DNA from: Cupriavidus agavae | Lineage (GTDB): Bacteria > Pseudomonadota > Gammaproteobacteria > Burkholderiales > Burkholderiaceae | Length of the DNA: 64,000 bases | Direction of reading: 5' to 3' | Assembly: GCF_004217045.1 (NCBI RefSeq) | Contig: NZ_SGXM01000001.1 | Location: 496,001 to 560,000 of the forward strand | Shown here: piece by piece, positions 1-64,000 of the stretch | Layout: every line of letters begins with the position of its first letter | Position numbering within the stretch: position 1 is the first letter of the stretch | Notes under the pieces: generated by a model | What the model saw: only the letters and a program-made list of their open reading frames with translations | The model's database searches: none | Told to the model about the DNA's origin: nothing | Position numbers and translations under genes: made by a program

Positions 1-918
1 GACCTCGGGATGGACCTCGGCTTCGGCAGACTTGACCGGCGTGGCCGGGGTGGGATGCCGGTCGGTATCGCGCGCCCGCGTCAGCGTGGTGGCGATGCCG
101 CTGGCGATGATCAGCACCATGCCGAGCCACGAGACCCAGTTCAGCTTGTCGTTCCAGACCAGGATGCCCCAGAGGCTCGAAAACACGATGCCCGCGTACT
201 GCAGGTTGGCGGTCAGCAGCGTGTTGCCGCGCTTGTAGGCGCGCGTCATCGACGTCTGGCCCAGCGTGGCCAGAATGCCGATCACCAGCAGCAGCCCGGC
301 GCCGCGCCAGGTGTGGGGGCTTACGCCGGAATACAGCATCCACACCAGGCCGCAGACCAGGCCAACCGCCGAGAAATAGAACACGATGCGGCCTTCGGGC
401 TCGCCAAGCTGGCCGAGCTGGCGCACCTCGACATAGGCCAACGCCGTAAAAACGCCAGAAATCAGGCCGATCATGCCGCCCGTCAGCTGGTTGTGCCCGA
501 CCGAAGGCTGCAGCAGGCAGAGCACGCCGCCGAACGACAGCAGGATGGCGCCGATCAGCTTCTTGTCGGCGGCGCCCGGGGTGCCGGCCAGCGCCGCGCC
601 GGCGCCGAGAATCAGCGCGATCCAGATCGGCGACATGTAGTTCAGCGTCATCGCCGTGGCCAGCGGCAGCATCGTGATCGAGGTGAACCAGAGCAGCAGG
701 GCGGTCACGCCGAACAGGCTGCGCTTGATATGGGTCACCATGTGCGGCGTGCGCACCGACACGCCCTGCGAGCGCAGCAGCACCCACATGATGGTCACGC
801 CGATCAGGCTGCGGTAGAAGACGATCTCGCCCGTGGTGTAGAAGTCCGCCGCAAGCTTGACGCCTACCCCCATCAACGAGAAGGCGAAGGCGGCGAACAG
901 CATCCAGAGCGATTGCAT
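1..918 (-). CDS. EamA/DMT-family inner-membrane transporter (partial, C-terminus beyond left edge)
   Basis: The frame opens at an ATG whose complement is 916-918 and stays open for 306 codons to the window edge, so the stop is outside. It begins MQSLWMLFAAFAFSLMGVGV and continues as successive hydrophobic helices, including FYRSLIGVTIMWVLL, LLLWFTSITMLPLATAMTLNY and YMSPIWIALIL, the pattern of drug/metabolite (EamA) exporters with ten membrane helices. Nearly the whole membrane part is present; the last visible residues are a hydrophilic Pro/Glu/Ala-rich tail (about TPATPVKSAEAEVHPE). The substrate cannot be told from sequence. Gene and family call are firm; the exact C-terminus is unknown. 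Confidence 0.85.
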   Translation of the reverse strand, partial: MQSLWMLFAAFAFSLMGVGVKLAADFYTTGEIVFYRSLIGVTIMWVLLRSQGVSVRTPHMVTHIKRSLFGVTALLLWFTSITMLPLATAMTLNYMSPIWIALILGAGAALAGTPGAADKKLIGAILLSFGGVLCLLQPSVGHNQLTGGMIGLISGVFTALAYVEVRQLGQLGEPEGRIVFYFSAVGLVCGLVWMLYSGVSPHTWRGAGLLLVIGILATLGQTSMTRAYKRGNTLLTANLQYAGIVFSSLWGILVWNDKLNWVSWLGMVLIIASGIATTLTRARDTDRHPTPATPVKSAEAEVHPEV

Positions 919-1070
919 GGCAGGGGCGAGGTGGCGGTGGGTCGGCCGGGCGGCCGAAAATTCGTTGTATCGGCAACGATTGTGCACTGCGGATTGTAAC
1001 AGCGCCCCGGCGCCGGCTCCAATGCAAAACGGACCGTTTTCACGGTCCGTTTCGGGTCAGGCGCGGCAGG

Positions 1071-2177
1071 TCAGCGTTTCTGGTAGTCCATCGCGCGGCG
1101 GTACCACTCGTGGAAATGCTGCATGCCGTCTTCCATCGGCGACTGGTAGGGGCCGGTCTCGCTGACGCCGCGCTTCATCAGCGCAAGCCGGCCGGCGTCC
1201 ATGCGTTCGGCGATTTCATCGTCCTCGATGCACGTTTCCATATAGGCGGCGCGCTCGGCCTCGACGAATTCGCGCTCGAACAGCACGATTTCCTCGGGGT
1301 AGTAGAACTCCACCACATTGCGCGTCTTGCGCGGCCCCAGCGGGTGCAGCGTCGAAATGCAGAGCACGTTCGGGTACCACTCCACCATGATGTTGGGGTA
1401 GTAGGTCAGCCAGATCGCGCCATGCTTGGGCAGCTTGCCGTTGTTGAAGCGCAACACTTCCTCGTGCCACTTCTGGTACGTCATGCTGCCCGGACGCTTC
1501 AGGCCGGCGTGCAGGCCCACGGTCTGCACGCTGTGCCACTCGCCGAACTCCCACTTGAGGTCGTCGCACGAGACAAAGCTGCCCAGGCCCGGGTGGAACG
1601 GCACGACGTGGTAATCCTCCAGATAGACCTCGATGAAGGTCTTCCAGTTGTAGTCGCACTCGTGCACTTCCACGTGGTCGAGCATGTAGCCTTCGAAGTT
1701 CAGGTCTTCGGCCACGCCCATGCGCGCCAGATCGGCCCGCACGTCGCGCTCGCCCTCGAACAGCATGCCGTTCCAGTTCTGCAGCGGCGAGCGGTTCAGG
1801 TGCACGCACGGCTGCTCGGCGAAGTGCGGAGCGCCTAAAAGATCACCTTTGAGGTCGTAAGTCCAGCGGTGCAGCGGGCAGACGATGTTCTTCGCATTGC
1901 CGCGGCCATTCATCATGATGGCCTGGCGATGGCGGCAGACGTTGGACAGCAGTTCGATGCCGTCCGGGTTGCGCACGAGCATGCGCCCCTCGTCCTCGGC
2001 GGCCAGCGTCTGGAAGTCGCCGGATTCCGGCACCATCAGTTCGTGGCCGACGTAGCCGGGGCCTTTCCGGAACAGCAGTTCGAGTTCTTGTTGATGCAGC
2101 GCCTCGTCAAAGTAGACATCCACGGGCAACTGCGAATCAGCCGGCGCAAGTTTGAGCGCGGTGCTGAGATTGGACAT
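1071..2177 (-). CDS. Rieske-type ring-hydroxylating oxygenase alpha subunit
   Basis: 368 residues. The N-terminal half carries a Rieske [2Fe-2S] site, C-x-H at about residues 81-83 (CRHR) and C-x2-H at about 100-103 (CPLHRW). The C-terminal half carries the mononuclear iron motif around EVYLEDYHVVPFHPG, which supplies the bridging Asp/Glu and two His. This is the layout of aromatic-ring or related oxygenase large subunits. No reductase or ferredoxin gene is adjacent, so the electron donor and substrate are unknown. I prefer the ATG at 2177 over an in-frame GTG at 2186, because GGAG lies 8 bases before the ATG. It is divergent from xseB across a 444-base gap. Confidence 0.88.
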   Translation of the reverse strand: MSNLSTALKLAPADSQLPVDVYFDEALHQQELELLFRKGPGYVGHELMVPESGDFQTLAAEDEGRMLVRNPDGIELLSNVCRHRQAIMMNGRGNAKNIVCPLHRWTYDLKGDLLGAPHFAEQPCVHLNRSPLQNWNGMLFEGERDVRADLARMGVAEDLNFEGYMLDHVEVHECDYNWKTFIEVYLEDYHVVPFHPGLGSFVSCDDLKWEFGEWHSVQTVGLHAGLKRPGSMTYQKWHEEVLRFNNGKLPKHGAIWLTYYPNIMVEWYPNVLCISTLHPLGPRKTRNVVEFYYPEEIVLFEREFVEAERAAYMETCIEDDEIAERMDAGRLALMKRGVSETGPYQSPMEDGMQHFHEWYRRAMDYQKR

Positions 2178-2621
2178 TATCCCCACTCCCTATGAACAGG
2201 CGAAAGCAGTGAACAACCCAACCATCGAAATAGGAATCGATTTGGGAAACCGTGTCAGACGAGCGAAAACCGGGCCGGTTCCCCAATCTCGAAGACGGGA
2301 GAATGCGTGGAAAACGCAACGGGGGCGAACTCGCTGACGAGCCCGGGATTGTACCCGAGCCAAAAAGTTAAGGGACTGATTATTTGGCCTTTTTAGCGAA
2401 AAAGTCGCCCCGGGTCGTCATGGAGGTGCCCCATCGGGCGCATTCGGAATGACGACCCGGGCGCACACGTCACATCCCTGTCACGGGTGTGTCATAAAGG
2501 ATTGCTACGTGCGCTATCCGCACGATGCCATGTGACGCCAGTACGGCCCATGGATCAGTCTGTTCAGCGGCGTGCCCGTGGTTTGACGTAAAATCGCGAA
2601 TTCCCCTGATCGAGGCCCGAC
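2178..2621. other. 444-base divergent intergenic region between the Rieske gene and xseB
   Basis: No convincing gene was found. It holds a long perfect inverted repeat (2409-2421 with 2449-2461, listed separately) and a TAAAAT minus-10-like hexamer at 2589-2594, 28 bases before the xseB ATG. It has no good minus-35 partner. An imperfect dyad near 2225-2245 (ATCGA / TCGAT) lies in the leader of the Rieske gene and could be an operator; this is weak. Confidence 0.5.
2409..2461. repeat. 13-bp perfect inverted repeat with 27-base loop
   Basis: The left arm CCCGGGTCGTCAT (2409-2421) is exactly complementary to the right arm ATGACGACCCGGG (2449-2461). The loop contains a smaller GCCC/GGGC hairpin. 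No run of T follows either arm, so it is not a standard intrinsic terminator. It lies between two divergent genes and could be a cruciform or large operator, or a leader hairpin. The function is unknown. Confidence 0.8.
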
Positions 2622-2924
2622 ATGCCCAGAACGACGACCGCCCCGGTCCAGCCCGAAGACTCGCCGGCCGCCAGCGCACCGCCGGCTTCCTACGAGGCCG
2701 CGATGGCCGAACTGGAGACGCTGGTCGGCAGCATGGAAAGCGGCGAACTGCCGCTGGAGGCATCGCTGGCCGCCTACCGGCGCGGGGCCGAGCTGGTGCG
2801 CTTCTGCCAGCAGAGCCTGGAGCGGGTGGCCCAGCAGGTCAAGGTACTGGAAGGTGACGCGCTGAAACCCCTGGCAGCCGAATCACGGACCGAAAACAAC
2901 AGCAACGGCGCAGACTTCGAATGA
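2622..2924 (+). CDS. xseB: Exodeoxyribonuclease VII small subunit XseB
   Basis: 100 residues. The recognisable XseB domain runs from about residue 23 ([20 protein letters not shown]) through [20 protein letters not shown] to KVLEGD. It forms the helical hairpin that binds the XseA large subunit for single-strand DNA degradation. The protein is somewhat longer than the common 75-85 residues because of a Thr/Pro/Ala-rich N-terminus. It overlaps ispA by four bases (ATGA), so the two are translationally coupled, as is usual in proteobacterial xseB-ispA-dxs operons. xseA is not in the window. Confidence 0.93.
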
Positions 2925-3805
2925 CAGATTTCGCAACCTGGATGCGGGCGCAGGGCGCCCGGACCGAGGCCGCCCTGGACGCGGCCCTGCCGTCCACGGA
3001 CACAATTCCCCATACCCTCCACGAAGCCATGCGCTATGCTGTTCTCGGCGGTGGCAAGCGGGTTCGCCCGCTGCTGGTGCATGCCGCCGGCGAGGTGGCG
3101 GGCGCCGCCCCCGAGGCCTGCGATGCCGCGGCCTGCGCCGTCGAGATGATCCACGCCTACTCGCTGGTCCACGACGACATGCCCTGCATGGACGACGACG
3201 ACCTGCGGCGCGGCCGTCCCACGGTCCACAAGGCCTACGACGAAGCCACGGCGCTGCTGGTGGGCGATGCCCTGCAGACCCAGGCGTTCCTGGTGCTGGC
3301 CGGCACGCCGGCGCTGGACGCCGCGGCGCGCCTGAAGCTGGTGGCCGAACTGGCGCAGGCATCGGGCTCGGTGGGCATGTGCGGCGGCCAGGCGATCGAC
3401 CTGCAGAACGTGGGCCTGGCCATGACGCGCGAGGCGCTCGAGGGCATGCACCGCATGAAGACCGGCGCGCTGCTGCGTGCCAGCGTGCGCATGGGCGCGC
3501 TGTGCGGCAGCATCGATCCGGACGGCCTGGCCGCGCTGGACCGTTACTCGGCAGCCGTGGGATTGGCGTTCCAGGTGGTTGACGATATCCTCGACGTCAC
3601 CGCCGATACGGCCACGCTGGGCAAGACCGCCGGCAAGGACGCCGCCAACGACAAGCCGACCTACGTGTCGCTGCTTGGCCTGGATGCCGCACGCGAGCTG
3701 GCCGCCCAGCTGCGCACCGACGCCCACGAGGCGTTGGCGGGATTCGGCGCACGCGCCGGCCGGCTGGCCGAACTGGCCGACCTGATCGTGCTGCGCTCAA
3801 ACTGA
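2921..3805 (+). CDS. ispA: Farnesyl diphosphate synthase (polyprenyl synthetase)
   Basis: 294 residues, normal for IspA. The first Asp-rich motif ([19 protein letters not shown], about residues 84-102) and the second (VVDDILDVT, about 219-227) bind the Mg-diphosphate of the allylic substrate. [10 protein letters not shown] near residue 46 is the conserved isopentenyl-diphosphate-binding segment. It condenses isopentenyl and dimethylallyl diphosphates to farnesyl diphosphate for quinones and undecaprenyl phosphate. It is coupled to xseB upstream, and dxs follows after 45 bases, so the isoprenoid genes are co-transcribed. Confidence 0.95.
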
Positions 3806-3850
3806 ACTGACAAGCCGGACAGACAGAATCCGGCGGCCGAACGGACTCAC

Positions 3851-5752
3851 ATGACCTACACGCTGCTCAACAACATCGACGACCCCGCAGACCTGCGCCG
3901 CCTGGACCGGCGCCAGCTCGAGACGCTGGCCGACGAACTGCGCGCCTACGTGCTCGAATCGGTCTCGCAGACCGGCGGCCACCTGTCGTCGAACCTCGGC
4001 ACGGTGGAACTGACCATCGCGCTGCACTACGTCTTCGACACGCCGAGTGACCGCGTGGTCTGGGACGTGGGTCACCAGAGCTACCCCCACAAGATCCTGA
4101 CCGGCCGGCGTGACCGCATGTCGACGCTGCGCCAGTACGGCGGCATCTCGGGCTTCCCGCGCCGCGCCGAAAGCGAGTACGACACGTTCGGCACCGCGCA
4201 CTCGTCCACCTCGATCTCGGCCGCGCTGGGCATGGCGCTCGGCGCCCGTACCCAGGGCGAGAAGCGCGTGGGCATCGCCGTGATCGGCGACGGCGCGATG
4301 ACCGCCGGCATGGCCTTCGAGGCCATGAACAACGCCGGTGTCTACAAGGACCTGCCGTTGCTGGTGGTGCTCAACGACAACGACATGTCGATCTCGCCGC
4401 CCGTGGGCATGCTGAACAAGCACCTGGCGCGGCTGCTCTCGGGCCAGTTCTACGCGGCCACGAAGAAGGGCATCGAGCGCGTGCTGTCCGTGGCGCCGCC
4501 GGTGCTCGAATTCGCCAAGCGGCTGGAGGAACATGCCAAGGGCATGGTCGTGCCGGCCACGCTGTTCGAGGAATTCGGCTTCGACTACATCGGCCCGATC
4601 GACGGCCACGACCTGAACTCGCTGGTGCCGACGCTGCAGAACATCCGCCAGCGCGCACTGGAAGGCCACGGCCCGCAGTTCCTGCACGTGGTGACCAAGA
4701 AGGGCCAGGGCTACAAGCTGGCCGAGGCCGACCCGATCCTGTACCACGGCCCGGGCAAGTTCAACCCCGAGGAAGGCATCCGCCCGTCGGGCAAGCCGTC
4801 GCGCAAGACCTACACGCAGGTGTTCGGCGACTGGCTGTGCGACATGGCCGCGGCCGACAAGCGCCTGGTGGGCGTGACCCCGGCCATGCGCGAGGGCTCC
4901 GGCATGGTCGAGTTCGAGAAGCGCTTCCCGGACCGCTACTACGACGTGGGCATTGCCGAGCAGCACGCGGTGACGTTTGCCGGCGGCCTGGCCTGCGAGG
5001 GCCTGAAGCCGGTGGTGGCGATCTATTCGACGTTCCTGCAGCGCGGCTATGACCAGCTGATCCACGACGTGGCGCTGCAGAACCTGCCGGTGGTGTTCGC
5101 GCTGGACCGCGCCGGCCTGGTGGGCGCCGACGGGGCCACGCACGCGGGCGCCTATGACATCCCGTTCCTGCGCTGCATCCCGAACATGATGGTGATGACG
5201 CCGGCTGACGAGAACGAGTGCCGTCAGCTGCTCACCACCGCCTACCAGCAGGACTGCCCGACCGCCGTGCGCTACCCGCGCGGCGCGGGCGTGGGCGCGG
5301 CCATCCAGTCCGAGCTGACGGCGCTGCCGGTGGGCAAGGGCGAGATCCGCCGCCAGGGCCAGCGCGTGGCGATCCTCGCCTTCGGCTCGATGCTGCAGCC
5401 GGCACTGGCTGCCGCCGAGACGCTGGACGCCACGGTGGCCAACATGCGCTTCGTGAAGCCGCTCGACGTGGAACTCGTCAGGCAGCTGGCCGCCAGCCAC
5501 GATTACCTGGTGACCGTGGAAGAGGGCGCGACCATGGGCGGCGCCGGCAGCGCGGTGCTCGAAGCGCTGGCCGAGGCCGGCATCGCCATCCCGACGCTGG
5601 TGCTGGGCCTGCCCGACCGCTTCATCGACCATGGCGACCCGGCCTTCCTGCTGTCGCAGTGCGGCCTGGACGCCGCCGGCATCGGCCGCTCGGTGCGCGA
5701 GCGCTTCCAGCTGGCCGACCAGCCCGTCAAGGTGGCCACCCGCGTCGCCTGA
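3851..5752 (+). CDS. dxs: 1-deoxy-D-xylulose-5-phosphate synthase
   Basis: 633 residues, full length. It is a transketolase-like thiamine-diphosphate enzyme that joins pyruvate and glyceraldehyde-3-phosphate in the first step of the MEP isoprenoid pathway. Visible motifs are [10 protein letters not shown] near the N-terminus, the ThDP/Mg motif [18 protein letters not shown] with [11 protein letters not shown], and [18 protein letters not shown] in the pyrimidine domain, with the catalytic Glu and His regions intact. It lies downstream of ispA in the same operon. A perfect hairpin follows at 5773-5798. Confidence 0.97.
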
Positions 5753-5772
5753 CCGTTCCGGCAGTTCCCCCG

Positions 5773-5798
5773 ACGACCTCGTAGTTTTACGAGGTCGT
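5773..5798 (+). terminator. Perfect 11-bp stem-loop downstream of dxs
   Basis: ACGACCTCGTA (5773-5783) pairs exactly with TACGAGGTCGT (5788-5798) around a GTTT loop, 21 bases after the dxs stop. There is no T tract after the stem, so it may be a weak terminator or an RNA-stabilising 3-prime hairpin between dxs and folE2. Confidence 0.55.
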
Positions 5799-5871
5799 CC
5801 CGATTTCGTGTTCGCAAAGCTGCGGGCCGGCGCATGAGCCATGCACCGGACCCGCCGTTTCACACTCGTTG

Positions 5872-5950
5872 CGCGGCGTGGAAACCACATCCTGCGAAAA
5901 ACGCCGCGACCGTAAGGATTGCCGCCGCCCTCCGGCTGGCGTCCTGGAGG
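5872..5950 (+). promoter_or_regulatory. Structured folE2 leader with a possible RBS-masking hairpin
   Basis: CGCGGCGT (5872-5879) pairs with ACGCCGCG (5901-5908). A smaller alternative hairpin, GTGG-AAA-CCAC (5878-5888), overlaps the left arm. Nearer the gene, CCTCC (5929-5933) can pair with the folE2 Shine-Dalgarno GGAGG (5946-5950). Mutually exclusive helices plus a maskable RBS suggest leader control. I could not match it to a named riboswitch, so this is a structural observation only. Confidence 0.35.
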
Positions 5951-5959
5951 AAACCGTAG

Positions 5960-6763
5960 ATGAATGACATCAATCCCGCCTTCGTGATGCCCGACGTGCA
6001 GTCGAGCGTCGATACCCGCCAGATCGTCATCCAGCGCGTCGGCGTGAAGGGCGTGCGCTATCCGCTGACGCTGCAGACGCCGTCCGGCGTGGTGGCCACC
6101 GTGGGCACGTTCACGCTGGACGTGCGGCTGCCGGCCGACCAGAAGGGCACGCACATGTCGCGCTTCGTCGCGCTGCTCGAAGACAACCGTGCGCCGCTGG
6201 ACCTCGCCGGCTTCCGCGCGCTGCTCGACGACATGCTGGTGCGCCTGGAGGCCGAGGCCGGCCGCATCGAGGTCACGTTCCCGTACTTCATCAGCAAGAC
6301 CGCGCCGGTATCGGGCGTGCAGTCGCTGCTCGACTACGAGGTGACGCTGGTGGGCGAGGCGCGCGACGGCCAGACCCGCCTGTTCCTGACCGCGCTGGTG
6401 CCGGTGACGAGCCTGTGCCCGTGCTCGAAGAAGATTTCGCAGTACGGCGCGCACAACCAGCGCTCGCACATCACGATGAAGGTGGAACTGGCCGGCGACC
6501 TGGACGTGGAAACGCTGGTGCGCATGGCCGAGGAAGAGGCGTCGTGCGAACTGTGGGGCCTGCTCAAGCGCCCGGACGAGAAGTTCGTGACCGAGCGCGC
6601 CTACGAGAACCCGAAGTTCGTGGAAGACCTGGTGCGCGACATCGCCATGCGCCTGAACGCCGACGCGCGCATCGTGGCGTACACGCTGGAAGCGGAGAAC
6701 TTCGAGTCGATCCACAATCACAGTGCTTATGCTGTGATCGAGCATGACAAGCGGGTGGGCTGA
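5960..6763 (+). CDS. folE2: GTP cyclohydrolase FolE2 (type IB)
   Basis: 267 residues, the usual FolE2 length. It converts GTP to dihydroneopterin triphosphate, the entry step to folate. The family Cys/Pro/Cys motif is present in [12 protein letters not shown] (about residues 150-161), with downstream [18 protein letters not shown] and [12 protein letters not shown]. FolE2 enzymes can use metals other than zinc, unlike FolE1. The start at 5960 has GGAGG ten bases upstream, which could be masked by the leader hairpin. It is convergent with phoD. Confidence 0.95.
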
Positions 6764-6785
6764 GTTTCCTTACCCGCTGGTCTTA

Positions 6786-6816
6786 CTCCCCTCTCACGCT
6801 ACGCGGGAGAGGGGAG
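6786..6816. terminator. Stem-loop between convergent folE2 and phoD
   Basis: CTCCCCTCTC (6786-6795) pairs perfectly with GAGAGGGGAG (6807-6816) around an 11-base loop. It lies 22 bases after the folE2 stop and 18 bases beyond the phoD stop, so it could serve both genes. There is no long T run on either strand. Confidence 0.5.
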
Positions 6817-6834
6817 AACACCATCGACGGCGCA

Positions 6835-8862
6835 TCAGACCACCGTCACTGCCGGCACTCCCGCCGCCACCTCTACCACCTTCACGCTTTCCGTTGCCGG
6901 CAGCGCCGGGGCCACGCCGTTCGCCAGCGGCTTGAGCTTGCGGAAGCTGCAGCTCAGCTTCGACGCCGTCAGCGTCACCACCGCGTACCCCTGCGCGTCG
7001 GTATTCACGTATTTCAGCCACGGATTGAACGTCGACAGCGTGCTGTTGAACGTGTTGGTGACCGCGCCGCTGGCGTCGGTCGTGTAGATCAGCGGCGCGG
7101 CGGCCTTGAACGCGGCGTCGCTGTCCACCACGCTCCTGAAGTAGCTCTGGAACGAATTGCTCGACAGGCCGGCCGTGACCAGGTCCACCATGACCGGGAC
7201 CGGCGTGGCGGCGTCGTAGTCGTCCATCACGGCGCCGGCGAAGAACGCGTGGATGTCGCCGGTCAGCGCCACCACGTTCCTGATGCTGCCGGCCTTCAGG
7301 AAGGCCATCATCGCCTTGCGCTCGGCGTTGTAGCCATCCCACTGGTCGGCGTTGAGGATGTACTTGTCGAGCAGCGCCACCGTCGGCAGGCTGGCGTTGA
7401 GCACCGGGGCGATGGCGGCGTCGAACACGGCGTTCGAGATGCCGGCATTGGCCAGCAACAGCGCCTTGAGCGTGGCATAGGCTGGCGCCGGATAGGTGCC
7501 GTCGCCCTTGGCCGTGGCCAGGTCGGTGACCAGCGCCACGACCATGTTGGCCTGCAGCGGCGCCAGCGCATTGTTGGCCTGCACGAGACCGCCTGCCAGC
7601 AGCGCCGCGATGGCCTGCGTGCCATCGATCTGCATGCGCAGCAGCGACACCTCGTTACCCCACAGCTTCCACGTCGTGCCCGCGCTGGCCATCTGGTCCT
7701 GCCACCAGGCGCGTTGCGTATCGCCGAGGATCGACACCGGGGTCAGCGCCCCGCCGGCCCCGGCGATCTTGCTTGCCTCCAGTCCGGCCAGCGTGGCCTT
7801 GGGCACGAAATAGCGGCTGCCGATGCTGCTGCCGGCCGCCTGCTCGGGAATCACGTGGTCGGCGCGGTAGAGGCGCTCGTCGGTCATCACCAGCGTGGCG
7901 AGGTTGCCGAACGTGAACGAGCGGTAGATCTGGATGTTGCGGAACGAGGTGTCGGCCTGGCTGAAGCTGACATCGGCCGGCATGAACTCGAACCACGCCT
8001 GGCTGGCGGCGCGGCGGCGCGCGGTGCGCGGATCGGCGTCGTCGGCGGCCGTGTAGGTCTGGTGGTCCTGCCAGCAGTCGTCGGAGAACTCGTGGTCGTC
8101 CCAGATGCCGATCACGGGAAAGCGCGCGTGGAGCGCCTGCAGGCGCGGATCGCTGCGGTACGACTTGTACAGGTAGCGGTAGTCGTCGATCGTCGTCGCG
8201 TAGGTGCCGTCGGCCGTGGCGGTGCCGTTGGGCAGCGTCAGCTGGGCGTGGCGGCTCTCGACCTTGCCAGTCTGGAATGCGGCGCCCACGGTCTCGTAGA
8301 TGTAGTCGCCCATGTGGACCACGAAGTCGAGATCCTCGTTGACCAGTTCTTCCATGCCCGCCCAGTGGTTCACGCTCCAGTCCTGGCACGTGATGAAGGC
8401 GAACCTGAGCTGGGAGAGCGGCGTACCCGCAGCCGGCGCGGTCCTGGTGCGGCCCACCGGGCTGGTCTGGCTGCCGGCGATGAAGCGGTAGTAATAGGTG
8501 GTGCCGGCGGTCAGGCCCGTGACCTTGTTGCGCAGCGTGTAGTCCCAGTCGGGCAGGGCGGACAGGGTGCTGTCGACCACGAGCGCGCTGAAATCGGCGG
8601 CCGTGGCGACCTGCAGCCGCACGCTGACCGGCTGGCTGGCGCTGGCGCCCGCCACGCGCGTCCACAGCATCACGCTGTCCGGCTTCGGATCGCCCGATGC
8701 CACGCCCTGGTCGAACCGGTAGGCGGTGCCCGGGCTGGTGACCGGCGGCGTGGAAGGGTTGGGGGTGCTGTTGCCGTCGTCGCCACCGCAGCCGGCCAGG
8801 CCCGTGGTGGCCGCCGTGACGGTAACGAAACTGCCCCATTTCAGAAACTTGCGGCGATCCAT
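6835..8862 (-). CDS. phoD: PhoD-family alkaline phosphatase/phosphodiesterase, Tat-exported
   Basis: 675 residues. It starts MDRRKFLKWGSFVTVTAATT, a twin-arginine signal (RRKFLK) followed by LAGCGG, so it may become a Tat-exported lipoprotein. The N-terminal Ig-like PhoD domain is followed by a metallophosphatase core with CQDWS, HMGDYIYE, IGIWDDHEFSDD and GDIHAFFAG, which are the expected metal ligands. PhoD enzymes release phosphate from phosphoesters outside the cytoplasm using Ca and Fe. GAGGAAA precedes the start. No clear Pho box is seen in the 120 bases upstream, so phosphate control is unproven. Confidence 0.9.
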   Translation of the reverse strand: MDRRKFLKWGSFVTVTAATTGLAGCGGDDGNSTPNPSTPPVTSPGTAYRFDQGVASGDPKPDSVMLWTRVAGASASQPVSVRLQVATAADFSALVVDSTLSALPDWDYTLRNKVTGLTAGTTYYYRFIAGSQTSPVGRTRTAPAAGTPLSQLRFAFITCQDWSVNHWAGMEELVNEDLDFVVHMGDYIYETVGAAFQTGKVESRHAQLTLPNGTATADGTYATTIDDYRYLYKSYRSDPRLQALHARFPVIGIWDDHEFSDDCWQDHQTYTAADDADPRTARRRAASQAWFEFMPADVSFSQADTSFRNIQIYRSFTFGNLATLVMTDERLYRADHVIPEQAAGSSIGSRYFVPKATLAGLEASKIAGAGGALTPVSILGDTQRAWWQDQMASAGTTWKLWGNEVSLLRMQIDGTQAIAALLAGGLVQANNALAPLQANMVVALVTDLATAKGDGTYPAPAYATLKALLLANAGISNAVFDAAIAPVLNASLPTVALLDKYILNADQWDGYNAERKAMMAFLKAGSIRNVVALTGDIHAFFAGAVMDDYDAATPVPVMVDLVTAGLSSNSFQSYFRSVVDSDAAFKAAAPLIYTTDASGAVTNTFNSTLSTFNPWLKYVNTDAQGYAVVTLTASKLSCSFRKLKPLANGVAPALPATESVKVVEVAAGVPAVTVV

Positions 8863-8982
8863 CTGCGTTTCCTCGTTCTTGTGGGAATGTGATGCGGGAA
8901 ACGCAAATTGTTCGGCGGCGATGTGACCGCCTTGTGTCCGGACGCCGCCCGGACTAGAGGATCGCTACCAATTCCCGGCGGC

Positions 8983-10011
8983 TCAGGCCGGCAGGCGGAT
9001 GTCGGCCAGATCCCAGCGCGGTGTCACGCCGTAGCTGTACTCGTGCCGGGCCAGTTGCGGCGCGGCCTGCAGCCGCATGGCGCCGGCGAACGCGATCATC
9101 GCGCCGTTGTCGGTGCAGAACGCCAGGTCCGGGTAGTACACCTCCACCTTGCGGCGGCGGCCCATTTCGTTCAGGCGCTCGCGCAGTTGCCGGTTGGCGC
9201 CCACGCCGCCGGCCACCACCAGCCGCTTGTGGCCGGTCTGCCTGAGCGCGTTGAACGACTTGGCGGCCAGCACGTCGACGATGGCATCGACGAACGAGCG
9301 CGCCAGGTTGGCGCGGTCCTGCTCGCAGGTGTTGCCGAGCTTGCGCGTCTGCGTCAGCACGGCGGTCTTGAGGCCCGCGAACGAGAAATCGAGATTGCCC
9401 GAATGGAGCATCGGGCGCGGCAGGTCGAAGGCGCCGGGATTGCCGAATTCGGCCAGCCGCGACACTTCCGGGCCACCCGGATAGCCAAGGCCGAGCAGCT
9501 TGGCGGTCTTGTCGAACGCCTCGCCGGCAGCATCGTCGAGCGTCTCGCCGAGCAGCGCGTAGTCTCCCACGCCCTTGACCTCCATCAGCTGCGTGTGGCC
9601 GCCCGAGACCAGCAGCGCCACGAACGGAAAAGGCGGCGGGGCATCGGTCAGCAGCGGCGACAGCAGGTGGCCCTCCAGATGGTGCACGCCCACCATCGGC
9701 ACGCCCAGCGCAAAGCCCAGCGCGTTGGCGACCGAGGCACCCACCAGCAGCGCGCCGGCAAGCCCCGGCCCCTGCGTGAACGCGATGGCGTCGATGTCCT
9801 CGCGCTTGCGGCCGGCCTCGTCGAGCACCTGCTGCAGCAGCGGCAGCACGCGCCGGATATGGTCGCGCGAGGCCAGCTCGGGCACCACGCCGCCGTACTC
9901 GCGGTGCATGGCGATCTGCGAGTAGAGCGCGTGCGCCAGCAGGCCGGCCCCGGTGTCGTAGAGGGCCAGCCCGGTTTCGTCGCAGGAGGATTCGATGCCG
10001 AGGACGAGCAT
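8983..10011 (-). CDS. tsaD: tRNA N6-threonylcarbamoyladenosine transferase TsaD
   Basis: 342 residues, starting [19 protein letters not shown], the standard TsaD N-terminus. The metal-binding motif [11 protein letters not shown], the glycine loop [11 protein letters not shown] and the C-terminal [16 protein letters not shown] are present. With TsaB and TsaE it transfers threonylcarbamoyl from the TsaC product to A37 of ANN-decoding tRNAs. The longer upstream extension of this frame shows no homology and runs into the divergent gene, so the ATG at 10011 is chosen. No strong Shine-Dalgarno is seen. Confidence 0.96.
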
Positions 10012-10133
10012 GGGGAGATTCTGGTGCGGCCGGCGGGTTTCGGACTGCAACTGCAGCCATTGTGCCGGCAAAAAACGGAAGGCCAGCAGGGTAGCACACC
10101 CGCCCCGGACGCGCTGGCGCCGCCGCACTTCGC

Positions 10134-10139
10134 TACAAT
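10134..10139 (+). promoter_or_regulatory. Minus-10-like TACAAT before the flavoprotein gene
   Basis: TACAAT lies 22 bases before the ATG at 10162. The same CTACAAT pattern occurs before dnaG and rpoD in this window. No good minus-35 is visible at the right spacing. Confidence 0.4.
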
Positions 10140-10161
10140 CGCGGCTTCTTGAAGGGATGCT

Positions 10162-11394
10162 ATGACACAGGGCAGGAAAGACCGGTTCGACGTGGCGGTG
10201 CTGGGCGCGGGTGCGGCCGGCATGATGTGCGCCGCCGTGGCCGGGCAGCGCGGCGCACGCGTGGTGCTGATTGACCATGCGACGCGGCTGGCCGAGAAAA
10301 TCCGTATCTCGGGCGGCGGGCGCTGCAATTTCACGAACCTGCAGGCCGGACCGGCCAACTACCTGTCGTCGAATCCCCATTTCTGCCGCTCGGCGCTGGC
10401 CCGCTATACGCCGCAGGACTTTCTGGGCCTGCTGCGCCGCTACGACATCGGCTGGCACGAGAAGCATCGCGGCCAGTTGTTCTGCAACGACAGCGCCGAG
10501 GACATCATCGGCATGCTCCGCGCCGAATGTGACGCGGGGAGCGTGCACTGGCAGACCGGCTGCACCATCGACGAGATCCGCAAGGAGGGCGACGATTACC
10601 TGTTGCTGACCACGCAGGGCACGGTGTGCGCCGGGGCCGTGGTGGTGGCCACCGGCGGGTTGTCGATCCCGAAGATCGGTGCCACCGATTTCGGTTATCG
10701 CATCGCAAGGCAGTTCGGGCTCAAGCTGGTGGAGACCCGCCCGGCGCTGGTGCCGCTGACTTTCGACGGGCAGGCATGGCAACCGTTCGTGCCGCTGGCG
10801 GGGGTGTCGATGGAGGTCGATATCGCCACCGGCAGCGGCAAGACCGCTGGCGCCTTCAAGGAAGACCTGCTCTGGACGCACCGCGGGCTGTCCGGCCCGG
10901 CCGTGCTGCAGATTTCGAGCTTCTGGCGCCCGGGGACGCCGATCGAGGTGGACCTGTTCGACGGCGAGGATGCCGCCAACTGGCTGATCGGCCACAAGAA
11001 GGGCAGCAAGAAGCACCTGAACAACCTGCTGGGCGAGCGCCTGCCCGCGCGGCTGGCCGACGCCTGGTGCCAGGCGGCCGGGCTGCAGGGCACGCAGTCC
11101 GTGGCCGACATGCCGGACAAGGCGCTGCGCCAGCTTGGCGAGGCACTGAACCGCTGGCGGCTGGTGCCGTCCGGCACCGAAGGCTACAAGAAGGCCGAGG
11201 TAACGCTCGGCGGCGTGGACACCCGGGGGCTATCCTCGGCGACCATGATGGCGCGCGAGGTGCCGGGGCTCTACTTCATCGGCGAGGTGGTCGATGTGAC
11301 GGGCTGGCTGGGCGGCTACAACTTCCAGTGGGCCTGGGCGTCGGCCGTGGCGGCCGGCGAGGCCGCAGCCGAGGCGGCGCTGGCGGCGCGATAA
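10162..11394 (+). CDS. HI0933/YhiN-family NAD(P)/FAD-dependent flavoprotein
   Basis: 410 residues. It opens with the Rossmann FAD-binding motif [19 protein letters not shown] (GxGxxG), followed by [15 protein letters not shown], a hallmark of the HI0933/BaiN family. The C-terminus has [20 protein letters not shown], the second FAD contact. It is a predicted soluble oxidoreductase; the substrate is not known for most members. It sits where rpsU is often found next to yqeY in related genomes. AAGGGA precedes the start. Confidence 0.88.
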
Positions 11395-11444
11395 GGTAAA
11401 CTACCCGCCCTCGCTGTTGACTCCACTTATTCCGGAAATCTGCC

Positions 11445-11894
11445 ATGTCCCTCAAAGCCCGCATCAACGATGACATGAAGGCCGCCATGCGCGCCCGCGA
11501 AACCGAGCGCCTGGGCACGATCCGCCTGCTGCTGGCCGCCATCAAGCAGCGCGAGGTCGACGAACGCGTGGAACTCGATGATGCGGCCGTGACCGCCGTC
11601 ATCGACAAGATGATCAAACAGCGCAAGGATTCGATCAGCCAGTTCGAGCAGGCCGGGCGCGACGACCTGGTTGCCAAGGAAAAGTCCGAGGTGGACGTGC
11701 TGGTGGCCTACATGCCTGCCCAGTTGTCCGAGTCCGAGGTGGCGGCTGAAGTGCAGAAGGCCGTGACCGAGTCCGGCGCGGCTGGTCCGCAGGACATGGG
11801 CAAGGTCATGGCGCTGGTCAAGGCGCGCCTCGCCGGCCGTGCCGACATGACCGCTGTGTCCGGTCTGGTCAAGGCGGCACTGGCGCCCAAATAA
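11445..11894 (+). CDS. yqeY: GatB/YqeY-domain protein
   Basis: 149 residues, the normal size. It starts MSLKARINDDMKAAMRARET and carries the YqeY helical domain (LGTIRLLLAAIKQREVDER, AYMPAQLSESEV, MGKVMALVKARLAGRADM). The domain resembles the tRNA-binding C-terminal part of the GatB amidotransferase subunit, but the role of the free-standing protein is poorly known. It follows the flavoprotein by 50 bases and lies upstream of dnaG, as in many proteobacteria. Confidence 0.93.
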   Translation: MSLKARINDDMKAAMRARETERLGTIRLLLAAIKQREVDERVELDDAAVTAVIDKMIKQRKDSISQFEQAGRDDLVAKEKSEVDVLVAYMPAQLSESEVAAEVQKAVTESGAAGPQDMGKVMALVKARLAGRADMTAVSGLVKAALAPK

Positions 11895-11895
11895 G

Positions 11896-11913
11896 TGACT
11901 GGTGCGCCAGTCA
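11896..11913 (+). terminator. Short perfect stem-loop between yqeY and dnaG
   Basis: TGACTGG (11896-11902), loop TGCG, CCAGTCA (11907-11913) begins one base after the yqeY stop. There is no T tract; it is probably a weak terminator or processing hairpin. Confidence 0.4.
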
Positions 11914-12010
11914 TAAGCATGATTAGCAGTCACGATGCGTGAGATTGCTGCCAGGTTGACGGGACTTGGCTGCAGATGTCGGCAAAGCCGGCAGCGCGTT
12001 GCAACTGCAC

Positions 12011-12016
12011 TACAAT
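12011..12016 (+). promoter_or_regulatory. Minus-10-like TACAAT before dnaG
   Basis: TACAAT sits 92 bases before the dnaG GTG start, in the context GCACTACAATGATTCG. The minus-35 region is not conserved. It would give dnaG a transcript independent of yqeY. Confidence 0.4.
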
Positions 12017-12107
12017 GATTCGACAACAGCCGGGGCGTCGTTCCGGTCGCATTCTATAGAGGCCGCCGGCCCGACCGGCAGGCCCACGCATCAGGACGGT
12101 CAGCCGG

Positions 12108-13946
12108 GTGATTCCGCAATCCTTCATTCAGGACCTGCTCAACCGCATCGATATTATCGATGTGGTGGGTAAGTACGTGCAGTTGAAGAAGGGTGGCGCC
12201 AATTTCATGGGCCTGTGCCCGTTCCATAACGAGAAGTCTCCGTCATTCACGGTCTCGCCCACCAAGCAGTTCTACCACTGCTTCGGCTGCGGCGCCCATG
12301 GGTCAGCCATCGGCTTCCTGATGGAGTATTCGGGCCAGTCGTACCCCGAGGCCGTCCGTGAACTGGCGCAGTCGGTGGGTTTGTCCGTTCCCGAGGAACG
12401 CAACAGCCTGCCGCCGGCCCAGCGTGCCGAACAGCAGGCCCGCTCGGTGGCGCTGACCGATGCCATGGCCCGGGCCACTGACTTTTTCAAGAAACAGCTA
12501 CGCGGTGCGCCGCAGGCCATCCAGTACCTGAAAGGGCGGGGCCTGACCGGGGAGATCGCCGCGCAGTTCGGCCTGGGCTACGCGCCCGATGACTGGCAGG
12601 GGCTCGAAGCCGTGTTTGGCAGCTATCGCGACGATGCGATTGCCGGGCCGCTGGTCGAGAACGGCCTGCTGATCGAATCGCAGGACAAGCGCGATGCCGA
12701 TGGCAAACCGCGCCGCTACGACCGTTTCCGCGACCGGATCATGTTCCCGATCCGCAACACCAAGGGCAACGTGATCGGCTTCGGTGGCCGGGTGATGGGG
12801 CAGGGCGAGCCCAAGTACCTCAACTCCCCCGAGACCCCGCTGTTCAGCAAGGGCACCGAGCTGTACGGGCTGTTCGAGGCCCGCCACGCGATCCGCGAGA
12901 ACGGCTACGTGCTGGTCGTGGAAGGCTATATGGATGTGGTGGCGCTGGCCCAGCTTGGCTTTGCCAACGCCGTGGCCACGCTCGGCACCGCCTGCACGCC
13001 GGTGCACGTGCAGAAGCTGCTGCGCCAGACCGATGCGGTGGTGTTCTCGTTCGACGGCGACGCCGCGGGCCGGCGCGCCGCGCGGCGGGCGCTCGAAGCC
13101 TGCCTGCCGCATCTGGCCGACAACAAGACCATCCGCTTCCTGTTCCTGCCGGCCGAGCACGATCCCGACAGCTACGTCCGCGAGGAAGGCACCGATGCCT
13201 TCGCTCGCGAGGTGCAGAACGCCATGCCGCTGTCGCGCTTCCTGCTCCAGGTGGTGACCGAGGACCAGGACATGCGTCAGCCCGAGGGCCGGGCGCGTGC
13301 CCAGTTCGAGGCCAAGCCGCTGCTCCAGGCGATGCCGGCGGGCGGCCTGCGGCTACAGATCGTGCGCGAACTTGCCGATGCTACGGGGACGACACCCGCT
13401 GAAATCGAGGCGGTCTGCGGGCTGGGCAGCGATTCCTCACGCGTGGGGCGCTTTGCGCAGCCGCGCCCGCGCGCGCGGCGGCAGGCGCCGACCGGCCTGG
13501 AGCAGCGCGTCATCCAGTTGCTGATGAATCACCCGGCGCTGTCCGCCCGGCTCGACGACGATACGCGCGCCCTGTTGCTCGACCCGCAGCGCCCGGAAAC
13601 CGAAGTGCTCGCTCACTTGGTGGCCGCCTGCGACGGCATTGAAGGCACGGCGAACTTCGCCGCCTTCAGCGAGCAGCTGGCCCAGACGCCCTATGCCGAT
13701 GTGTACGCCACGGCACGTACGGCGGTGCTGCGGGAAGACATCGAAGCGGAGGCCGCGGCGCTGGAGTTCGACGGCGCCATCTTCAAGTTGCTGGCCGATC
13801 CGCTGGAAAGGGAGCAGAAGGCACTCGAAGCGGCCGTGATGAACGGCATGGCCGACGCGGCCGCCCGGCAGCGCTACCTGTGGCTGGCCGGCGAAGTGCA
13901 GCGCCGCCGGCAGATGGGACTGCGCCCGGCCGCGGCGGAAAGCTAG
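12108..13946 (+). CDS. dnaG: DNA primase DnaG
   Basis: 612 residues. A GTG start gives MIPQSFIQDLLNRIDIIDVV, the conserved primase N-terminus. The CHC2 zinc finger uses C37, H40, C58 and C61 (CPFH, CFGC). The TOPRIM core has VVEGYMDVVALAQ and FSFDGDAAGRRAARRALE, and a DnaB-binding helical domain forms the C-terminus. It synthesises RNA primers for replication. It lies in the yqeY-dnaG-rpoD macromolecular-synthesis arrangement. Confidence 0.97.
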   Translation: MIPQSFIQDLLNRIDIIDVVGKYVQLKKGGANFMGLCPFHNEKSPSFTVSPTKQFYHCFGCGAHGSAIGFLMEYSGQSYPEAVRELAQSVGLSVPEERNSLPPAQRAEQQARSVALTDAMARATDFFKKQLRGAPQAIQYLKGRGLTGEIAAQFGLGYAPDDWQGLEAVFGSYRDDAIAGPLVENGLLIESQDKRDADGKPRRYDRFRDRIMFPIRNTKGNVIGFGGRVMGQGEPKYLNSPETPLFSKGTELYGLFEARHAIRENGYVLVVEGYMDVVALAQLGFANAVATLGTACTPVHVQKLLRQTDAVVFSFDGDAAGRRAARRALEACLPHLADNKTIRFLFLPAEHDPDSYVREEGTDAFAREVQNAMPLSRFLLQVVTEDQDMRQPEGRARAQFEAKPLLQAMPAGGLRLQIVRELADATGTTPAEIEAVCGLGSDSSRVGRFAQPRPRARRQAPTGLEQRVIQLLMNHPALSARLDDDTRALLLDPQRPETEVLAHLVAACDGIEGTANFAAFSEQLAQTPYADVYATARTAVLREDIEAEAAALEFDGAIFKLLADPLEREQKALEAAVMNGMADAAARQRYLWLAGEVQRRRQMGLRPAAAES

Positions 13947-14040
13947 CAGCGGGGCGGTGGAAGACTTTTGGCTTGAGCCGGCGGTATCTGGCCCCAACTA
14001 TGCAGCTTCCTGGGGGTCTAATCGCTTAAGCCTTGATTTT

Positions 14041-14061
14041 TCAGGTGAAAACCTCACCTGA
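14041..14061. promoter_or_regulatory. 8-bp perfect dyad upstream of rpoD
   Basis: TCAGGTGA (14041-14048) and TCACCTGA (14054-14061) form a perfect inverted repeat with a 5-base centre. It lies 26 bases upstream of the rpoD minus-10 and overlaps where a minus-35 or activator site would be. It could be an operator controlling the housekeeping sigma factor; the protein is unknown. Confidence 0.45.
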
Positions 14062-14083
14062 CAGGAAGCCGGGATTGGTGACG

Positions 14084-14092
14084 TGCTACAAT
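14084..14092 (+). promoter_or_regulatory. Extended minus-10 promoter of rpoD (TGCTACAAT)
   Basis: TG-C-TACAAT at 14084-14092 is an extended minus-10 element. Transcription would begin near 14099, about 50 bases before the ATG at 14149. This argues against translation starting at the in-frame codon at 14083. Confidence 0.5.
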
Positions 14093-14148
14093 GCCCGGTT
14101 TGGATTGCGAAATCTTTCTCTCCAGTACTGGCGAAAGTGAGCGTGCCA

Positions 14149-16731
<2,583 letters not shown>

Positions 16732-16747
16732 GCAGTACGCCTTTCAA

Positions 16748-16826
<79 letters not shown>

Positions 16827-16845
16827 ACTCATGCAGTAAGAAGAA

Positions 16846-16877
16846 GGGGCTACGGTTTTCGCCGTAGCCCCTTTTTT
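16846..16877 (+). terminator. Strong intrinsic terminator after rpoD/tRNA
   Basis: GGGGCTACGG (16846-16855), loop TTTTCG, CCGTAGCCCC (16862-16871), then six T (16872-16877). This is a 10-bp perfect stem. It ends the rpoD-tRNA transcript and separates it from the convergent nosL; an A-rich run on the other side gives partial function in reverse. Confidence 0.93.
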
Positions 16878-16898
16878 CGTTGCCACACCGGCTCGCCC

Positions 16899-17435
16899 CT
16901 ACATCCGCCCATCACCTCCCGCTCCCCCGCTCAAATCCACCATGTCGGCTGTGATGCCGGCGTACGGCAGCACCTTGCCGCCGTGCTGGTCGGCAAATGC
17001 CTGGGCGGCTGGCTCGTTGCGGAAGCCCGGGATGGTCGGGCCCATGGCGCCGTGGCGGCGGCTGCCGGTGACGTAGAAGCCGGTGCGGGCATCGAACCAG
17101 TGGCCGCGCGGGGTGTTCCAGTCGGCCAGTTCCATGTCCTGCGTGAAGACGGCGGCGACCGGGCGGACCTGCTCGGGGCGCAGCAGGGTGCTGAACAGTT
17201 CCACCGTGTCGCAGTACCAGACCGGAGCCGTCTGGCCGGCGAAGAAGATTTGCGCCTTGGGGCCGGGGTGGTCGGCCAGCAGCATGCCGTCGAGGTCGCA
17301 GGTGGTGGCGGGGTCGAAGTCGGCCGGGGTGATGGCGGCCGGGGCCGGGCGGGAGCATGCCGCGAGCAGGCTCTGCAGCGGCAGCGCGCTGATGGCGGCC
17401 AGGAGGATGCGGCGGGTTGGATGCGGGTGGGTCAT
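16899..17435 (-). CDS. nosL: NosL copper-chaperone lipoprotein for nitrous-oxide reductase
   Basis: 178 residues. It starts MTHPHPTRRILLAAISALPL and has a lipobox, LLAAC, so it is a periplasm-facing lipoprotein. TCDLDGMLLADHPGPKAQIFF matches the NosL Cu(I)-binding region, with conserved Cys and Met. NosL delivers copper for assembly of the CuZ cluster of NosZ with the NosDFY complex. Its ATG overlaps the nosY stop (ATGA). It is last in the nos operon and faces the terminator at 16846-16877. Confidence 0.92.
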   Translation of the reverse strand: MTHPHPTRRILLAAISALPLQSLLAACSRPAPAAITPADFDPATTCDLDGMLLADHPGPKAQIFFAGQTAPVWYCDTVELFSTLLRPEQVRPVAAVFTQDMELADWNTPRGHWFDARTGFYVTGSRRHGAMGPTIPGFRNEPAAQAFADQHGGKVLPYAGITADMVDLSGGAGGDGRM

Positions 17436-18256
17436 GTCCGGAATCTCCAGATGGCGAGAAGCAAGGGCGCGGCGATCCACCCCAGCAGGGCGGCGGCCAG
17501 TGCGGCGGGGCTGGCGAGTGCGGTGGGGACGATGCTGGCCAGGCCGTACAGCTCGCGCACGGCGGCCAGCGAGAACACGTTGAGGATGCGGAACAGGCCG
17601 GCCGGATTCAGCAGCAGCGCGGTGGCGATGGCGGCGTCGCCGACCTGTCCGCCGGCTGCCACGAGTACGCCGACCAGCAGCAGGTCGTAGACCAGCACGA
17701 AGAACAGCCAGACGGCGACGGCTAGGCCCGACGCCTGCGCGCGGTCGCGGGCGATTACGGAGAGCAGCACGGCGATGCTCAGGAAGGTCATCCCCAGCAG
17801 CACGGCGCTGCCGCAGAAGCGCAGGAACGGCCCGAGCATCGCGGCGCCGAACTGCAGGAACAGCGGCACGCCGACCGTGGCGAAGCCCGCCAGTGTCGCC
17901 AATCCCAGCGCGGCCGCCAGGCCCAGGTACTTGCCGAGCAGCAGTTCCACGCGCGTCAGTGGGTACGAGAGCAGGAGCCCCAGCGAGCCGCGCTCGCGCT
18001 CGCCGACGATGGCGTCGAAGCCGAGCAGCAGCGCAATCATCGGAATCAGGTAGATCGCCAGGCTGACCAGGCTGGCGATCACGAACGCCGCCGAGCGCAG
18101 GCCGATCTCGCCCTGCTGCGCCCCGCCGAAGTAGCCAATGGCCAGCGAGAACGCCGCGAAGCCCACGGAGATGACCAGCACCCACCGGTTGCGCAGGCGG
18201 TCGCGCAGCTCCTTGTGCGCCACCGTGCCGACTTGGCGCCATTCAATCCATGCCAT
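17432..18256 (-). CDS. nosY: NosY, ABC-type permease of the nitrous-oxide reductase maturation system
   Basis: 274 residues from MAWIEWRQVGTVAHKELRDR. It has about six hydrophobic helices (for example AAFVIASLVSLAIYLIPMIA, VAVWLFFVLVYDLLLVGVLV) and the ABC-2 loop GERERGSLGLLLSYPLTRVELLLGKYLG. With NosF ATPase and periplasmic NosD it energises CuZ-site assembly in NosZ. The start codon at 18256 overlaps the nosF end by 14 bases, with GGAG inside nosF. Confidence 0.93.
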   Translation of the reverse strand: MAWIEWRQVGTVAHKELRDRLRNRWVLVISVGFAAFSLAIGYFGGAQQGEIGLRSAAFVIASLVSLAIYLIPMIALLLGFDAIVGERERGSLGLLLSYPLTRVELLLGKYLGLAAALGLATLAGFATVGVPLFLQFGAAMLGPFLRFCGSAVLLGMTFLSIAVLLSVIARDRAQASGLAVAVWLFFVLVYDLLLVGVLVAAGGQVGDAAIATALLLNPAGLFRILNVFSLAAVRELYGLASIVPTALASPAALAAALLGWIAAPLLLAIWRFRT

Positions 18257-19166
18257 GGGGGGCCTCCGTGCCGAAGAAGACATCTTCGAGCGTGGGCTCG
18301 TCGATGCGCAGGTCATCGAGGCAGTCGGCCAGCAGCCGCACCAGCGTCATGCAGGTTTCGGGCGGGCAGACGAGCCCGAACGTTGGGCCGGCGCCGTGCA
18401 TCGCCACCTCCGGAAGTGCTTCGAGCCGCCGCTCGATCAGGCGCAGCGTGCCGGGCACGATGCGCACGCGCAGCCGTAGCGGCAGTGGGTGCCGCCCGCG
18501 CAGCGCCTCCACCGTGCCGAGCGCCTGCACCTTGCCATGGCGGAGCAGCGCCAGCCGGTCCACGCGCTCCTGCAGTTCGCTGAGGATGTGCGAGGTGATG
18601 ACGATGGTCACGCCGGCCTGCTGCCGCTCGCGCAGCAGCGTGTGCATGTCGTGCAGCGCCGCCGGGTCAAGGCCGTTGCCCGGCTCGTCGAGGAACAGCA
18701 CGCGCGGGTTGCCAAGCAGCGCCTGCGCCAGGCCGAGCCGCTGGCGCATGCCCAACGAGTACTCGCGCACCGGGCGCTGCGCCGCGTGGGCGAGGCCGAG
18801 GCGGTCGAGCAGGGCAGGGCCGTCATCGGGGCTGGCGCCTTTCAGGCGGGCAAAGAAGCGCAGGGTTTCGAGCCCGCCGAGATTGTCGTAGAGCGACAGG
18901 TTCTCCGGCAGGTAGCCGATGCGGCGGCGCGCGGCGCGGAACGCCGGCGTGCCAACCGCGGCGCCGGCGATCTCGATCGTCCCGCGCGAGGGTGGCACCA
19001 GCCCGAGCATCATCCTGAACAGCGTGCTCTTGCCGGCGCCGTTGTGGCCGATCAGGCCGAACATCTCGCCCGCATGCAGTTGCAGGCTGATGCCGTCCAC
19101 GGCGCGGATCGGGCCGTAGTACCGGGCCACGTCCTGGAGGAGGACGGTCACGTCAGGTTCATTCAC
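18243..19166 (-). CDS. nosF: NosF, ABC-type ATPase of the nitrous-oxide reductase maturation system
   Basis: 307 residues from a GTG start. The Walker A is GHNGAGKST, the signature is YSLGMRQRLGLAQALLG, and the Walker B is VLFLDEPGNGLDP, with switch His in ITSHILSELQ. The GTG at 19166 overlaps the end of nosD by eight bases, so coupling is likely. It powers the NosDFY complex. No in-frame ATG lies nearer the homology start, which supports GTG. Confidence 0.93.
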   Translation of the reverse strand: MNEPDVTVLLQDVARYYGPIRAVDGISLQLHAGEMFGLIGHNGAGKSTLFRMMLGLVPPSRGTIEIAGAAVGTPAFRAARRRIGYLPENLSLYDNLGGLETLRFFARLKGASPDDGPALLDRLGLAHAAQRPVREYSLGMRQRLGLAQALLGNPRVLFLDEPGNGLDPAALHDMHTLLRERQQAGVTIVITSHILSELQERVDRLALLRHGKVQALGTVEALRGRHPLPLRLRVRIVPGTLRLIERRLEALPEVAMHGAGPTFGLVCPPETCMTLVRLLADCLDDLRIDEPTLEDVFFGTEAPHGMD

Positions 19167-20421
19167 GCCATTGTCTCCAGTCAGGATGCGCGGGAGCCAT
19201 GCGCGGCGCGGCATCCACCACGCTGGGCGCGCGCATCACGGGAAACTGCCGCGCCACCACGCGCAGCGCCTGCACGGCCGGGCTGGCGAACAGCAGTTTC
19301 ACGGAAGGGTGGCGCCATGTCAGGCGATCGACCACGTCGTTGGCGGCGTGCGGGATGTCGCCGATGCCGTCGCCATTGCGGTCCCAGCCCAGGTAGTTGC
19401 TCCAGTAGTTGCCGCCGGGCCGGCCGGCCGCGGCGCCCCACGGCTCGTCGCGCGCCCCCACGTAGCGCACTGATTCGCGGTTGCCGATGAAGTCGTTGCG
19501 CTGCACCACGTTGCGCGTGGAGCCGGCCGAGAGGTGCACGCCCACCGCGTTCCTGATCACCAGGTTGCCGCGCAGCGTCACGTACTCGGCGTCGTAGACG
19601 AAGAAGCCCCGCGCGTTGCCGGCTACCACGTTGCCCTCGACCAGGGCGTCCTGCACGGTGCGCAGCATGATGCCGTGGTCGGCGTTGCCCCAGGTGCGGT
19701 TGTTGCGCACGGTCTGGTCGCGCACTTCCATCAGCGCCAGCCCGCCGCGGTTCCGGTAGCTGTCGTTGTCTTCCCAGAGGTTGTAGTAGGAGTTCATGTA
19801 GTGGCTGCCGTAGCGGCTGTGGTGCAGCCGGTTGCCGCGGAACACGGCGTGGTGCGAGACGTCGATGTAGAGCGCGTCGCGCACGAAGCTGATCTGGTTG
19901 CCGACGATCTGCGCGCCCCGGGTGTTGTAGAGCTGGATGCCGTTGCCGCGCTGCGACGATTGGAAATCGCGCTTGCCGGTGATGACGTTGTGCGTCACGC
20001 GCACGTCGTTGGCCTTCTCGATCCAGAGGCCGAACAGGTTGTAGGCGAGCGTGCAGCCGGTGACGGTGGTCCGGTGTGCGCCCGGGCGGAGGTAGATGCC
20101 CGCGTCCTGCGCTTTCAGGCTGGCGCCGGAATCGCGCACGATCAGCCCGTCGAGCGTCACGCCGGGCGCGGTCACCGTGATCGTGCTGCCCTGCAGGCCG
20201 CCGCTGATGGTGGGCCGCCCCACGCCGCGCAGCGTCAGCGGCCTGTCGATGCGCAGGTTGCCGGCGTAGTGGCCGCGCGCAATGCGGATCTCGTCGCCGT
20301 CCCGGGCGGCGTCGATGGCTTGCTGGATCGACGCGCCGGGCGCCACGTCGATCACGGCGGCATGCACGCCGCCTCCGCCGATCACGCAGGCCAGCAGGAC
20401 CAGCCGGACGGTGTGCATCAT
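19159..20421 (-). CDS. nosD: NosD, periplasmic beta-helix copper-processing protein
   Basis: 420 residues. A signal peptide (MMHTVRLVLLACVIGGGGVHA) is followed by right-handed parallel beta-helix repeats (CASH type), seen as recurring N-x-(I/V)-x-G-N strings such as NVITGK, GNQISFV, NRLHHS, NNRTWGN, GNVVAGN and GNLVIRN. NosD is the periplasmic partner of NosFY in building CuZ. Tandem ATGATG starts overlap the nosR stop (TGA inside), giving tight coupling. Confidence 0.94.
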   Translation of the reverse strand: MMHTVRLVLLACVIGGGGVHAAVIDVAPGASIQQAIDAARDGDEIRIARGHYAGNLRIDRPLTLRGVGRPTISGGLQGSTITVTAPGVTLDGLIVRDSGASLKAQDAGIYLRPGAHRTTVTGCTLAYNLFGLWIEKANDVRVTHNVITGKRDFQSSQRGNGIQLYNTRGAQIVGNQISFVRDALYIDVSHHAVFRGNRLHHSRYGSHYMNSYYNLWEDNDSYRNRGGLALMEVRDQTVRNNRTWGNADHGIMLRTVQDALVEGNVVAGNARGFFVYDAEYVTLRGNLVIRNAVGVHLSAGSTRNVVQRNDFIGNRESVRYVGARDEPWGAAAGRPGGNYWSNYLGWDRNGDGIGDIPHAANDVVDRLTWRHPSVKLLFASPAVQALRVVARQFPVMRAPSVVDAAPRMAPAHPDWRQWRE

Positions 20422-22580
20422 GAGTCGCCCCCAGGCTGCCGCGTGATTGGCGTGAAGTAGCCGTCCCGGCCGATGCGGGTCAGCGGCAGGCCCTCGCGCT
20501 CGCGGCGCTTGCGTTCGCGGGCAAGCGGCGGGCAGCCGTGGTCGTCGGTGTAGAGCACCAGGCAATCGAGGCAGAGCAGGCACTCGCGCGGGTCGATGCG
20601 GCCCCGGGCGTCGATGGCCTGCGCACCGCATCCGGCCGCGCACGCGCGGCAGGTCGTGCAATCGGGTTTGCGGCGCAGCCGCAACACCGGCCGCATGCTG
20701 GGCACCGCCAGCGCCGCGCCCAGCGGACACAGGTACTTGCAGTAGGGCCGCTCAGTGAACAGCGAGAGCCCGAGGATGGCGCAGACGAACAGGCCGAACG
20801 GCCAGGCGCGATGCCGGATGCCGACGAGGAACGTGGTCTTGAACGGCTCGATCTCGGCGAGCGTTTCGGCCAATCCCATCGACAGTAGCGAAATCGCCAG
20901 CAGGCCGGCGAAGACACCATATTTCAGCCATTTCAGGCGGTCATGGAGGCGGCGCGGAAGCTGGAACTGGAAGCGTCGCAGGCCGACCCGCCTGCCCACG
21001 CGGAAGAGCGCCTCGGACAGCGAACCGAACGGGCACAGCCAGCCGCAGAACAGCCCGCGCCCCCACAGCAGCACGGTGAGGGCAATGAAGATCCAGAACA
21101 GGAAGAGGAACGGGTCCGACAGGAACAGCGACCAGCGCCACTGGAACAGCAGCGCGTGCACCCACGTCAGCACCTGCGTGACCGAGGGCTGGGCCATCAC
21201 CCCAAACCCCACGAACACGATGCTGATGGCCCAGGCGGCGTACTTGAATGCCTCTACCGGCCACTTGTTGCGGCGCGTGGCCCGGCGCGCGAGGCGGCCG
21301 CGGCAGGCGTGGACGACGGCAACGGCCACCAGTAAGGCCGCGAACAGGCCGATGCCGACGGGCCGCGTGCGCCAGGCGCGCAGCCATGGCGGCGCCGGCG
21401 TGTCGATCGTCGGCCGTCCCCCTTCGAGCAGGCTGGCGGGCAGCCAGTAGTCGGCGTCGAAGCTGGCGAACGTCCGGGCGCCGGTGGCACGGTCCACCCG
21501 GTTGCCGAGGAACACCAGCTTCCACGGCCACGCCGGCGAGAACGCGTCGGAGCGCACGATGAAGATCGCCGATTCGGTATGGGCCGGGGCGTCGGCGGGC
21601 GCCAGCCCGTACAGGTTGAGGTAGTCGAGATCGCGGAACGTGAACGTGTCGTCGCCCTGGCGCAGTTGCACGCGGTCGTACAGGCCGCCCCGGACGAAAC
21701 CCGAGCCCTTGAACGACGCGCCGCCGGCGGTCCGGATCACGAAGATCGCATGGTCGCCAGGCCCGAGGCCCTGCCGCAGGTTCTGCCAGCCTCGCTCGCC
21801 AAGCACGCTGCGCCCCACATCGGGATGGTTCAGGTCGCCAAACCATAGCTCGATATAAGGCTCCGCCGAAGGCGCCAGCCCCACCTGGCCGGTCTCCACA
21901 CGTAGCCGCTTTACGAGTTTCTGCTCGACCAGCGCCTGCCACGCAAGTTGCGGATGGCCCGGCGCGAAGCGTGCCGGCGTGCGCCGGGTGGGCGGGAGGA
22001 TACCCACCTGCCGCGCGACGGCGGCACCCGAGCGCGTCACGACCTGGTTCTGGGCAATCACGGTCACGGTGGCGCCCGAGATCGCATCCACGCCAAGCAC
22101 GCCCTCGTCGGGCCGTGCGCTGCCGATTTCGATCTTGTCGGTCACGGACTTGCCGAGGTACTGGGCGTTGAAGCGTTGCAGGGCGGTTTCCGGGATGCCG
22201 AGCAGCAGGATCGGCTCGGAGTGCTTCAGCACCTTGATGCCGACGAAGCGGCCGGCGTTGTCCATGCCGATCAGCGTCACCACGGGCTTGCCCGAGTAGG
22301 CGGGAATGTCGGTGATGTCGGTCGACAGCATCACGTAGCCGAGCCGTGGGCGCCCGCCATCGGCCGTGGCGGGTCCGTACGCCTCGGCATACGGCGGCTG
22401 GCCCATGCGCGCGGAGAACGACACCGCGCCCGGGAATACCTCGGCGCACGGCACCCGGGCACAGAGGTCGGGCGCCGTGGCGAGATCGTCGGGCAGGTGC
22501 GCTTCATAGGCCGTATCGGCCAGCGCAGGCTGCCACGCATGGCAAAAAAGCCAAAACGCGGCAAGCAGCAGCCGGCGCAT
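20418..22580 (-). CDS. nosR: NosR, membrane flavo-iron-sulfur protein for nitrous-oxide reduction
   Basis: 720 residues. A signal sequence (MRRLLLAAFWLFCHAWQPALA) leads a periplasmic FMN-binding domain with the flavinylation motif SGAT at 168-171. Several membrane helices follow (for example IGLFAALLVAVAVVHAC and FLFLFWIFIALTVLLWG). The NosR/NapH-type cysteine motifs CGWLCPFG and CKYLCPLG and the C-terminal 4Fe-4S clusters (CTTCRACAAGCG, CLLCLDCLVLYTDDHGCPP) complete it. NosR passes quinol electrons to NosZ and supports its expression. nosZ ends TAATG into its start, so the two are coupled. Confidence 0.95.
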   Translation of the reverse strand: MRRLLLAAFWLFCHAWQPALADTAYEAHLPDDLATAPDLCARVPCAEVFPGAVSFSARMGQPPYAEAYGPATADGGRPRLGYVMLSTDITDIPAYSGKPVVTLIGMDNAGRFVGIKVLKHSEPILLLGIPETALQRFNAQYLGKSVTDKIEIGSARPDEGVLGVDAISGATVTVIAQNQVVTRSGAAVARQVGILPPTRRTPARFAPGHPQLAWQALVEQKLVKRLRVETGQVGLAPSAEPYIELWFGDLNHPDVGRSVLGERGWQNLRQGLGPGDHAIFVIRTAGGASFKGSGFVRGGLYDRVQLRQGDDTFTFRDLDYLNLYGLAPADAPAHTESAIFIVRSDAFSPAWPWKLVFLGNRVDRATGARTFASFDADYWLPASLLEGGRPTIDTPAPPWLRAWRTRPVGIGLFAALLVAVAVVHACRGRLARRATRRNKWPVEAFKYAAWAISIVFVGFGVMAQPSVTQVLTWVHALLFQWRWSLFLSDPFLFLFWIFIALTVLLWGRGLFCGWLCPFGSLSEALFRVGRRVGLRRFQFQLPRRLHDRLKWLKYGVFAGLLAISLLSMGLAETLAEIEPFKTTFLVGIRHRAWPFGLFVCAILGLSLFTERPYCKYLCPLGAALAVPSMRPVLRLRRKPDCTTCRACAAGCGAQAIDARGRIDPRECLLCLDCLVLYTDDHGCPPLARERKRREREGLPLTRIGRDGYFTPITRQPGGDS

Positions 22581-24502
22581 TACGCTTCCACGATCATGCG
22601 GGTACGCATTTCGAGGTGAAGCGCGTGGCAGAAGTGGGTGCAGTAGCACCAGAACACGCCGGGCTGGTCAGCGACGAAGGTCACCGAGGCGGTTTCCTGC
22701 GGGTTGACGATGAAGTTGATGTTGTACTTCGGGATGGCAAAGCCGTGCGTCAGGTCCTCGACCTTGTCGAGGTTGGTCAGGATCAGCGTGACCTCGTCGC
22801 CCCGGCGCAGCCGGAACTCGCGCGGGGTGAAGACCGGGGCCTGCGAGGTCATGCGCACCGTGACCTTGCGGCCGGCGCGCGTCACGCCCGCCTGGTCGGG
22901 CGCCACTGCCAGCGGGAAGTCTTCCATGGCGTAGACCTGCTTCGGTTGCAGGAGGTCGCGCCGGAAGATGATGAAATCATGGGGCTCGCCGCGCACCGGA
23001 TGGTCGGCCAGCAGCACCATGCGGTCCCCCGAGATGTCCACCAGTTGCTCGTTCTCGGCGTGCAGCGGGCCCACGGGCAGGAAGCGGTCCTTCGAGAACT
23101 TGCAGCCCACGGCAAGGTACTTGCCATCGGCGGCGATCGTCTCGGACTGCGACGCGTTGACGTGGCCGGGCTGGTAGTGCACATCGAGGCGGTCCAGCAC
23201 GTACCTGGCGTTGCGGTCGCCCGCATGGAAGCGGATGGCGGCGTCGACGTTCCATTTCACCAGCTGGCTGTCCAGGAACAGCGTGGTGTAGGCGTTGCCG
23301 CGGCCGTCGAAGGCCGTATGCAGCGGCCCGAGGCCCAGTTCGACCTCGGCCACGATGGCGTCGTCGATCTTCGGCAGCTTGCCGTCGAACCAGTCGAGCA
23401 CCTTCGCCAGTTCGATGACCGTGCAGGTCGGCGACAGCTTGCCGGCGCAGATGAAGTATTTCTGGTCCGGGCTGGCGTTGACGCCGTGCGGGTTCTTCGG
23501 CACCGAGACATAGGCGGTCAGCGCGGTCAGCGGGTCCTGGTTGGCGGCCTGGGTGCCGTCCACCACCGGCACCTTCGAGTCGCCGTAGGTCTTGAATTTG
23601 CCGGCCTTGACGGCGGCCTCGATGCGGGCGACATGGAAGAACAGGCAGGCATCGCGCTCGGCGGACATCATCTCCTCGAAATGCACGCCGTTCTCGCTGT
23701 TGTACTGGTTGGTGGCGGCCAGCTTGCCGTCGTAGGACGTGGCCACGAGGTCGCAGTTGCCGTCGATCATCACCTGCCAGCGCACCGCCATGGTTTCGGC
23801 GTCCACGCACGAGAACAGGCTGCGGTACGTCGTGCCGTCCCCGATGGGCGCGTTCGGCAGCGGAATGGCGAACTCGGCGCCGCAGAAGATGCGCGTGGTG
23901 TAGTTGATGGCCGGGTCCACGGGGTCGCGCTTGTCCGGGAAGATGCCGTGGAAGCCCTGCACGTTGGGCAGTTCGGTGATCTTGTCGCAGACGAAGTAGT
24001 CGAGCCGGATGCGGGCCAGGCGCGCGTTGATCTTGTCGTTGATCCAGGCGTAGCGGCCGTCGTAGTTGCCATCGCGGTACGAGGCGTGCGTATGGTGCGT
24101 GTCGCCGACCGTGTAGCGCAGCGTGCCGTCCGGCCGGGTGCCCATGATCCGCTTCGATTCGTCGGTGATGCCCCAGCCCACGAGCGCGTCGGGCACGAAG
24201 CAGGGAATGCGCAGCAGCTCGCGCCCCGAGGGCAATCCCAGCACGCGCATGTCGCCGGTGTGCCCGCCGCTCCAGAGGCCGTAGTAGGTATCGAGTTCGC
24301 CGGGCTTCAGGTGGACGTTGCCGACGCTGCCGCCGTGCGACGCCCCTGCTGCCGACGCCCCCGCGCCGGCGGTGCCTGTTCTGGCATCGCCTTTGTCCGA
24401 GCATGCCGCAATGCCGGCCAGGCCGGCCGCGGCGGCCGTGCCGAGAAACTGGCGGCGGCCGAAGCCGCCGTTGGCGGTGTGGTTCTTGTCCTGCTTGCTC
24501 AT
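22580..24502 (-). CDS. nosZ: Nitrous-oxide reductase NosZ (clade I, Tat-exported)
   Basis: 640 residues from ATG 24502, with GGGAG eight bases upstream. A twin-arginine signal, GRRQFLGTAAAAGLAGIAAC, marks clade I NosZ. The beta-propeller carries CuZ histidines (WSGGHTGDMRV, DTHHTHASYRDG and others). The C-terminal cupredoxin domain has the CuA motif CYCTHFCHALHLEM, with both Cys, both His and Met in the expected spacing. It reduces N2O to N2 in the periplasm. It is the first gene of nosZRDFYL and has an FNR-like box upstream. Confidence 0.97.
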   Translation of the reverse strand: MSKQDKNHTANGGFGRRQFLGTAAAAGLAGIAACSDKGDARTGTAGAGASAAGASHGGSVGNVHLKPGELDTYYGLWSGGHTGDMRVLGLPSGRELLRIPCFVPDALVGWGITDESKRIMGTRPDGTLRYTVGDTHHTHASYRDGNYDGRYAWINDKINARLARIRLDYFVCDKITELPNVQGFHGIFPDKRDPVDPAINYTTRIFCGAEFAIPLPNAPIGDGTTYRSLFSCVDAETMAVRWQVMIDGNCDLVATSYDGKLAATNQYNSENGVHFEEMMSAERDACLFFHVARIEAAVKAGKFKTYGDSKVPVVDGTQAANQDPLTALTAYVSVPKNPHGVNASPDQKYFICAGKLSPTCTVIELAKVLDWFDGKLPKIDDAIVAEVELGLGPLHTAFDGRGNAYTTLFLDSQLVKWNVDAAIRFHAGDRNARYVLDRLDVHYQPGHVNASQSETIAADGKYLAVGCKFSKDRFLPVGPLHAENEQLVDISGDRMVLLADHPVRGEPHDFIIFRRDLLQPKQVYAMEDFPLAVAPDQAGVTRAGRKVTVRMTSQAPVFTPREFRLRRGDEVTLILTNLDKVEDLTHGFAIPKYNINFIVNPQETASVTFVADQPGVFWCYCTHFCHALHLEMRTRMIVEA

Positions 24503-24535
24503 CGCTTGCTCCCGGGGTGTCGCACTGGAATGGGT

Positions 24536-24580
24536 GGAATAGTCCGGGCACTCTTCGAAGAGGGGCTTGATGGTGGTCAA
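24536..24580 (-). promoter_or_regulatory. FNR/Dnr-like box and minus-10 upstream of nosZ
   Basis: TTGATGGTGGTCAA (24567-24580) matches the FNR-family consensus TTGAT-N4-ATCAA with one mismatch. On the minus strand, TATTCC (24541 to 24536) is a possible minus-10, placing the start near 24529 and the box centre about 44 bases upstream. That is near the class II activator position. Such regulators switch on denitrification genes under oxygen limitation or nitric oxide. Confidence 0.65.
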
Positions 24581-24692
24581 CGATTCAAAGGAACTACGAT
24601 TCCTGACCACAGTTTGATTTGCTCCATCGTGCGCCGCTTGCGAACTTCCTAGAATCGATGGTTTGTGCAGGCGACGTTGACAGGAGCGGATC

Positions 24693-25736
24693 ATGGGCAC
24701 GGCGGCAGGGGGTTCCACCCACGATGGGTCACGGCGGAGGTGGATGCAGACGGCGCCGCTGCTGGCGCTGGCGCCATGGCTGACGCCGGCCATGGCCGTG
24801 GCCGGGGCCGGAGTCAGCCGCGCCACGCGGACGCTGATGGGAACCCGCGTCGATATCGCGGTGGACGGCCTGGCTGCGCCCCGCGCCGAGGCCGCCATGG
24901 CGGCCGCCTGGGCGGACATGACGCGGCTGGCGAACATGATGAGCCGCTATCGGCCCGGCAATCTGGTCCACGCGATGCACCTGCTGGCGGGCCTGCAGGC
25001 GGTGCCGGTGCCGCCCGCCATGGTGCGCGTGCTGGCAGCGGGGCAGGCGCTGGCCGTGCGTAGCGGCGGCGCCTTCGACATGACCGTGGGTGGGCTGACT
25101 GGCTGGCGCTTCGACCGGGGCGAGGCCGTGGTGCCCGCCGCCGGCGAGATCGCACGCGAATTGCCCCTGGTCGATTACCGCGACCTGATCGTCGATCCCG
25201 GGCGCCAGACCGCTTTCCTGCGTCGGCGCGGCATGCGACTCGATCTCGGCGGCATCGCCAAGCTGCCCGTGCTCGAAGCCGGCATGGCGGCACTCGCGCA
25301 GCACGGCGCGGCGTCGGCGCTGATCAATGGCGGGGGCGACGTACTGGTCAGCGGGCGGCCGCGTGGGCAGGGCTGGCGGGTGGCCGTGCGCGACCCGCTG
25401 GCGCCGGCTGAACTGCTGGGGGTGCTACGGCTGCACGGCGATGCCGTGGTGGCGGCTTCCGGCGACTACGAGCGCGCCTTCACGCTGAACGGCAGGCGCT
25501 ACCACCATATCCTCGATCCCCGCACCGGCATGCCCGGTACGCGGATGCGCGGCGTCGTGCTGGTGGCGCGCGAGGCCGGAGCGGTCAATGGGCTGGGCGC
25601 GGCAATGATGGTGGCCGGGCCGGCGGCGGCACGCCGCTGGCTCGCCGGCATGCCCGGTGTCGATGCGCTGCTGGTCGATGCGGACGGCGCGCGCTGGATG
25701 TCGCCCGGCATGCGGGCCAGGCTTGCCGGCGGTTAG
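24693..25736 (+). CDS. apbE: ApbE-type FAD:protein FMN transferase (NosX)
   Basis: 347 residues. A possible twin-arginine export signal (SRRRWMQTAPLLALAPWLTP) precedes the ApbE domain, with RATRTLMGTRVDIAV, GGAFDMTVGGL, MRLDLGGIAKL, ALINGGGDVLVSG and YHHILDPRTGMPG. ApbE links FMN covalently to Thr/Ser in SGA(T/S) motifs of exported proteins. NosR, encoded divergently next door, carries exactly such a motif, so this is best read as NosX. AGGAG lies before the ATG. It overlaps the convergent deoR gene by four bases. Confidence 0.92.
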   Translation: MGTAAGGSTHDGSRRRWMQTAPLLALAPWLTPAMAVAGAGVSRATRTLMGTRVDIAVDGLAAPRAEAAMAAAWADMTRLANMMSRYRPGNLVHAMHLLAGLQAVPVPPAMVRVLAAGQALAVRSGGAFDMTVGGLTGWRFDRGEAVVPAAGEIARELPLVDYRDLIVDPGRQTAFLRRRGMRLDLGGIAKLPVLEAGMAALAQHGAASALINGGGDVLVSGRPRGQGWRVAVRDPLAPAELLGVLRLHGDAVVAASGDYERAFTLNGRRYHHILDPRTGMPGTRMRGVVLVAREAGAVNGLGAAMMVAGPAAARRWLAGMPGVDALLVDADGARWMSPGMRARLAGG

Positions 25737-26509
25737 TCCGCCACGGCCACCTTCACCTGCTTGAGCGCATGGAATGGTTCGAGCTGCGCCGCGCTGGCGC
25801 CGGCATCGGTCACCAGCGTCCAGGCGCGCTCCAGCGGCGTCCAGTGCTGCTGGCGGGCGCGGCCGAGCTTGGTGGCATCCGCCAGCACGAAGATATCGGC
25901 GGCCTGGCGGATGATGCATTCCTTCAGCCAGGCCTGCTCGGCGGTGGCTTCGCACAGGCCCACGCCGGCCACCACGCCATCGGCGCCCAGGAACGCCTTG
26001 TCCACGCTGATGCGCGACAGCGCCACCTGCGCGAGCGGGCCGAAGGTGCCCATGCTCGACGGGCGGACATCGCCGCCGATCAGCGTGACGCGGACCTTGG
26101 GCAGGCCGGCCAGCGCGGTGACGGCCAGCAGGTTCGTGGTGTAGACGTGCAGATCCTCGCGGGCGGCCAGCAGGCGGGCCAGCGCGGCGGCGGTGGTGCC
26201 GCTGTCGAGCAGCACGGCGTCGCCGTCCTGCACGTAGCTTGCGGCCAGCCGGGCGATGGCTTCCTTCTGCTCGCGCTGCAGTGCCTTGCGCTCTTCGAGC
26301 GAGGCTTCGGGCTCGTGGCCACCTACCTGCATCAGCGCGGCGGCGCCGCCGTAGGTGCGCACGATGCGGCCTTCGCGGGCCAGCGCGGTGAGGTCGCGGC
26401 GCACCGTGGCCTCGGACACGCCAAGGTTCGCGGTCAGGCGTTCGACGTTGGCATCCTCGCCCGCAAGCACGAGTTCGAGGATGGCGCGGCGGCGGTCGGC
26501 GGCTTTCAT
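25733..26509 (-). CDS. DeoR/GlpR-family transcriptional regulator
   Basis: 258 residues. The N-terminal helix-turn-helix (MKAADRRRAILELVLAGEDA, NLGVSEATVRRDLTALAREG) has the DeoR signature. The C-terminal sugar-phosphate sensor fold follows, with LLDSGTTAAALARLL, YTTNLLAVTALAG and KAFLGADGV. It lies downstream of kdgT-dtnK-pdxA2 on the same strand, so it is the likely repressor of that operon, sensing a phosphorylated four-carbon acid. A strong terminator separates it from pdxA2, so it may have its own promoter. Confidence 0.88.
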   Translation of the reverse strand: MKAADRRRAILELVLAGEDANVERLTANLGVSEATVRRDLTALAREGRIVRTYGGAAALMQVGGHEPEASLEERKALQREQKEAIARLAASYVQDGDAVLLDSGTTAAALARLLAAREDLHVYTTNLLAVTALAGLPKVRVTLIGGDVRPSSMGTFGPLAQVALSRISVDKAFLGADGVVAGVGLCEATAEQAWLKECIIRQAADIFVLADATKLGRARQQHWTPLERAWTLVTDAGASAAQLEPFHALKQVKVAVAD

Positions 26510-26526
26510 GTAAGGGGCGTGGGCAG

Positions 26527-26553
26527 AAAAAAAGGGGGTCGCAAGGGACCCCC
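26527..26553 (-). terminator. Intrinsic terminator between pdxA2 and the deoR gene
   Basis: On the minus strand, GGGGGTC (26553-26547) pairs with GACCCCC (26540-26534) around a six-base loop, followed by seven T (26533-26527). This is a textbook intrinsic terminator directly after pdxA2 and 18 bases before the DeoR start codon. Confidence 0.85.
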
Positions 26554-26577
26554 GATCTTACCGCAGCCGTGCAGGAC

Positions 26578-27579
26578 TCAGGCGCGGCGCGTGGCCAGCT
26601 CGGCACCCTGGCGCAGCGCTTCGAGCAGGCTGCCTTCGTCGGCAATGCCCTTGCCGGCAATGTCGAACGCGGTGCCGTGATCGACCGAGGTGCGGATCAC
26701 GGGCAGGCCCACGGTAATGTTGACGCCGGCTTCGAGGCCCAGCACCTTGACCGGGCCGTGGCCCTGGTCGTGGTACATCGCCACCACGAGGTCGAAGTCG
26801 CCCCGGCCGGCGCGGTAGAACAGCGTGTCGGCCGGCAGCGGGCCTTCCACGTCCAGCCCCTGCGCGCGCAGCGCCGCCACGGCCGGAATGATCTTCTGTT
26901 CTTCCTCGCCATGGCCGAACAGGCCGTTCTCGCCGGCGTGCGGATTGATACCGCACACGCCGATGCGCGGCGCGGCGATGCCGGCGCGCTTGAGCGTGGC
27001 GTCGCCGCGTGCGATGGTGCGCTGGACCAGGCCCGGCTCGATCTTGCGGATGGCGTCGAGCAGGCCGATGTGCGTGGTCACGTGGATCACGCGCAGTTGC
27101 GGCGCCACCAGCATCATCGACACCTCGGGCGTGCCGGTCAGGTGCGCCAGCATCTCGGTGTGGCCCGGAAACTTGTGGCCGCCGGCGTGCAGCGCTTCCT
27201 TGTTGAGCGGGGCGGTGCAGATCGCGTCGATCTTGTCTTGCCGGGTCAGTTGCACGGCGCGCTCGATGTAGCGAAACGCGGCGTCGCCGGCCACGGCCGA
27301 CAGCTTGCCGAACGGCAGGTCTTCGGGGATCAGGCCGAGGTCGATGCAGTCGATGGTGCCCGGCTCGAAGCGGGCCTCGTCGGGCGAGGCGATGGCGCGG
27401 ATCTTCAGCGCCGATTGCACGATCGCGGCGGCCTGTTCGAGCCGGCGTGCGTCGCCGATGACCAGCGGGCGGCACTGGGCATACACGATGTCGTGCGCCA
27501 GGCTCTTGACGATGACTTCGGGACCGACGCCCGTGGCGTCACCCATCGTGATGCCGATAACCGGAATGTAATTGCTCAT
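26578..27579 (-). CDS. pdxA2: PdxA2-type 4-phospho-D-threonate/D-erythronate dehydrogenase
   Basis: 333 residues of the PdxA fold, starting MSNYIPVIGITMGDATGVGP. Family motifs are GITMGD.TGVGPE, CTAPLNKEALHAGGHKFPGHTE and MYHDQGHGPVKVLG (metal-binding His/Asp). Next to a DUF1537 kinase and a permease, the known four-carbon-acid pathway applies: oxidation and decarboxylation of the 4-phosphate to dihydroxyacetone phosphate and CO2. A pyridoxine-pathway PdxA is the alternative, but operon context argues against it. It is followed by a strong terminator. Confidence 0.88.
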   Translation of the reverse strand: MSNYIPVIGITMGDATGVGPEVIVKSLAHDIVYAQCRPLVIGDARRLEQAAAIVQSALKIRAIASPDEARFEPGTIDCIDLGLIPEDLPFGKLSAVAGDAAFRYIERAVQLTRQDKIDAICTAPLNKEALHAGGHKFPGHTEMLAHLTGTPEVSMMLVAPQLRVIHVTTHIGLLDAIRKIEPGLVQRTIARGDATLKRAGIAAPRIGVCGINPHAGENGLFGHGEEEQKIIPAVAALRAQGLDVEGPLPADTLFYRAGRGDFDLVVAMYHDQGHGPVKVLGLEAGVNITVGLPVIRTSVDHGTAFDIAGKGIADEGSLLEALRQGAELATRRA

Positions 27580-27609
27580 GGAATGTCGTCGCTTGCTGTG
27601 GGGGCGTTT

Positions 27610-28833
27610 TCAGTCTTGGCGCATGGCTTGCCAGGCCAGCCATAGCGCGGATTCGGTGCCGAACGCGCCGGCCTTGGTGGCCACGCGCCGGGCGGGGGTA
27701 TCAGTGGTCTCCGAGATCGGCACGCCGGGCTCGGCTTCGCGCTTCAGCGTCAGCGTGCCGATGCCGGCCGCGGACAGCATGGCGCGGGCGGTCTCGCCGC
27801 CGGTGGCGACCAGGCCGCCCACCAGCGCGAAGTAGGGTAGTACCAGTTGCGCCAGCGCGGTGGAGAGCTGCGGGCCTTCGGCCGGGTCGAACGCATCGTC
27901 GCGGCCGATGCTGACCAGCAGGTCGCGGCCGGCGGCCAGTACCGCGCCCAGTTCGCGCTGCGTGGCGGACCAGGCCGCGTCGTGCGGGCCATCGCGCAGC
28001 ACCTGCGGCGCCAGCACCAGCGACGCCATGCCGGTCTTGCCGCACAGGTAGGCGGCCTGTTTGCCGGATACGCCGGACATGCTGCCGACCAGCGTCAGGA
28101 CCGGGCCGCGATGACAGGCCGGGGCGGAAACTGCCGGGAGACTGGCGTGGCCTTGTGGCGCGGCGGCGGCCAGGGCGCGGGCCAGTCCGCCCGAGCCTAC
28201 CCAGAATGCCGGCGCCGGCAGTTCGGCGGTGGCGGCGGCCAGCAGCGCCAGGTCGGAATCGACCTCGGCGTCGCAGACCACGGCCTGGAAGCCCTCGGCC
28301 ATCCATGCCTCGACCTGCGCGCGCAGCGCGGCGGCACCGGCGCGCACGGTCGGCAGCGAGATCCGCGCGGTGCGCAGGCCGTGGGCGGTCAGGATCGCCA
28401 CCATGTTGGCCTGGCCCGTCAAGCCTTCGACGCGCCAGATGTCGGTCTCTTCGAGCGGCTGGTCGTTCACGAACATGCGGCCGTCGTGCGTGGTGCGGCC
28501 GGTGGCCGGAAACGCCGGGGCGACGATCGCGATGCCAGCCAGCGGCTGGAGCGCGGCGGTCTCGGCGGCCCAGTTGCCGCGCAGCGTCGAGTCGATTTTC
28601 TTGTAGAGGCGCCGGCCCGGCGCGCGGCCGTGGTGCCACGCGTCGAGGTTGCGCGCGGCGGCGTCAGGTGCGCTCAGGCGGCGGCTGTCGACGTCATGGG
28701 CCACCACCTCGGCCAGCGCGCTGCCGGCAGCCGGCGTGTCGAGCGTGACGACCGTGCGGGCGCCGTGCGCGGCAAAGCCGATCGCGCAATCGGCGGCGCC
28801 CGACAGGTCGTCGGCGATGATCAGCCAGCTCAT
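27610..28833 (-). CDS. dtnK: DUF1537 four-carbon acid sugar kinase (D-threonate kinase type)
   Basis: 407 residues, starting [20 protein letters not shown], the hallmark IADDLSGA of the four-carbon acid sugar kinase family. Further family segments are [34 protein letters not shown] and, in the C-terminal nucleotide domain, [15 protein letters not shown]. It phosphorylates D-threonate or D-erythronate at the 4-position before PdxA2. Its ATG overlaps the permease stop (ATGA), and pdxA2 follows by 30 bases. Confidence 0.9.
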
Positions 28834-29813
28834 GCGGGGTTCCTGGCCATGGCTGCGTTCTCCCGGTTGGCCACGCGGCGCGCCACGAAGGCGGTCACGA
28901 GCGGCGTCATCACCGCCGTCACCACCACGCAGGCGGCCACGAGCATGGTGGCGTGCCTTGCCGCTTCGGTATAGACCGGATTGGCCGCGGCCACCAGCGT
29001 TGGCACCGCCGCCGCATTGCCGGCCGTGCTCGCCGCCGCCACGCCGGCCACGCCGGTGCCGCCGCTGAGGCGGTCGGCCAGGTAGAGCGTGAAGCCGGTG
29101 ATCGCCACCACGGCCAGGCCGAGGCCCAGGCCCAGCATGCCGGCCTGCCACACCTTGTGCAGGTCAAGCCCGGCGCCCAGTGCCAGCGCGAAGAACGGGA
29201 TCATCACGGGCACCGCCTTGCTCAGGAAATCGCGCATCTCGCGGTCGAGGTTGCCGAGCAGCATGCCCAGCATCAGCGGCAGGATACTGCCCACCAGCGT
29301 GGGCCACGGGAAGGCCGACAGGCCCGCCACGCCCAGCGTGACCATGGTCAGGAACGGCCCCGACTCCAGCGACATGATGCTGTAGGCGCCCACGTCCTCG
29401 GGCTTGCCGTACTGGCCCATCAGCGCCATGTAGAGGCCGCCGTTGGTGTCGTTCATCGCCGCCACCACGGCCAGCGTGGAGAGCCCGGCGAACATGCCGG
29501 CGCTGATCGGCGCCTCACCGAGGAAGTGGCCCATGATCACGCCCAGCAGCATGGCCGTGCCCACCTTGGTGGCAAACAGCACGCCGCCTTTCTTGACGAT
29601 GTAGGGCGTGGCCTTGACGTTGATGCTGGCGCCCATGCAGACATAGAACACGGCCAGGATCGGCAGCGCGCCCGTGAACAGCGCGTTGGTGAACGAGCCG
29701 AAGAACTTCGGGCCTTCCGGCATGAACGTGGCGACCAGCGAACCGATCAGCAACGGCACGATCATCATGCCGCCCGGTACGCGCTCGATGGCGCGCTTGA
29801 TATTTACCTGCAT
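28830..29813 (-). CDS. KdgT-family 2-keto-3-deoxygluconate-type permease
   Basis: 327 residues, the same length as E. coli KdgT. It starts [20 protein letters not shown], typical for KdgT, and has about ten hydrophobic helices, with [19 protein letters not shown] and [12 protein letters not shown] characteristic of the family. Here it is the first gene of an operon with DUF1537 kinase and PdxA2, so the likely substrate is a four-carbon sugar acid such as D-threonate rather than ketodeoxygluconate. GGGAG precedes the ATG. Confidence 0.88.
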
Positions 29814-30141
29814 CTTGGGTCTCCCGCCGCGTGGGGTGCGGCGCCTGTTTGTTTCGAGCGTGAGGATGATCGAATCGATCAAACCTGGGCGGCAGTGTAG
29901 GCGAAACAAACTACTTTGACCAGTTCGATCATGAGGTTGATTGAAACAGTCAGAATGTGACGCGGAGGCGGGGATCAAGCGTGCGCTGACGCACCAAGAC
30001 TCCCACGATCGGGGGATGTGGGGCCGGCCCGGTTGCAGCAAGATCGGTCCCGGGGCGACAGGATCCGTGCCCCGCTACCACTTCAAGCCCCGCGACCTCC
30101 CCGGCCAGCGGGGCTCTTTCATTTGCGGGGCCGGAGTCGAT
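29814..30141. other. 328-base gap between the permease and IclR genes
   Basis: Both neighbours are on the minus strand, and no gene is seen. The permease-proximal part has two candidate operators (listed separately) and a minus-strand TACACT (29899-29894) as a possible minus-10. The IclR-proximal part has the inverted repeat AGCCCCGC (30086-30093) / GCGGGGCT (30108-30115), a possible terminator for the IclR gene without a long T run. Confidence 0.5.
29868..29947. promoter_or_regulatory. Two candidate operators for the D-threonate operon
   Basis: GATCGAATCGATC (29868-29880) is a palindrome with a single central base. A second, imperfect dyad is GTTCGATCA (29923-29931) / TGATTGAAAC (29938-29947). 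They lie on either side of a minus-strand minus-10-like TACACT (29899-29894), about 55-135 bases upstream of the permease start. Both share (T)CGATCA, which suggests binding of one regulator, plausibly the DeoR protein encoded at the operon end. Confidence 0.45.
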
Positions 30142-30945
30142 TCAGCGTGCCTGCAGGATGGCCTCGATCTGGCGCGCGGCGCCTTGCAGCGGCGGCAGGA
30201 AGTGCCGTTCCAGATACGCGGCGTCGCGGCTGCCCAGCACCATGCTGAGCCCGAGGCCGGCCACCACCCGGCCGGTCTGGTCCCGCAGTGGCACCGAGAT
30301 ACCCGCGAAGCCGTCGGCCAGCTCGCTGACCAGTGTGCAGTGGCCGGCATCGCGTACCTGTTCGAGCTTGTGGGCCAGGGCTTCGCGCGAGGTGATCGTG
30401 AACGGGGTCAGCGGGCGCAGTTCGGCGCCGGCGAGGTAGTCGGCGCGCGCCGCGTCGTCGAGCCCCGCCAGCAGCACCCGGCCCAGCGAGTGGGCATACG
30501 CGGGCATGCGGCGGCCGATCGCCATGTCCACGCGCAGCAACTGGCTGGGCTCCTCGCGCGCCACCAGCACCACGGCGTCGCGGTCCAGCATGCCGATCGA
30601 ACAGCTTTCGCCCACCTCGGCGCACAGCGCCTGCAGATACGGGCGCGCCAATTGCGGCAGGTTCATCGAGGCAAAGTAGGCGTAGCCGAGGTCCATCACC
30701 CGGGGCGTCAGCACGAACTGGCGGCCTTGCTGGGCCACGTAGCCGTTGTGCGCCAGCGTCAGCAGCAGCCGGCGCGCGGCGGCGCGGGTCACGTCGAGTT
30801 GTTCGGAGACGTCCTGCATCGTCAGCCCGTCCACGCCGCCCGCGTACAGCCGCAGCAGCGCCAGCCCCTTGGTCAGGGAGTCGAGCAGTTCTTCCTTGCG
30901 GGGAATGTCGGGGGTGTCGTCGGCGGGCAAGGTGCTACGCGGCAT
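30142..30945 (-). CDS. IclR-family transcriptional regulator
   Basis: 267 residues from MPRSTLPADDTPDIPRKEEL. The N-terminal winged helix (LTMQDVSEQLDVTRAAARRLLLTLAHNGYV) is followed by the IclR effector domain (CSIGMLDRDAVVLVAREE, GRRMPAYAHSLGRVLLAGL, FAGISVPLRDQTGRVVAGLG). It resembles the PcaR/PobR branch that controls aromatic or acyl-CoA pathways. It is divergent from a CoA-transferase gene, with a perfect palindrome between them, so it very likely controls that operon and itself. Confidence 0.92.
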   Translation of the reverse strand: MPRSTLPADDTPDIPRKEELLDSLTKGLALLRLYAGGVDGLTMQDVSEQLDVTRAAARRLLLTLAHNGYVAQQGRQFVLTPRVMDLGYAYFASMNLPQLARPYLQALCAEVGESCSIGMLDRDAVVLVAREEPSQLLRVDMAIGRRMPAYAHSLGRVLLAGLDDAARADYLAGAELRPLTPFTITSREALAHKLEQVRDAGHCTLVSELADGFAGISVPLRDQTGRVVAGLGLSMVLGSRDAAYLERHFLPPLQGAARQIEAILQAR

Positions 30946-31026
30946 GGCGAAGATGGGAATTGGAGGGGTTCTGCGGGTCTGACCTGACTTGCGTCCGGCC
31001 GTGCGATCCGTATGATAGGCGTTTCG

Positions 31027-31040
31027 CGAACAATTGTTCG
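31027..31040. promoter_or_regulatory. Palindromic operator between the IclR gene and the CoA-transferase
   Basis: CGAACAATTGTTCG is a perfect 14-base palindrome, 82 bases upstream of the IclR start and 71 bases upstream of the CoA-transferase start. IclR-family sites are commonly short palindromes of this kind in divergent regions. Confidence 0.6.
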
Positions 31041-31110
31041 GGATTTGGGCGATGGCGTGGATCGGTACAAACCACGACACGACAACATCAAGAAAAAGCA
31101 GGAGACGGCA

Positions 31111-32754
31111 ATGAAGGTGATCACCACCGCGCAGGCGGCGGAACTCGTCCAGAGCGGCTGGACCGTGGCCAGCGCGGGCTTTGTCGGCGCCGGGCATGCC
31201 GAGGGCGTGACCGAGGCGCTGGAACAGCGCTTCCTGCGCGACGGGCTGCCGCGCGACCTGACACTGGTCTATTCCGCAGGGCAGGGCGACCGGGGCGCGC
31301 GTGGCGTGAATCACTTCGGCAATGCCGGCATGACGCGGGCCATCGTGGGCGGCCACTGGCGTTCGGCCACGCGGCTCGCCACGCTGGCGATGAACGAGCA
31401 GTGCGAGGGCTTCAACCTGCCGCAAGGCGTGCTGACGCACCTGTACCGGGCCATCGCCGGCGGCAAGCCCGGCGTGCTGACCAAGATCGGCCTGCATACC
31501 TTTGTCGATCCGCGCACGGCGCAGGACCCGCGCTACCACGGCGGCGCGGTCAACGAACGCGCGCGGGCGGCCATCGCGGCGGGCACCGCCAACTGGGTCG
31601 AGGCCGTGGAGTTCCGGCGCGACGAATACCTGTTCTATCCGAGCTTCCGCATCGATTGCGCGCTGATCCGCTGCACCGCGTCGGACACACGTGGCAACCT
31701 CAGCACCCACCGCGAGGCATTCCACCACGAACTGCTGGCGATGGCGCAGGCCGCCCACAACTCGGGCGGCATCGTGATCGCGCAGGTGGAATCGCTGGTC
31801 GATTACCACGAGACGCTGCAGGCCATCCATGTGCCCGGCATCCTCGTCGATTACGTGGTGGTCAGCGAGGCGCCCGCCCACCACCAGATGACCTTCGCCG
31901 AGAGCTACAACGAGGCGTATGTGCGCCCGTGGCGCGGCGAGGCGGCCGACGCGGCGGAGAAAGCAAAGGAAGCCGCCACGCTGCCGCCGGCCTCGGCGCC
32001 GCTCGACGCCCGCACCATCGCGCAGCGCCGCGCCGTGATGGAACTGGCGGCGCGCGTCCCGCGCGTGGTGAACCTCGGCGTGGGCATGCCGGCCGCCGTG
32101 GGCGCGCTGGCGCATCAGGCCGGGCTTGGCGGCTTCACGCTGACTGTCGAGGCCGGGCCGATTGGCGGCACGCCCGCTGACGGACTCAGTTTTGGCGCCT
32201 CGGCCTATCCCGAGGCGGTGGTTGACCAGCCCGCGCAGTTCGATTTCTACGAGGGTGGCGGCATTGATCTGGCCATCCTGGGACTGGCCGAACTCGATGG
32301 TCACGGCAACGTGAACGTCAGCAAGTTTGGCGAGGGCGAGGGCGCGCTGATCGCGGGCGTGGGCGGCTTCATCAACATTACCCAGAGTGCGCGCGCCGTG
32401 GTCTTCATGGGCACGCTGACCGCCGGCGGGCTGGAAATCCGTGCCGAAGACGGCCGCCTGACCATTGCGAAGGAAGGGCGCGTCAGGAAGATCGTGCCGG
32501 AGGTGTCGCACCTGAGCTTCAACGGCCCGTACGTGGCATCGCTTGGCATCCCGGTGCTCTACGTGACCGAGCGCGCGGTGTTCGAAATGCGCGCCGACGC
32601 GGCCGGCGAGCCGCGCCTCACGCTCGTGGAGATAGCGCCCGGCGTCGACCTGCAGCGCGACGTGCTCGACCAGTGCGCCACGCCGGTGGCCGTGGCCGAC
32701 GACCTGCGGCTGATGGACGCCCGGCTGTTCGAGCCCGGCGTGATGAAGCTCTGA
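31111..32754 (+). CDS. Fused-subunit family I CoA-transferase
   Basis: 547 residues carrying both A and B subunits of a family I CoA-transferase in one chain. The A half starts MKVITTAQAAELVQSGWTVA and has GQGDRGARGVNHFG. The B half has VNLGVGMPAAV and TVEAGPIGGTPADGLSFG, where the Glu of EAG is the expected active-site residue forming the CoA thioester. It resembles propionate/acetate (Pct-like) transferases; the acid is unknown. GGAG precedes the chosen ATG. A Bug receptor gene follows in the same operon under the divergent IclR regulator. Confidence 0.88.
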   Translation: MKVITTAQAAELVQSGWTVASAGFVGAGHAEGVTEALEQRFLRDGLPRDLTLVYSAGQGDRGARGVNHFGNAGMTRAIVGGHWRSATRLATLAMNEQCEGFNLPQGVLTHLYRAIAGGKPGVLTKIGLHTFVDPRTAQDPRYHGGAVNERARAAIAAGTANWVEAVEFRRDEYLFYPSFRIDCALIRCTASDTRGNLSTHREAFHHELLAMAQAAHNSGGIVIAQVESLVDYHETLQAIHVPGILVDYVVVSEAPAHHQMTFAESYNEAYVRPWRGEAADAAEKAKEAATLPPASAPLDARTIAQRRAVMELAARVPRVVNLGVGMPAAVGALAHQAGLGGFTLTVEAGPIGGTPADGLSFGASAYPEAVVDQPAQFDFYEGGGIDLAILGLAELDGHGNVNVSKFGEGEGALIAGVGGFINITQSARAVVFMGTLTAGGLEIRAEDGRLTIAKEGRVRKIVPEVSHLSFNGPYVASLGIPVLYVTERAVFEMRADAAGEPRLTLVEIAPGVDLQRDVLDQCATPVAVADDLRLMDARLFEPGVMKL

Positions 32755-32828
32755 GCCGCGCCCCGAACCATCAACGACCAGAAAACCTGCCGGCGCCAAC
32801 GGTGACCGGCAAATTTGGAGGAAACACG

Positions 32829-33824
32829 ATGCAACACCGTCAACCGCGCCGCCTGGCACTGTCCGCAATCGCCTTCGCGGCGCTGCTGCCGTTCGCGTCC
32901 ATCGCGGCGTTCGCCCAGCCGAGCTACCCGGACCGCCCGATCAAGCTGATCGTGCCGTTCCCGGCAGGCGGCCCCACCGACACCGCCGCGCGCATCATCG
33001 GCCAGAGGATGGGCGAGACGCTCAAGCAGACCGTGGTCGTGGACAACCGCCCCGGTGCCTCGGGCACCATCGGCACCGACGCGGCGGCCAAGTCGGCGCC
33101 GGATGGCTACACGCTGGTGATGCTGGCCACGCCCACGCTGCTGGCGCCGCACCTGCTGCCGCGCAAGGGCTACGACATCTTCAAGGACTTCACGCCGGTC
33201 GGTAACGCGTACGAGCTGCCGATCGTGATGGTGGTCAATCCGCAGGCCCTGCCCGACGTGACCGACCTGCAGCAGTACATCGCCAAGGCCAAGGCGCAGC
33301 CCGGCAAGATGAACTACACGAGCGCTGGCAACGGCAGCTTTGGCCACCTGTCGACCGAACTGCTCAAGAATCTGGGCCATTTCGATGTGCAGCATGTGCC
33401 ATATAAAGGCAGCGCGCCGGCCATCTCCGACCTGCTGGCCGGTCAGGTGCCGATGATGTTCTCGGACATGATCGCCGCGTTGCCGCACATCAAGGCCGGC
33501 AAGCTGCGTCCGATCGCGGTGGGATCGGGCAAGCGCGTGTCGTTCACCCCGGACGTCAAGACCGTGGCCGAACAGGGCTTCCCGGGGTTCGATGCGTCGT
33601 CGTGGGGCGCGCTGCTGGTGCCGGCCGGTACGCCGAAGGACATCACCGCCAGGCTCTCCGACGCGCTCAAGGGCGCCCTGGCCGATCCGGCGGTCCAGCA
33701 GAAAATGCTCGGCGCCGGCACGGTGGCTGCCTTCCTGCCCGCCGACCAGCTCACGACCCGCATGCAGAACGACTATGCGAAGTGGGGCAAGGTGATCAAG
33801 GACAACGGTATCAAGAGCGATTGA
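32829..33824 (+). CDS. Bug-family tripartite tricarboxylate transporter substrate-binding protein
   Basis: 331 residues. A signal peptide (MQHRQPRRLALSAIAFAALL, cleavage near AFAQ) is followed by YPDRPIKLIVPFPAGGPTDTAAR, the diagnostic Bug/TctC N-terminus. VDNRPGASGTIG, GHLSTELLK and VPYKGSAPAISDLLAGQVPMMF follow. Bug proteins bind organic acids in the periplasm; Burkholderiaceae encode many, mostly orphans without adjacent permeases. Here the ligand is probably the acid activated by the upstream CoA-transferase. GGAGG precedes the ATG. Confidence 0.93.
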   Translation: MQHRQPRRLALSAIAFAALLPFASIAAFAQPSYPDRPIKLIVPFPAGGPTDTAARIIGQRMGETLKQTVVVDNRPGASGTIGTDAAAKSAPDGYTLVMLATPTLLAPHLLPRKGYDIFKDFTPVGNAYELPIVMVVNPQALPDVTDLQQYIAKAKAQPGKMNYTSAGNGSFGHLSTELLKNLGHFDVQHVPYKGSAPAISDLLAGQVPMMFSDMIAALPHIKAGKLRPIAVGSGKRVSFTPDVKTVAEQGFPGFDASSWGALLVPAGTPKDITARLSDALKGALADPAVQQKMLGAGTVAAFLPADQLTTRMQNDYAKWGKVIKDNGIKSD

Positions 33825-33864
33825 CGGCGGCAGTCATCGGATGACAGCGGCTGACATAGTCTGG

Positions 33865-33873
33865 TGGTAGAAT
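33865..33873 (+). promoter_or_regulatory. Extended minus-10 (TGGTAGAAT) upstream of rhlE
   Basis: TG-G-TAGAAT lies between the Bug gene and rhlE, about 120 bases before the rhlE start. No good minus-35 is seen, as expected for an extended minus-10 promoter. It would give rhlE its own transcript with a long leader. Confidence 0.35.
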
Positions 33874-33995
33874 CCAAGTCTTTGATTTTCCGGGTAAATC
33901 ATCTTTTCGCCAGTTTGGCGGCCACGATGGCCCCGTGAAACGTACCAGACGCGTGTCCGATGTCCCGGCTTCGCGCCGCGACCGACACACCATTG

Positions 33996-35507
33996 ATGAC
34001 GATGACGACCACCCCAGACCAGACCCTAGCCGCTGAGCAGACGTTCGAAAGCTTCGGGCTGGACCCGCGTATCCTGCGCGCCTTGACCGACCAGGGCTAC
34101 ACCAAGCCCACGCCGATCCAGGCGCAGGCCATTCCCGTGGTGCTGCTGGGCAAGGACGTCATGGGGGCCGCGCAGACCGGCACCGGCAAGACCGCCGGCT
34201 TTGCGCTGCCGATCATCCAGCGTCTGCTGCCGCTGTCCAACGCCAGCGCGTCGCCGGCGCGCCACCCGGTGCGCGCGCTGATGCTGACGCCCACGCGCGA
34301 ACTGGCCGACCAGGTCTACGACAACGTCGCACGCTACGCGCAGCACACCGACCTGCGCAGCACCGTGGTGTTCGGCGGCGTTGACATGAACCCGCAGACC
34401 GACGCGCTGCGCCGTGGCGTGGAAATCCTCGTCGCCACGCCGGGCCGCCTGCTCGACCACGTGCAGCAGAAATCGGTCAACCTGTCGCAGGTGCAGATGC
34501 TGGTCCTCGACGAAGCGGACCGCATGCTCGACATGGGCTTCCTGCCCGACCTGCAGCGCATCATCAACCTGCTGCCGGCCCAGCGCCAGACGCTGCTGTT
34601 CTCGGCCACGTTCTCGCCCGAGATCAAGAAGCTGGCATCGAGCTACCTGAAGCAGCCGGTCACGATCGAAGTGGCACGTAGTAATTCGACCAACGAGAAC
34701 GTGCGCCAGATGGTGTACCAGGTGCCGGACGGCCACAAGCAGGCCGCCGTGGTGCATCTGCTCAAGCAGCGCGCCGATGCGCAGCAGTCGAAGCAGTGCA
34801 TCGTGTTCGTGAACAGCAAGATCGGCTGCTCGCGGCTGGCGCGCCATCTGGAGCGCGAGGGCATCAATGCCGCCGCGATCCATGGCGACAAGACGCAGAC
34901 CGAGCGCATGCAGACGCTCGACGGTTTCAAGAACGGCACGATCGACGCGCTGGTGGCCACCGACGTGGCCGCACGCGGCCTGGATATTCCGGCCATGCCG
35001 TGCGTGATCAATTTCGACCTGCCGTTCAGTGCCGAGGATTACGTCCACCGCATCGGCCGTACCGGCCGCGCTGGCGCCAGCGGCGATGCGCTGTCGATCT
35101 ACGTGCCGGGCAACGACGACCGTCTGCTGGCCGATATCGAGAAGCTGATCAAGCGCAGCGTGCCGCGCGGCACGCTCGAAGGCTTCGACCCGACCGGCGA
35201 ACGCGCCCGCCAGGAAGACGGCGACCGCCGCCGCCAGCGTACCGAGACGCGCCGGCCGCGCGAAGCCGGCAACGGCAATGGCGGCGAGGAAGAACCGACG
35301 TCGCGCCGCCGCCGTACCGAGCCCAATGGCCGCCAGGCGTTCCGTCCCTCCGACGATCCGTTCTTCTCGCGTCCGTACGAGCCTACCGGCAACTACACGC
35401 CGGCCCCGAAGACCGAAGACCAACTGGCCGCCGCGCTGACGCGTGGCCGTCAGGCGCCGAAGCGTCCGGTGGCGGCACTGCTCGGCGGCGTGCCGCGCAA
35501 GTCCTGA
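33996..35507 (+). CDS. rhlE: RhlE-type DEAD-box RNA helicase
   Basis: 503 residues from ATG 33996; an in-frame ATG at 33960 would add 12 residues, and neither has a clear RBS. Helicase motifs are complete: Q motif (FESFGL... GYTKPTPIQAQAIP), Walker A AQTGTGKT, PTRELA, TPGRLLDH, DEAD, SAT, and VI (HRIGRTGRAG). The C-terminal ~100 residues are Arg/Glu/Pro-rich and disordered. RhlE helicases act in ribosome assembly and mRNA decay. It is the first of two RhlE-type helicases in the window. Confidence 0.93.
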   Translation: MTMTTTPDQTLAAEQTFESFGLDPRILRALTDQGYTKPTPIQAQAIPVVLLGKDVMGAAQTGTGKTAGFALPIIQRLLPLSNASASPARHPVRALMLTPTRELADQVYDNVARYAQHTDLRSTVVFGGVDMNPQTDALRRGVEILVATPGRLLDHVQQKSVNLSQVQMLVLDEADRMLDMGFLPDLQRIINLLPAQRQTLLFSATFSPEIKKLASSYLKQPVTIEVARSNSTNENVRQMVYQVPDGHKQAAVVHLLKQRADAQQSKQCIVFVNSKIGCSRLARHLEREGINAAAIHGDKTQTERMQTLDGFKNGTIDALVATDVAARGLDIPAMPCVINFDLPFSAEDYVHRIGRTGRAGASGDALSIYVPGNDDRLLADIEKLIKRSVPRGTLEGFDPTGERARQEDGDRRRQRTETRRPREAGNGNGGEEEPTSRRRRTEPNGRQAFRPSDDPFFSRPYEPTGNYTPAPKTEDQLAAALTRGRQAPKRPVAALLGGVPRKS

Positions 35508-35530
35508 TCGGAACGAGCCTCCGGCTCATG

Positions 35531-35569
35531 AAAACTGGCGGATCGACTAGCTCGATGCCGCCAGTTTTT
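35531..35569. terminator. Bidirectional terminator between rhlE and gluQ
   Basis: AAAACTGGCGG (35531-35541) pairs with CCGCCAGTTTT (35558-35568), with an inner ATCGA/TCGAT hairpin and A/T tracts on both sides. It starts 24 bases after rhlE and overlaps the last codons of the convergent gluQ gene. Confidence 0.88.
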
Positions 35570-36428
35570 CTTTCCACTGCCCGGTGGCGGCAGCCAGCCA
35601 TGTGTCCACGGCATCCTCGCCGTTCACGATGCCCAGGTGCGCGCCGGCCTGCCGCAATGCCTGGAGCGGCGCGGCGGTATCGAGTGCCTGCGCGCCGCTC
35701 TGCTTGCTGAGCTTCTCGCCGACGGCGTTGACCACCACGGGCACGTGCAGGTACGACGGCGTGGGCAGCCCCAGCAGATGCTGCAGATGGATCTGGCGCG
35801 GCGTGGAATCGAGCAGGTCGGCGCCGCGCACGATATGCGTGATGCCTTGTTGCGCATCATCGACCACCACGGCCAGTTGGTAGGCCCACAGCCCGTCGGC
35901 CCGGCGCAGCACGAAATCCCCGAGTTCGGTTTCCAGGTTCTGGCACTGCCGGCCCTGCCAGCGATCGTTGAAACAGATCGTGGCGGCCGCGCCGTCCGGC
36001 ACGCGCACGCGCCATGCGCGCGGCAGCTTGCCATGCAGCCCGTTGCGGCAGGTGCCCGGATAGCCGAGCGTCTGATGCCGCTCTCGTACGTGAATTAAGG
36101 AATCTGCGATCTCGCGGCGCGAGCAGCCGCATGGGTAGAGGTGCCCGGCGGCGTCCAGGTGGTGGAGTGCGTCGGCGTAGCGGGTCTCGCGGCGGCTCTG
36201 CCAGACCGGTGGTTCGTCGGGATGCAGACCCAGTGCGGCGAGGGTGCGCAGGATGTCGTCATCGGCGCCGCGCACGCAGCGCGGGTAGTCGATGTCCTCG
36301 ACGCGCACCAGCCAGTCGCCGCCATGGGCGCGGGCGTCGAGCCAGCTGGCCAGGGCCGTGACCAGCGAGCCGAGGTGCAGCGGGCCGGTGGGGGAGGGGG
36401 CAAAGCGCCCCCGATAGCGTTGCGCCAT
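35547..36428 (-). CDS. gluQ: Glutamyl-Q tRNA(Asp) synthetase
   Basis: 293 residues, a GluRS catalytic core without anticodon-binding domain. It starts [20 protein letters not shown] with the HIGH-like HLGS; KLSKQ is the KMSKS counterpart. The zinc site CGCSR ... YPGTC is present. It charges Glu onto queuosine-34 of tRNA-Asp. The ATG at 36428 is preferred to a GTG two codons upstream. Its 3-prime end contains the shared terminator with rhlE. Confidence 0.94.
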
Positions 36429-36449
36429 GATCACTGCCAGCGGGACGCC

Positions 36450-37385
36450 TTATTCCAGCGAATCGGGCTGGCCTTGCGGCGACTGCTGCATCAGCGCCTG
36501 CGCCAGGCGCGGGTCTTCGAGCTTGCTGGTCCACCACTGCACGGCCTTGCCGCGCGTGTTGGTGCGCCATGCCACCTTGAAGTTGCCTGGCGCGCGGACT
36601 TCCACGGTCTCGCGCACCTGCAGCACGCCACTCTCGATATGGGGCTGGGCCATCGGCGCCGGCAGCCAGCCGCAGCCGAGGCCACGGATCTGGGCTTCGA
36701 GCTTGTCGCGCATGGTCGGTACCACGAGCACGTCCTGCCCGGCCAGCACGCCATGGGTGCGGGCGGGCAGGTTGCGCGACGTATCGCCCACCGCCACGAT
36801 GCGGTGGCGGGCAATCTGGATCGTCGTGAGCGGGCCTTCCTCGGTGGCCAGCGGATGGTGGGCCGCCACGGCAAAGACGAAGGGGATCGTGCCGAGCGGC
36901 CGGACCTGGAAGCCCTGCGTGCTCGGAATCTCGTAGGCGCCGCCGATGATCATGTCGGCGCGGTTGCTGACCAGGGCGTCCCAGGTGCCGCCGAGCACTT
37001 CCTTCGAGAAGCGCAGGCGCGTGGCGGAATTCTCGGCGTAGAAATCCTGGATCACGGGCAGCAGCGCCCGGAAGTTGACCAGATCGTCCACGGCGATGTT
37101 CAGGCTGGCTTCCCAGCCCGTGGCCAGCCGCTTGACGCGCCGGGCCAGGTCGTCCGCCGCGTGGAGCAGGTGGCGGCCCTCGTCGAGCAGGGCGCGTCCG
37201 GCCGGGGTCAGCTCGGCGCGGTGGCGCCGGCGGTCGAACAGCAGCACGTCGAGGTCTTCCTCGAGCTTGCGGACCACGTAGGTCAGCGCCGAGGGCACCT
37301 TGCCCATCTCGTGGGCGGCGGCGGCAAAGCTTCCCTTGCGCTCGATGGCGTCAAGGACTTCCAGGGATTCTAGTGACAGGGGCAT
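36450..37385 (-). CDS. LysR-family transcriptional regulator
   Basis: 311 residues from MPLSLESLEVLDAIERKGSF. The winged helix (FAAAAHEMGKVPSALTYVVRKLEEDLDVLLFDR) is followed by the periplasmic-binding-like effector domain. It is divergent from a pirin gene, a common pairing in Burkholderiales, and probably regulates it. A perfect dyad, TTCAGAA-T-TTCTGAA, touches its own start codon, which suggests autoregulation. The gluQ start lies 21 bases beyond its stop on the same strand. Confidence 0.93.
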   Translation of the reverse strand: MPLSLESLEVLDAIERKGSFAAAAHEMGKVPSALTYVVRKLEEDLDVLLFDRRRHRAELTPAGRALLDEGRHLLHAADDLARRVKRLATGWEASLNIAVDDLVNFRALLPVIQDFYAENSATRLRFSKEVLGGTWDALVSNRADMIIGGAYEIPSTQGFQVRPLGTIPFVFAVAAHHPLATEEGPLTTIQIARHRIVAVGDTSRNLPARTHGVLAGQDVLVVPTMRDKLEAQIRGLGCGWLPAPMAQPHIESGVLQVRETVEVRAPGNFKVAWRTNTRGKAVQWWTSKLEDPRLAQALMQQSPQGQPDSLE

Positions 37386-37386
37386 A

Positions 37387-37401
37387 TTCAGAATTTCTGA
37401 A
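37387..37401. promoter_or_regulatory. Perfect 15-base dyad adjoining the LysR start codon
   Basis: TTCAGAATTTCTGAA is a palindrome with a single central T. It fits the T-N11-A LysR box type and lies one base upstream of the LysR ATG, 138 bases before pirin. Confidence 0.6.
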
Positions 37402-37539
37402 CAACTGCTTCTAAGGCGGTGCCCGCAAATATACTCCGGCTCCCCTAAACTGCCTAGCATCGAAACGCCGCTGACCCCGCAACCCAACAAATTAGCCGGA
37501 AGCAGGGGTCGATGACCAGGCCTAAGGAGGGCCATCAAA

Positions 37540-38238
37540 ATGATTGAAATCCGTAAGTCTGAAGAGCGCGGTTATGCGGATCACGGCTGGCTGAAGTCGT
37601 ATCACACGTTCTCGTTTGGCGACTACTACGATCCGCGCCACATCCAGTTCGGACCGCTGCGCGTGATCAATGAGGACCGCGTGGCGCCGGGCATGGGTTT
37701 CGGCACGCACGGCCACCGCGACATGGAGATTATCAGCTACGTGCTGGAGGGCGAGCTGGCCCACAAGGACAGCATGGACAACGGCAGCGTGATCCGCCCG
37801 GGTGACGTGCAGCGCATGAGCGCGGGTACCGGTGTGCGCCATTCGGAATACAACCACGCCCAGCACGACACGACGCACTTCCTCCAGATCTGGATCGTGC
37901 CTGACCAGCAGGGCATCGAGCCGGGCTACGAGGAAAAGCGCTTCGAGGCCACCGAGAAGCGCGGCAAGCTGCGCCTGGTGGGCAGCCCTGACGGTGCGGA
38001 CGGTTCGGTGGTGATCCACCAGGACGTGCGGCTCTACGCCGGCCTGTTCGACAAGGGCGAAGCGGCCGAGCTGGCACTGCGTCCGGGCCGCAAGGCATAT
38101 GTCCACGTAGCGCGCGGCCGGGCCACGGTCAACGGCCAGCCGCTCGAAGCCGGCGACGCCGCGAAGCTCGAAGGCGAAAGCGCCGTCAGCGTCGAGAAGG
38201 GTGAAGGCGCCGAAGTGCTGGTCTTCGACCTGCCCTGA
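37540..38238 (+). CDS. Pirin-family bicupin protein (YhhW-like)
   Basis: 232 residues, the size of E. coli YhhW. The N-terminal cupin has the metal motif FGTHGHRDMEIISYVLEGEL with further HSEYNHA ... HFLQIWIVP, giving three His and a Glu. YhhW-type pirins show quercetin 2,3-dioxygenase activity in vitro; the cellular role is uncertain and often linked to redox stress. A strong AAGGAGG (37524-37530) precedes the ATG. It is divergent from a LysR regulator. Confidence 0.92.
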   Translation: MIEIRKSEERGYADHGWLKSYHTFSFGDYYDPRHIQFGPLRVINEDRVAPGMGFGTHGHRDMEIISYVLEGELAHKDSMDNGSVIRPGDVQRMSAGTGVRHSEYNHAQHDTTHFLQIWIVPDQQGIEPGYEEKRFEATEKRGKLRLVGSPDGADGSVVIHQDVRLYAGLFDKGEAAELALRPGRKAYVHVARGRATVNGQPLEAGDAAKLEGESAVSVEKGEGAEVLVFDLP

Positions 38239-38410
38239 GCATGGCGGACCCGTATGCGAGACGCCCGTCCCGGCGGTTGCCGGGGCGGGCTTCTTGCTTA
38301 CCAGCACTTACAGGTCTTTTGCAAAGTTGCCTTGCCGCTATGCTATCGTCTGGACTATCCGCCATGCGACCGCCGCGGCACTTCGCCGCGCGCTGATCCC
38401 TCGTCACGCG

Positions 38411-39388
38411 ATGACCTTCGTTTCCATTCTGCTGGCACTGATTGCCGAACAGTTCCGTGCCCTGGGACGGAACAATCCCATTACCGAGATCGTGCGGGTG
38501 CTCGGCGATCGCGCCGAACACGCGTTCGACACCGGCCGGCCGCGCGACGCCGCGCTGGCGTGGCTCACCGTGGTACTGCCGCTGGTGCTGGCCGCCGTGA
38601 TCGTCCACTACCTGCTGGCGTCGATCAGCGTGGCGCTGACGCTGGCCTGGAACGTCCTGCTGCTGTACCTCACGCTCGGCTTCCGCCAGTTCAGCCACTA
38701 TTTCACCGATATCCACGAGGCGCTCAACCGCGACGACCTCCACACCGCCCGCACGCTGCTGCACGAGTGGACGGGGCTGGACACCGTGGACATGCCGGTC
38801 AGCGAGATCGTGCGCCACACGCTTGAAGCCGCCATCGTGGCGGTGCACCGCCATGTTTTCGGGGTTTTCTTCTGGTTCCTGGTGCCGATTGGCCCCGGCG
38901 GGGTGGTGCTGTACCGCACGGCCGAATTCCTGAACCGGCAGTGGAATACCCCTTCGAACGAGCGCAGCCCGGCGCTGGGCCGCTTCGCGGCGCGGGCGTT
39001 CTATGTGCTGGACTGGGTGCCGTCGCGCCTGACGGCGGTCGGGTTTGCCATCGTCGGCAATTTCGAGGATGCGGTCTACGCGTGGCGCAACCACGCGCGC
39101 AAGTGGAACGACGCGGTCAACGGCATCCTGCTGGCCAGCGGCGGCGGCGCGCTTGGCGTGCGGCTGGGCCAGCCGCTGGCCGAAGAGGATTCGAGCGTGA
39201 TGCTGCGCACCAGCCTGGCCGGCGTGGACTACGCTCCGGGCATGGGTGACGCTGAACCGGTGCCGCCCGAATACGGCATGGACCCGGGCATCCGCACGCT
39301 GCAATCGGCCGTGGGGCTGGTCTGGCGTGCCGTGATCCTCTGGATGCTGCTGCTGGCGATGATCTCGCTGGCGCTCTGGGTGGGTTGA
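38411..39388 (+). CDS. CobD/CbiB-family (AmpE-like) membrane protein
   Basis: 325 residues, starting MTFVSILLALIAEQFRALGR. It has an N-terminal hydrophobic pair (TVVLPLVLAAVIVHYLLASI, LAWNVLLLYLTLGF), a middle helix (VFGVFFWFLVPIGPGGVVLY) and a C-terminal helix (LVWRAVILWMLLLAMISLAL). The pattern FSHYFTDIHEALNRDDL...ARTLL and GPGGVVLYR is that of the CobD/CbiB-AmpE superfamily. No cobalamin genes are nearby, so a cobinamide synthase role is unlikely. It is convergent with rsgA. Confidence 0.8.
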   Translation: MTFVSILLALIAEQFRALGRNNPITEIVRVLGDRAEHAFDTGRPRDAALAWLTVVLPLVLAAVIVHYLLASISVALTLAWNVLLLYLTLGFRQFSHYFTDIHEALNRDDLHTARTLLHEWTGLDTVDMPVSEIVRHTLEAAIVAVHRHVFGVFFWFLVPIGPGGVVLYRTAEFLNRQWNTPSNERSPALGRFAARAFYVLDWVPSRLTAVGFAIVGNFEDAVYAWRNHARKWNDAVNGILLASGGGALGVRLGQPLAEEDSSVMLRTSLAGVDYAPGMGDAEPVPPEYGMDPGIRTLQSAVGLVWRAVILWMLLLAMISLALWVG

Positions 39389-39395
39389 ACGTCGA

Positions 39396-40373
39396 TCACC
39401 ACGGCTTCTGCTGCCGCGATTCGTGCAGCAACTGCGTATAGAGCTCGTGCCGGCGTGGTGAAATCTCCCCGCCGTCGATCGCCCCCAGCACCCCGCAGCC
39501 CGGTTCGTTGATGTGGTGGCAGTTGTAGAACCGGCAATCGGTCAGGCGCGGCCGGAATTCCGGGAATGCGCGTTCCAGCATGCCTTCGCTGAGATGGTGC
39601 AGGCCGAACTCCTGGAAACCCGGCGAATCGATCAGGTAGCCGGGCTTGCCATCCACCACGGCCCAGCTCTCGGGCAGGTGGTAGAGCCGCGTGAACGTGG
39701 TGGTGTGCTTGCCGGAATCGAGCTTGGCCGAAATCTCGCGCGTCTGGGCCTCCACGCCCGGAATCAGCAGGTTCAGCATCGACGACTTACCCATCCCCGA
39801 CTGCCCGATCATGATGCTCGACACGCCCGCCGTGCGCGGCTGCAGCGCGGCCAGCGCCTCGTCGGGGCGGCTGTTGACCGACAGTTCGAGCGTGTCGTAG
39901 CCAAGCTCCTGGTAGAGCTTGAGCCGGCGGCGCGCGTCGTCGAGCCGCCCGGTCAGGTCGGTCTTGTTCAGGATCACCAGCGGCCGGATTTCCAGTGCCT
40001 CGGCCGACACCAGCGCGCGGCCCAGCAAATCCTCCGAGAAACTCGGTTCCGTGGCCAGCACGATGATGACCTGGTCGATATTGGCGGCCAGCAGCTTGGA
40101 CTTGAACTGGTCGGAGCGGTGCAGCAGGTTCTTGCGCGCGTCGATGGCCGTGATCACGCCCTGGTCGGCGGCGGCCATTTCGATGCGCACATGGTCACCC
40201 ACGGCGGCGTCGCTCTTCTTGCCGCGCGGGAATGCGTGCAGATGGGAGCCGTCGGCACGTTCCACCACGTAGTGGCGGCCGTGCGCGGCGACGATCAGCG
40301 CGGTCTCCGATGCGGCACCCGCGCCCTTGCCGGCACCTTTCCCGGCATTCTGGTGGCGTGCGCTGCGGTTCAT
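39396..40373 (-). CDS. rsgA: Ribosome small-subunit GTPase RsgA
   Basis: 325 residues from [20 protein letters not shown]. An OB-fold domain is followed by the circularly permuted GTPase with G4 ILNKTDL before G1 GQSGMGKSS, then G3 [13 protein letters not shown]-terminal zinc knuckle ([14 protein letters not shown]) completes it. RsgA checks late 30S maturation. Its ATG overlaps the stop of the Ste24-like protease gene (ATGA). Confidence 0.95.
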
Positions 40374-41620
40374 GCGTACGACAGCAGACGGTCGATCCGT
40401 TGTGCCGCGGGCGGGTGCGAGTAGTAGAAGGCGCTGTAGACGGGGTCGGGCGTCAGCGTGGACGCGTTGTCCTTGTAGAGCTTCACGAGGGCGGAAACCA
40501 GGTGGCCGGCGTTGGTCTGGTGCGCGGCGAACTCGTCGGCCTCGAATTCGTGCTTGCGCGACGACTGGCTGGCCAGCGGCCCGAGGATGAACGTGAACAC
40601 CGGCAGCGCCAGGAAGAACAACACCAGTGCCAGCGCATCGTTGCTGGTGGTGAAGTTCGGCAGCACGCCCAGGTCGGTGTAGAACCATTCGCGCGTGGCC
40701 AGCCAGCCCAGCACGGCCAGGAACACCAGCGACAGCGCAAACGTGACCGCCATCATCTTGGCCACGTGGCGGCGCTTGAAGTGCCCCAGTTCGTGGGCCA
40801 GCACCGCCTCTACCTCCTCGCCGTCGAGGCGCGCCAGCAGCGTGTCGAAGAAGACGATGCGCTTGGCGGCGCCGAAGCCCGTGAAATAGGCGTTGCCGTG
40901 GGCGCTGCGCTTGCTGCCATCCATCACGAACAGGCCCTTGCTGGCGAAGCCGCACTTGCGCAGCAGCGCCTCGATGCGCTCGCGCAGGCTGTCGTCGGCC
41001 AGCGGCTCGAAGCGGTTGAACAGCGGCGCGATGAAGGTCGGCACGATCACCTGCAGCAGCAGGCTGAAGCCCACCCACAGCAGCCAGGCGTAGAGCCACC
41101 AGTAGGTGCCGGCCTGGTCCATCAGCCACAGCACCGCCAGCAGCAGCGGCAGGCCGAGCACGGTGGCGACCACGGCCATCTTGGCCAGGTCGGCCAGCCA
41201 GAGCCCGAACGTCATCTTGTTGAAGCCGAAGCGCTGTTCGATCACGAACTGGCCGTAGAGCGAGAAGGGCAGGTCGAACAGCCCGCCGATCAGGGCCACG
41301 CTGGCCACCAGCGCCACGCCGTAGAAATAGCCGCCGCCGTCGAAGACCTGGAGCCAGAACTGGTTCAGCGCGTGCAGGCCGCCCAGCATCGTGAAGCCCA
41401 CCAGCACGGCGGCGCCCGTCAGCACCTCGATCATCGACAGCTTCGTGCGGGCGATCGTGTAGTCGGCGGCCTTCTGGTGGGCGGACAGCGTGATGGTGTC
41501 GGCAAACCGGTCGGGGACTGCGCCGCGGTGGCGGGCCACATGGCGGATCTGGCGGGAGGCCAGCCAGAGCTTGGTCAGCACCATGACGACCAGGGCGGCA
41601 AGAAAGATCAACGTGAACAT
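40370..41620 (-). CDS. M48-family membrane zinc metalloprotease (Ste24-like)
   Basis: 416 residues. An N-terminal CAAX-protease-type membrane domain has several helices (starting [20 protein letters not shown]). The catalytic motif [10 protein letters not shown] follows, with the downstream Glu ligand in [10 protein letters not shown]. Homologues are annotated Ste24 endopeptidase or HtpX-like and are placed in membrane quality control. An in-frame TTG two codons upstream is possible but less likely. It is operonic with rsgA. Confidence 0.92.
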
Positions 41621-41766
41621 CGGCAAGCCTTGTAGGGATGGCGCGCCGCGCAGGGTGCGCGAACGCCATTCGGGGCAGATATGCGAGAATTATAAATTGT
41701 TCGCCTCCCGGCCAGCCGCGCCCGGAGAAAATCCCTTCCGAATCCCATATCGAGCCGTACCCCAAG

Positions 41767-42414
41767 ATGACAAGCCCCGCCGCAGCCTCCGTGAAAAGTG
41801 AAAACAACCTGATCTGGCTCGACATGGAGATGACCGGCCTGCAGCCGGATACCGACCGGATCATCGAGGTGGCGGTCGTGGTCACTGACTCCGAGCTGAA
41901 TATCCTGGCCGAGGGCCCGGTGCTGGTGATCCACCAGCCCGACGCCGTGCTCGATGGCATGGACAACTGGAACAAGGGCACCCATGGCCGCTCGGGCCTG
42001 ATCGACAAGGTCAAGGCATCCACGCTGACCGAGGCCCAGGCCGAGGCCGAGCTGATTGCGTTCCTGAAGCGCTGGGTGCCGGCCAGCAAGTCGCCGATGT
42101 GCGGCAACTCGATCTGCCAGGACCGCCGCTTCATGGCGCGCTACATGCCGAAGCTCGAAGCGTTCTTCCATTACCGGAATCTCGACGTCTCCACGCTCAA
42201 GGAGCTGTGCAAGCGCTGGGAACCGGCCATCCACAAGGGTTTCCACAAGCGCCAGCTGCACACGGCGCTGGCCGACATCCTCGAATCGGTGGAAGAACTG
42301 CGCTACTACCGCCAGCACTTCATCAAGACGCCGGCCGAGGCCGCCGCTTCGCTGCCGGCTCCGGACGCCCCGGCAGCCCCGGCTGCGGACGCTCCGGCAG
42401 CCCCCGCCGCCTGA
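41767..42414 (+). CDS. orn: Oligoribonuclease
   Basis: 215 residues. DEDDh exonuclease motifs are present: WLDMEMTGL (Exo I), [12 protein letters not shown] (Exo II) and [12 protein letters not shown] (Exo III, with His and Asp). It degrades 2-5-nt RNAs and pGpG to mononucleotides and is usually essential. The C-terminal 20 residues are an Ala/Pro/Asp tail not found in shorter homologues. The ATG at 41767 fits the homology start; a TATAAA at 41691-41696 may be the minus-10. Confidence 0.95.
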
Positions 42415-42436
42415 CCCGGCGGCTTCCGCCCTCCCG

Positions 42437-42459
42437 GGGCGGCCCCTGGCGGGCCGCCC
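42437..42459 (+). terminator. GC-rich 9-bp stem-loop between orn and the AEC transporter gene
   Basis: GGGCGGCCC (42437-42445), loop CTGGC, GGGCCGCCC (42451-42459). It is perfect but lacks a T tract, so possibly a partial terminator. Confidence 0.45.
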
Positions 42460-42486
42460 GCGTGTCTCCGTCCTGCCCCCAACGCC

Positions 42487-43368
42487 ATGTTCACGCGCAT
42501 CGTCTCGATCATTACGCCGGTCATCCTGATCATCCTGATCGGCTGGATCTATGGTCGGCGCGCGCATCCGGACATGACCGGCATCAACCGCGCGATGCTC
42601 GATGTGATCGCGCCGCTACTTGTGGTATCGGCGTTCATCAGCAAGGACTTCGTGCTGGCCGACCAACTGGTGCTGCTGGCCTGCGCGGTGGCCGTGGTGA
42701 TCGGCTCGGGCATCCTTGCGTACATCGTGGCGCGGCTTGCCAAGGCCGATCCGCGCACCTTCGTGCCGCCGATGATGTTCAACAACAGCGGCAACATGGG
42801 GCTGCCGCTGTCGGTCTTCGCGTTCGGCCCGGTCGGGCTGGCGCCGGCCGTGGCGCTGTTCGCGGCGTCGAACCTGATGCATTTCACGCTCGGGCTGAAG
42901 ATCGTCAACCGCCACGCGTCGCTGACCCAGATTGCCCGCAACCCGATGGTGCTGGCCACGGTGCTCGGGGTGGCGCTGTCGCTGGCCCGGCCGTATTTCA
43001 CGCTGCCTGACCCGGTTTTCGAGTCGATCAAGCTGCTTGGCGATGCCACGGTGCCGCTGATGCTGTTTGCGCTGGGGGTGCGGATGAAGGACGTGAGCCT
43101 GCGCAACTGGGGCATGGGGTTGCTCGGCGCGGCGGTGTGCCCGCTGGCCGGCATTGCCGTGGCGCTGCTGCTGGTGTGGTGGGTGCCGATGACCGAACTG
43201 CAGCGCGGGCTGCTGTTCGTGTTTGCCGCGCTGCCGCCGGCGGTGCTCAATTTCCTGGTGGCCGACCACTACCGGCAGGAGCCGGACCAGGTGGCGTCGA
43301 TCGTGCTGCTGGGAAATATCGGCGCGGTGGTCTTCGTGCCGATCGGGTTGTATCTGGGGTTGAAGTAA
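42487..43368 (+). CDS. AEC-family (auxin efflux carrier-like) transporter
   Basis: 293 residues, about ten hydrophobic helices. It starts MFTRIVSIITPVILIILIGW. Family segments are MMFNNSGNMGLPLSVFAFG and GDATVPLMLFALGVRM, both characteristic of bacterial AEC (MleP-type) permeases. The substrate is unknown, often a small organic acid. It is convergent with mog, seven bases apart. Confidence 0.9.
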   Translation: MFTRIVSIITPVILIILIGWIYGRRAHPDMTGINRAMLDVIAPLLVVSAFISKDFVLADQLVLLACAVAVVIGSGILAYIVARLAKADPRTFVPPMMFNNSGNMGLPLSVFAFGPVGLAPAVALFAASNLMHFTLGLKIVNRHASLTQIARNPMVLATVLGVALSLARPYFTLPDPVFESIKLLGDATVPLMLFALGVRMKDVSLRNWGMGLLGAAVCPLAGIAVALLLVWWVPMTELQRGLLFVFAALPPAVLNFLVADHYRQEPDQVASIVLLGNIGAVVFVPIGLYLGLK

Positions 43369-43375
43369 CTGCCGC

Positions 43376-44017
43376 TCAGGCCGTGGGCCTGGTCCGCAGC
43401 GCGCTCTTCGGCCGGAACGCCTTCACCACGCTCTCGTCGGTCTCCATATACGGCCCGCCAATCAGGTCGATGCAGTACGGAATGGCCGCGAACACCCCCT
43501 GAACCACCGGCTTCCCGTCGGCATCGCGCAATCCTTCGAGCGTCTCGCGGATCGCCTTCGGCTGCCCCGGCAGGTTGACGATCAGCGCCGCCCGGCTGGG
43601 CGTTTCGCGGATCACCGCCACCTGGCGCGACAGGATCGCGGTCGGCACGAACTTCAGGCTGACCTGGCGCATCTGCTCGCCAAATCCCGGCATCTCCTTC
43701 GTCCCCACCGCCAAAGTTGCTTCCGGCGTCACATCTCGGCGCGACGGACCGGTGCCGCCCGTGGTCAGCACCAGATCGCAGCCGGCCACATCCACCAGTT
43801 CGATCAGCGTCTTCGAGATCAGCGCGCGCTCGTCAGGAATCAGCCGCTCGACCACCTGCCACGGCGACGTCAGCGCCTTGCCGAGCCAGTCGCGCAGGGC
43901 CGGAATGCCCTCGTCCTGATAGGTGCCGGCCGAGGCGCGGTCAGAGATCGAGACCAGGCCGATCACGATCTCGTCGGGATGGCTGCGGGCAACCGGTGCC
44001 GTGGCGGGGGAAGTCAT
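43376..44017 (-). CDS. mog: Molybdopterin adenylyltransferase MogA
   Basis: 213 residues. [20 protein letters not shown] and [19 protein letters not shown] are the MoaB/Mog signatures; [15 protein letters not shown] is the C-terminal family motif. It adenylylates molybdopterin before molybdenum insertion. It is longer than E. coli MogA (195) by a short N-terminal tail. Its ATG overlaps the yjgA stop (ATGA). Confidence 0.94.
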
Positions 44018-44631
44018 GCTTCGTCGTCCTCTTCGGTGTCGGGGGTGCCGTCGTCCTGCTCGCCCTTGCCGCCGTCCAGCGCCGTCTTGATGGCCTGGAA
44101 CAGCTCGCGGTAGTACTTGGGCGGCTTGCCCAGTTCCTTTTCCTTGCGGGCGTTGCGGATGATGTTGCGCACCGCCTGTACGTCCACGCTCGGGTGTTCG
44201 CCGAGGAATTTCGTCAGCGCGGCATCGTCGGCCAGCAGCAGTTCGCGCCAGCGCTCGATCAGGTGCAGCCTGGCGGTTTCGGCCTTGCTGGTGCCCTTGA
44301 AGCCTTCGAGTGCCGACTGGATCGCCGCCACTTCGTCCTCGTCCAGCCCGCGCATGACCTTGCCGACGAACTGCATCTGGCGGCGCTTGCCTTCGTGGTT
44401 GGTGATCTTGCGGGCGGCATAGATGGCGTCGGACAGCGCCTCGGGCATCGGCACGCGCGCCAGGCGGTCCTTGGGCAGCGCCTCCAGCTCGACGCCCAGC
44501 TTCTGCAGCGCGGTGGAATCGCGCTTGCGCTGGGATTTGCTGACCGGCTGGTCGTCGTCCGGCTCCGGGGCAAAGGCGCCCGGGAACCGGCCCTGGGAGT
44601 TGTTACGGGTATTTCGCGTCATGGGCGGCAT
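44014..44631 (-). CDS. yjgA: Ribosome-associated protein YjgA/DarP (DUF615)
   Basis: 205 residues. [22 protein letters not shown] and the following [19 protein letters not shown] are the conserved DUF615 core, and [19 protein letters not shown] is also typical. It is a factor associated with late 50S assembly. The C-terminus is acidic ([10 protein letters not shown]). An alternative start lies three codons downstream (ATG 44622). It is coupled to mog and divergent from pmbA. Confidence 0.93.
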
Positions 44632-44638
44632 TTTATCT

Positions 44639-44647
44639 TGCTATGAT
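44639..44647 (+). promoter_or_regulatory. Extended minus-10 (TGCTATGAT) of pmbA
   Basis: TG-C-TATGAT lies 33 bases before the pmbA ATG, in the 48-base divergent gap with yjgA. Transcription would start near 44654. No matching minus-35 is evident. Confidence 0.45.
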
Positions 44648-44679
44648 TCCCGTTTGGACTTTTGATCACGCCCGCCCAT

Positions 44680-46047
44680 ATGAGCCAGACTGCCGAACAG
44701 ACCGCGCATTTCACCTACACCCAGGACGAGCTGAAGGCCATGGCGGCCGATGTGCTGCGCGTGGCACGCGAGCTGGGCGCCACCGACGCCGCCACCGAGA
44801 TCTCCGAAGGCAGCGGCCTGTCGGTCACGGTGCGCAAGGGCGAGGTGGAAACCATCGAGCAGAACCGCGACAAGGTGGTGGGCGTGACCGTCATGATCGG
44901 CCAGCGCCGGGGCAATGCCAGCACCTCCGATTTCTCGCCGGCCGCGCTGCGGGCCACCGCCGAGGCGGCCTACAACATCGCCCGCTTCACCGCCGAGGAT
45001 GACTGCGCGGGGCTGGCCGAGGAAGAACTGCTCGAACGCAATCCGCAGGACATGGACCTGTTCCACCCGTGGACGATCGACGCCGCCGGCGCCATCGACA
45101 TTGCCCGCCGGGCCGAGGCCGCATCGTTCGCCGTGTCGCCGAAGATCCGCAACAGCGACGGCGCCAGTGTCTCCGCCCAGCACTCGCAGTTCGTGCTCGC
45201 CACGTCGCGCGGCTTCGTGGGCGGCTACCCGTATTCGCGCCATTTCGTCTCGGCCGCGCCGATTGCCGGCTCCGGCAGCGGCATGCAGCGCGACGACTGG
45301 TACTCGTCCAAGCGCGCCCCCGGCGCCCTGGCCGAGCCCGAGGCGATTGGCCGCTACGCCGCCGAGCGCGCGCTGGCCCGCCTGAACGCCCGCAAGTTGA
45401 CCACGCGCAAGTGCCCGGTGCTGTTCGAGGCGCCGCTGGCGGCCGGACTGCTGGGTGCCTTCGTGCAGGCCGTGTCGGGCGGGGCGCTGTACCGCAAGTC
45501 CACGTTCCTGCACGACTCGCTCGGCAAGCAGGTGTTCGGCTCGCATATCCAGATCCACGAACAGCCGCATGTGCCGGGCGCCATGGGCAGCGCGCCGTTC
45601 GACGAGGAAGGCGTGCGCACGCGCGAGCGCGACGTGGTGCGCGACGGCGTGGTGGAGGGCTACTTCCTGTCGACCTACTCGGCGCGCAAGCTCGGCATGC
45701 AGACCACTGGCAACGCCGGCGGCTCGCACAACCTCACGCTGACCAGCACGCTGACCGAGGCGGGCGACAACTTCGCGGGCATGCTGCGCAAGATGGGCAC
45801 CGGGCTGCTGGTGACCGAACTGATGGGGCAGGGCGTGAACTACGTGACCGGCGACTATTCGCGCGGCGCGTCGGGCTACTGGGTCGAGAACGGCGTGATC
45901 CAGTATCCGGTGGAGGAAATCACGATTGCCGGGAACATGGTCGAGATGTTCAGGCAGATTGTCGGCATCGGCTCCGATGCGCTGGTGCGCGGCACCAAGG
46001 AGACGGGTTCGATCCTGATCGAACAGATGACGATCGCCGGGAATTGA
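44680..46047 (+). CDS. pmbA: Metalloprotease PmbA/TldE
   Basis: 455 residues from ATG 44680. Family motifs are VRKGEVETIEQNRDKVVGVTV, GFVGGYPYSRHFVS, GVVEGYFLSTYSARKLGMQTTGNAGGSHNL and ASGYWVENGVIQYPVEEITIAGN. TldE/PmbA forms a heterodimer with TldD, which carries the zinc site, and matures peptides such as microcin B17 and degrades CcdA. tldD is not in this window. A TTG six codons upstream is an unlikely alternative start. Confidence 0.95.
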   Translation: MSQTAEQTAHFTYTQDELKAMAADVLRVARELGATDAATEISEGSGLSVTVRKGEVETIEQNRDKVVGVTVMIGQRRGNASTSDFSPAALRATAEAAYNIARFTAEDDCAGLAEEELLERNPQDMDLFHPWTIDAAGAIDIARRAEAASFAVSPKIRNSDGASVSAQHSQFVLATSRGFVGGYPYSRHFVSAAPIAGSGSGMQRDDWYSSKRAPGALAEPEAIGRYAAERALARLNARKLTTRKCPVLFEAPLAAGLLGAFVQAVSGGALYRKSTFLHDSLGKQVFGSHIQIHEQPHVPGAMGSAPFDEEGVRTRERDVVRDGVVEGYFLSTYSARKLGMQTTGNAGGSHNLTLTSTLTEAGDNFAGMLRKMGTGLLVTELMGQGVNYVTGDYSRGASGYWVENGVIQYPVEEITIAGNMVEMFRQIVGIGSDALVRGTKETGSILIEQMTIAGN

Positions 46048-46068
46048 GCCGATCGGCCCCCCGATGAG

Positions 46069-46094
46069 AAAGGCGCCCCGCGGGGCGCCTTTTT
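46069..46094. terminator. Terminator between convergent pmbA and folA
   Basis: AGGCGCCCCG (46071-46080) is followed immediately by CGGGGCGCCT (46081-46090), with A before and five T (46090-46094) after. It lies 22 bases after pmbA and just beyond the end of folA. Confidence 0.88.
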
Positions 46095-46101
46095 GCTGGC
46101 C

Positions 46102-46602
46102 CTACTCCTCGCCTGAGGGTGGCCTCTCATAGGTCACGAACGCATAGTCGAAGCCGTTGGCCTCCGAGCGATGCGTCTCCCGGGCCTTTTCCTGCCATGT
46201 CGAGCGGTCCACGGCGGGAAAAAATGCATCACCCGCCACATCGGCGTCGATTTCGGTCACGATCAGCCGGTCCGCCGAGGGCAGCGCCTCCGCGTACAAC
46301 TGCGCCCCGCCGATCAGGAAGACCTGGTCCACGCCCACGCACAGCCGCTGCGCGTCTTCGAGCGAGCCCACCACCTCGGCGCCGTCGAGCTTCAGGTCCC
46401 GGTTGCGGCTGACCACGATATTGCGGCGCCCCGGCAGCGGGCGGCCGATCGAATCCCAGGTCTTGCGGCCCATGATGATCGGCGCGCCCAGCGTGGTGCG
46501 CTTGAAATGCTGCAGGTCCTCGGGCAGTCGCCACGGCAGCGTGTTGTCGCGGCCGATCACGCCGTTGCGCGCGCGCGCGACGATCAGGGTCAGCAACGTC
46601 AT
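46102..46602 (-). CDS. folA: Dihydrofolate reductase
   Basis: 166 residues. [29 protein letters not shown] (substrate and NADPH contact), [20 protein letters not shown] and [14 protein letters not shown] are the DHFR motifs, with the catalytic acid Asp/Glu in LPEDL. It regenerates tetrahydrofolate consumed by ThyA. Its ATG overlaps the thyA stop by four bases, coupling the two. Confidence 0.96.
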
Positions 46603-47393
46603 ACGGCCACCGGCGCCTTGATCGCGGGGTGCGACTCGTAGCCGACCAGTTCGAAATCGTCGTACTGGTAGTCGAAGATGCTGTCAGGCTTGCGCTTGAT
46701 GTGCAGTACAGGCAACTTCATCGGCTCGCGCGACAACTGGGTCCGCACCTGCTCGAAGTGGTTGCTGTAGATATGGCAATCGCCGCCGGTCCAGACGAAA
46801 TCGCCCACGTCGAGGCCGCATTGCTGGGCAATCATGTGCGTCAGCAGCGCATAGCTGGCGATGTTGAACGGCACGCCGAGGAAGATGTCGGCGCTGCGCT
46901 GGTACAGCTGGCAACTGAGCTTGCCATCCGCCACATAGAACTGGAAGAACGCGTGGCAGGGCGGCAGCTTCATCTGCGGGATCTCGCCCACGTTCCAGGC
47001 CGAGACGATCAGCCGGCGCGAATCGGGGTTGTTCCTGATCTGCTGCACGACTTCCGTGATCTGGTCGATGTGGCGGCCGTCCGGCGTGGGCCAGGCGCGC
47101 CACTGGTAGCCATAGACCGGGCCCAGGTTGCCGTTGGCATCGGCCCATTCGTCCCAGATCGTGACGCCGTTGTCCTTGAGGTACTGGATGTTGGTGGAAC
47201 CCTGCAGGAACCACAGCAGCTCGTGGATGATCGACTTCAGGTGCAGCTTCTTGGTGGTGACTACCGGGAAGCCTTCGGCGAGGTCGAAGCGCATCTGGTA
47301 GCCGAACACCGAGCGCGTGCCGGTGCCGGTGCGGTCGGACTTTTCGGTGCCATGCTCGTACACATGGCGCATGAAGTCGAGGTACTGTTTCAT
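46599..47393 (-). CDS. thyA: Thymidylate synthase ThyA
   Basis: 264 residues, identical in length to E. coli ThyA. The catalytic Cys is in [14 protein letters not shown]; other motifs are [39 protein letters not shown] and the C-terminal [13 protein letters not shown]. It methylates dUMP using methylene-tetrahydrofolate. It is upstream of and coupled to folA. Confidence 0.97.
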
Positions 47394-47458
47394 CGGCGGG
47401 TGGGGTGGAAAGTGATGTCGGCGGGCGTGCCGCCAAGCGGGGATTCTAGCGCGTTAAC

Positions 47459-47488
47459 GACACTGGCCGCCCGAAGGCGGCCAGTGTC
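47459..47488 (-). terminator. 13-bp perfect stem-loop after terC
   Basis: GACACTGGCCGCC (47459-47471) pairs with GGCGGCCAGTGTC (47476-47488) around CGAA. It lies just beyond the terC stop and upstream of thyA. It is strong but without a clear T tract; a factor-assisted terminator is likely. Confidence 0.6.
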
Positions 47489-47505
47489 ACGTCAGGTCAG
47501 CCGGA

Positions 47506-48222
47506 TCAGTGGCTTTCCACCGGCTTCTCGCCGGCGCCGCGTGCGTCGCGGCGCTTCTGCGTCAGCCAGCCGGCGCCGAGCACGCCGCCGATGATCACGA
47601 CATAGAGGCCCCAGTACACGACGGGCTGGCTCTCGAAGAATTCCTTCGTGACCGGCTCGTGCACGATCATCTTGACTGCCGTGAAGGCCAGCACGCCGGC
47701 GCCGATGAAGATCACGGCCGGGAAGCGGGCCATCAGCTTGAGCACCAGGCTCGAACCCCAGACCACGATCGGGATGCTGATCAGCAGGCCCAGCACCACC
47801 AGCAGGAAGCTGCCATGGGCCGCGCCGGCCACGGCCAGCACGTTGTCCACGCCCATCACGGCGTCGGCGATGATGATCGTCTTCATCGCGCCGACCAGCG
47901 TGTTGGCGCCCGAGCCGTGGCCTTCGCCATCGTCCTCGGCGGCCAGCAGCTTGTAGGCGATCCAGACCAGCGCCAGGCCACCGACCAGCAGCAGGCCGGG
48001 GATCTTGAGCAGCCAGACCACGCCAATGGTCATCGCCGAACGGACGACCACGGCACCGATGGTGCCCCAGACGATGGCTTTTTTCTGCAGGTGGGGCGGC
48101 AGGTTACGTGCCGCCAGGGCGATCACGATGGCATTGTCGCCGGCAAGGACCAGGTCGATGACGACGATCGACAGCAGGGCTGTCAGGAATTGCATCGTGA
48201 ACAGATCGGTGAACCACTCCAT
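47506..48222 (-). CDS. TerC-family membrane protein (YkoY/YjbE-like, probable Mn exporter)
   Basis: 238 residues, about seven membrane helices. It starts MEWFTDLFTMQFLTALLSIV. The family motifs are DLVLAGDNAIVIALAARNLP and ADAVMGVDNVLAVAGAAHG, each with a buried Asp/Asn-Asp pair that may bind metal. TerC proteins such as Alx and YkoY export manganese. A yybP-ykoY riboswitch in the leader strongly supports a manganese role here. It is followed by a 13-bp hairpin. Confidence 0.92.
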   Translation of the reverse strand: MEWFTDLFTMQFLTALLSIVVIDLVLAGDNAIVIALAARNLPPHLQKKAIVWGTIGAVVVRSAMTIGVVWLLKIPGLLLVGGLALVWIAYKLLAAEDDGEGHGSGANTLVGAMKTIIIADAVMGVDNVLAVAGAAHGSFLLVVLGLLISIPIVVWGSSLVLKLMARFPAVIFIGAGVLAFTAVKMIVHEPVTKEFFESQPVVYWGLYVVIIGGVLGAGWLTQKRRDARGAGEKPVESH

Positions 48223-48354
48223 GAACGCTCCTCAAAGTGCGAAACAGCTGCGGGCCAGGCGGCCAGCAAGGTCTTTTTGTTTCACATCCGGGATCTGGGC
48301 GAGCGCAGGAAGTCCGATGGGGCCGCCTTTGCAAACCGTAGAAACCAGGTGTGC

Positions 48355-48477
48355 AAAGGTCTTGCTCGACTGACTGGCGCGGAATGCGCACCAGGGTCAG
48401 CACAACCGGAGACGGTTTGAAGGTCTCGGAATGACGATTGTGCTAAGGGCAGACATGCCCCCAAGCTACTCCCCTTT
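48355..48477 (-). promoter_or_regulatory. yybP-ykoY (manganese) riboswitch of the terC gene
   Basis: On the minus strand the RNA has the conserved first segment AAAGGGGAGTAGC (from 48477) and the second segment CGAGACCTTCA. It closes with GCAAGACCTTTGC, whose CCTTT (48359-48355) pairs with the opening AAAGG to form P1. This is the yybP-ykoY aptamer layout. Just downstream, GCAAAGG (48332-48326) can instead pair with CCTTTGC (48359-48353), providing an alternative helix that competes with P1. Known members bind Mn2+ and control TerC-type exporters, which matches the next gene. Ends are approximate. Confidence 0.85.
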
Positions 48478-48537
48478 AACTTCCCTTCTGGAAGGGATTC
48501 GTGCCCGGCAGAATCTCCGTCGAACACGTTGGACGCG

Positions 48538-48566
48538 ATTATAAGGGAACTGCGAGGAAAAATGTT
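48538..48566 (-). promoter_or_regulatory. Promoter of the riboswitch-terC transcript
   Basis: A perfect TATAAT (48543-48538) lies upstream of the aptamer. A weak minus-35 (CAACAT, 48566-48561) sits at 17 bases spacing. Transcription would start near 48531, about 55 bases before the aptamer. Confidence 0.6.
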
Positions 48567-48840
48567 GCACTGCCGGGGTGGGGTTTGTATGTATTCAGGA
48601 CGAGACATGGGAGCCGTCTGCCGGTCGTCCGTCGCCCGTTTGTCGGACATTTCTGACTTTGTAAAGTGATGCAACGCACTGGGCGTGTATAAGCTTATGC
48701 ACCTATCCTATGAAGATTGATCGAGGCCGATGTGCGCCGGACCGGACAGGCGCGCATCCCGGGATCAGCCATCGGCCCGGAGCGCCGGTGGTCTTTGCAG
48801 AGGGATGAACCGTAGTGCCCATCGACAACAAGGACAAGTC

Positions 48841-49938
48841 ATGCCGGCCGTTACGACACCCAGCCAGTCCAGCCACCGCCCCCATTCCCATAGCAATAAC
48901 GCCAATCACAACCACCACACCGCCCCATCGCTTGCGCCCGAGCCGCGCATTGCGGTAGGCAACGGCCATGCGCGTCCCGGCGCCGCTCCGCAGCCGGAGT
49001 TCGTGCAGCAGTACCACGAGGACAGCGGCGCGCTGCGCGCCGAGATCGTCGCGGGCCTGGCGGCGCCGCAGGCCCATATCAGTCCGAAGTTCTTCTATGA
49101 CGTGCTCGGGTCGCGGCTGTTCGAGGCCATCACCGACCTGCCCGAGTACTACCCCACCCGCACCGAAGCCTCGATCTTTGCGAGCGCCGCGCCGGCCATT
49201 GCCGCGCGCGCGGGCAGCGGCTGCGTGCTGATCGACCTCGGCGCCGGCAATTGCGAGAAGGCCGCCCGGCTGTTTCCGAGCCTGCAGCCCGCGCAGTACG
49301 TGGCCGTCGATATCTCGGTGGAATTCCTGCGCGGCACGCTGGCGGGCCTGCAGCAGCAGCACCCCCAGATTCCCATGATGGGCCTGGGCGCCGACCTGTG
49401 CGGCCCGCTGGACCTGCCGGCGAGCGTGCGGCGCGGGCGGCGGCTGTTCTTCTATCCGGGGTCGAGCATCGGCAATTTCAAGCCGATCGATGCGCTGGCG
49501 CTGCTGCAACGGCTGCGCGCGGCGGCCGGTCCTGGCGACGGGGTGCTGATCGGCGTGGACCTGTTCAAGGACGCCGGGACGCTCGAAGCGGCGTACGACG
49601 ACGCGCTGGGCGTGACCGCCGCGTTCAACCGGAACGTGCTGCGCAACGTGAACCGGATCGTCGGCAGCGATTTCGCGCTTGACGACTGGAAGCACGCGGC
49701 GTCGTTCGACACACAGGCGTCGCGCATCCAGATGCACCTGGAGGCGGTGCGCGACGTGACCGTGCGCTGGCCAGAGGGCGAGCGCCGTTTCGCGGCCGGC
49801 GAGCACATCCATACCGAGGATTCCCACAAGTACCGGCCCGAGGATTTTGCGATCCTGCTGGAGGCGGCCGGATTTTCCGATCCGGTCAGCTGGACCGATC
49901 CGCAGGGCTGGTTCGCGGTATTCCACGCCCGCGGCTGA
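48841..49938 (+). CDS. egtD: L-histidine N-alpha-methyltransferase EgtD
   Basis: 365 residues from ATG 48841 (AGGA upstream). PKFFYDVLGSRLFEAITDLPEYYPTRTE and the SAM motif LIDLGAGNCEKA, with FYPGSSIGNF, are diagnostic of EgtD. It trimethylates histidine to hercynine, the first step of ergothioneine synthesis. The first ~35 residues are Ser/His/Asn-rich (SSHRPHSHSNNANHNHHT), which is unusual. An EgtB-like gene follows 129 bases downstream, so the pair forms an ergothioneine-type cluster. Confidence 0.92.
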   Translation: MPAVTTPSQSSHRPHSHSNNANHNHHTAPSLAPEPRIAVGNGHARPGAAPQPEFVQQYHEDSGALRAEIVAGLAAPQAHISPKFFYDVLGSRLFEAITDLPEYYPTRTEASIFASAAPAIAARAGSGCVLIDLGAGNCEKAARLFPSLQPAQYVAVDISVEFLRGTLAGLQQQHPQIPMMGLGADLCGPLDLPASVRRGRRLFFYPGSSIGNFKPIDALALLQRLRAAAGPGDGVLIGVDLFKDAGTLEAAYDDALGVTAAFNRNVLRNVNRIVGSDFALDDWKHAASFDTQASRIQMHLEAVRDVTVRWPEGERRFAAGEHIHTEDSHKYRPEDFAILLEAAGFSDPVSWTDPQGWFAVFHARG

Positions 49939-50005
49939 CGCCAGCAGGGAAGCCGCGCCGTCAGCAGGGAGAAGGGCCACCGCTTGGGAAGCCGGGCGCG
50001 TGGGG

Positions 50006-50014
50006 TGTCATAAT
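50006..50014 (+). promoter_or_regulatory. Extended minus-10 (TGTCATAAT) before egtB
   Basis: TG-T-CATAAT lies 54 bases upstream of the egtB ATG, with TTGGGA (49984-49989) at 19 bases as a loose minus-35. egtB may therefore have its own promoter in addition to read-through from egtD. Confidence 0.45.
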
Positions 50015-50067
50015 GCGCGCAGCCGGCCCCGGCCGGCGCTTGTTCCACCCCTGACCCGGACACTGCG

Positions 50068-51324
50068 ATGAGCGGCTTCTCCATGCTTCCCGATCTCCAT
50101 TTCACCGGCGGCAATGCGCAATGGCCCGACGCGCGCCGGCTGCCGCGTGAAGGATTGGCGCAGGCGCTGGTGGAATCGCGCAACCGCACGCTGGCCTGGC
50201 TTGGTGCGTTCGGCCAGACCCGCAAGGGCTGGGACGTGCCGCGCCAGTACGATTGCAACCCGCCGCTGTGGACGCTGGGCCATATTGCCTGGCATGCCGA
50301 GTGGTGGTGCCTGCGGGGCGTGCGGCACCTGGAGCAGGGCGGCATCCGGCTGCCGGTGGCCAGCGAGCCCTCGCTGCTGGACGGCGCGGACGAGTGGTTC
50401 GATCCCGAGCGGATCGGGCCCGACGAGCGCTGGGAAATCGCCCTGCCCGATATCACGCGCGTGAAGCAGTACGCCACGCAGGTGCTCGACGGCCTGCTGC
50501 GGCGCATTGCGCTGCTGCCCGATGACGAGGACACCACGCTGTACCCGTTCCGCCGCGCGCTCCATCACGAGGATGTGCAGGGCGAGACGGTCGCCGCGCT
50601 GCTGCAGGCGCTGGGCCTGGCGCCAGCCGACCCGGCCGCCGTGGGGCCGGCCGCGACGCTGTCGGCGGGCGGCACGCTGCATTTTCCGGGCGGCAACTTC
50701 ACGCAGGGCTGGGCCGAAGCCGATGGGTTTGCCTGGCCCGACGAACGGCCGGCGCAGAAGATCTATGTGCCAGCCTTCGAGATGGATGCCGCGCTGGTCA
50801 CCAACGCGCAGTTCCTCGATTTCGTGGAGGATCGCGGCTACGAGCACCCCTCCTATTGGTCGGCCGCCGGCCGCCAGTGGCTGATGACGCAGGAACGCTC
50901 GGCCCCGCGCTACTGGTCGCGCCACGCGGTCAGCCGCAGTTGGGTGGCGTCGCGCTTCGGCACCGAACGCACGCTGAACCCCGACGAGCCGGTACGCCAT
51001 GTCTCGCTGTTCGAGGCGCAGGCGTGGTGCGTCTGGGCGGGCCGCCGGCTGCCTTACGAGGTGGAGTGGGAACTGGCGGCCACGCAGAATCGCGGGCTGC
51101 AATGGGGCACGTTGCGCGAGTGGACCGCCACGCCGTACGAGCCCTATCTCGGGTTTGTGGCCGAGCCGACCGATGGCGAGATCATCGGCCGCTTCGGCAC
51201 GCACCAGGCGGTGCGCGGGGTCTCGTTCGCCAGCCCGGCACGGCTGCGGCACGTCCGCGCTCGCACGGCGCTGTTGCCGGAAGACGATGTGTCGTTCGTG
51301 GGGTTCCGGAGCTGCGCGGTCTGA
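50068..51324 (+). CDS. egtB: EgtB-like iron-dependent sulfoxide synthase (DinB + FGE-sulfatase domains)
   Basis: 418 residues. The N-terminal DinB-like helical bundle has HIAWHAE (His72, His76, Glu78). The second metal motif reads HHEDVQGE (166-173), where the family usually has HEDMH; the expected last His is Gln171. The C-terminal FGE-type domain starts near FPGGNFTQGWAEADGFAWP and has RRLPYEVEWELAA and a closing VGFRSCAV. EgtB joins hercynine to a thiol donor. It could also be related to SenA of selenoneine synthesis, but no senB or senC is here. Confidence 0.85.
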   Translation: MSGFSMLPDLHFTGGNAQWPDARRLPREGLAQALVESRNRTLAWLGAFGQTRKGWDVPRQYDCNPPLWTLGHIAWHAEWWCLRGVRHLEQGGIRLPVASEPSLLDGADEWFDPERIGPDERWEIALPDITRVKQYATQVLDGLLRRIALLPDDEDTTLYPFRRALHHEDVQGETVAALLQALGLAPADPAAVGPAATLSAGGTLHFPGGNFTQGWAEADGFAWPDERPAQKIYVPAFEMDAALVTNAQFLDFVEDRGYEHPSYWSAAGRQWLMTQERSAPRYWSRHAVSRSWVASRFGTERTLNPDEPVRHVSLFEAQAWCVWAGRRLPYEVEWELAATQNRGLQWGTLREWTATPYEPYLGFVAEPTDGEIIGRFGTHQAVRGVSFASPARLRHVRARTALLPEDDVSFVGFRSCAV

Positions 51325-51376
51325 GCGATTTGCCTGCTCGGGAGACAATGAAAGAGAAGTCGAAAGCCGGCCAACA

Positions 51377-51404
51377 AAAAAGGCACCCTTGCGGGTGCCT
51401 TTTT
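51377..51404. terminator. Bidirectional terminator between egtB and the second rhlE-type gene
   Basis: AAAAAGGCACCC (51377-51388), loop TTGC, GGGTGCCTTTTT (51393-51404). The stem is perfect with A and T tracts, so it works on both strands for convergent genes. Confidence 0.92.
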
Positions 51405-51423
51405 CATTTCTCATTCCTGAGAA

Positions 51424-53361
51424 TCAACGCTCGTAACGCGAGCGGCTGTTGCCGTTGCGCTGGCCGCCAAAGCCGCCGCGATCGCCGCCACGGTCGCCGA
51501 ACTTGCGGTCGCCGAAGCTACGCTGTTCGCCGCCGAAACCACGGTTGCCGTCGCGCTGGCCACCGCCTTCGCGGTTGAAGCTGCGCTCGCCGCCACCGAA
51601 GCTGCGCTCACCGCCGAAGCTGCGCTCGCCGCCGCCGAAGCCGCGTTGCTGGCCCTGGCCCTGACCCTGGCCCTGGCCGCGATAGCCGGTGTTGCCACGG
51701 TCGCCGAAACCACGGTTCTCGCCACGGTCGCCAAAGCCACGGCTTTCGCCGCCGCCGAAGCCACGTTGCTCGCCACGGTCACCAAAGCCACGGTTCTCGC
51801 CGCCGAACTTGCGCTCGCCGAAGTTGCGGTCGCCAAAGCTGCGCTCGCCGCCGCCTTCGCGGCTGCCACGGTAACCACCGCCGTTGCCGCCGTTGTTGCC
51901 ACGGTAGCCGCCGCCGCTGTTGCCACGGAAGCCATCACGGCCGCCCGGCTTGCCGCCGAAGCTCGAACGCGGCTTGGGCGAACGGCGCGGTTCGTGGCCT
52001 TCGATCACCGAGGCGTCCACGCGGTTGTTCGTGAAGCGCTCGATGCGCTTCCACTGGAACATGTCGTTGTGGTTCACGAGGTTGATCGCCACACCCGAAC
52101 GGCCGGCACGGCCGGTACGGCCGATACGGTGCACGTAGTCCTCGGCCTGCTTGGGCAGGTCGAAGTTCACCACGTGGGTGATGTCGGGCACGTCGATGCC
52201 GCGGGCGGCCACGTCGGTGGCCACCAGCACGCGCAGGTTGCCGCGGCGCAGCGCGGTCAGCGTGCGGTTACGCGCGCCTTGCGTCATGTCGCCGTGCAGG
52301 GCGCCAGCGGAGAAGCCGGTGTCCGACAGGCGCTCGGCCAGCGAATCGGCATCGCGCTTGGTGGCCGTGAACACGATGGCCTGCTTCAGCGACGCGTCGC
52401 GCAGCAGGTGGTCGAGCAGGCGCTCCTTGTGCGACATGTCGTCGGTGAAGTGCAGGCGCTGCTCGATGTGGCTCTGGTCGGCACGCGCGGCGGCGATTTC
52501 GATGCGCTGCGGGTCCTTCAGCTGGCGCGAAGCCAGTTGGGCGATGCGGGCGTCCAGCGTGGCCGAGAACATCAGCGTCTGGCGCGAGGCCGGCGTGGCG
52601 GCCACGATGGCGTCGATGTCATCGGCAAAGCCCATGTCCAGCATGCGGTCGGCTTCGTCGAACACCAGCATGTCCAGCGCGGACAGGTCGATGCGGCCGG
52701 CGTCGATATGGTCGAGCAGGCGGCCCGGCGTGGCCACGAGGATGTCCGGCATGCGCGAGAGCATGGCCAGCTGCTTCGGGTAGGGCATGCCGCCCAGGAT
52801 GCTGGCGCACACGATGCGGCGCAGGTGGCGGCCGTACTTGGCGGCGGCCTCGGTCACCTGCAGGGCCAGTTCGCGCGTCGGCGTCAGCACCAGCAGCGAC
52901 GGCTGGGCTGCGGCCGGGCGGGGGCGCTTGCCCTTCATGCGCTTGGCGGGTTCGGTCGGACGGTTCGTGGCCGGCTTCTCGCTGATGCGCTGGATGGCGG
53001 GCAGCATGAACGCGGCGGTCTTGCCCGAACCGGTCTGGCTCGAAACCAGCAGGTCCTTGCCAGCCAGGAAGGCCGGAATGGCCTGCGCCTGGACGGGCGT
53101 CGGGTCGTTGTAGCCCGCTTCGGCCAGGGCGCGCAGGATGGCGGCGTCGAGGCCGAGCTTGGCGAAGCCGCTGGCCGTGGCGGGCGCGGCGGCGGCAGCA
53201 TCAGCGGCGACCGGCGCGGCATCGGCGTTGAGCAGGGCGTCGAGCTTGTCGAGCGGGCTCACGGCAGCGGCGGGCGTGGCGGATGCGTCGGTGGCGGAGG
53301 CAAAAGGTTGCTCCGCACGGAAATCTTCGTGCTGGGTCATGTCGTACGTATAAATATGCAT
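51424..53361 (-). CDS. RhlE-type DEAD-box RNA helicase with long Gly/Arg-rich repeat tail
   Basis: 645 residues. The helicase core is complete: Q motif (LGLDAAILRALAEAGYNDPT), SQTGSGKTAAF, TPTRELALQ, TPGRLLDH, DEAD, SAT and HRIGRTGRAG. From about residue 470 it becomes a repetitive tail (GFGDRGENRGFGDRG, SFGGERSFGGGERSF, GQGQGQGQ), an RGG-like low-complexity segment expected to bind RNA and favour condensates. Either MHIYTYD at 53361 or the in-frame MTQHEDF at 53340 may be the start. It is a paralogue of the rhlE gene at 34.0 kb. Confidence 0.92.
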   Translation of the reverse strand: MHIYTYDMTQHEDFRAEQPFASATDASATPAAAVSPLDKLDALLNADAAPVAADAAAAAPATASGFAKLGLDAAILRALAEAGYNDPTPVQAQAIPAFLAGKDLLVSSQTGSGKTAAFMLPAIQRISEKPATNRPTEPAKRMKGKRPRPAAAQPSLLVLTPTRELALQVTEAAAKYGRHLRRIVCASILGGMPYPKQLAMLSRMPDILVATPGRLLDHIDAGRIDLSALDMLVFDEADRMLDMGFADDIDAIVAATPASRQTLMFSATLDARIAQLASRQLKDPQRIEIAAARADQSHIEQRLHFTDDMSHKERLLDHLLRDASLKQAIVFTATKRDADSLAERLSDTGFSAGALHGDMTQGARNRTLTALRRGNLRVLVATDVAARGIDVPDITHVVNFDLPKQAEDYVHRIGRTGRAGRSGVAINLVNHNDMFQWKRIERFTNNRVDASVIEGHEPRRSPKPRSSFGGKPGGRDGFRGNSGGGYRGNNGGNGGGYRGSREGGGERSFGDRNFGERKFGGENRGFGDRGEQRGFGGGESRGFGDRGENRGFGDRGNTGYRGQGQGQGQGQQRGFGGGERSFGGERSFGGGERSFNREGGGQRDGNRGFGGEQRSFGDRKFGDRGGDRGGFGGQRNGNSRSRYER

Positions 53362-53866
53362 GGCACCCCGGGGCAGTGTGCGCGAAGGGGTGGGCGCAAG
53401 TGCAAAGTCTTAAAAAAGGCTTCGGCGCCAATCGGTAGGCCGTTCGACAGACTCAGCTGGCAACACGGCGGCAGGCAGGGCGGGCGGCTGGTTTATTTTC
53501 ATAACCGGCCGATTATCCCTGGCAGGCAAACAGCGCAATGGACTACAGGCTGTTCATCAGGATCGGAGACGAGGCGACGTCAGGTGAGCGGTGCGATTCT
53601 GGCCAGGCACCTGTCTGAACTTCGTGTGATGACAGAGGCAGGGAGCAGATCTTGGGAGGGCAGCGGATACGCCATGGGCTGTTGCCGGGCGCGGTGCGGA
53701 ACTCACAGTGCGAAACTCACGGCGCGGAGTATAGCAGAACGTTGATTTTTTTGTTGCACCGCGAAACGGCCCAACCGTAAGCAAACGTAAGTACGAAACG
53801 CCGGTGCGAGAGCCGGGAGGCGCCGGCGTCGCTTGCATGTGGGGGCGCGCTGCCTATACTGCAGTC

Positions 53867-54148
53867 GCGGGCAGTACTGCCCGTATGGGGCGGACGGATA
53901 CACGTCCCGCTGATCCTGCCTACGGCAAGGTTTGCTTGCTGCTCGGCGCCGGCATTGCGGTCATTGATGCCACAGCCACGTTTCCTCCGACTGTCCGGGT
54001 GGTCCGGATGGTCGTCCGCGTCATGGGCGGAATCCATGGGAAACATGCCTGGCACAGGAATGACCGGAGTCGCCGGTGACGCAGACCCAGGAGGTCCGGG
54101 CCCGTCCGCAACCAAAGCCCGCCAATGACTTGGCGGGCTTTTCTTTTA
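53867..54148 (+). ncRNA. Candidate small RNA (promoter to terminator, about 280 nt)
   Basis: TTGCAT (53833-53838) and TATACT (53855-53860) with a 16-base spacer predict a start near 53867. The transcript would open with the palindrome CGGGCAGTACTGCCCG (53868-53883). It ends at the terminator listed next. No family was recognised; it is not RNase P RNA, tmRNA or SRP RNA by inspection. A short unrecognised peptide cannot be excluded. Confidence 0.35.
54114..54148 (+). terminator. Strong intrinsic terminator, plus strand
   Basis: AAAGCCCGCCAA (54114-54125), loop TGAC, TTGGCGGGCTTT (54130-54141), then TCTTTT. The T tract favours plus-strand termination, although the hairpin also lies just beyond the last gene of the minus-strand peptide operon. 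Confidence 0.85.
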
Positions 54149-54173
54149 TGTGGCCGGAACGTCTCGCGCGGTA

Positions 54174-54389
54174 CTACCTGTGCGGCGTTCCGGTCTCCCG
54201 TTCCTCCCCTGCATCCTGCGGCGTGCCGGGGAAACCCTGCGGGTACTGGATCAACCGCGTCAGCGACGGCCGCCGGTGCGATTGCCAGCGATAGCTGCCG
54301 GCCAGCCGGGCTCCGCCGATGATGGCGGTCATGGCCTCGCGGTCGAGGTCCATGTTCTCCGACAAATCCTTGATGACGATGACTGCCAT
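54174..54389 (-). CDS. Small double-glycine-leader protein E (peptide operon, gene 4)
   Basis: 71 residues. The leader is MAVIVIKDLSENMDLDREAM then TAIIGG, matching the pattern shared by the four other small proteins here: (I/L)-x-(I/V)-x-D-L-x(5)-L-D-x(3)-(M/L)-x2-(I/V)-x-GG. After GG the sequence is short, basic and Pro/Arg-rich (ARLAGSYRWQSHRRPSLTRL...) and lacks the Asn/Gln-rich core of its sisters, so it may be a diverged or degraded member. GGAGAA precedes the ATG. It is last in the minus-strand operon. The function is unknown. Confidence 0.7.
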   Translation of the reverse strand: MAVIVIKDLSENMDLDREAMTAIIGGARLAGSYRWQSHRRPSLTRLIQYPQGFPGTPQDAGEERETGTPHR

Positions 54390-54543
54390 GGCGTTCTCCA
54401 GCGTGCGGGCCTTTGTACGGCCGGCCGGCGTGGCGCCGGTCGGGCGGCGCCGGGGCAGGCGCGGGCCCGATTCAGTATAGGCAAGTGCGCTGGCCGCGGC
54501 GGCGCCGGCACGAGGCAGGCGTCGCCGCGGCCAGCGGGCGGCT

Positions 54544-54816
54544 TCAGACCGCCGCCCAGTTGCCGCCCCATTGCGAGGGCTTCACGTTCAGCGCGATGTT
54601 GCCGAGGTCCACGCCGACAATCTTGTTGTTGTTGAACGCGGCCACGTTCACTTCCTGCAGTTGCTGCACGTTCTGGTTGATGTTGATGTTGACGTTGGCC
54701 AGCGGGCCCATGTTGGCGGCCTTGCTGAGCCAGCTGTTGCCGCCGCGGATGGCGCACAGCGACTGGCGGTCGAGGTCCTTGCTGGCGGCAAGGTCGCGGA
54801 CGATGATCGAGGACAT
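54544..54816 (-). CDS. Small double-glycine-leader protein D (peptide operon, gene 3)
   Basis: 90 residues. The leader is MSSIIVRDLAASKDLDRQSL, then CAIRGG. The part after GG is Asn/Gln/Val-rich with alternating polar and hydrophobic residues (ANVNININQNVQQLQEVNVA, AFNNNKIVGVDLGNIALNVK), which looks beta-prone. It has one Cys, in the leader, and ends QWGGNWAAV. AAGGAG precedes the ATG. It shares the leader with proteins A, B, C and E but its core is different, as in families of exported peptides with a common signal and variable cargo. Confidence 0.8.
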   Translation of the reverse strand: MSSIIVRDLAASKDLDRQSLCAIRGGNSWLSKAANMGPLANVNININQNVQQLQEVNVAAFNNNKIVGVDLGNIALNVKPSQWGGNWAAV

Positions 54817-54905
54817 GGCGAACTCCTTGGAATGCGGTTGCGGTGGCGCGCGGGCGGGTGCCCCCGCGCCGGGGCGATGGGTGGGGCGGCGGGGCCGGCG
54901 GGGCC

Positions 54906-55178
54906 TTAGCGCCAGACGTTGTTGGTGGCCGACTGGTTCGTGTCCACCGTGTTGCGCATGTGTTCCTGGAAGGCCGAGCCGTTGGCGAAGGCGTTGTTCA
55001 CGCTCTGCATCTGCTGGTTCTGCTGGTCGATCTTCAGGCTCGAATCGAACGACAGCTTCACCGGGGCGTAGACGCTGGTCCACGGGGCGATCAGGCCGAG
55101 GCCGCCGCGCACGGACTTCATGCCGTGGGCGTCGAGGGTGGCGGTGCTGGACAGGTCGAGGATGGTCAGGGTGCTCAT
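54906..55178 (-). CDS. Small double-glycine-leader protein B (peptide operon, gene 2)
   Basis: 90 residues. The leader is MSTLTILDLSSTATLDAHGM then KSVRGG, and the core is closely related to proteins A and C: TSVYAPVKLSFD, then QQNQQMQSV, then NGSAFQEHMRNTVDTNQ. No Cys is present. TTGGAGACTGCC lies directly before the ATG. It sits 66 bases after gene A in the same orientation with no promoter evident between, so it is co-transcribed from the sigma-54 promoter. Confidence 0.85.
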   Translation of the reverse strand: MSTLTILDLSSTATLDAHGMKSVRGGLGLIAPWTSVYAPVKLSFDSSLKIDQQNQQMQSVNNAFANGSAFQEHMRNTVDTNQSATNNVWR

Positions 55179-55244
55179 GGCAGTCTCCAATACTTGGTGC
55201 GTGTGTGCGGATATGGCGAAAGTACGATGAAAGGTGCGGCCGGA

Positions 55245-55520
55245 TCAGACGGCGCCGTACACGTTGTTCTGGGCGTGCTGGTTCGTCGTGACGTTGTTGT
55301 GCATGTTGGCCTGGAAGGCCGAGCCGTTGCCGAAGTAGCTCGTCACGTCCTGCATCTGCTGGTTCGACTGGTTGATCGTCGTGGTCTTGTCGAAGGACAG
55401 CTTGAACGGGGCGTAGACGCTGGTGTAGGGGGCGAAGCCGAGGCCGCCGCGTACGGCTTGCAGCGACTTGGCGTCGAGGGTTTCGGTCGAGGACAGGTCC
55501 TTGATGGTCAGCGTGGTCAT
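55245..55520 (-). CDS. Small double-glycine-leader protein A (peptide operon, gene 1)
   Basis: 91 residues. The leader is MTTLTIKDLSSTETLDAKSL then QAVRGG; the core has TSVYAPFKLSFDKTTTINQ, SNQQMQDVTSYFGNGSAFQ and TNQHAQNNVYGAV. It is nearly identical to the distant protein C, in leader, core and 5-prime DNA. Asn and Gln are very abundant. The leader resembles double-glycine signals cut by C39-peptidase ABC exporters. GGAGAC precedes the ATG; the longer upstream open frame is the promoter region. It is first in the operon. Confidence 0.87.
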   Translation of the reverse strand: MTTLTIKDLSSTETLDAKSLQAVRGGLGFAPYTSVYAPFKLSFDKTTTINQSNQQMQDVTSYFGNGSAFQANMHNNVTTNQHAQNNVYGAV

Positions 55521-55590
55521 GACAGTCTCCAGATAGGAAGGTAAGGCTTTCGGTGTGATGAGCATCGGGTTGGTGTCGCGCTCGGACCAG

Positions 55591-55610
55591 ATATCGCAGG
55601 GAGCGTGCCA
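55591..55610 (-). promoter_or_regulatory. Sigma-54 promoter of the peptide operon
   Basis: On the minus strand, TGGCACG-CTCC-CTGCG (from 55610) matches the sigma-54 consensus TGGCACG-N4-TTGC. GG (55609-55608) and GC (55597-55596) are exactly 10 bases apart. Transcription would start near 55585, 65 bases before gene A. The same sequence lies upstream of gene C at 60725-60740. Confidence 0.82.
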
Positions 55611-55642
55611 GCGCGTGCCACGGCCGCGAAAAAATCTGCGAA

Positions 55643-55668
55643 AGCCTTGCCGCACAAGGGCTGGCGGG
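55643..55668 (-). promoter_or_regulatory. Conserved upstream activating element of the peptide operon
   Basis: On the minus strand, CCCGCCAGCCCTTGT (55668-55654) is identical to 60679-60693 upstream of gene C. Here it continues to a dyad CCTTG-N5-CAAGG. It lies about 45 bases upstream of the minus-24 element, where an enhancer-binding protein would sit. Confidence 0.55.
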
Positions 55669-55918
55669 TGGTGGGCGGGGACTGCGCCGGGGCGCGGGCG
55701 GGGCGCGCCAGGCCCCGGGTGGCGGGCCTGCGCCAACAGAATGGTGTTGGGTGTTGGGCCGCAGGCGACGGCTGTGGGGCGCGCGCATCAGTGCGGCATT
55801 GCGGATGGCCGGAGTGCGCACTAGTATCCATCGAAGGCAATGTGTCGTGATGCGACCGATTCGCGGCATCACGCAACTGTCGGCAACCAGTCGGCAACCA
55901 CTCGTCGGGATGCATCGG

Positions 55919-58060
55919 ATGCCCAGCCTGACCGAACTCATCAGGAATTTTCAGCGCGGCAACCTCTCGCGCGACGATTTCCTCGCATCGGTGGATCTGG
56001 CCCTCAAGGACGATCAGACCGACTCCACGCAGTTTGCCCGCGTGCTCACTGAGGAGCACACGCGGTTTCCGCTGCCGCCGGCGGTCTACGCCGAGGTCAT
56101 GCATCGCATCGACTCGCACGCGGCCACGCAGTTCGATCCGGTTGGGGACGCCCACGGCATCGCTGCCGCCAGCGCCGGCGAGGAAACCCGTATCGATCCC
56201 GAACCGTCCGATCGCAGCGCCCCGGCGCAGGGCCAGCCGTTCTACCAGACCGGCAGCAATACCGGCAGCCAGAGCGGCCATTTCACGGGCGGCCATGTGC
56301 CGTCGGGGCCCACCAAGGGCGTGGGCGATACGCTCAACGGGCGCTTCGTGCTGGAGGAATGCCTGGGCGTGGGCGGCATGGGCACGGTCTACAAGGCGCT
56401 CGACCTGCGCAAGCTCGAAGCCTCGGACCGCAAGCCGTATATCGCCATCAAGGTGCTGAACCTGCAGTTCAGCGGCCATCCGAAATCACTGATCGCGCTG
56501 CAGCGCGAGGCGCGCAAGGCGCAGCAGCTGGCGCACCGGAACATCGTCACCGTCTACGATTTCGACCGCGACGGCCCCACGGTCTTCCTGACGATGGAAT
56601 ACCTGCAGGGCAAGTCGCTGAACCGCGTGCTGCGCGCGCCCGAGTTCACCGGGCTGCCTTATGTGAAGGCGATGCCAATCATCGTCGGGATGGGCAGCGC
56701 GCTCGCCTACGCCCACGAGCGCGGCTTCGTCCATTGCGATTTCAAGCCGGCCAACGTGTTCCTGACCGACCGTGGCGAGGTCAAGGTGATCGATTTCGGC
56801 ATCGCGCGCGGCTTCCAGCAACCGGCCGACGATGCCGACCAGACCGTGTTCGATCCCGGCTCGCTCGGCGGCATGACGCCGGCCTACGCCAGCCCGGAGA
56901 TGTTCGAGCACCGCGAGCCCGATCCGCGCGACGATATCTACGCGCTGGCCTGCGTGAGCTACGAACTGCTGACCGGCAAGCATCCCTACGACCGCGTGTC
57001 CGCCACCGAGGCGCGTGCCCGCAACGTCAAGCCAACGCGGCCGCGCACGCTGTCGCGCACCCAGTGGAAGGCGCTGCGCCAGGCGCTGTCGCTCGATCGT
57101 GCCACGCGTACGCCCACGGTCACGCGGTTCCTGGCCGGGCTCGGCGGCCAGCCGAAACAGGGGAGCGGCACGCTGGCGCCGCTGCTGGTGGGCGCGGCCG
57201 TGGCGGGGGTGGCGATTGCCACGGGCGTGGGCTATTACCTGTGGCGCGGCAAGGTGCCCGACGAACCCGGGCGCTCGCCGTCCGTGGCCAGCGCGCCCGC
57301 CGCGCCGCAGCCTGCGGCACCGCCGGTGAGGGCCGAGCAGGAGGCGCCCAAGGCGCCCACGGCCGTGCCGCTCAAGCCCGAGGCGGTGGCGGCGGTGCTG
57401 GCGGCCACGCCCTGTGCGCTGCTCAATGCCGACATCAAGGGCAATGTGCTGCAGGTGGATGGCTATGTGGCGGAATCGGCCATTGGCGCGCTGCGCGACA
57501 AGCTCGGCAAGCTCGGCGGCGTGAAGACACTGAAGCTCGACGCGCAGCCGCTGACCAACGACAAGTGCGACATGGTGCGGCTGATCGCACCGTACTGGTC
57601 AGGCAACCGCAAGCCGGGGCCGGCCGGGGAGAAGGGCGAGCGGGGCGGGGGCGCCGTGCTGCGCACGCGCGGCGGGACGCAACTGACCGAGGGCACGCCG
57701 CTCGTGCTCGATCTCCACACGCCGGCGCATGAGACCTATGTCTATGTGGATTACTTCAGCGCCGACGGCAAGGTGGCACATCTGGTGCCCAGTGCGCGCG
57801 TGCAGGGCCACCAGGCGCCGGCCAGCTACAGCGCCACCATCGGCGACAGCGGCGACTGGGTCATTTCAAAGCCGTTCGGCACCGAACTCGTGGTGCTGCT
57901 GACCACGCCCGAACCGCTGTTCAAGGGGCGCCGGCCCGAGGTGGAAACGCGCCAGGAGTACCTGCGCGCGCTGGAAAAGCCGCTCGCGCAGATGGCGGGC
58001 AAGCACGGCCGCGACCAGGTCAGCGCCGATGTCGTGCAGATCGCCACGCGGGCGAAATAG
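55919..58060 (+). CDS. Membrane-anchored Ser/Thr protein kinase with C-terminal DUF4384
   Basis: 713 residues from ATG 55919 (an ATG at 55910 is equally possible). A Hanks-type kinase spans about 143-405: G-loop GVGGMGTVYKA, Lys178 in IAIKVL, catalytic HCDFKPANVF with Asp274, and IDFGIAR. Cys replaces Arg before the catalytic Asp, so it is a non-RD kinase. One membrane helix (420-442) separates it from a C-terminal part with a DUF4384 domain (LTEGTPLVLDLHTPAHETYV...). DUF4384 is often seen with kinases of secretion-linked loci. It lies between the two peptide units. Confidence 0.88.
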   Translation: MPSLTELIRNFQRGNLSRDDFLASVDLALKDDQTDSTQFARVLTEEHTRFPLPPAVYAEVMHRIDSHAATQFDPVGDAHGIAAASAGEETRIDPEPSDRSAPAQGQPFYQTGSNTGSQSGHFTGGHVPSGPTKGVGDTLNGRFVLEECLGVGGMGTVYKALDLRKLEASDRKPYIAIKVLNLQFSGHPKSLIALQREARKAQQLAHRNIVTVYDFDRDGPTVFLTMEYLQGKSLNRVLRAPEFTGLPYVKAMPIIVGMGSALAYAHERGFVHCDFKPANVFLTDRGEVKVIDFGIARGFQQPADDADQTVFDPGSLGGMTPAYASPEMFEHREPDPRDDIYALACVSYELLTGKHPYDRVSATEARARNVKPTRPRTLSRTQWKALRQALSLDRATRTPTVTRFLAGLGGQPKQGSGTLAPLLVGAAVAGVAIATGVGYYLWRGKVPDEPGRSPSVASAPAAPQPAAPPVRAEQEAPKAPTAVPLKPEAVAAVLAATPCALLNADIKGNVLQVDGYVAESAIGALRDKLGKLGGVKTLKLDAQPLTNDKCDMVRLIAPYWSGNRKPGPAGEKGERGGGAVLRTRGGTQLTEGTPLVLDLHTPAHETYVYVDYFSADGKVAHLVPSARVQGHQAPASYSATIGDSGDWVISKPFGTELVVLLTTPEPLFKGRRPEVETRQEYLRALEKPLAQMAGKHGRDQVSADVVQIATRAK

Positions 58061-58089
58061 GCGGGCGGGGATAGAGGGGCCGGGCGGGT

Positions 58090-59328
58090 TCAGTTGGCGT
58101 CGCGTGCCACCCGGAAGCCATTCTGCGACTGCCGCACGCTGGTGCTGTACTTGAAGCGCGTGGACGACACCATGTAGCTTGCCCCCTCGCGCCACGAGCC
58201 GCCCCGGATCACGCGCGACGTGCAGGCGGGCTCCTCCCAGGCGCGGCCGTCCACCGGGGCCCCCTTGTACGTGCTGTGCCAGCAGTCGGCCACCCATTCC
58301 CAGACGCTGCCGTTCATGTCGTGCAGCCCGAACGGGTTGGCGGCGAACGAGCCGACGCTGGCTGGCGCGGCCTCGCTCCACGGGTCGCCGCACTCCTTGC
58401 AGTTGGCGTTGCCCTTGCTCATCTTGTCGCCCCACCAGAACGCCGAACTGGTGCCGCCGCGCGCGGCGTATTCCCATTCGGCCTCGGTCGGCAGGCGGTA
58501 GGGCTTGCCGGTGGTCTTCGACAGCCACGCCACGTACTGCTGGGCGTCGTCCCAGCTGATGTCGCGCACGGGTACGTTCTTCGCCTCGGCATTGTTGGTG
58601 GCCACGCGCGGGCAGGCGTTGGCATCGGCGCAGGCATTCCACTGCTCCACGGTGACCTCGAACTTGCCGATGGCGAACGGCTTGTTCACCACGACGTGAT
58701 GCGGCGGGCGCTCGGCGGGGTCGCTGGTGCTGCTGCCCATCGTGAAGGAGCCCGGCTTGACCGTGACCATCACCGGACATTGCGGGCAGTCGCGGCTCTC
58801 GCCGCCACTGGCCTCGGCAGAGCGGGGCGCCGTGGCGGGCGGCGTCTCCTTGCCCTCGTTGGCCATCGTGACCGTGCCTTGCGAGATCGCGCCGCCGGCG
58901 CGCGAGCGTGGCTGGTTGCTGGCAGCGGGCGGGGTGGGGGAGGGCGGCGCCGTGCGCGCCGCCGGCGGGGCGGGCTTCGGCTCCGGCCTGGCTTCGGGTT
59001 TCGCTTCGGCCTTGGCCGGCGGCGTGGCTGGCGTGGCGGCCGGTGCCGACGCGCGCAGGCGCTCCAGCCGGGACTTCGCCAGCGTTGCGAACTTGCCGTT
59101 CGGGTACTGCTTCAGGTAGGCCTCGTAGTCGCCCGCGTGGGTGCTGTTCTTGATCGAATCCCAGAACGAGAGTTCGTACTGCTCGTCGCTGTTCTTGGGC
59201 AGGATGCCTGCGACGGCCGGGGCTACGAGGAAATCGCCCGCCCGCCCCAGCGCGCCGGGTTCGACCTGCAGGACGCCGAGCACGCCGACGATTGCCGGCA
59301 ATGACACGGCCAGTGCTTTGCGCCACAT
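58090..59328 (-). CDS. Exported FGE/SUMF1-fold protein lacking catalytic cysteines
   Basis: 412 residues from [20 protein letters not shown], a likely signal peptide or anchor. [21 protein letters not shown] helix (about 68-87), a Pro/Ala-rich linker and an FGE-sulfatase domain (about 185-410) follow. The domain has [45 protein letters not shown] and [14 protein letters not shown]. The two Cys that bind copper in formylglycine-generating enzymes fall at Glu381 and Met386, so that activity is not expected. It is convergent with the kinase, 29 bases apart. GGGGG lies before the ATG. Confidence 0.85.
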
Positions 59329-59395
59329 ATTCAGCCCCCCTGAAAACCAAGCGGCACGCGGTGTGGAGTTGTCGTGACGTGGTGCCTGTCGTTTC

Positions 59396-59404
59396 AAGAT
59401 AGCA
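59396..59404 (-). promoter_or_regulatory. Extended minus-10 of the FGE-like gene
   Basis: On the minus strand, TG-C-TATCTT (59404-59396) lies about 70 bases upstream of the ATG at 59328. Only a poor minus-35 is seen. Confidence 0.3.
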
Positions 59405-59552
59405 CAGCGTCTGTACGGCGAAAGTTCGCTTTTTGCAGCCTGCCGCACTACGCTGAGAACACATCGTAGAGCGCATCGGAAAGATCGATCAAGAAACCGC
59501 TTCCGCGCAGCCCCCGGGTGTGCCGCGGACAGTTCTCCCGGGAGGAGCCGCC

Positions 59553-59981
59553 ATGCCCAGACGATCCCTGCGCCGCGTGCTTGCGGCTGCGCTGCTGGCC
59601 ACATGGCCGGCCCTGGCCATTCCGCTGACGCCGGCGCCCAAGAATGCCGAGACCTACATCATCTGGCCGGGCGACGGTACCGTGATCGACGGCGGCAAAC
59701 TCTGGGTGCGCATGGGTCTTAAAGGCATGGGCGTGTGCCCCAAGGGCATCGAGCGGCCCAACTGCGGGCACCACCACTTATTGATCGACGTGGAACTGCC
59801 GCCGCTGGACAAGGAAATCCCGAACGACCGCAATCACCTGCACTTCGGCGCCGGCGAGACCGACGCGCGCATCGAACTGCCGCCGGGCAAGCACACGCTG
59901 CAGTTGCTGCTGGGCGACAGCAAGCATGTCCCGTTCGATCCGCCGATTTACTCGAAGAAGATCACGATCACCGTGCGCTAG
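59553..59981 (+). CDS. DUF4399 periplasmic protein, copy 1
   Basis: 142 residues from ATG 59553 (GGGAGGAG upstream). A signal peptide ([20 protein letters not shown]) precedes the DUF4399 core: [40 protein letters not shown] and [20 protein letters not shown]. The GHHH cluster and later His suggest metal or ligand binding, but no function is established. Copy 2 follows after 27 bases and is about two-thirds identical in the core. Two Cys ([11 protein letters not shown]) are present only in this copy. Homologues are sometimes mislabelled rod shape-determining protein. Confidence 0.85.
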
Positions 59982-60008
59982 CGCACACGGTCCTTCGCGG
60001 AGAGCGCC

Positions 60009-60509
60009 ATGAAAATCATCGGACCTATGCTGACTGGGGGCGTGGCGGCGTTGCTGTGGGCCGGCGCCGCACTGGCCGCCGACGCCTCGGCGCCCGCCGG
60101 GCACGCGGGCCATGGCCCGGCCCCGGCCGCCGCCAGCACGGGGGCGGGGCCCACGCCCGCGCCGCGCAACGCCTATCTCTATATCGGCTATCCCAACAAC
60201 AACCAGACCATGCCGGCGGGCAAGCCGATCAAGGTCTGGTTCGGGCTGCGCAACATGGGTGTGGCGCCCAAGGACGTCAAGTTTCCGAACACCGGCCACC
60301 ACCACCTGCTGATCGACGTGGACCTGCCGCCGCTGGACAAGGAGATTCCGAACGACCGCAACCACCTGCACTTCGGCGCCGGCGAAACCGAAACCACCAT
60401 CGAGCTGCCGCCGGGCAAGCACACGCTGCAACTGCTGATGGGCGACGAGAAGCACATCCCGACCAATCCCCCGGTCTATTCGAAGAAGATCACGATCTAC
60501 GTCAGATGA
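60009..60509 (+). CDS. DUF4399 periplasmic protein, copy 2
   Basis: 166 residues. The signal peptide (MKIIGPMLTGGVAALLWAGAALA) is followed by an Ala/Gly/His/Pro-rich linker (GHAGHGPAPAAASTG) and the DUF4399 core ([60 protein letters not shown]). It is a tandem duplicate of the preceding gene, 27 bases apart, with GGAGAG before the ATG. A strong terminator follows at 60551-60579, so the two form a unit separate from peptide gene C. The function is unknown. Confidence 0.85.
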   Translation: MKIIGPMLTGGVAALLWAGAALAADASAPAGHAGHGPAPAAASTGAGPTPAPRNAYLYIGYPNNNQTMPAGKPIKVWFGLRNMGVAPKDVKFPNTGHHHLLIDVDLPPLDKEIPNDRNHLHFGAGETETTIELPPGKHTLQLLMGDEKHIPTNPPVYSKKITIYVR

Positions 60510-60550
60510 CCCCGGAGCAGCATGGGCGGGGCGGTCCGCCCGTCTCCGGC

Positions 60551-60579
60551 ACGGCGCACAGCGATGTGCGCCGTTTTTT
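60551..60579 (+). terminator. Intrinsic terminator after the DUF4399 pair
   Basis: CGGCGCACA (60552-60560), loop GCGA, TGTGCGCCG (60565-60573), then six T (60574-60579). Confidence 0.93.
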
Positions 60580-60678
60580 CGTGGCGGGAGATCAAGGTGT
60601 TGGACGAGGGGCGACAGGGGGCGGGTCGACTGTCTCCGGAAAGCCAACACCTGACAGCACGGCGCCATACCCCCATCG

Positions 60679-60740
60679 CCCGCCAGCCCTTGTCCCACAA
60701 CGAAATCACGATTTCCACGCGAGCTGGCACGCTCCCTGCG
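60679..60740 (+). promoter_or_regulatory. Sigma-54 promoter and upstream element of peptide gene C
   Basis: TGGCACG-CTCC-CTGCG (60725-60740) has GG (60726-60727) and GC (60738-60739) 10 bases apart. It is identical to the promoter at 55591-55610 on the other strand. Upstream, CCCGCCAGCCCTTGT (60679-60693) repeats the element of the first unit and continues to TTG-N5-CAA (here TTGTCCCACAA). Transcription would start near 60750. Confidence 0.82.
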
Positions 60741-60811
60741 ATATCTGGACCGAGCGCGACACCAACCCGATGCTCATCACCCAAAGCCACTTTCCTTCTC
60801 AGGAGCACATC

Positions 60812-61081
60812 ATGACCAAGCTGACCATCAAGGACCTGTCCTCGACCGAAACCCTCGACGCCAAGTCGCTGCAAGGCATCCGCGGCGGCCTCTCGCTGTT
60901 CGCACCGCGTACGTCGATCTTCACGCCCGTGAGCCTGTCGTTCGACAAGACCACGACGATCAACCAGTCGAACCAGCAGATGCAGGACGTGACCAGCTAC
61001 TTCGGCAACGGCTCGGCGTTCCAGGAGCATCTGAGCAACACGGTGCGCACGAACCAGGACGCCCACAACAACGTGTACTGA
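60812..61081 (+). CDS. Small double-glycine-leader protein C
   Basis: 89 residues. The leader is MTKLTIKDLSSTETLDAKSL then QGIRGG; the core shares TTTINQSNQQMQDVTSYFGN and GSAFQ with protein A. Only TSIFTPVSLSFD and the tail (LSNTVRTNQDAHNNVY) differ. AGGAG precedes the ATG. It is a single-gene unit between its own sigma-54 promoter and a terminator, in opposite orientation to the four-gene peptide operon 5.3 kb away. Gene C and gene A, with their 5-prime regions, are an inverted duplication. Confidence 0.87.
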   Translation: MTKLTIKDLSSTETLDAKSLQGIRGGLSLFAPRTSIFTPVSLSFDKTTTINQSNQQMQDVTSYFGNGSAFQEHLSNTVRTNQDAHNNVY

Positions 61082-61148
61082 TCGCACGAATGCAGCGCGG
61101 CACCGGCGTCGCAGTCCGCGCGACGCCGCAAGCCGCACGGGGAGCTTG

Positions 61149-61183
61149 CGCCGGGGAGATACCTCCACCCCGGCGATTTTTTT
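61149..61183 (+). terminator. Intrinsic terminator after peptide gene C
   Basis: CGCCGGGG (61149-61156) pairs with CCCCGGCG (61168-61175) around an 11-base loop, followed by A and seven T (61177-61183). Confidence 0.9.
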
Positions 61184-61266
61184 GGCTTGCGCTCCGCACC
61201 GGCCGCACCACAATACAGATCGAACGCCAGGACGCCCTGCCGCGGTCCGCTGGCGCTCGAAGCAGG

Positions 61267-62781
61267 ATGCCAAACGTGAATCGTTCTCCCGATACCCCCT
61301 TCGCTCCGCGCCGCACGTTGCGCCGCGCCGCGGCGTTGCTGACCGTGGCGATGGCCGCTGGCTGGCTCGCCGGCTGCGCCGGCTTCCGCCCGCCCGAGTA
61401 CAAGCGGCCGGACGTCCCCGGCAAGGCAGGATGGACGCCGAGCGAATCGGTCACGGTGTCGCCCGCCGAGACCATCGTGCCGGAATGGTGGAAGGGCTTC
61501 GGCGATCCTTACCTCGACCAGCTCGTGGCGCGGGCGCTGAGCGGCAATTTCGACATCAAGGTGCTGGCGGCCCGCATCCGCGTGGCCAATGCGCAGATTG
61601 CCGAGGCGCGTGCCGGCGCACTGCCGGTGTTCGACATCGGCGCGGGGCTCGACGTGACCAAGACCACGGGCCAGGCGGTCTCGCGCACCTACAATCTCGG
61701 CGGCACGGTGAACTGGGACATCGACGTCTGGGGCAAGGTCGAGAAGGGCGTGCAGGCGCAGGCCGCCGAGTACCGCGCCACCGAGGCCGACTGGCGCGCG
61801 GGCTACCTGGCGCTGGCCTCGGATGTATCGGTGACCTACTTCACGATCCTGCTGCTCGACGAGCAGGTGGAGCAGCAGCGCCGCACGCTGGGCCGCAATA
61901 CCGACATCCTCGGCACCTACAAGGCGATGCTGGCCAACGGCCTGATCCCCCAGATCCGGGTGATGCAGCAGCAGGCGGAAATCAACCGGCTCACCAAGGA
62001 CCTGATCGAACTGCAGCGCTCGCGCAATGTGGCCGAGAATGCGCTGGCCACGCTGGTCGGCGTGCCGGCCGGCGAGCTGAAGGTGCCGCCGGGGCGGCTG
62101 CAGGACCGCATCCGGCTGCCCGTGGTGCCGGCCGGGCTGCCGTCGCAACTGCTGGCGCGGCGCCCGGACATCATCGCGGCCGAGTACCGCGTGCTGGCGG
62201 CCTACAACCTGGTCGGCCAGGCGCGGCTGGCGCAACTGCCGAGCATCAGCCTGACCGCGCGTGGCGGCACGGCCAGTTTCGCGCTGTCGGACCTGATGAA
62301 ATCGTTCACGTTCGGCTTCATGCCGAGCATCAACCTGCCAATGCTGGATCCCAGCGTGCGTGCCCGCGTGAAGACTACCGAGGCCAATATCGGCGTGGTC
62401 GAGAACGAGTATGGCCGCACCGTGATGACCGCATTCGAGGAGGTGGAGAGCGCGCTGGTCAACGTGGACGCCCACAAGAAGCAGCGCATCGAGCTGCAGC
62501 AGCAGGTGGACCAGTTGCGCGTGGTCGGCACGCAGATCGACGCCCAGGCGCGTGAAGGGATCGTCTCCCAGCTCGAAGTCTTCGAGTCGGAGCGCTCGCT
62601 GCTGTCGGCGCAGCAGTCGTTGTTGGCCGTCCACCAACAAATCCTGGCCGATACCGTCACGCTGTACAAGGCACTCGGCGGCGGCTGGCCGGACGTCGAT
62701 GTCCGCAACGCGCCGCTCGCGGACGGACCCGCGCCCACGGCAGGCCCGGCGCCTGCCGGCGCACCCAACGCGGCGCGTTAG
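61267..62781 (+). CDS. NodT/TolC-family outer-membrane efflux lipoprotein
   Basis: 504 residues from ATG 61267; a GTG nine bases on (MNRSPDTPF) is possible. The N-terminus has a lipobox (LAGC at about 36-39), then the two OEP repeats of RND/type I outer-membrane channels: PEWWKGFGDPYLDQLV, DIDVWGKVEKGVQAQ, SQLLARRPDIIAAEYRVLAA and YGRTVMTAFEEVESALVNVD. The C-terminus is Pro/Ala-rich. It forms the outer-membrane exit duct. No periplasmic adaptor or inner-membrane pump is in the window. Next to the peptide genes it is a plausible exit channel for them. Confidence 0.92.
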   Translation: MPNVNRSPDTPFAPRRTLRRAAALLTVAMAAGWLAGCAGFRPPEYKRPDVPGKAGWTPSESVTVSPAETIVPEWWKGFGDPYLDQLVARALSGNFDIKVLAARIRVANAQIAEARAGALPVFDIGAGLDVTKTTGQAVSRTYNLGGTVNWDIDVWGKVEKGVQAQAAEYRATEADWRAGYLALASDVSVTYFTILLLDEQVEQQRRTLGRNTDILGTYKAMLANGLIPQIRVMQQQAEINRLTKDLIELQRSRNVAENALATLVGVPAGELKVPPGRLQDRIRLPVVPAGLPSQLLARRPDIIAAEYRVLAAYNLVGQARLAQLPSISLTARGGTASFALSDLMKSFTFGFMPSINLPMLDPSVRARVKTTEANIGVVENEYGRTVMTAFEEVESALVNVDAHKKQRIELQQQVDQLRVVGTQIDAQAREGIVSQLEVFESERSLLSAQQSLLAVHQQILADTVTLYKALGGGWPDVDVRNAPLADGPAPTAGPAPAGAPNAAR

Positions 62782-62800
62782 GCGCAGCAGCGTACAAACC

Positions 62801-62816
62801 GTTTCAACGTTGAAAC
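62801..62816. promoter_or_regulatory. 16-base perfect palindrome upstream of the FHA gene
   Basis: GTTTCAACGTTGAAAC is self-complementary, 43 bases upstream of the minus-35 at 62859. A second hairpin, GGCGCA-ACGC-TGCGCC (62835-62850), lies between them. It looks like a repressor or activator operator. Confidence 0.6.
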
Positions 62817-62858
62817 CCGCACCGTTCGTGCGTTGGCGCAACGCTGCGCCGCAGCGCA

Positions 62859-62886
62859 TTGACTCCCTTCGAGCGTGGCCTACTAT
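62859..62886 (+). promoter_or_regulatory. Sigma-70 promoter of the FHA-domain gene
   Basis: TTGACT (62859-62864), 16-base spacer, TACTAT (62881-62886). Transcription would start near 62893, 100 bases before the ATG. Confidence 0.7.
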
Positions 62887-62991
62887 GTTCTTACCCGTGA
62901 CCTGCCGCCTTCAGCCGATGCCGGCCCGCACCCCGTGCGGCACGGCCTCGCGGTTGCGCGCCACCGGCTCCACTGTTGGTTTCGCCGAGAC

Positions 62992-64000
62992 ATGACGCGC
63001 GACGATGCTCCCTTCCTCGATGTGCCGGTCATGGCGCCGAAACCGGGTCAGGCATTCGATGTCCTGCTGATGCCGGTGTCGCGCCCGGACCTGGGCGAAA
63101 TCCGCATCGGCGAGGACCTGTTCGCCATCGGCCGCGGCGAGGCGCCGTTCGCGGCGTATCCCACCGAAGCGGTTTCCGTGCTGTCGCGCCGCCATGCGCG
63201 CATTTTCTCCGAGGATGGCTCGGTCTACGTGGCCGATCTGGGCAGCAAGAACGGCACCCATGTGAACGGCGACGCCGTGGCGCAGCAGCCGGCGAAGCTG
63301 CGCGATGGCGACGAGGTGAGCTTTGGCGCGGGGCTGGCGTATCGCGTGCGGCTCTACCCGCGCCCGGCGGAGGCCGAACCGCCGCGCGTGGCGGTCACGC
63401 TGCTCCCGATGCGCGAGGACCTGGGCCTGCAGCCGGTGCTGGTGACCGGCTTCCCGTTCATGGTCAGCAAGGCCGACGACACGTTTGCCCGGTACCGGGA
63501 CGACTATCCGCATCAGGTCAACTACCTGTCGCGCCGCCACGCCCATCTGTTCCTGAAGCAGGGCGTGCCATGGATCGAGGACCTGGGCAGCACCAACGGC
63601 ACGTTCGTCAACGGCGTGCGCCTGCGCGACCAGTCGATCCGGCTCGAACCGGGTGACGTGATTGCCTTTGGCGGCAGCCACTTCGTCTATCGCGTGCAGA
63701 TCGAGTACGAGGCCGACGCGGACGCCACGGCCACCCGGACCTCGCTGTTCGTCGCCAGCACGGTGCCACCCGCGCAGGCGGCCGTGCTGCCGGTGGATGT
63801 CGATCCCGACAAGACCACGTTCGTGGGCGCCGCGGACTCATTCCTCGACATCTTCTGCGTCGACTACCGCGCCGCGCAGGAGGACGAGATCAATCCCGAA
63901 GCCCCGCCCGATGCCGGCAGCGATGCCGCGCACCGTCCGGCGCCGCGCGGCAAGGTGACGATGATGCTCGTCGAGGCGCTGCGCAGCTTCGGCATCCGCG
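62992..64000 (+). CDS. Double FHA-domain protein (partial, C-terminus beyond right edge)
   Basis: 336 codons are visible from ATG 62992; no stop is reached. The first FHA domain has FAIGRGEAPF, VSVLSRRHARIFSEDGSVYV and ADLGSKNGTHVNGD. The second has YLSRRHAHLFLKQGVPWIED and LGSTNGTFVNGVRL. Both keep the SRRH and NGT residues that bind phospho-threonine. A Val/Asp/Thr linker follows, then KVTMMLVEALRSFGIR at the edge. It is probably a reader of the Ser/Thr kinase encoded 7 kb upstream. It has its own promoter and an upstream palindrome. Confidence 0.88.
   Translation, partial: MTRDDAPFLDVPVMAPKPGQAFDVLLMPVSRPDLGEIRIGEDLFAIGRGEAPFAAYPTEAVSVLSRRHARIFSEDGSVYVADLGSKNGTHVNGDAVAQQPAKLRDGDEVSFGAGLAYRVRLYPRPAEAEPPRVAVTLLPMREDLGLQPVLVTGFPFMVSKADDTFARYRDDYPHQVNYLSRRHAHLFLKQGVPWIEDLGSTNGTFVNGVRLRDQSIRLEPGDVIAFGGSHFVYRVQIEYEADADATATRTSLFVASTVPPAQAAVLPVDVDPDKTTFVGAADSFLDIFCVDYRAAQEDEINPEAPPDAGSDAAHRPAPRGKVTMMLVEALRSFGIR

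Follow-up and report, generated by a model that had tools for sequence, protein, structure and literature searches.

The leader of terC in the window, i.e. the whole stretch of 64,000 nucleotides that was analysed, probably acts as a Mn2+-sensing yybP-ykoY riboswitch that turns on terC translation via three competing helices, termed H1, H2 and H3 here. While the presence of a Mn riboswitch aptamer upstream of terC is close to certain, Mn2+ is its presumed ligand. All features described in the following are located on the minus strand, where a TATAAT hexamer, a hairpin near the expected 5' end, a small hairpin, the aptamer, a region of roughly 130 nt that includes the Shine-Dalgarno sequence and the ATG of terC follow each other in this order. 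The element had been delimited in the earlier note as 48326-48543; this holds for the aptamer part but not for its extent, as the element runs on to the start codon at 48222.

The terC gene (47506..48222, ATG at 48222) encodes a YjbE-type TerC family membrane protein of 238 aa. Profile searches returned PF03741 at 160 bits and TIGR03717, named R_switched_YjbE, at 225.7 bits against a cut-off of 134.8, and with these two matches a Mn-handling gene is found downstream of the aptamer, as is characteristic of the riboswitch class. On the same strand, terC is accompanied by genes for thymidylate synthase and dihydrofolate reductase, and a gene for a histidine-specific methyltransferase is transcribed divergently. 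The perfect TATAAT noted earlier upstream of the leader is indeed present (48538..48543) and can be read as a -10 element with no good -35 element; a promoter scan requiring both hexamers gave no match in the window leader. Folding predicts a hairpin (48500..48529) near the 5' end of the predicted transcript, whose start is placed near 48531; this hairpin may perhaps serve in 5'-end protection, and a second small hairpin (48496-48483) lies between it and the aptamer. The 5'-end hairpins of the printed Cupriavidus leaders differ in sequence and fold to a similar shape, while the two printed Ralstonia leaders start too near the aptamer to leave room for one.

The aptamer spans 48353..48478 from P1 to P1. 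Every landmark motif proposed earlier was found: AAAGGGGAGTAGC at 48477-48465, CGAGACCTTCA inside P3 (48444-48399) and GCAAGACCTTT ending at 48355. Likewise, P1 closes with zero mismatches between AAAGG (48473..48477) and CCTTT (48355..48359), the 5' strand being invariant in 21/21 aligned aptamers. Hallmarks of yybP-ykoY elements are GGGGAGUAGC, a closing P1, a CGUCA segment and a 3' AGACCUUU segment, and all of these are conserved in our alignment, which comprises 21 of 23 picked aptamers (L029 and L035 with long inserts were omitted) and in which 7 of 30 pairs change on both sides.

For comparison, terC leaders were gathered via relatives of the TerC protein and not via the RNA motif. The resulting 67 leaders stem from Cupriavidus, the genus of the window (51), Ralstonia (15 of 16 matches were fetched, G202 being omitted) and one further neighbouring genus (1); a Cupriavidus genome that is 54% complete (G011) gave no TerC match. 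The aptamer is present in all 67 leaders, which represent 66 distinct sequences, while a fourth genus in the family lacks GGGGAGTAGC in 13/13 terC leaders, so that the association of aptamer and terC is not due to chance. A TATAAT-like hexamer resides at most 110 nt upstream in 66/67 leaders.

With the Rfam model RF00080, the 601-nt leader region scored 29.4 bits (E 3e-6), the best match in an E-value search, and a search of the whole genome returned two matches with the terC aptamer in second place (E 6.8e-6). The score is below the gathering score of RF00080 in Rfam 15 (45 bits), which serves annotation and does not describe a biological property, and a default scan thus misses the aptamer: the gathering-threshold scan of the window listed a tRNA as sole match and RF00080 was absent. 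The covariance-model search proposed in the earlier note is hence positive at the E-value level and negative at the Rfam default cut-off; assignment to the yybP-ykoY class is borne out by the significant E-value and the occurrence of the aptamer in all 67 leaders. Upon scanning 20 of the 67 leaders from Cupriavidus, Ralstonia and the neighbouring genus, including that of the window, none reached 45 bits and two were listed with RF00080 at E <=0.01. The terC leaders of this clade are therefore likely to be left unannotated by the current Rfam cut-off. Matches to enterovirus, lambda thermosensor, c-di-GMP and snoRNA families in the leader were dismissed as chance, all being below cut-off with E >0.01.

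A model termed R1 was built from the 21 aligned aptamers of Cupriavidus, Ralstonia and the neighbouring genus, and its search covered 18 sources picked from the loci at hand. R1 scored 124.2 bits on the window aptamer, which is part of its training set, and 36.8 bits (E 3.4e-8) on E. coli alx, which is not; E. coli mntP (L208) was not listed at E <=1. Distant loci such as L183 and L189 reached 68 to 69 bits, and 43 of 300 genomes from the order Burkholderiales were matched at E <=0.001. On the basis of the RF00080 E-value and the reciprocal R1 matches, we treat the terC aptamer as a family member missed by the default cut-off. The low RF00080 score and the failure of all 20 scanned leaders to reach the curated cut-off could also point to a degenerate or ligand-shifted relative that has lost Mn sensing, but the strict or near invariance of the landmark motifs across 21 aligned sequences and the detection of alx by R1 argue against this reading, which we consider highly improbable.

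Immediately downstream, the 3' strand of H1, TGCAAAGG (48326..48333), is predicted to capture CCTTTGCA (48359-48352) and thereby to break P1, CCTTT being common to P1 and H1. The proposal that GCAAAGG (48332-48326) acts as a P1-competing strand is reinforced by its conservation across the 67 leaders: GCAAAG is found in 62, GCAGAG, which allows wobble pairing, in four and GCAATG in one, such that the strand is retained as a pairing sequence in 66/67. H1 appears in the unconstrained minimum free energy (MFE) fold of the window leader; by single-sequence shuffles it is not significant (271/1000 as good). Taken together, H1 very likely is a P1 competitor. The distance between platform and gene had been given as about 130 bases; we count about 104 nt from H1 to the ATG and 137 nt if measured from the first base of the 3' strand of P1.

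H1 is not followed by a U-tract, and a terminator scan of the window leader found no intrinsic terminator, as anticipated, which led us to reject such a structure as the expression platform. In the terminator-type Mn riboswitches L125, L214 and L224, the 3' strand of P1 likewise doubles as the 5' arm of the hairpin that follows, but these hairpins end in a T run, which those of Cupriavidus and Ralstonia do not. The lack of a U-tract together with a terminator at the same place elsewhere suggests that H1 is a hairpin in terminator position that is seemingly non-terminating.

This prompts the question of which step is controlled. Rho-dependent termination could be the main output, with H1 forming without Mn and a C-rich stretch loading Rho, and with translation or structure protecting the RNA when Mn is present. 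The absence of intrinsic terminators would be in line with this, as would the composition between H1 and the Shine-Dalgarno sequence (C 0.37 vs G 0.25 in the window, means of 0.37 vs 0.21 for the 67 leaders) and the action of Rho on the E. coli mntP leader described in PMC11647493. However, for a GC-rich genome the excess of C is modest, the covarying helices H2 and H3 described below would be left unexplained, and Rho could also operate jointly with translational control. We regard Rho as the main output as unlikely. The earlier note had mentioned a ribosome binding site or a Rho-dependent step without choosing; the covariation of H2 and H3 favours the former route, with a lesser share of probability falling to the latter.

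For the preferred reading, that of translational control, we infer the direction of switching and the order of events as follows. With Mn2+, P1 (AAAGG/CCUUU) would be locked and H1 blocked, leaving the H1 loop strand to pair downstream as H2, which would hold an anti-Shine-Dalgarno strand off the ribosome site. Without Mn2+, GCAAAGG would capture the 3' strand of P1 to form H1, H2 would be lost, and the freed downstream strand would pair with the Shine-Dalgarno region as H3, blocking initiation. Being ON with Mn is the direction reported for the family in the case of mntP in PMC11647493, and the same direction for terC would agree both with the family and with the arrangement of helices.

A strand some 40 nt further downstream can base-pair with the H1 loop, and in the window this putative H2 is made up of CACACCTGGTTTCTACGG (48336..48353) and AGATCCCGGATGTG (48283..48296). 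Such complementarity links ACCUGGUGUUACGG to CCGUAAUCCCAGGU in L009, for instance, and ACCGGAUUUCAUGG to CCAUGCAGUCCGGU in L067. In a swap test on 22 representatives, strands paired better with their own partners (mean -16.3 kcal/mol) than with swapped ones (-12.0 kcal/mol), which was equalled in 0 of 20000 permutations. When 24 composites were analysed, 16 both-side pair changes were counted versus 4.6 in shuffles (0/500 as many), whereas the number of H2 pairs changed on both sides, five, was equalled by 47/500 shuffles. To obtain the composites, inner and outer strands were assigned via alignment columns with hand corrections for ten leaders, and 24 of 26 composites were aligned, omitting L057 (shifted register) and L058 (part of the inner strand missing). 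H2 has a probability above 0.5 in 33/67 leaders when the platform is folded alone. The window and its sister L005 are exceptions: in the window, H2 does not exceed chance expectation (84/200 shuffles as good, 145/1000 with a longer strand), and the corresponding values for L005 are 53/200 and 51/1000.

The candidate anti-Shine-Dalgarno strand, TCCCGGATGTGAAACA (48278..48293), overlaps the 3' strand of H2 and can pair as H3 with TGTTTCGCACTTTGAGGA (48229..48246), which contains most of the Shine-Dalgarno sequence GAGGAG (48228..48233). H2 and H3 make use of the same downstream strand and are mutually exclusive. In the window, H3 joins UCCCGGAUGUGAAACA to UGUUUCGCACUUUGAGGA through 16 pairs that include GGA of the Shine-Dalgarno sequence, at -16.9 kcal/mol, a value surpassed by 0/44 foreign partners. 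Since the register of H3 differs between clades, covariation was assessed by swap test and not by alignment columns; 45 representatives gave -10.7 kcal/mol for own and -9.7 kcal/mol for swapped partners, matched by 21/20000 permutations, which points to a conserved pairing over the ribosome site. Single-sequence shuffles are weak for H3, with a non-significant 170/1000 in the window and 10/200 or fewer in only 2/67 leaders. All of these covariation tests are inflated by the kinship of the sequences, which weakens the covariation argument for a relay drawn from them. On balance, we favour the view that H2 and H3 function as a translational relay in the clade, though with less certainty in detail for the window, as its H2 is weak.

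Folding tests of switching gave mixed outcomes. When the platform of the window was folded alone, the Shine-Dalgarno sequence was 0.41 unpaired when the 3' strand of H1 was available, the MFE fold then containing H2, and 0.15 unpaired after removal of H1, the MFE fold then containing H3, and 43/67 leaders changed in the same direction. When full-length leaders were folded under a P1 or H1 constraint, the Shine-Dalgarno sequence opened in only 31/67, with a mean difference of -0.03, 11 leaders above 0.1 and 15 below -0.1. From thermodynamic folding, the relay can thus be neither established nor dismissed, and covariation carries the argument. A simple two-state switch, in which only H1 versus P1 counts, H1 or nearby folding acts on the ribosome site directly and H2 and H3 are by-products, would accommodate the weak H2 of the window, the lack of a uniform Shine-Dalgarno effect in full-length folds and, as judged by eye, the H1-like hairpins without obvious H2 in other Burkholderiales Mn leaders. 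Such a switch does not account for pairing in H2 and H3 that is preserved across genera through changes on both sides, and we consider it improbable, even more so than Rho as the main output. In OFF folds, GGGG of the aptamer pairs with CCCC after H1; this pairing cannot covary and therefore remains an idea. Strand mimicry, i.e. a 5-mer shared by the H1 loop and the bases preceding the Shine-Dalgarno sequence, was dropped, as it occurs in 27/67 leaders and the printed cases are partly U-runs.

The known RF00080 riboswitches (E. coli mntP and alx, L. lactis, X. oryzae) share with the Cupriavidus leader the aptamer motifs, P1 as a switch helix and a TerC or Mn-handling gene, while the latter scores below the Rfam cut-off. 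E. coli mntP likewise acts on the ribosome site (PMC11647493). In E. coli alx, also matched by R1, a P1-competing hairpin directly follows the aptamer (GACCTTGCC..GGCGAGGTC), but the gene is of the Alx type and that of the window of the YjbE type. In the work on L. lactis and X. oryzae, P1.1 serves as the switch helix, like P1 here, but its competitor is an intrinsic terminator, whereas here H1 lacks a U-tract and H2 and H3 come after it. Tentatively, and with slightly less than even confidence, we propose that YjbE-type terC genes of Cupriavidus and Ralstonia are preceded by a Mn riboswitch subtype below the Rfam cut-off with an H1/H2/H3 relay that reuses the position of the terminator hairpin for translational control. 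No description of such a platform for terC of these genera was found in the accessible portions of the literature searched (including PMC10882993, PMC2864759, PMC11647493, PMC3766115, PMC6754395, PMC11087558 and PMC9603457), subscription papers lying outside the search. The proposal would bring a well-studied metal riboswitch into a metal-tolerant genus, where its translational platform is concrete and open to testing, and it allows species in which one switch helix is coupled to terminators to be compared with others in which it is coupled to the ribosome site.

The genome of the window features a second Mn riboswitch (L001 1501-1708, G000:C1:1929496; 58.3 bits with RF00080) before a gene of the GDT1 family (PF01169), to which R1 gave 25.6 bits. 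Downstream, a long hairpin lacking a U-tract is able to capture the P1 strand of this riboswitch. In L042, L212, L228 and other Burkholderiales loci, two Mn aptamers are arranged back to back on opposite strands, one preceding a TerC-type gene and the other a gene for a LysR-type regulator. Pfam LysR domains were confirmed for the regulators of L042 and L212, and the placement of a Mn riboswitch ahead of a LysR regulator gene may merit a separate study.

Follow-up and report, generated by a model that had tools for sequence, protein, structure and literature searches.

Colicin V-type C39 exporters, which serve class II microcins, combine a double-glycine leader on the substrate with a C39-ABC transporter, HlyD and TolC. 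HetC of Nostoc PCC 7120 has an N-terminal cNMP-type domain, for which ppGpp binding in vitro and a requirement in vivo are reported (PMC10986499). In Synechococcus elongatus, the excerpted account of EbfG1-4 and PteB (PMC4997328) describes several small GG (or GA) proteins of about 6-7 kDa after cleavage; they are needed for biofilm, and their export is aided by a C39 peptidase transporter. The threonine phosphorylation pathway of type VI secretion (PpkA-PppA-Fha, TagR) places a secretion machine under the control of a membrane Ser/Thr kinase, a PP2C phosphatase, an FHA protein and an envelope partner (PMC10482370). CdzC and CdzD of Caulobacter crescentus are small type I-exported proteins that are kept on the cell surface (PMC5380434).

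A gene cluster of the soil bacterium Cupriavidus agavae, which lies partly in the window (the whole stretch of 64,000 nucleotides analysed) and continues past its right edge (Table 1), shares traits with these systems. Its exporter follows the same plan as HetC, an N-terminal cNMP-type domain, a C39 peptidase and an ABC exporter; for HetC a single cNMP domain is reported, with no membrane fusion protein in the vicinity and no substrate known (PMC10986499), whereas the cluster has two cNMP domains, HlyD, NodT and linked candidate substrates. The likeness to EbfG/PteB is one of description, and the excerpted account makes no mention of a sigma-54 activator, kinase, phosphatase or FHA protein (PMC4997328). 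The cluster holds the same kinds of control gene as the type VI pathway, but no T6SS parts were recognised among the cluster genes examined and the machine is a C39 type I exporter; TssB gave a single match in the genome, on another contig (C10). In contrast to CdzC/CdzD, neither glycine zippers (in A and F) nor a CdzI-like immunity protein was found. The cluster also differs from the colicin V-type systems in that no immunity gene was noticed and in having multiple related cargo, phospho-signalling genes and sigma-54 promoters. By its gene content, the cluster is a variant of C39 type I secretion with phospho-switch genes.

Table 1. Features of the cluster in window numbering; positions above 64000 lie past the window edge.
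Feature	Position	Strand	Evidence and remarks
Gene E, 71-aa leader peptide with basic tail	54174..54389	-	ORF; leader match E=9.6e-14; last in B-C-D-E run
Gene D, 90-aa leader peptide, Asn-rich	54544..54816	-	Leader match E=8.8e-13; core akin to those of the A and F types
Gene C, 90-aa leader peptide, A type	54906..55178	-	Leader match E=7.6e-12; 62% identical to A
Gene B, 91-aa leader peptide, A type	55245..55520	-	Leader match E=3.5e-14; 80% identical to A; first in B-C-D-E run
Sigma-54 -24/-12 element upstream of B, CTGGCACGCTCCCTGCG	55595..55611	-	Score 15.1 of 17.1
Membrane Ser/Thr protein kinase	55919..58060	+	Pkinase 1.4e-38; start codon inferred
FGE/SUMF1-fold protein, PvdO-like	58090..59604	-	PF03781 1.9e-58; start codon uncertain
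DUF4399 protein 1	59520..59981	+	PF14347 2.1e-37
DUF4399 protein 2	60009..60509	+	PF14347 4.2e-36
Sigma-54 -24/-12 element upstream of A, CTGGCACGCTCCCTGCG	60724..60740	+	Score 15.1; 17-mer identical to that of B
Gene A, 89-aa leader peptide	60812..61081	+	Leader match E=1.2e-12
NodT/TolC-type outer-membrane channel	61090..62781	+	TIGR01845 9.2e-89, above cut-off; start codon uncertain
FHA protein	63022..64000, on past the window to L008:2583	+	L008 + 63000 = window numbering
HlyD	65580-66962		HlyD_3 5.2e-19
PPIase	66998-67750
cNMP-cNMP-C39-ABC exporter	67731-70835		3.7 kb past edge; PF03412 1.2e-39, ABC_membrane and ABC_tran
Sigma-54 activator (bEBP)	70846-72174
PP2C phosphatase	72190-72966	-	Adjoins gene F
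Gene F, sixth leader peptide	73073-73363	-	Leader at G000:C1:569286-569363, 9 kb right of window
Sigma-54 site upstream of F	73420	-

Leader proteins and sigma-54 elements

The original prediction proposed five small proteins sharing a double-glycine leader. All five ORFs are present, at the A, B, C, D and E loci, and a sixth gene, F, lies beyond the window. In a 16-row leader alignment M1, D8, L9, L15, G25 and G26 are invariant, with D16 nearly so. Counted from the cut, the spacing is that of canonical double-glycine leaders: L(-12), M/L(-7), I/V(-4), G(-2) and G(-1). The cut motif is GG, or GA in some F types (RGAG). When a 26-position leader profile was run against the 5.8-Mb genome, exactly six places were found at E<=1e-11, all within the cluster, and the next match had E=0.13; the leader family is therefore not a product of chance. 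Invariant residues, spacing and the genome-wide search thus bear out the common leader. The E-type leader has a pN/pS of 0.28, and the E type is found even in genomes that have no A-D. No Rfam families were found in 53300-61200.

Sigma-54 sites were scored with weights set from the consensus (-24 GG / -12 GC, fixed spacing, near a start codon). Ten sites scoring >=14.5 occur in 103 kb. Across genomes such sites precede 80/86 F genes and 66/151 of the A type, against a background of 2%. No site was found upstream of C, D or E; B-C-D-E is a same-strand run, with C-E downstream of B, and is presumably one operon. The description of the family as sigma-54-driven consequently holds for A, B and F, which have sites upstream, but not for C, D and E, which have none of their own and follow B. 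The inverted repeats I3 and I4 reflect duplication of the upstream region of A along with the gene.

Exporter and phospho-signalling genes

The ABC/HlyD pair predicted to lie right of 64 kb is present: HlyD is followed by PPIase, then the two-cNMP C39-ABC exporter and then the sigma-54 activator. The TolC-type channel first noted as following these genes is likewise confirmed, its TIGR01845 score being above the cut-off. With the C39-ABC protein, the membrane fusion protein HlyD, the TolC-type NodT and co-occurring double-glycine substrates, the parts of C39-type type I secretion are in place. Q326, C332, H405 and D421 of the exporter are invariant in nine aligned exporters and fit the C39 active site; as judged from this alignment the peptidase is intact in its catalytic residues. 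The genome has only three C39 domains, one of them in this cluster.

The membrane Ser/Thr kinase, PP2C and FHA protein all lie within one cluster. The kinase has intact HCDFKPAN and DFG motifs and one TM segment near residue 471, past which lies a DUF4384-like domain (1.2e-5, slightly under the gathering score). The FHA protein has two FHA domains, a TM segment near residue 334 and weak TPR matches. On the strand opposite PP2C, the candidate gene 'U280' (L008:9280-10122 +) was rejected as an antisense ORF, PP2C being the real gene. The two DUF4399 genes are tandem duplicates with 82% DNA identity over 249 nt. Active FGE is characterised by a GGSY-x-C-x4-C motif with two active-site Cys, and TagR probably has an FGE-like fold. 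The FGE-fold protein of the cluster matches the PvdO structure 5hha (E=2.8e-43), and its GGSW.. motif lacks the catalytic Cys pair, so that it does not have the two Cys of an active FGE. It had been called catalytically altered on first inspection, and this proved right; the identities first given to the kinase, FGE-fold, two DUF4399 and FHA proteins were also upheld (Pkinase 1.4e-38, PF03781 1.9e-58, DUF4399 E<=4.2e-36, FHA domains).

Conservation across genomes

Of 148 related genomes, 55 carry both leaders and exporter and the others neither (55/55 vs 0/93; Fisher p=6e-42, kinship of the genomes not being corrected for). In a class-wide draw, 3/3 genomes that have a close exporter carry leaders, against 1/366 of the others. 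At the cluster, FGE, DUF4399, NodT, FHA, HlyD, ABC and bEBP genes were seen in 30/30 fetched genomes and the kinase near it in 29/30; gene order is kept in these 30 and in the C. agavae genome itself. The expected co-occurrence of the leader with the kinase, DUF4399, NodT and a C39 exporter is thus observed. PPIase is present in 31/31 and 79/80, and PP2C in 28/31 and 73/80. The fetched stretches of three exporter-bearing Cupriavidus genomes (G006, G016 and G043) gave no PP2C match, so PP2C may be dispensable. Exporter, leaders and DUF4399 are all absent from ten same-genus genomes; DUF4399 was found in 2/2 controls. Hosts of the cluster include Cupriavidus, Paraburkholderia and Caballeronia, P. 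xenovorans LB400 among them, and are culturable.

Cargo and a model of the system

When leaders were removed, D aligned with A (hhalign 26.7, shuffle maximum 15.1) and with F (26.3, shuffle maximum 17.5). The A, D and F types have a common Gln/Asn core, Q-x3-Q-x-Q, which aligns well above shuffled controls; D is therefore not unrelated cargo. E has the leader alone in common with the other types; its shuffle controls in this comparison gave odd outliers near 128 and were left out of use. The cores of A, B and C had been called related and that of D different; the former stands, the latter falls on the D-A and D-F alignments. The short basic tail ascribed to E is real, the mature parts of this type having a mean net charge of about +6. 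Mature A, D and F are near neutral and Asn/Gln-rich. AF2 models contain only a leader helix (A type, residues 11-24, pLDDT 52; F type, residues 14-21, pLDDT 39), with no confident fold for the mature part. Searches of A-type peptides against Pfam, NCBIfam and the PDB gave nothing beyond weak leader-model matches; haemoglobin matches at E=0.012 were judged chance. The mature parts have no similarity to known matrix or amyloid families, which counts against a surface or matrix role. The pN/pS values of the A type (leader 1.19, mature 0.79) mix paralogues and were not taken as selection. Concerted evolution of A copies is what would be expected of a dosage-driven structural protein; it is seen only in some lineages (26/73 peptides) and was not upheld for all A copies.

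The locus had been read as an uncharacterised peptide export and signalling system. As far as sequence goes this is sustained, with leader, C39-ABC, HlyD, kinase, PP2C and FHA together; cleavage, secretion and role are predictions. We consider it probable that this is a type I system under sigma-54 control and regulated by phosphorylation, which exports small leader-tagged proteins cut at GG/GA, and we strongly infer from the sequences that the leader-tagged proteins are exported. The cluster's sigma-54 activator would bind at the sites observed and turn on the A, B-C-D-E and F promoters. Precursors, perhaps kept unfolded with the help of PPIase, would be cleaved by the C39 domain behind GG (behind GA in some F), and the mature proteins would leave through ABC-HlyD-NodT; the parts of this route and the catalytic residues are observed. 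The membrane kinase, PP2C and FHA protein may tune the activity of the exporter through Ser/Thr phosphorylation, much like PpkA/PppA/Fha in type VI secretion; candidate envelope sensors for this gating are the FGE-fold and DUF4399 proteins. The cNMP domains of the exporter may add a nucleotide-type input.

As to what is exported, a surface or matrix protein is favoured over a microcin or a signal; quite possibly the mature forms of A, D and F become assembled at the surface of the cell or within the matrix, and basic E would then be an accessory. It seems unlikely that the peptides act as antibacterial proteins of the class II microcin kind, exported by the C39 system and perhaps contact-dependent like CdzC/CdzD. 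A C39/HlyD/TolC exporter together with double-glycine leaders makes up the classic set for microcin export, the leaders weakly match TIGR01847 'bacteriocin', cargo is swappable between lineages and contact-dependent two-protein bacteriocins with a T1SS exist (PMC5380434). However, inspection by eye of conserved small ORFs outside known genes, which covers linked small ORFs, gave no CdzI-type immunity candidate. GxxxG zippers are not enriched over shuffle expectation in A (12 vs 20) or F (23 vs 36) and only mildly so in D (18 vs 12.5). Mature F is under purifying selection (pN/pS 0.31), and genomes carry several A-type copies, near-identical in some lineages, which also argues against a microcin.

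Less probable again is a role in cell-cell signalling, in which the kinase or an envelope protein would serve as receptor. The kinase, with its DUF4384-like domain beyond the TM segment, does adjoin the peptide genes, and HetC, a cNMP-C39-ABC protein, is a proposed exporter of a differentiation signal (PMC10986499), but mature parts that average 49-72 residues, with several different ones co-encoded, are unusual for pheromones, and the A-type duplication suggests a need for amount. We think it improbable that the peptides are RiPP precursors modified before export by the FGE-fold protein or another enzyme: the former has no catalytic Cys pair and its site of action may be extracytoplasmic, and no radical SAM, ATP-grasp, YcaO or lanthionine enzyme was recognised in the C. 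agavae cluster, although an ATP-grasp-like gene occurs in two distant clusters with the same exporter type (L113 by Pfam; L120 by eye). Leaders do weakly match the RiPP models TIGR04149 (4 members, best E 0.0025) and TIGR04497 (1 member, E 0.17), yet the A, D and F cargo is Cys-free or nearly so (0-0.2%). It is scarcely credible that the small ORFs are spurious or encode uncleaved cytoplasmic proteins, given that leader and frame are conserved across families, co-occurrence with the exporter is perfect, promoters are conserved and pN/pS is <1 for E, F and D and, in the A type, for some regions only.

Returning to regulated export of surface or matrix proteins, we tentatively suggest that the cluster may represent an undescribed class of type I secretion, in which the exporter would be gated post-translationally by a Ser/Thr kinase-PP2C-FHA switch and cNMP domains and would export a new Gln/Asn-rich surface protein family. 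Distant members with parts of this core (sigma-54 activator, HlyD, PPIase, cNMP-C39-ABC, FHA and PP2C) would then occur in other families of the class. Fusion exporters of the cNMP-C39 type are already known from HetC, the substrate of HetC is not, and the cluster supplies a cNMP-domain exporter with candidate substrates encoded close to it. These candidates are found together with the promoter type and a phospho-switch in culturable species, so that both the cargo and the gating of such exporters are directly testable. If the gating is true, type I secretion would have the control logic of type VI, which was not seen described for type I in the open-licence full texts searched.

Exporter and leader-peptide genes of the cluster

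The original prediction expected an ABC/HlyD pair to the right of the window, and both a HlyD protein and a C39-ABC exporter are encoded there. The gene order in this DNA (L008) is the FHA protein (continued), HlyD, a PPIC-type PPIase, the exporter and a sigma-54 activator carrying AAA+ and lid domains. The exporter (1034 aa) comprises two cNMP-binding domains, a C39 peptidase, an ABC membrane domain and an ATPase domain; its best named matches include those of C. campinensis and Cupriavidus sp. U2, relatives that place the genome in Cupriavidus. Only three C39 domains occur in the genome. Residues Q326, C332, H405 and D421 are invariant in the nine exporters compared and fit a C39 active site with its residues intact.

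The five small ORFs with a common double-glycine-like leader (genes A to E), and the kinase, FGE-fold protein and two DUF4399 proteins amid them, all lie where they were first described. Genes A and B are inverted copies of each other, promoter included. A 26-residue leader profile gave six matches at E ≤ 1e-11 in the whole genome (5.79 Mb, 19 contigs), every one within the cluster, and none beyond these below E = 0.1. The sixth is gene F. The next gene on the same strand encodes a PP2C phosphatase, thus the cluster has a kinase, a phosphatase and an FHA protein. An LRAT-domain gene adjoins F. At the tRNA-Arg(cct), after which GC falls from 0.64 to 0.54 and acyltransferase genes follow, an island boundary right of the cluster is possible.

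Features of the cluster, its flank and related loci (L008 is the DNA right of the window; adding 63,000 gives window-scale coordinates)
Feature	Location	Strand	Details
Five leader-peptide ORFs, A to E	window 54174-61081		
DUF4399 tandem duplication	window 59726-59974 vs 60254-60502		82% DNA identity over 249 nt
Gene F, sixth leader peptide	L008:10073-10363, outside window	-	leader profile
LRAT-domain protein	L008:10414-11241		PF04970, 3e-24
Sigma-54-like site near LRAT-domain gene	window-scale 73700	+	
tRNA-Arg(cct)	L008:11482-11556		
Lone leader-like ORF, genome G351	L224, from 1338	-	MINIRDLSASVELDREAMTELCGG..., Pro-rich tail
Exporter homologue, genome G020	G020:C43:287131-288540		in-frame TGA inside matched stretch
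Second cargo family	L216, L217, L218, L220 (G043 and G006)		GGS.F.NSG.NAI.GG.GVSFASPN.I.APVTQVDAS.RT.VD...
Distant cNMP-C39-ABC clusters beside FHA protein	L113, L116, L118, L120, L121		variously HlyD, sigma-54 activator, PPIase, PP2C, ATP-grasp-like genes

Co-occurrence across genomes

Co-occurrence of leaders and exporter, a check proposed at the outset, was borne out. The exporter N-terminus was found in 55 of 148 relatives, and the leader profile matched in the identical 55, both sets being complete (Fisher's exact p = 6e-42, the genomes being related and not independent draws). Ten same-genus genomes lack exporter, leaders and the DUF4399 gene, a search that found the latter in both positive controls. 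The data show that the block is gained or lost as a unit. Among 369 genomes drawn from across the class, leaders occurred in all three with a close exporter, and 1/366 others had a leader match; this sole exception is G351. The in-frame TGA in the G020 exporter homologue points to either a sequencing error or a pseudogene.

The exporter, activator, HlyD, FHA protein, NodT, both DUF4399 genes and the FGE-fold protein were all present, in conserved order, in 30 fetched genomes, and the kinase in 29. Counting our own genome, PPIase is found in 31/31 and PP2C in 28/31. Across 80 named loci (Cupriavidus, Paraburkholderia, Caballeronia, Noviherbaspirillum, Herbaspirillum, Aromatoleum and others) the activator occurs in 80, PPIase in 79 and PP2C in 73; because the flanks span 10 kb, counts for the genes upstream are restricted.

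In other families of the class, an FHA protein is again a frequent neighbour of exporters with 28-33% identity (G248, G279, G379, G392, G475), and HlyD and a sigma-54 activator usually accompany them; some loci add a PPIase, a PP2C, an ATP-grasp protein or an outer-membrane efflux protein. No leader peptides like those of A-F were found at these distant loci. G342 is a nearer relative; on a separate contig it has E-type and A-like peptides adjoining an ORF that reads as PP2C.

Peptide types and predicted promoters

Four peptide types recur: A (genes A, B and C here), D, E and F. Once the leaders are removed, the A, D and F alignments match one another (hhalign scores 26-27; maxima of 15-17.5 over 20 column shuffles per comparison) and have in common a core of about Q-x3-Q-x-Q-x-V-x-V-x-N. 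Their mature parts contain no Cys or almost none, are close to neutral and consist of 21-26% Asn+Gln; type E, short and basic when mature, has only the leader in common with them. Structure predictions were poor, a modelled leader helix excepted. At the predicted cut site of F most genomes have GG, but a C. necator-related group has GA; GA is also reported for one EbfG protein (PMC4997328). In the C. pinatubonensis-like genomes G006, G016 and G043, another cargo family, in many dispersed tandem pairs, replaces A-D under the same leader; the leader is therefore constant and the cargo exchangeable.

Sigma-54 sites were scored with hand-set weights based on the consensus. On this score the highest site in 103 kb is predicted upstream of F, and the sites predicted upstream of A and B are identical 17-mers. 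Predicted sites scoring at least 14.5 precede F (80/86) and A types (66/151) and scarcely D (0/23) or E (1/31), against a background of 2%, and so the pattern fits B-C-D-E as one putative operon.

Proposed role of the system

We tentatively favour a surface or matrix protein as cargo, by analogy with EbfG1-4 (PMC4997328) and in view of its composition and copy number. A microcin is unlikely, with no immunity gene seen among the conserved small ORFs, a list judged by eye; a signal is rather improbable. Precursors are probably cleaved at GG/GA and exported via ABC-HlyD-NodT, and the cluster's sigma-54 activator presumably switches on the predicted promoters. TagR of the type VI threonine phosphorylation pathway probably has an FGE-like fold. 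The cluster's putative phospho-switch was compared with this pathway on the basis of PMC10482370. The kinase, PP2C, FHA protein and cNMP domains may gate the exporter, and the FGE-fold and DUF4399 proteins may sense the envelope.
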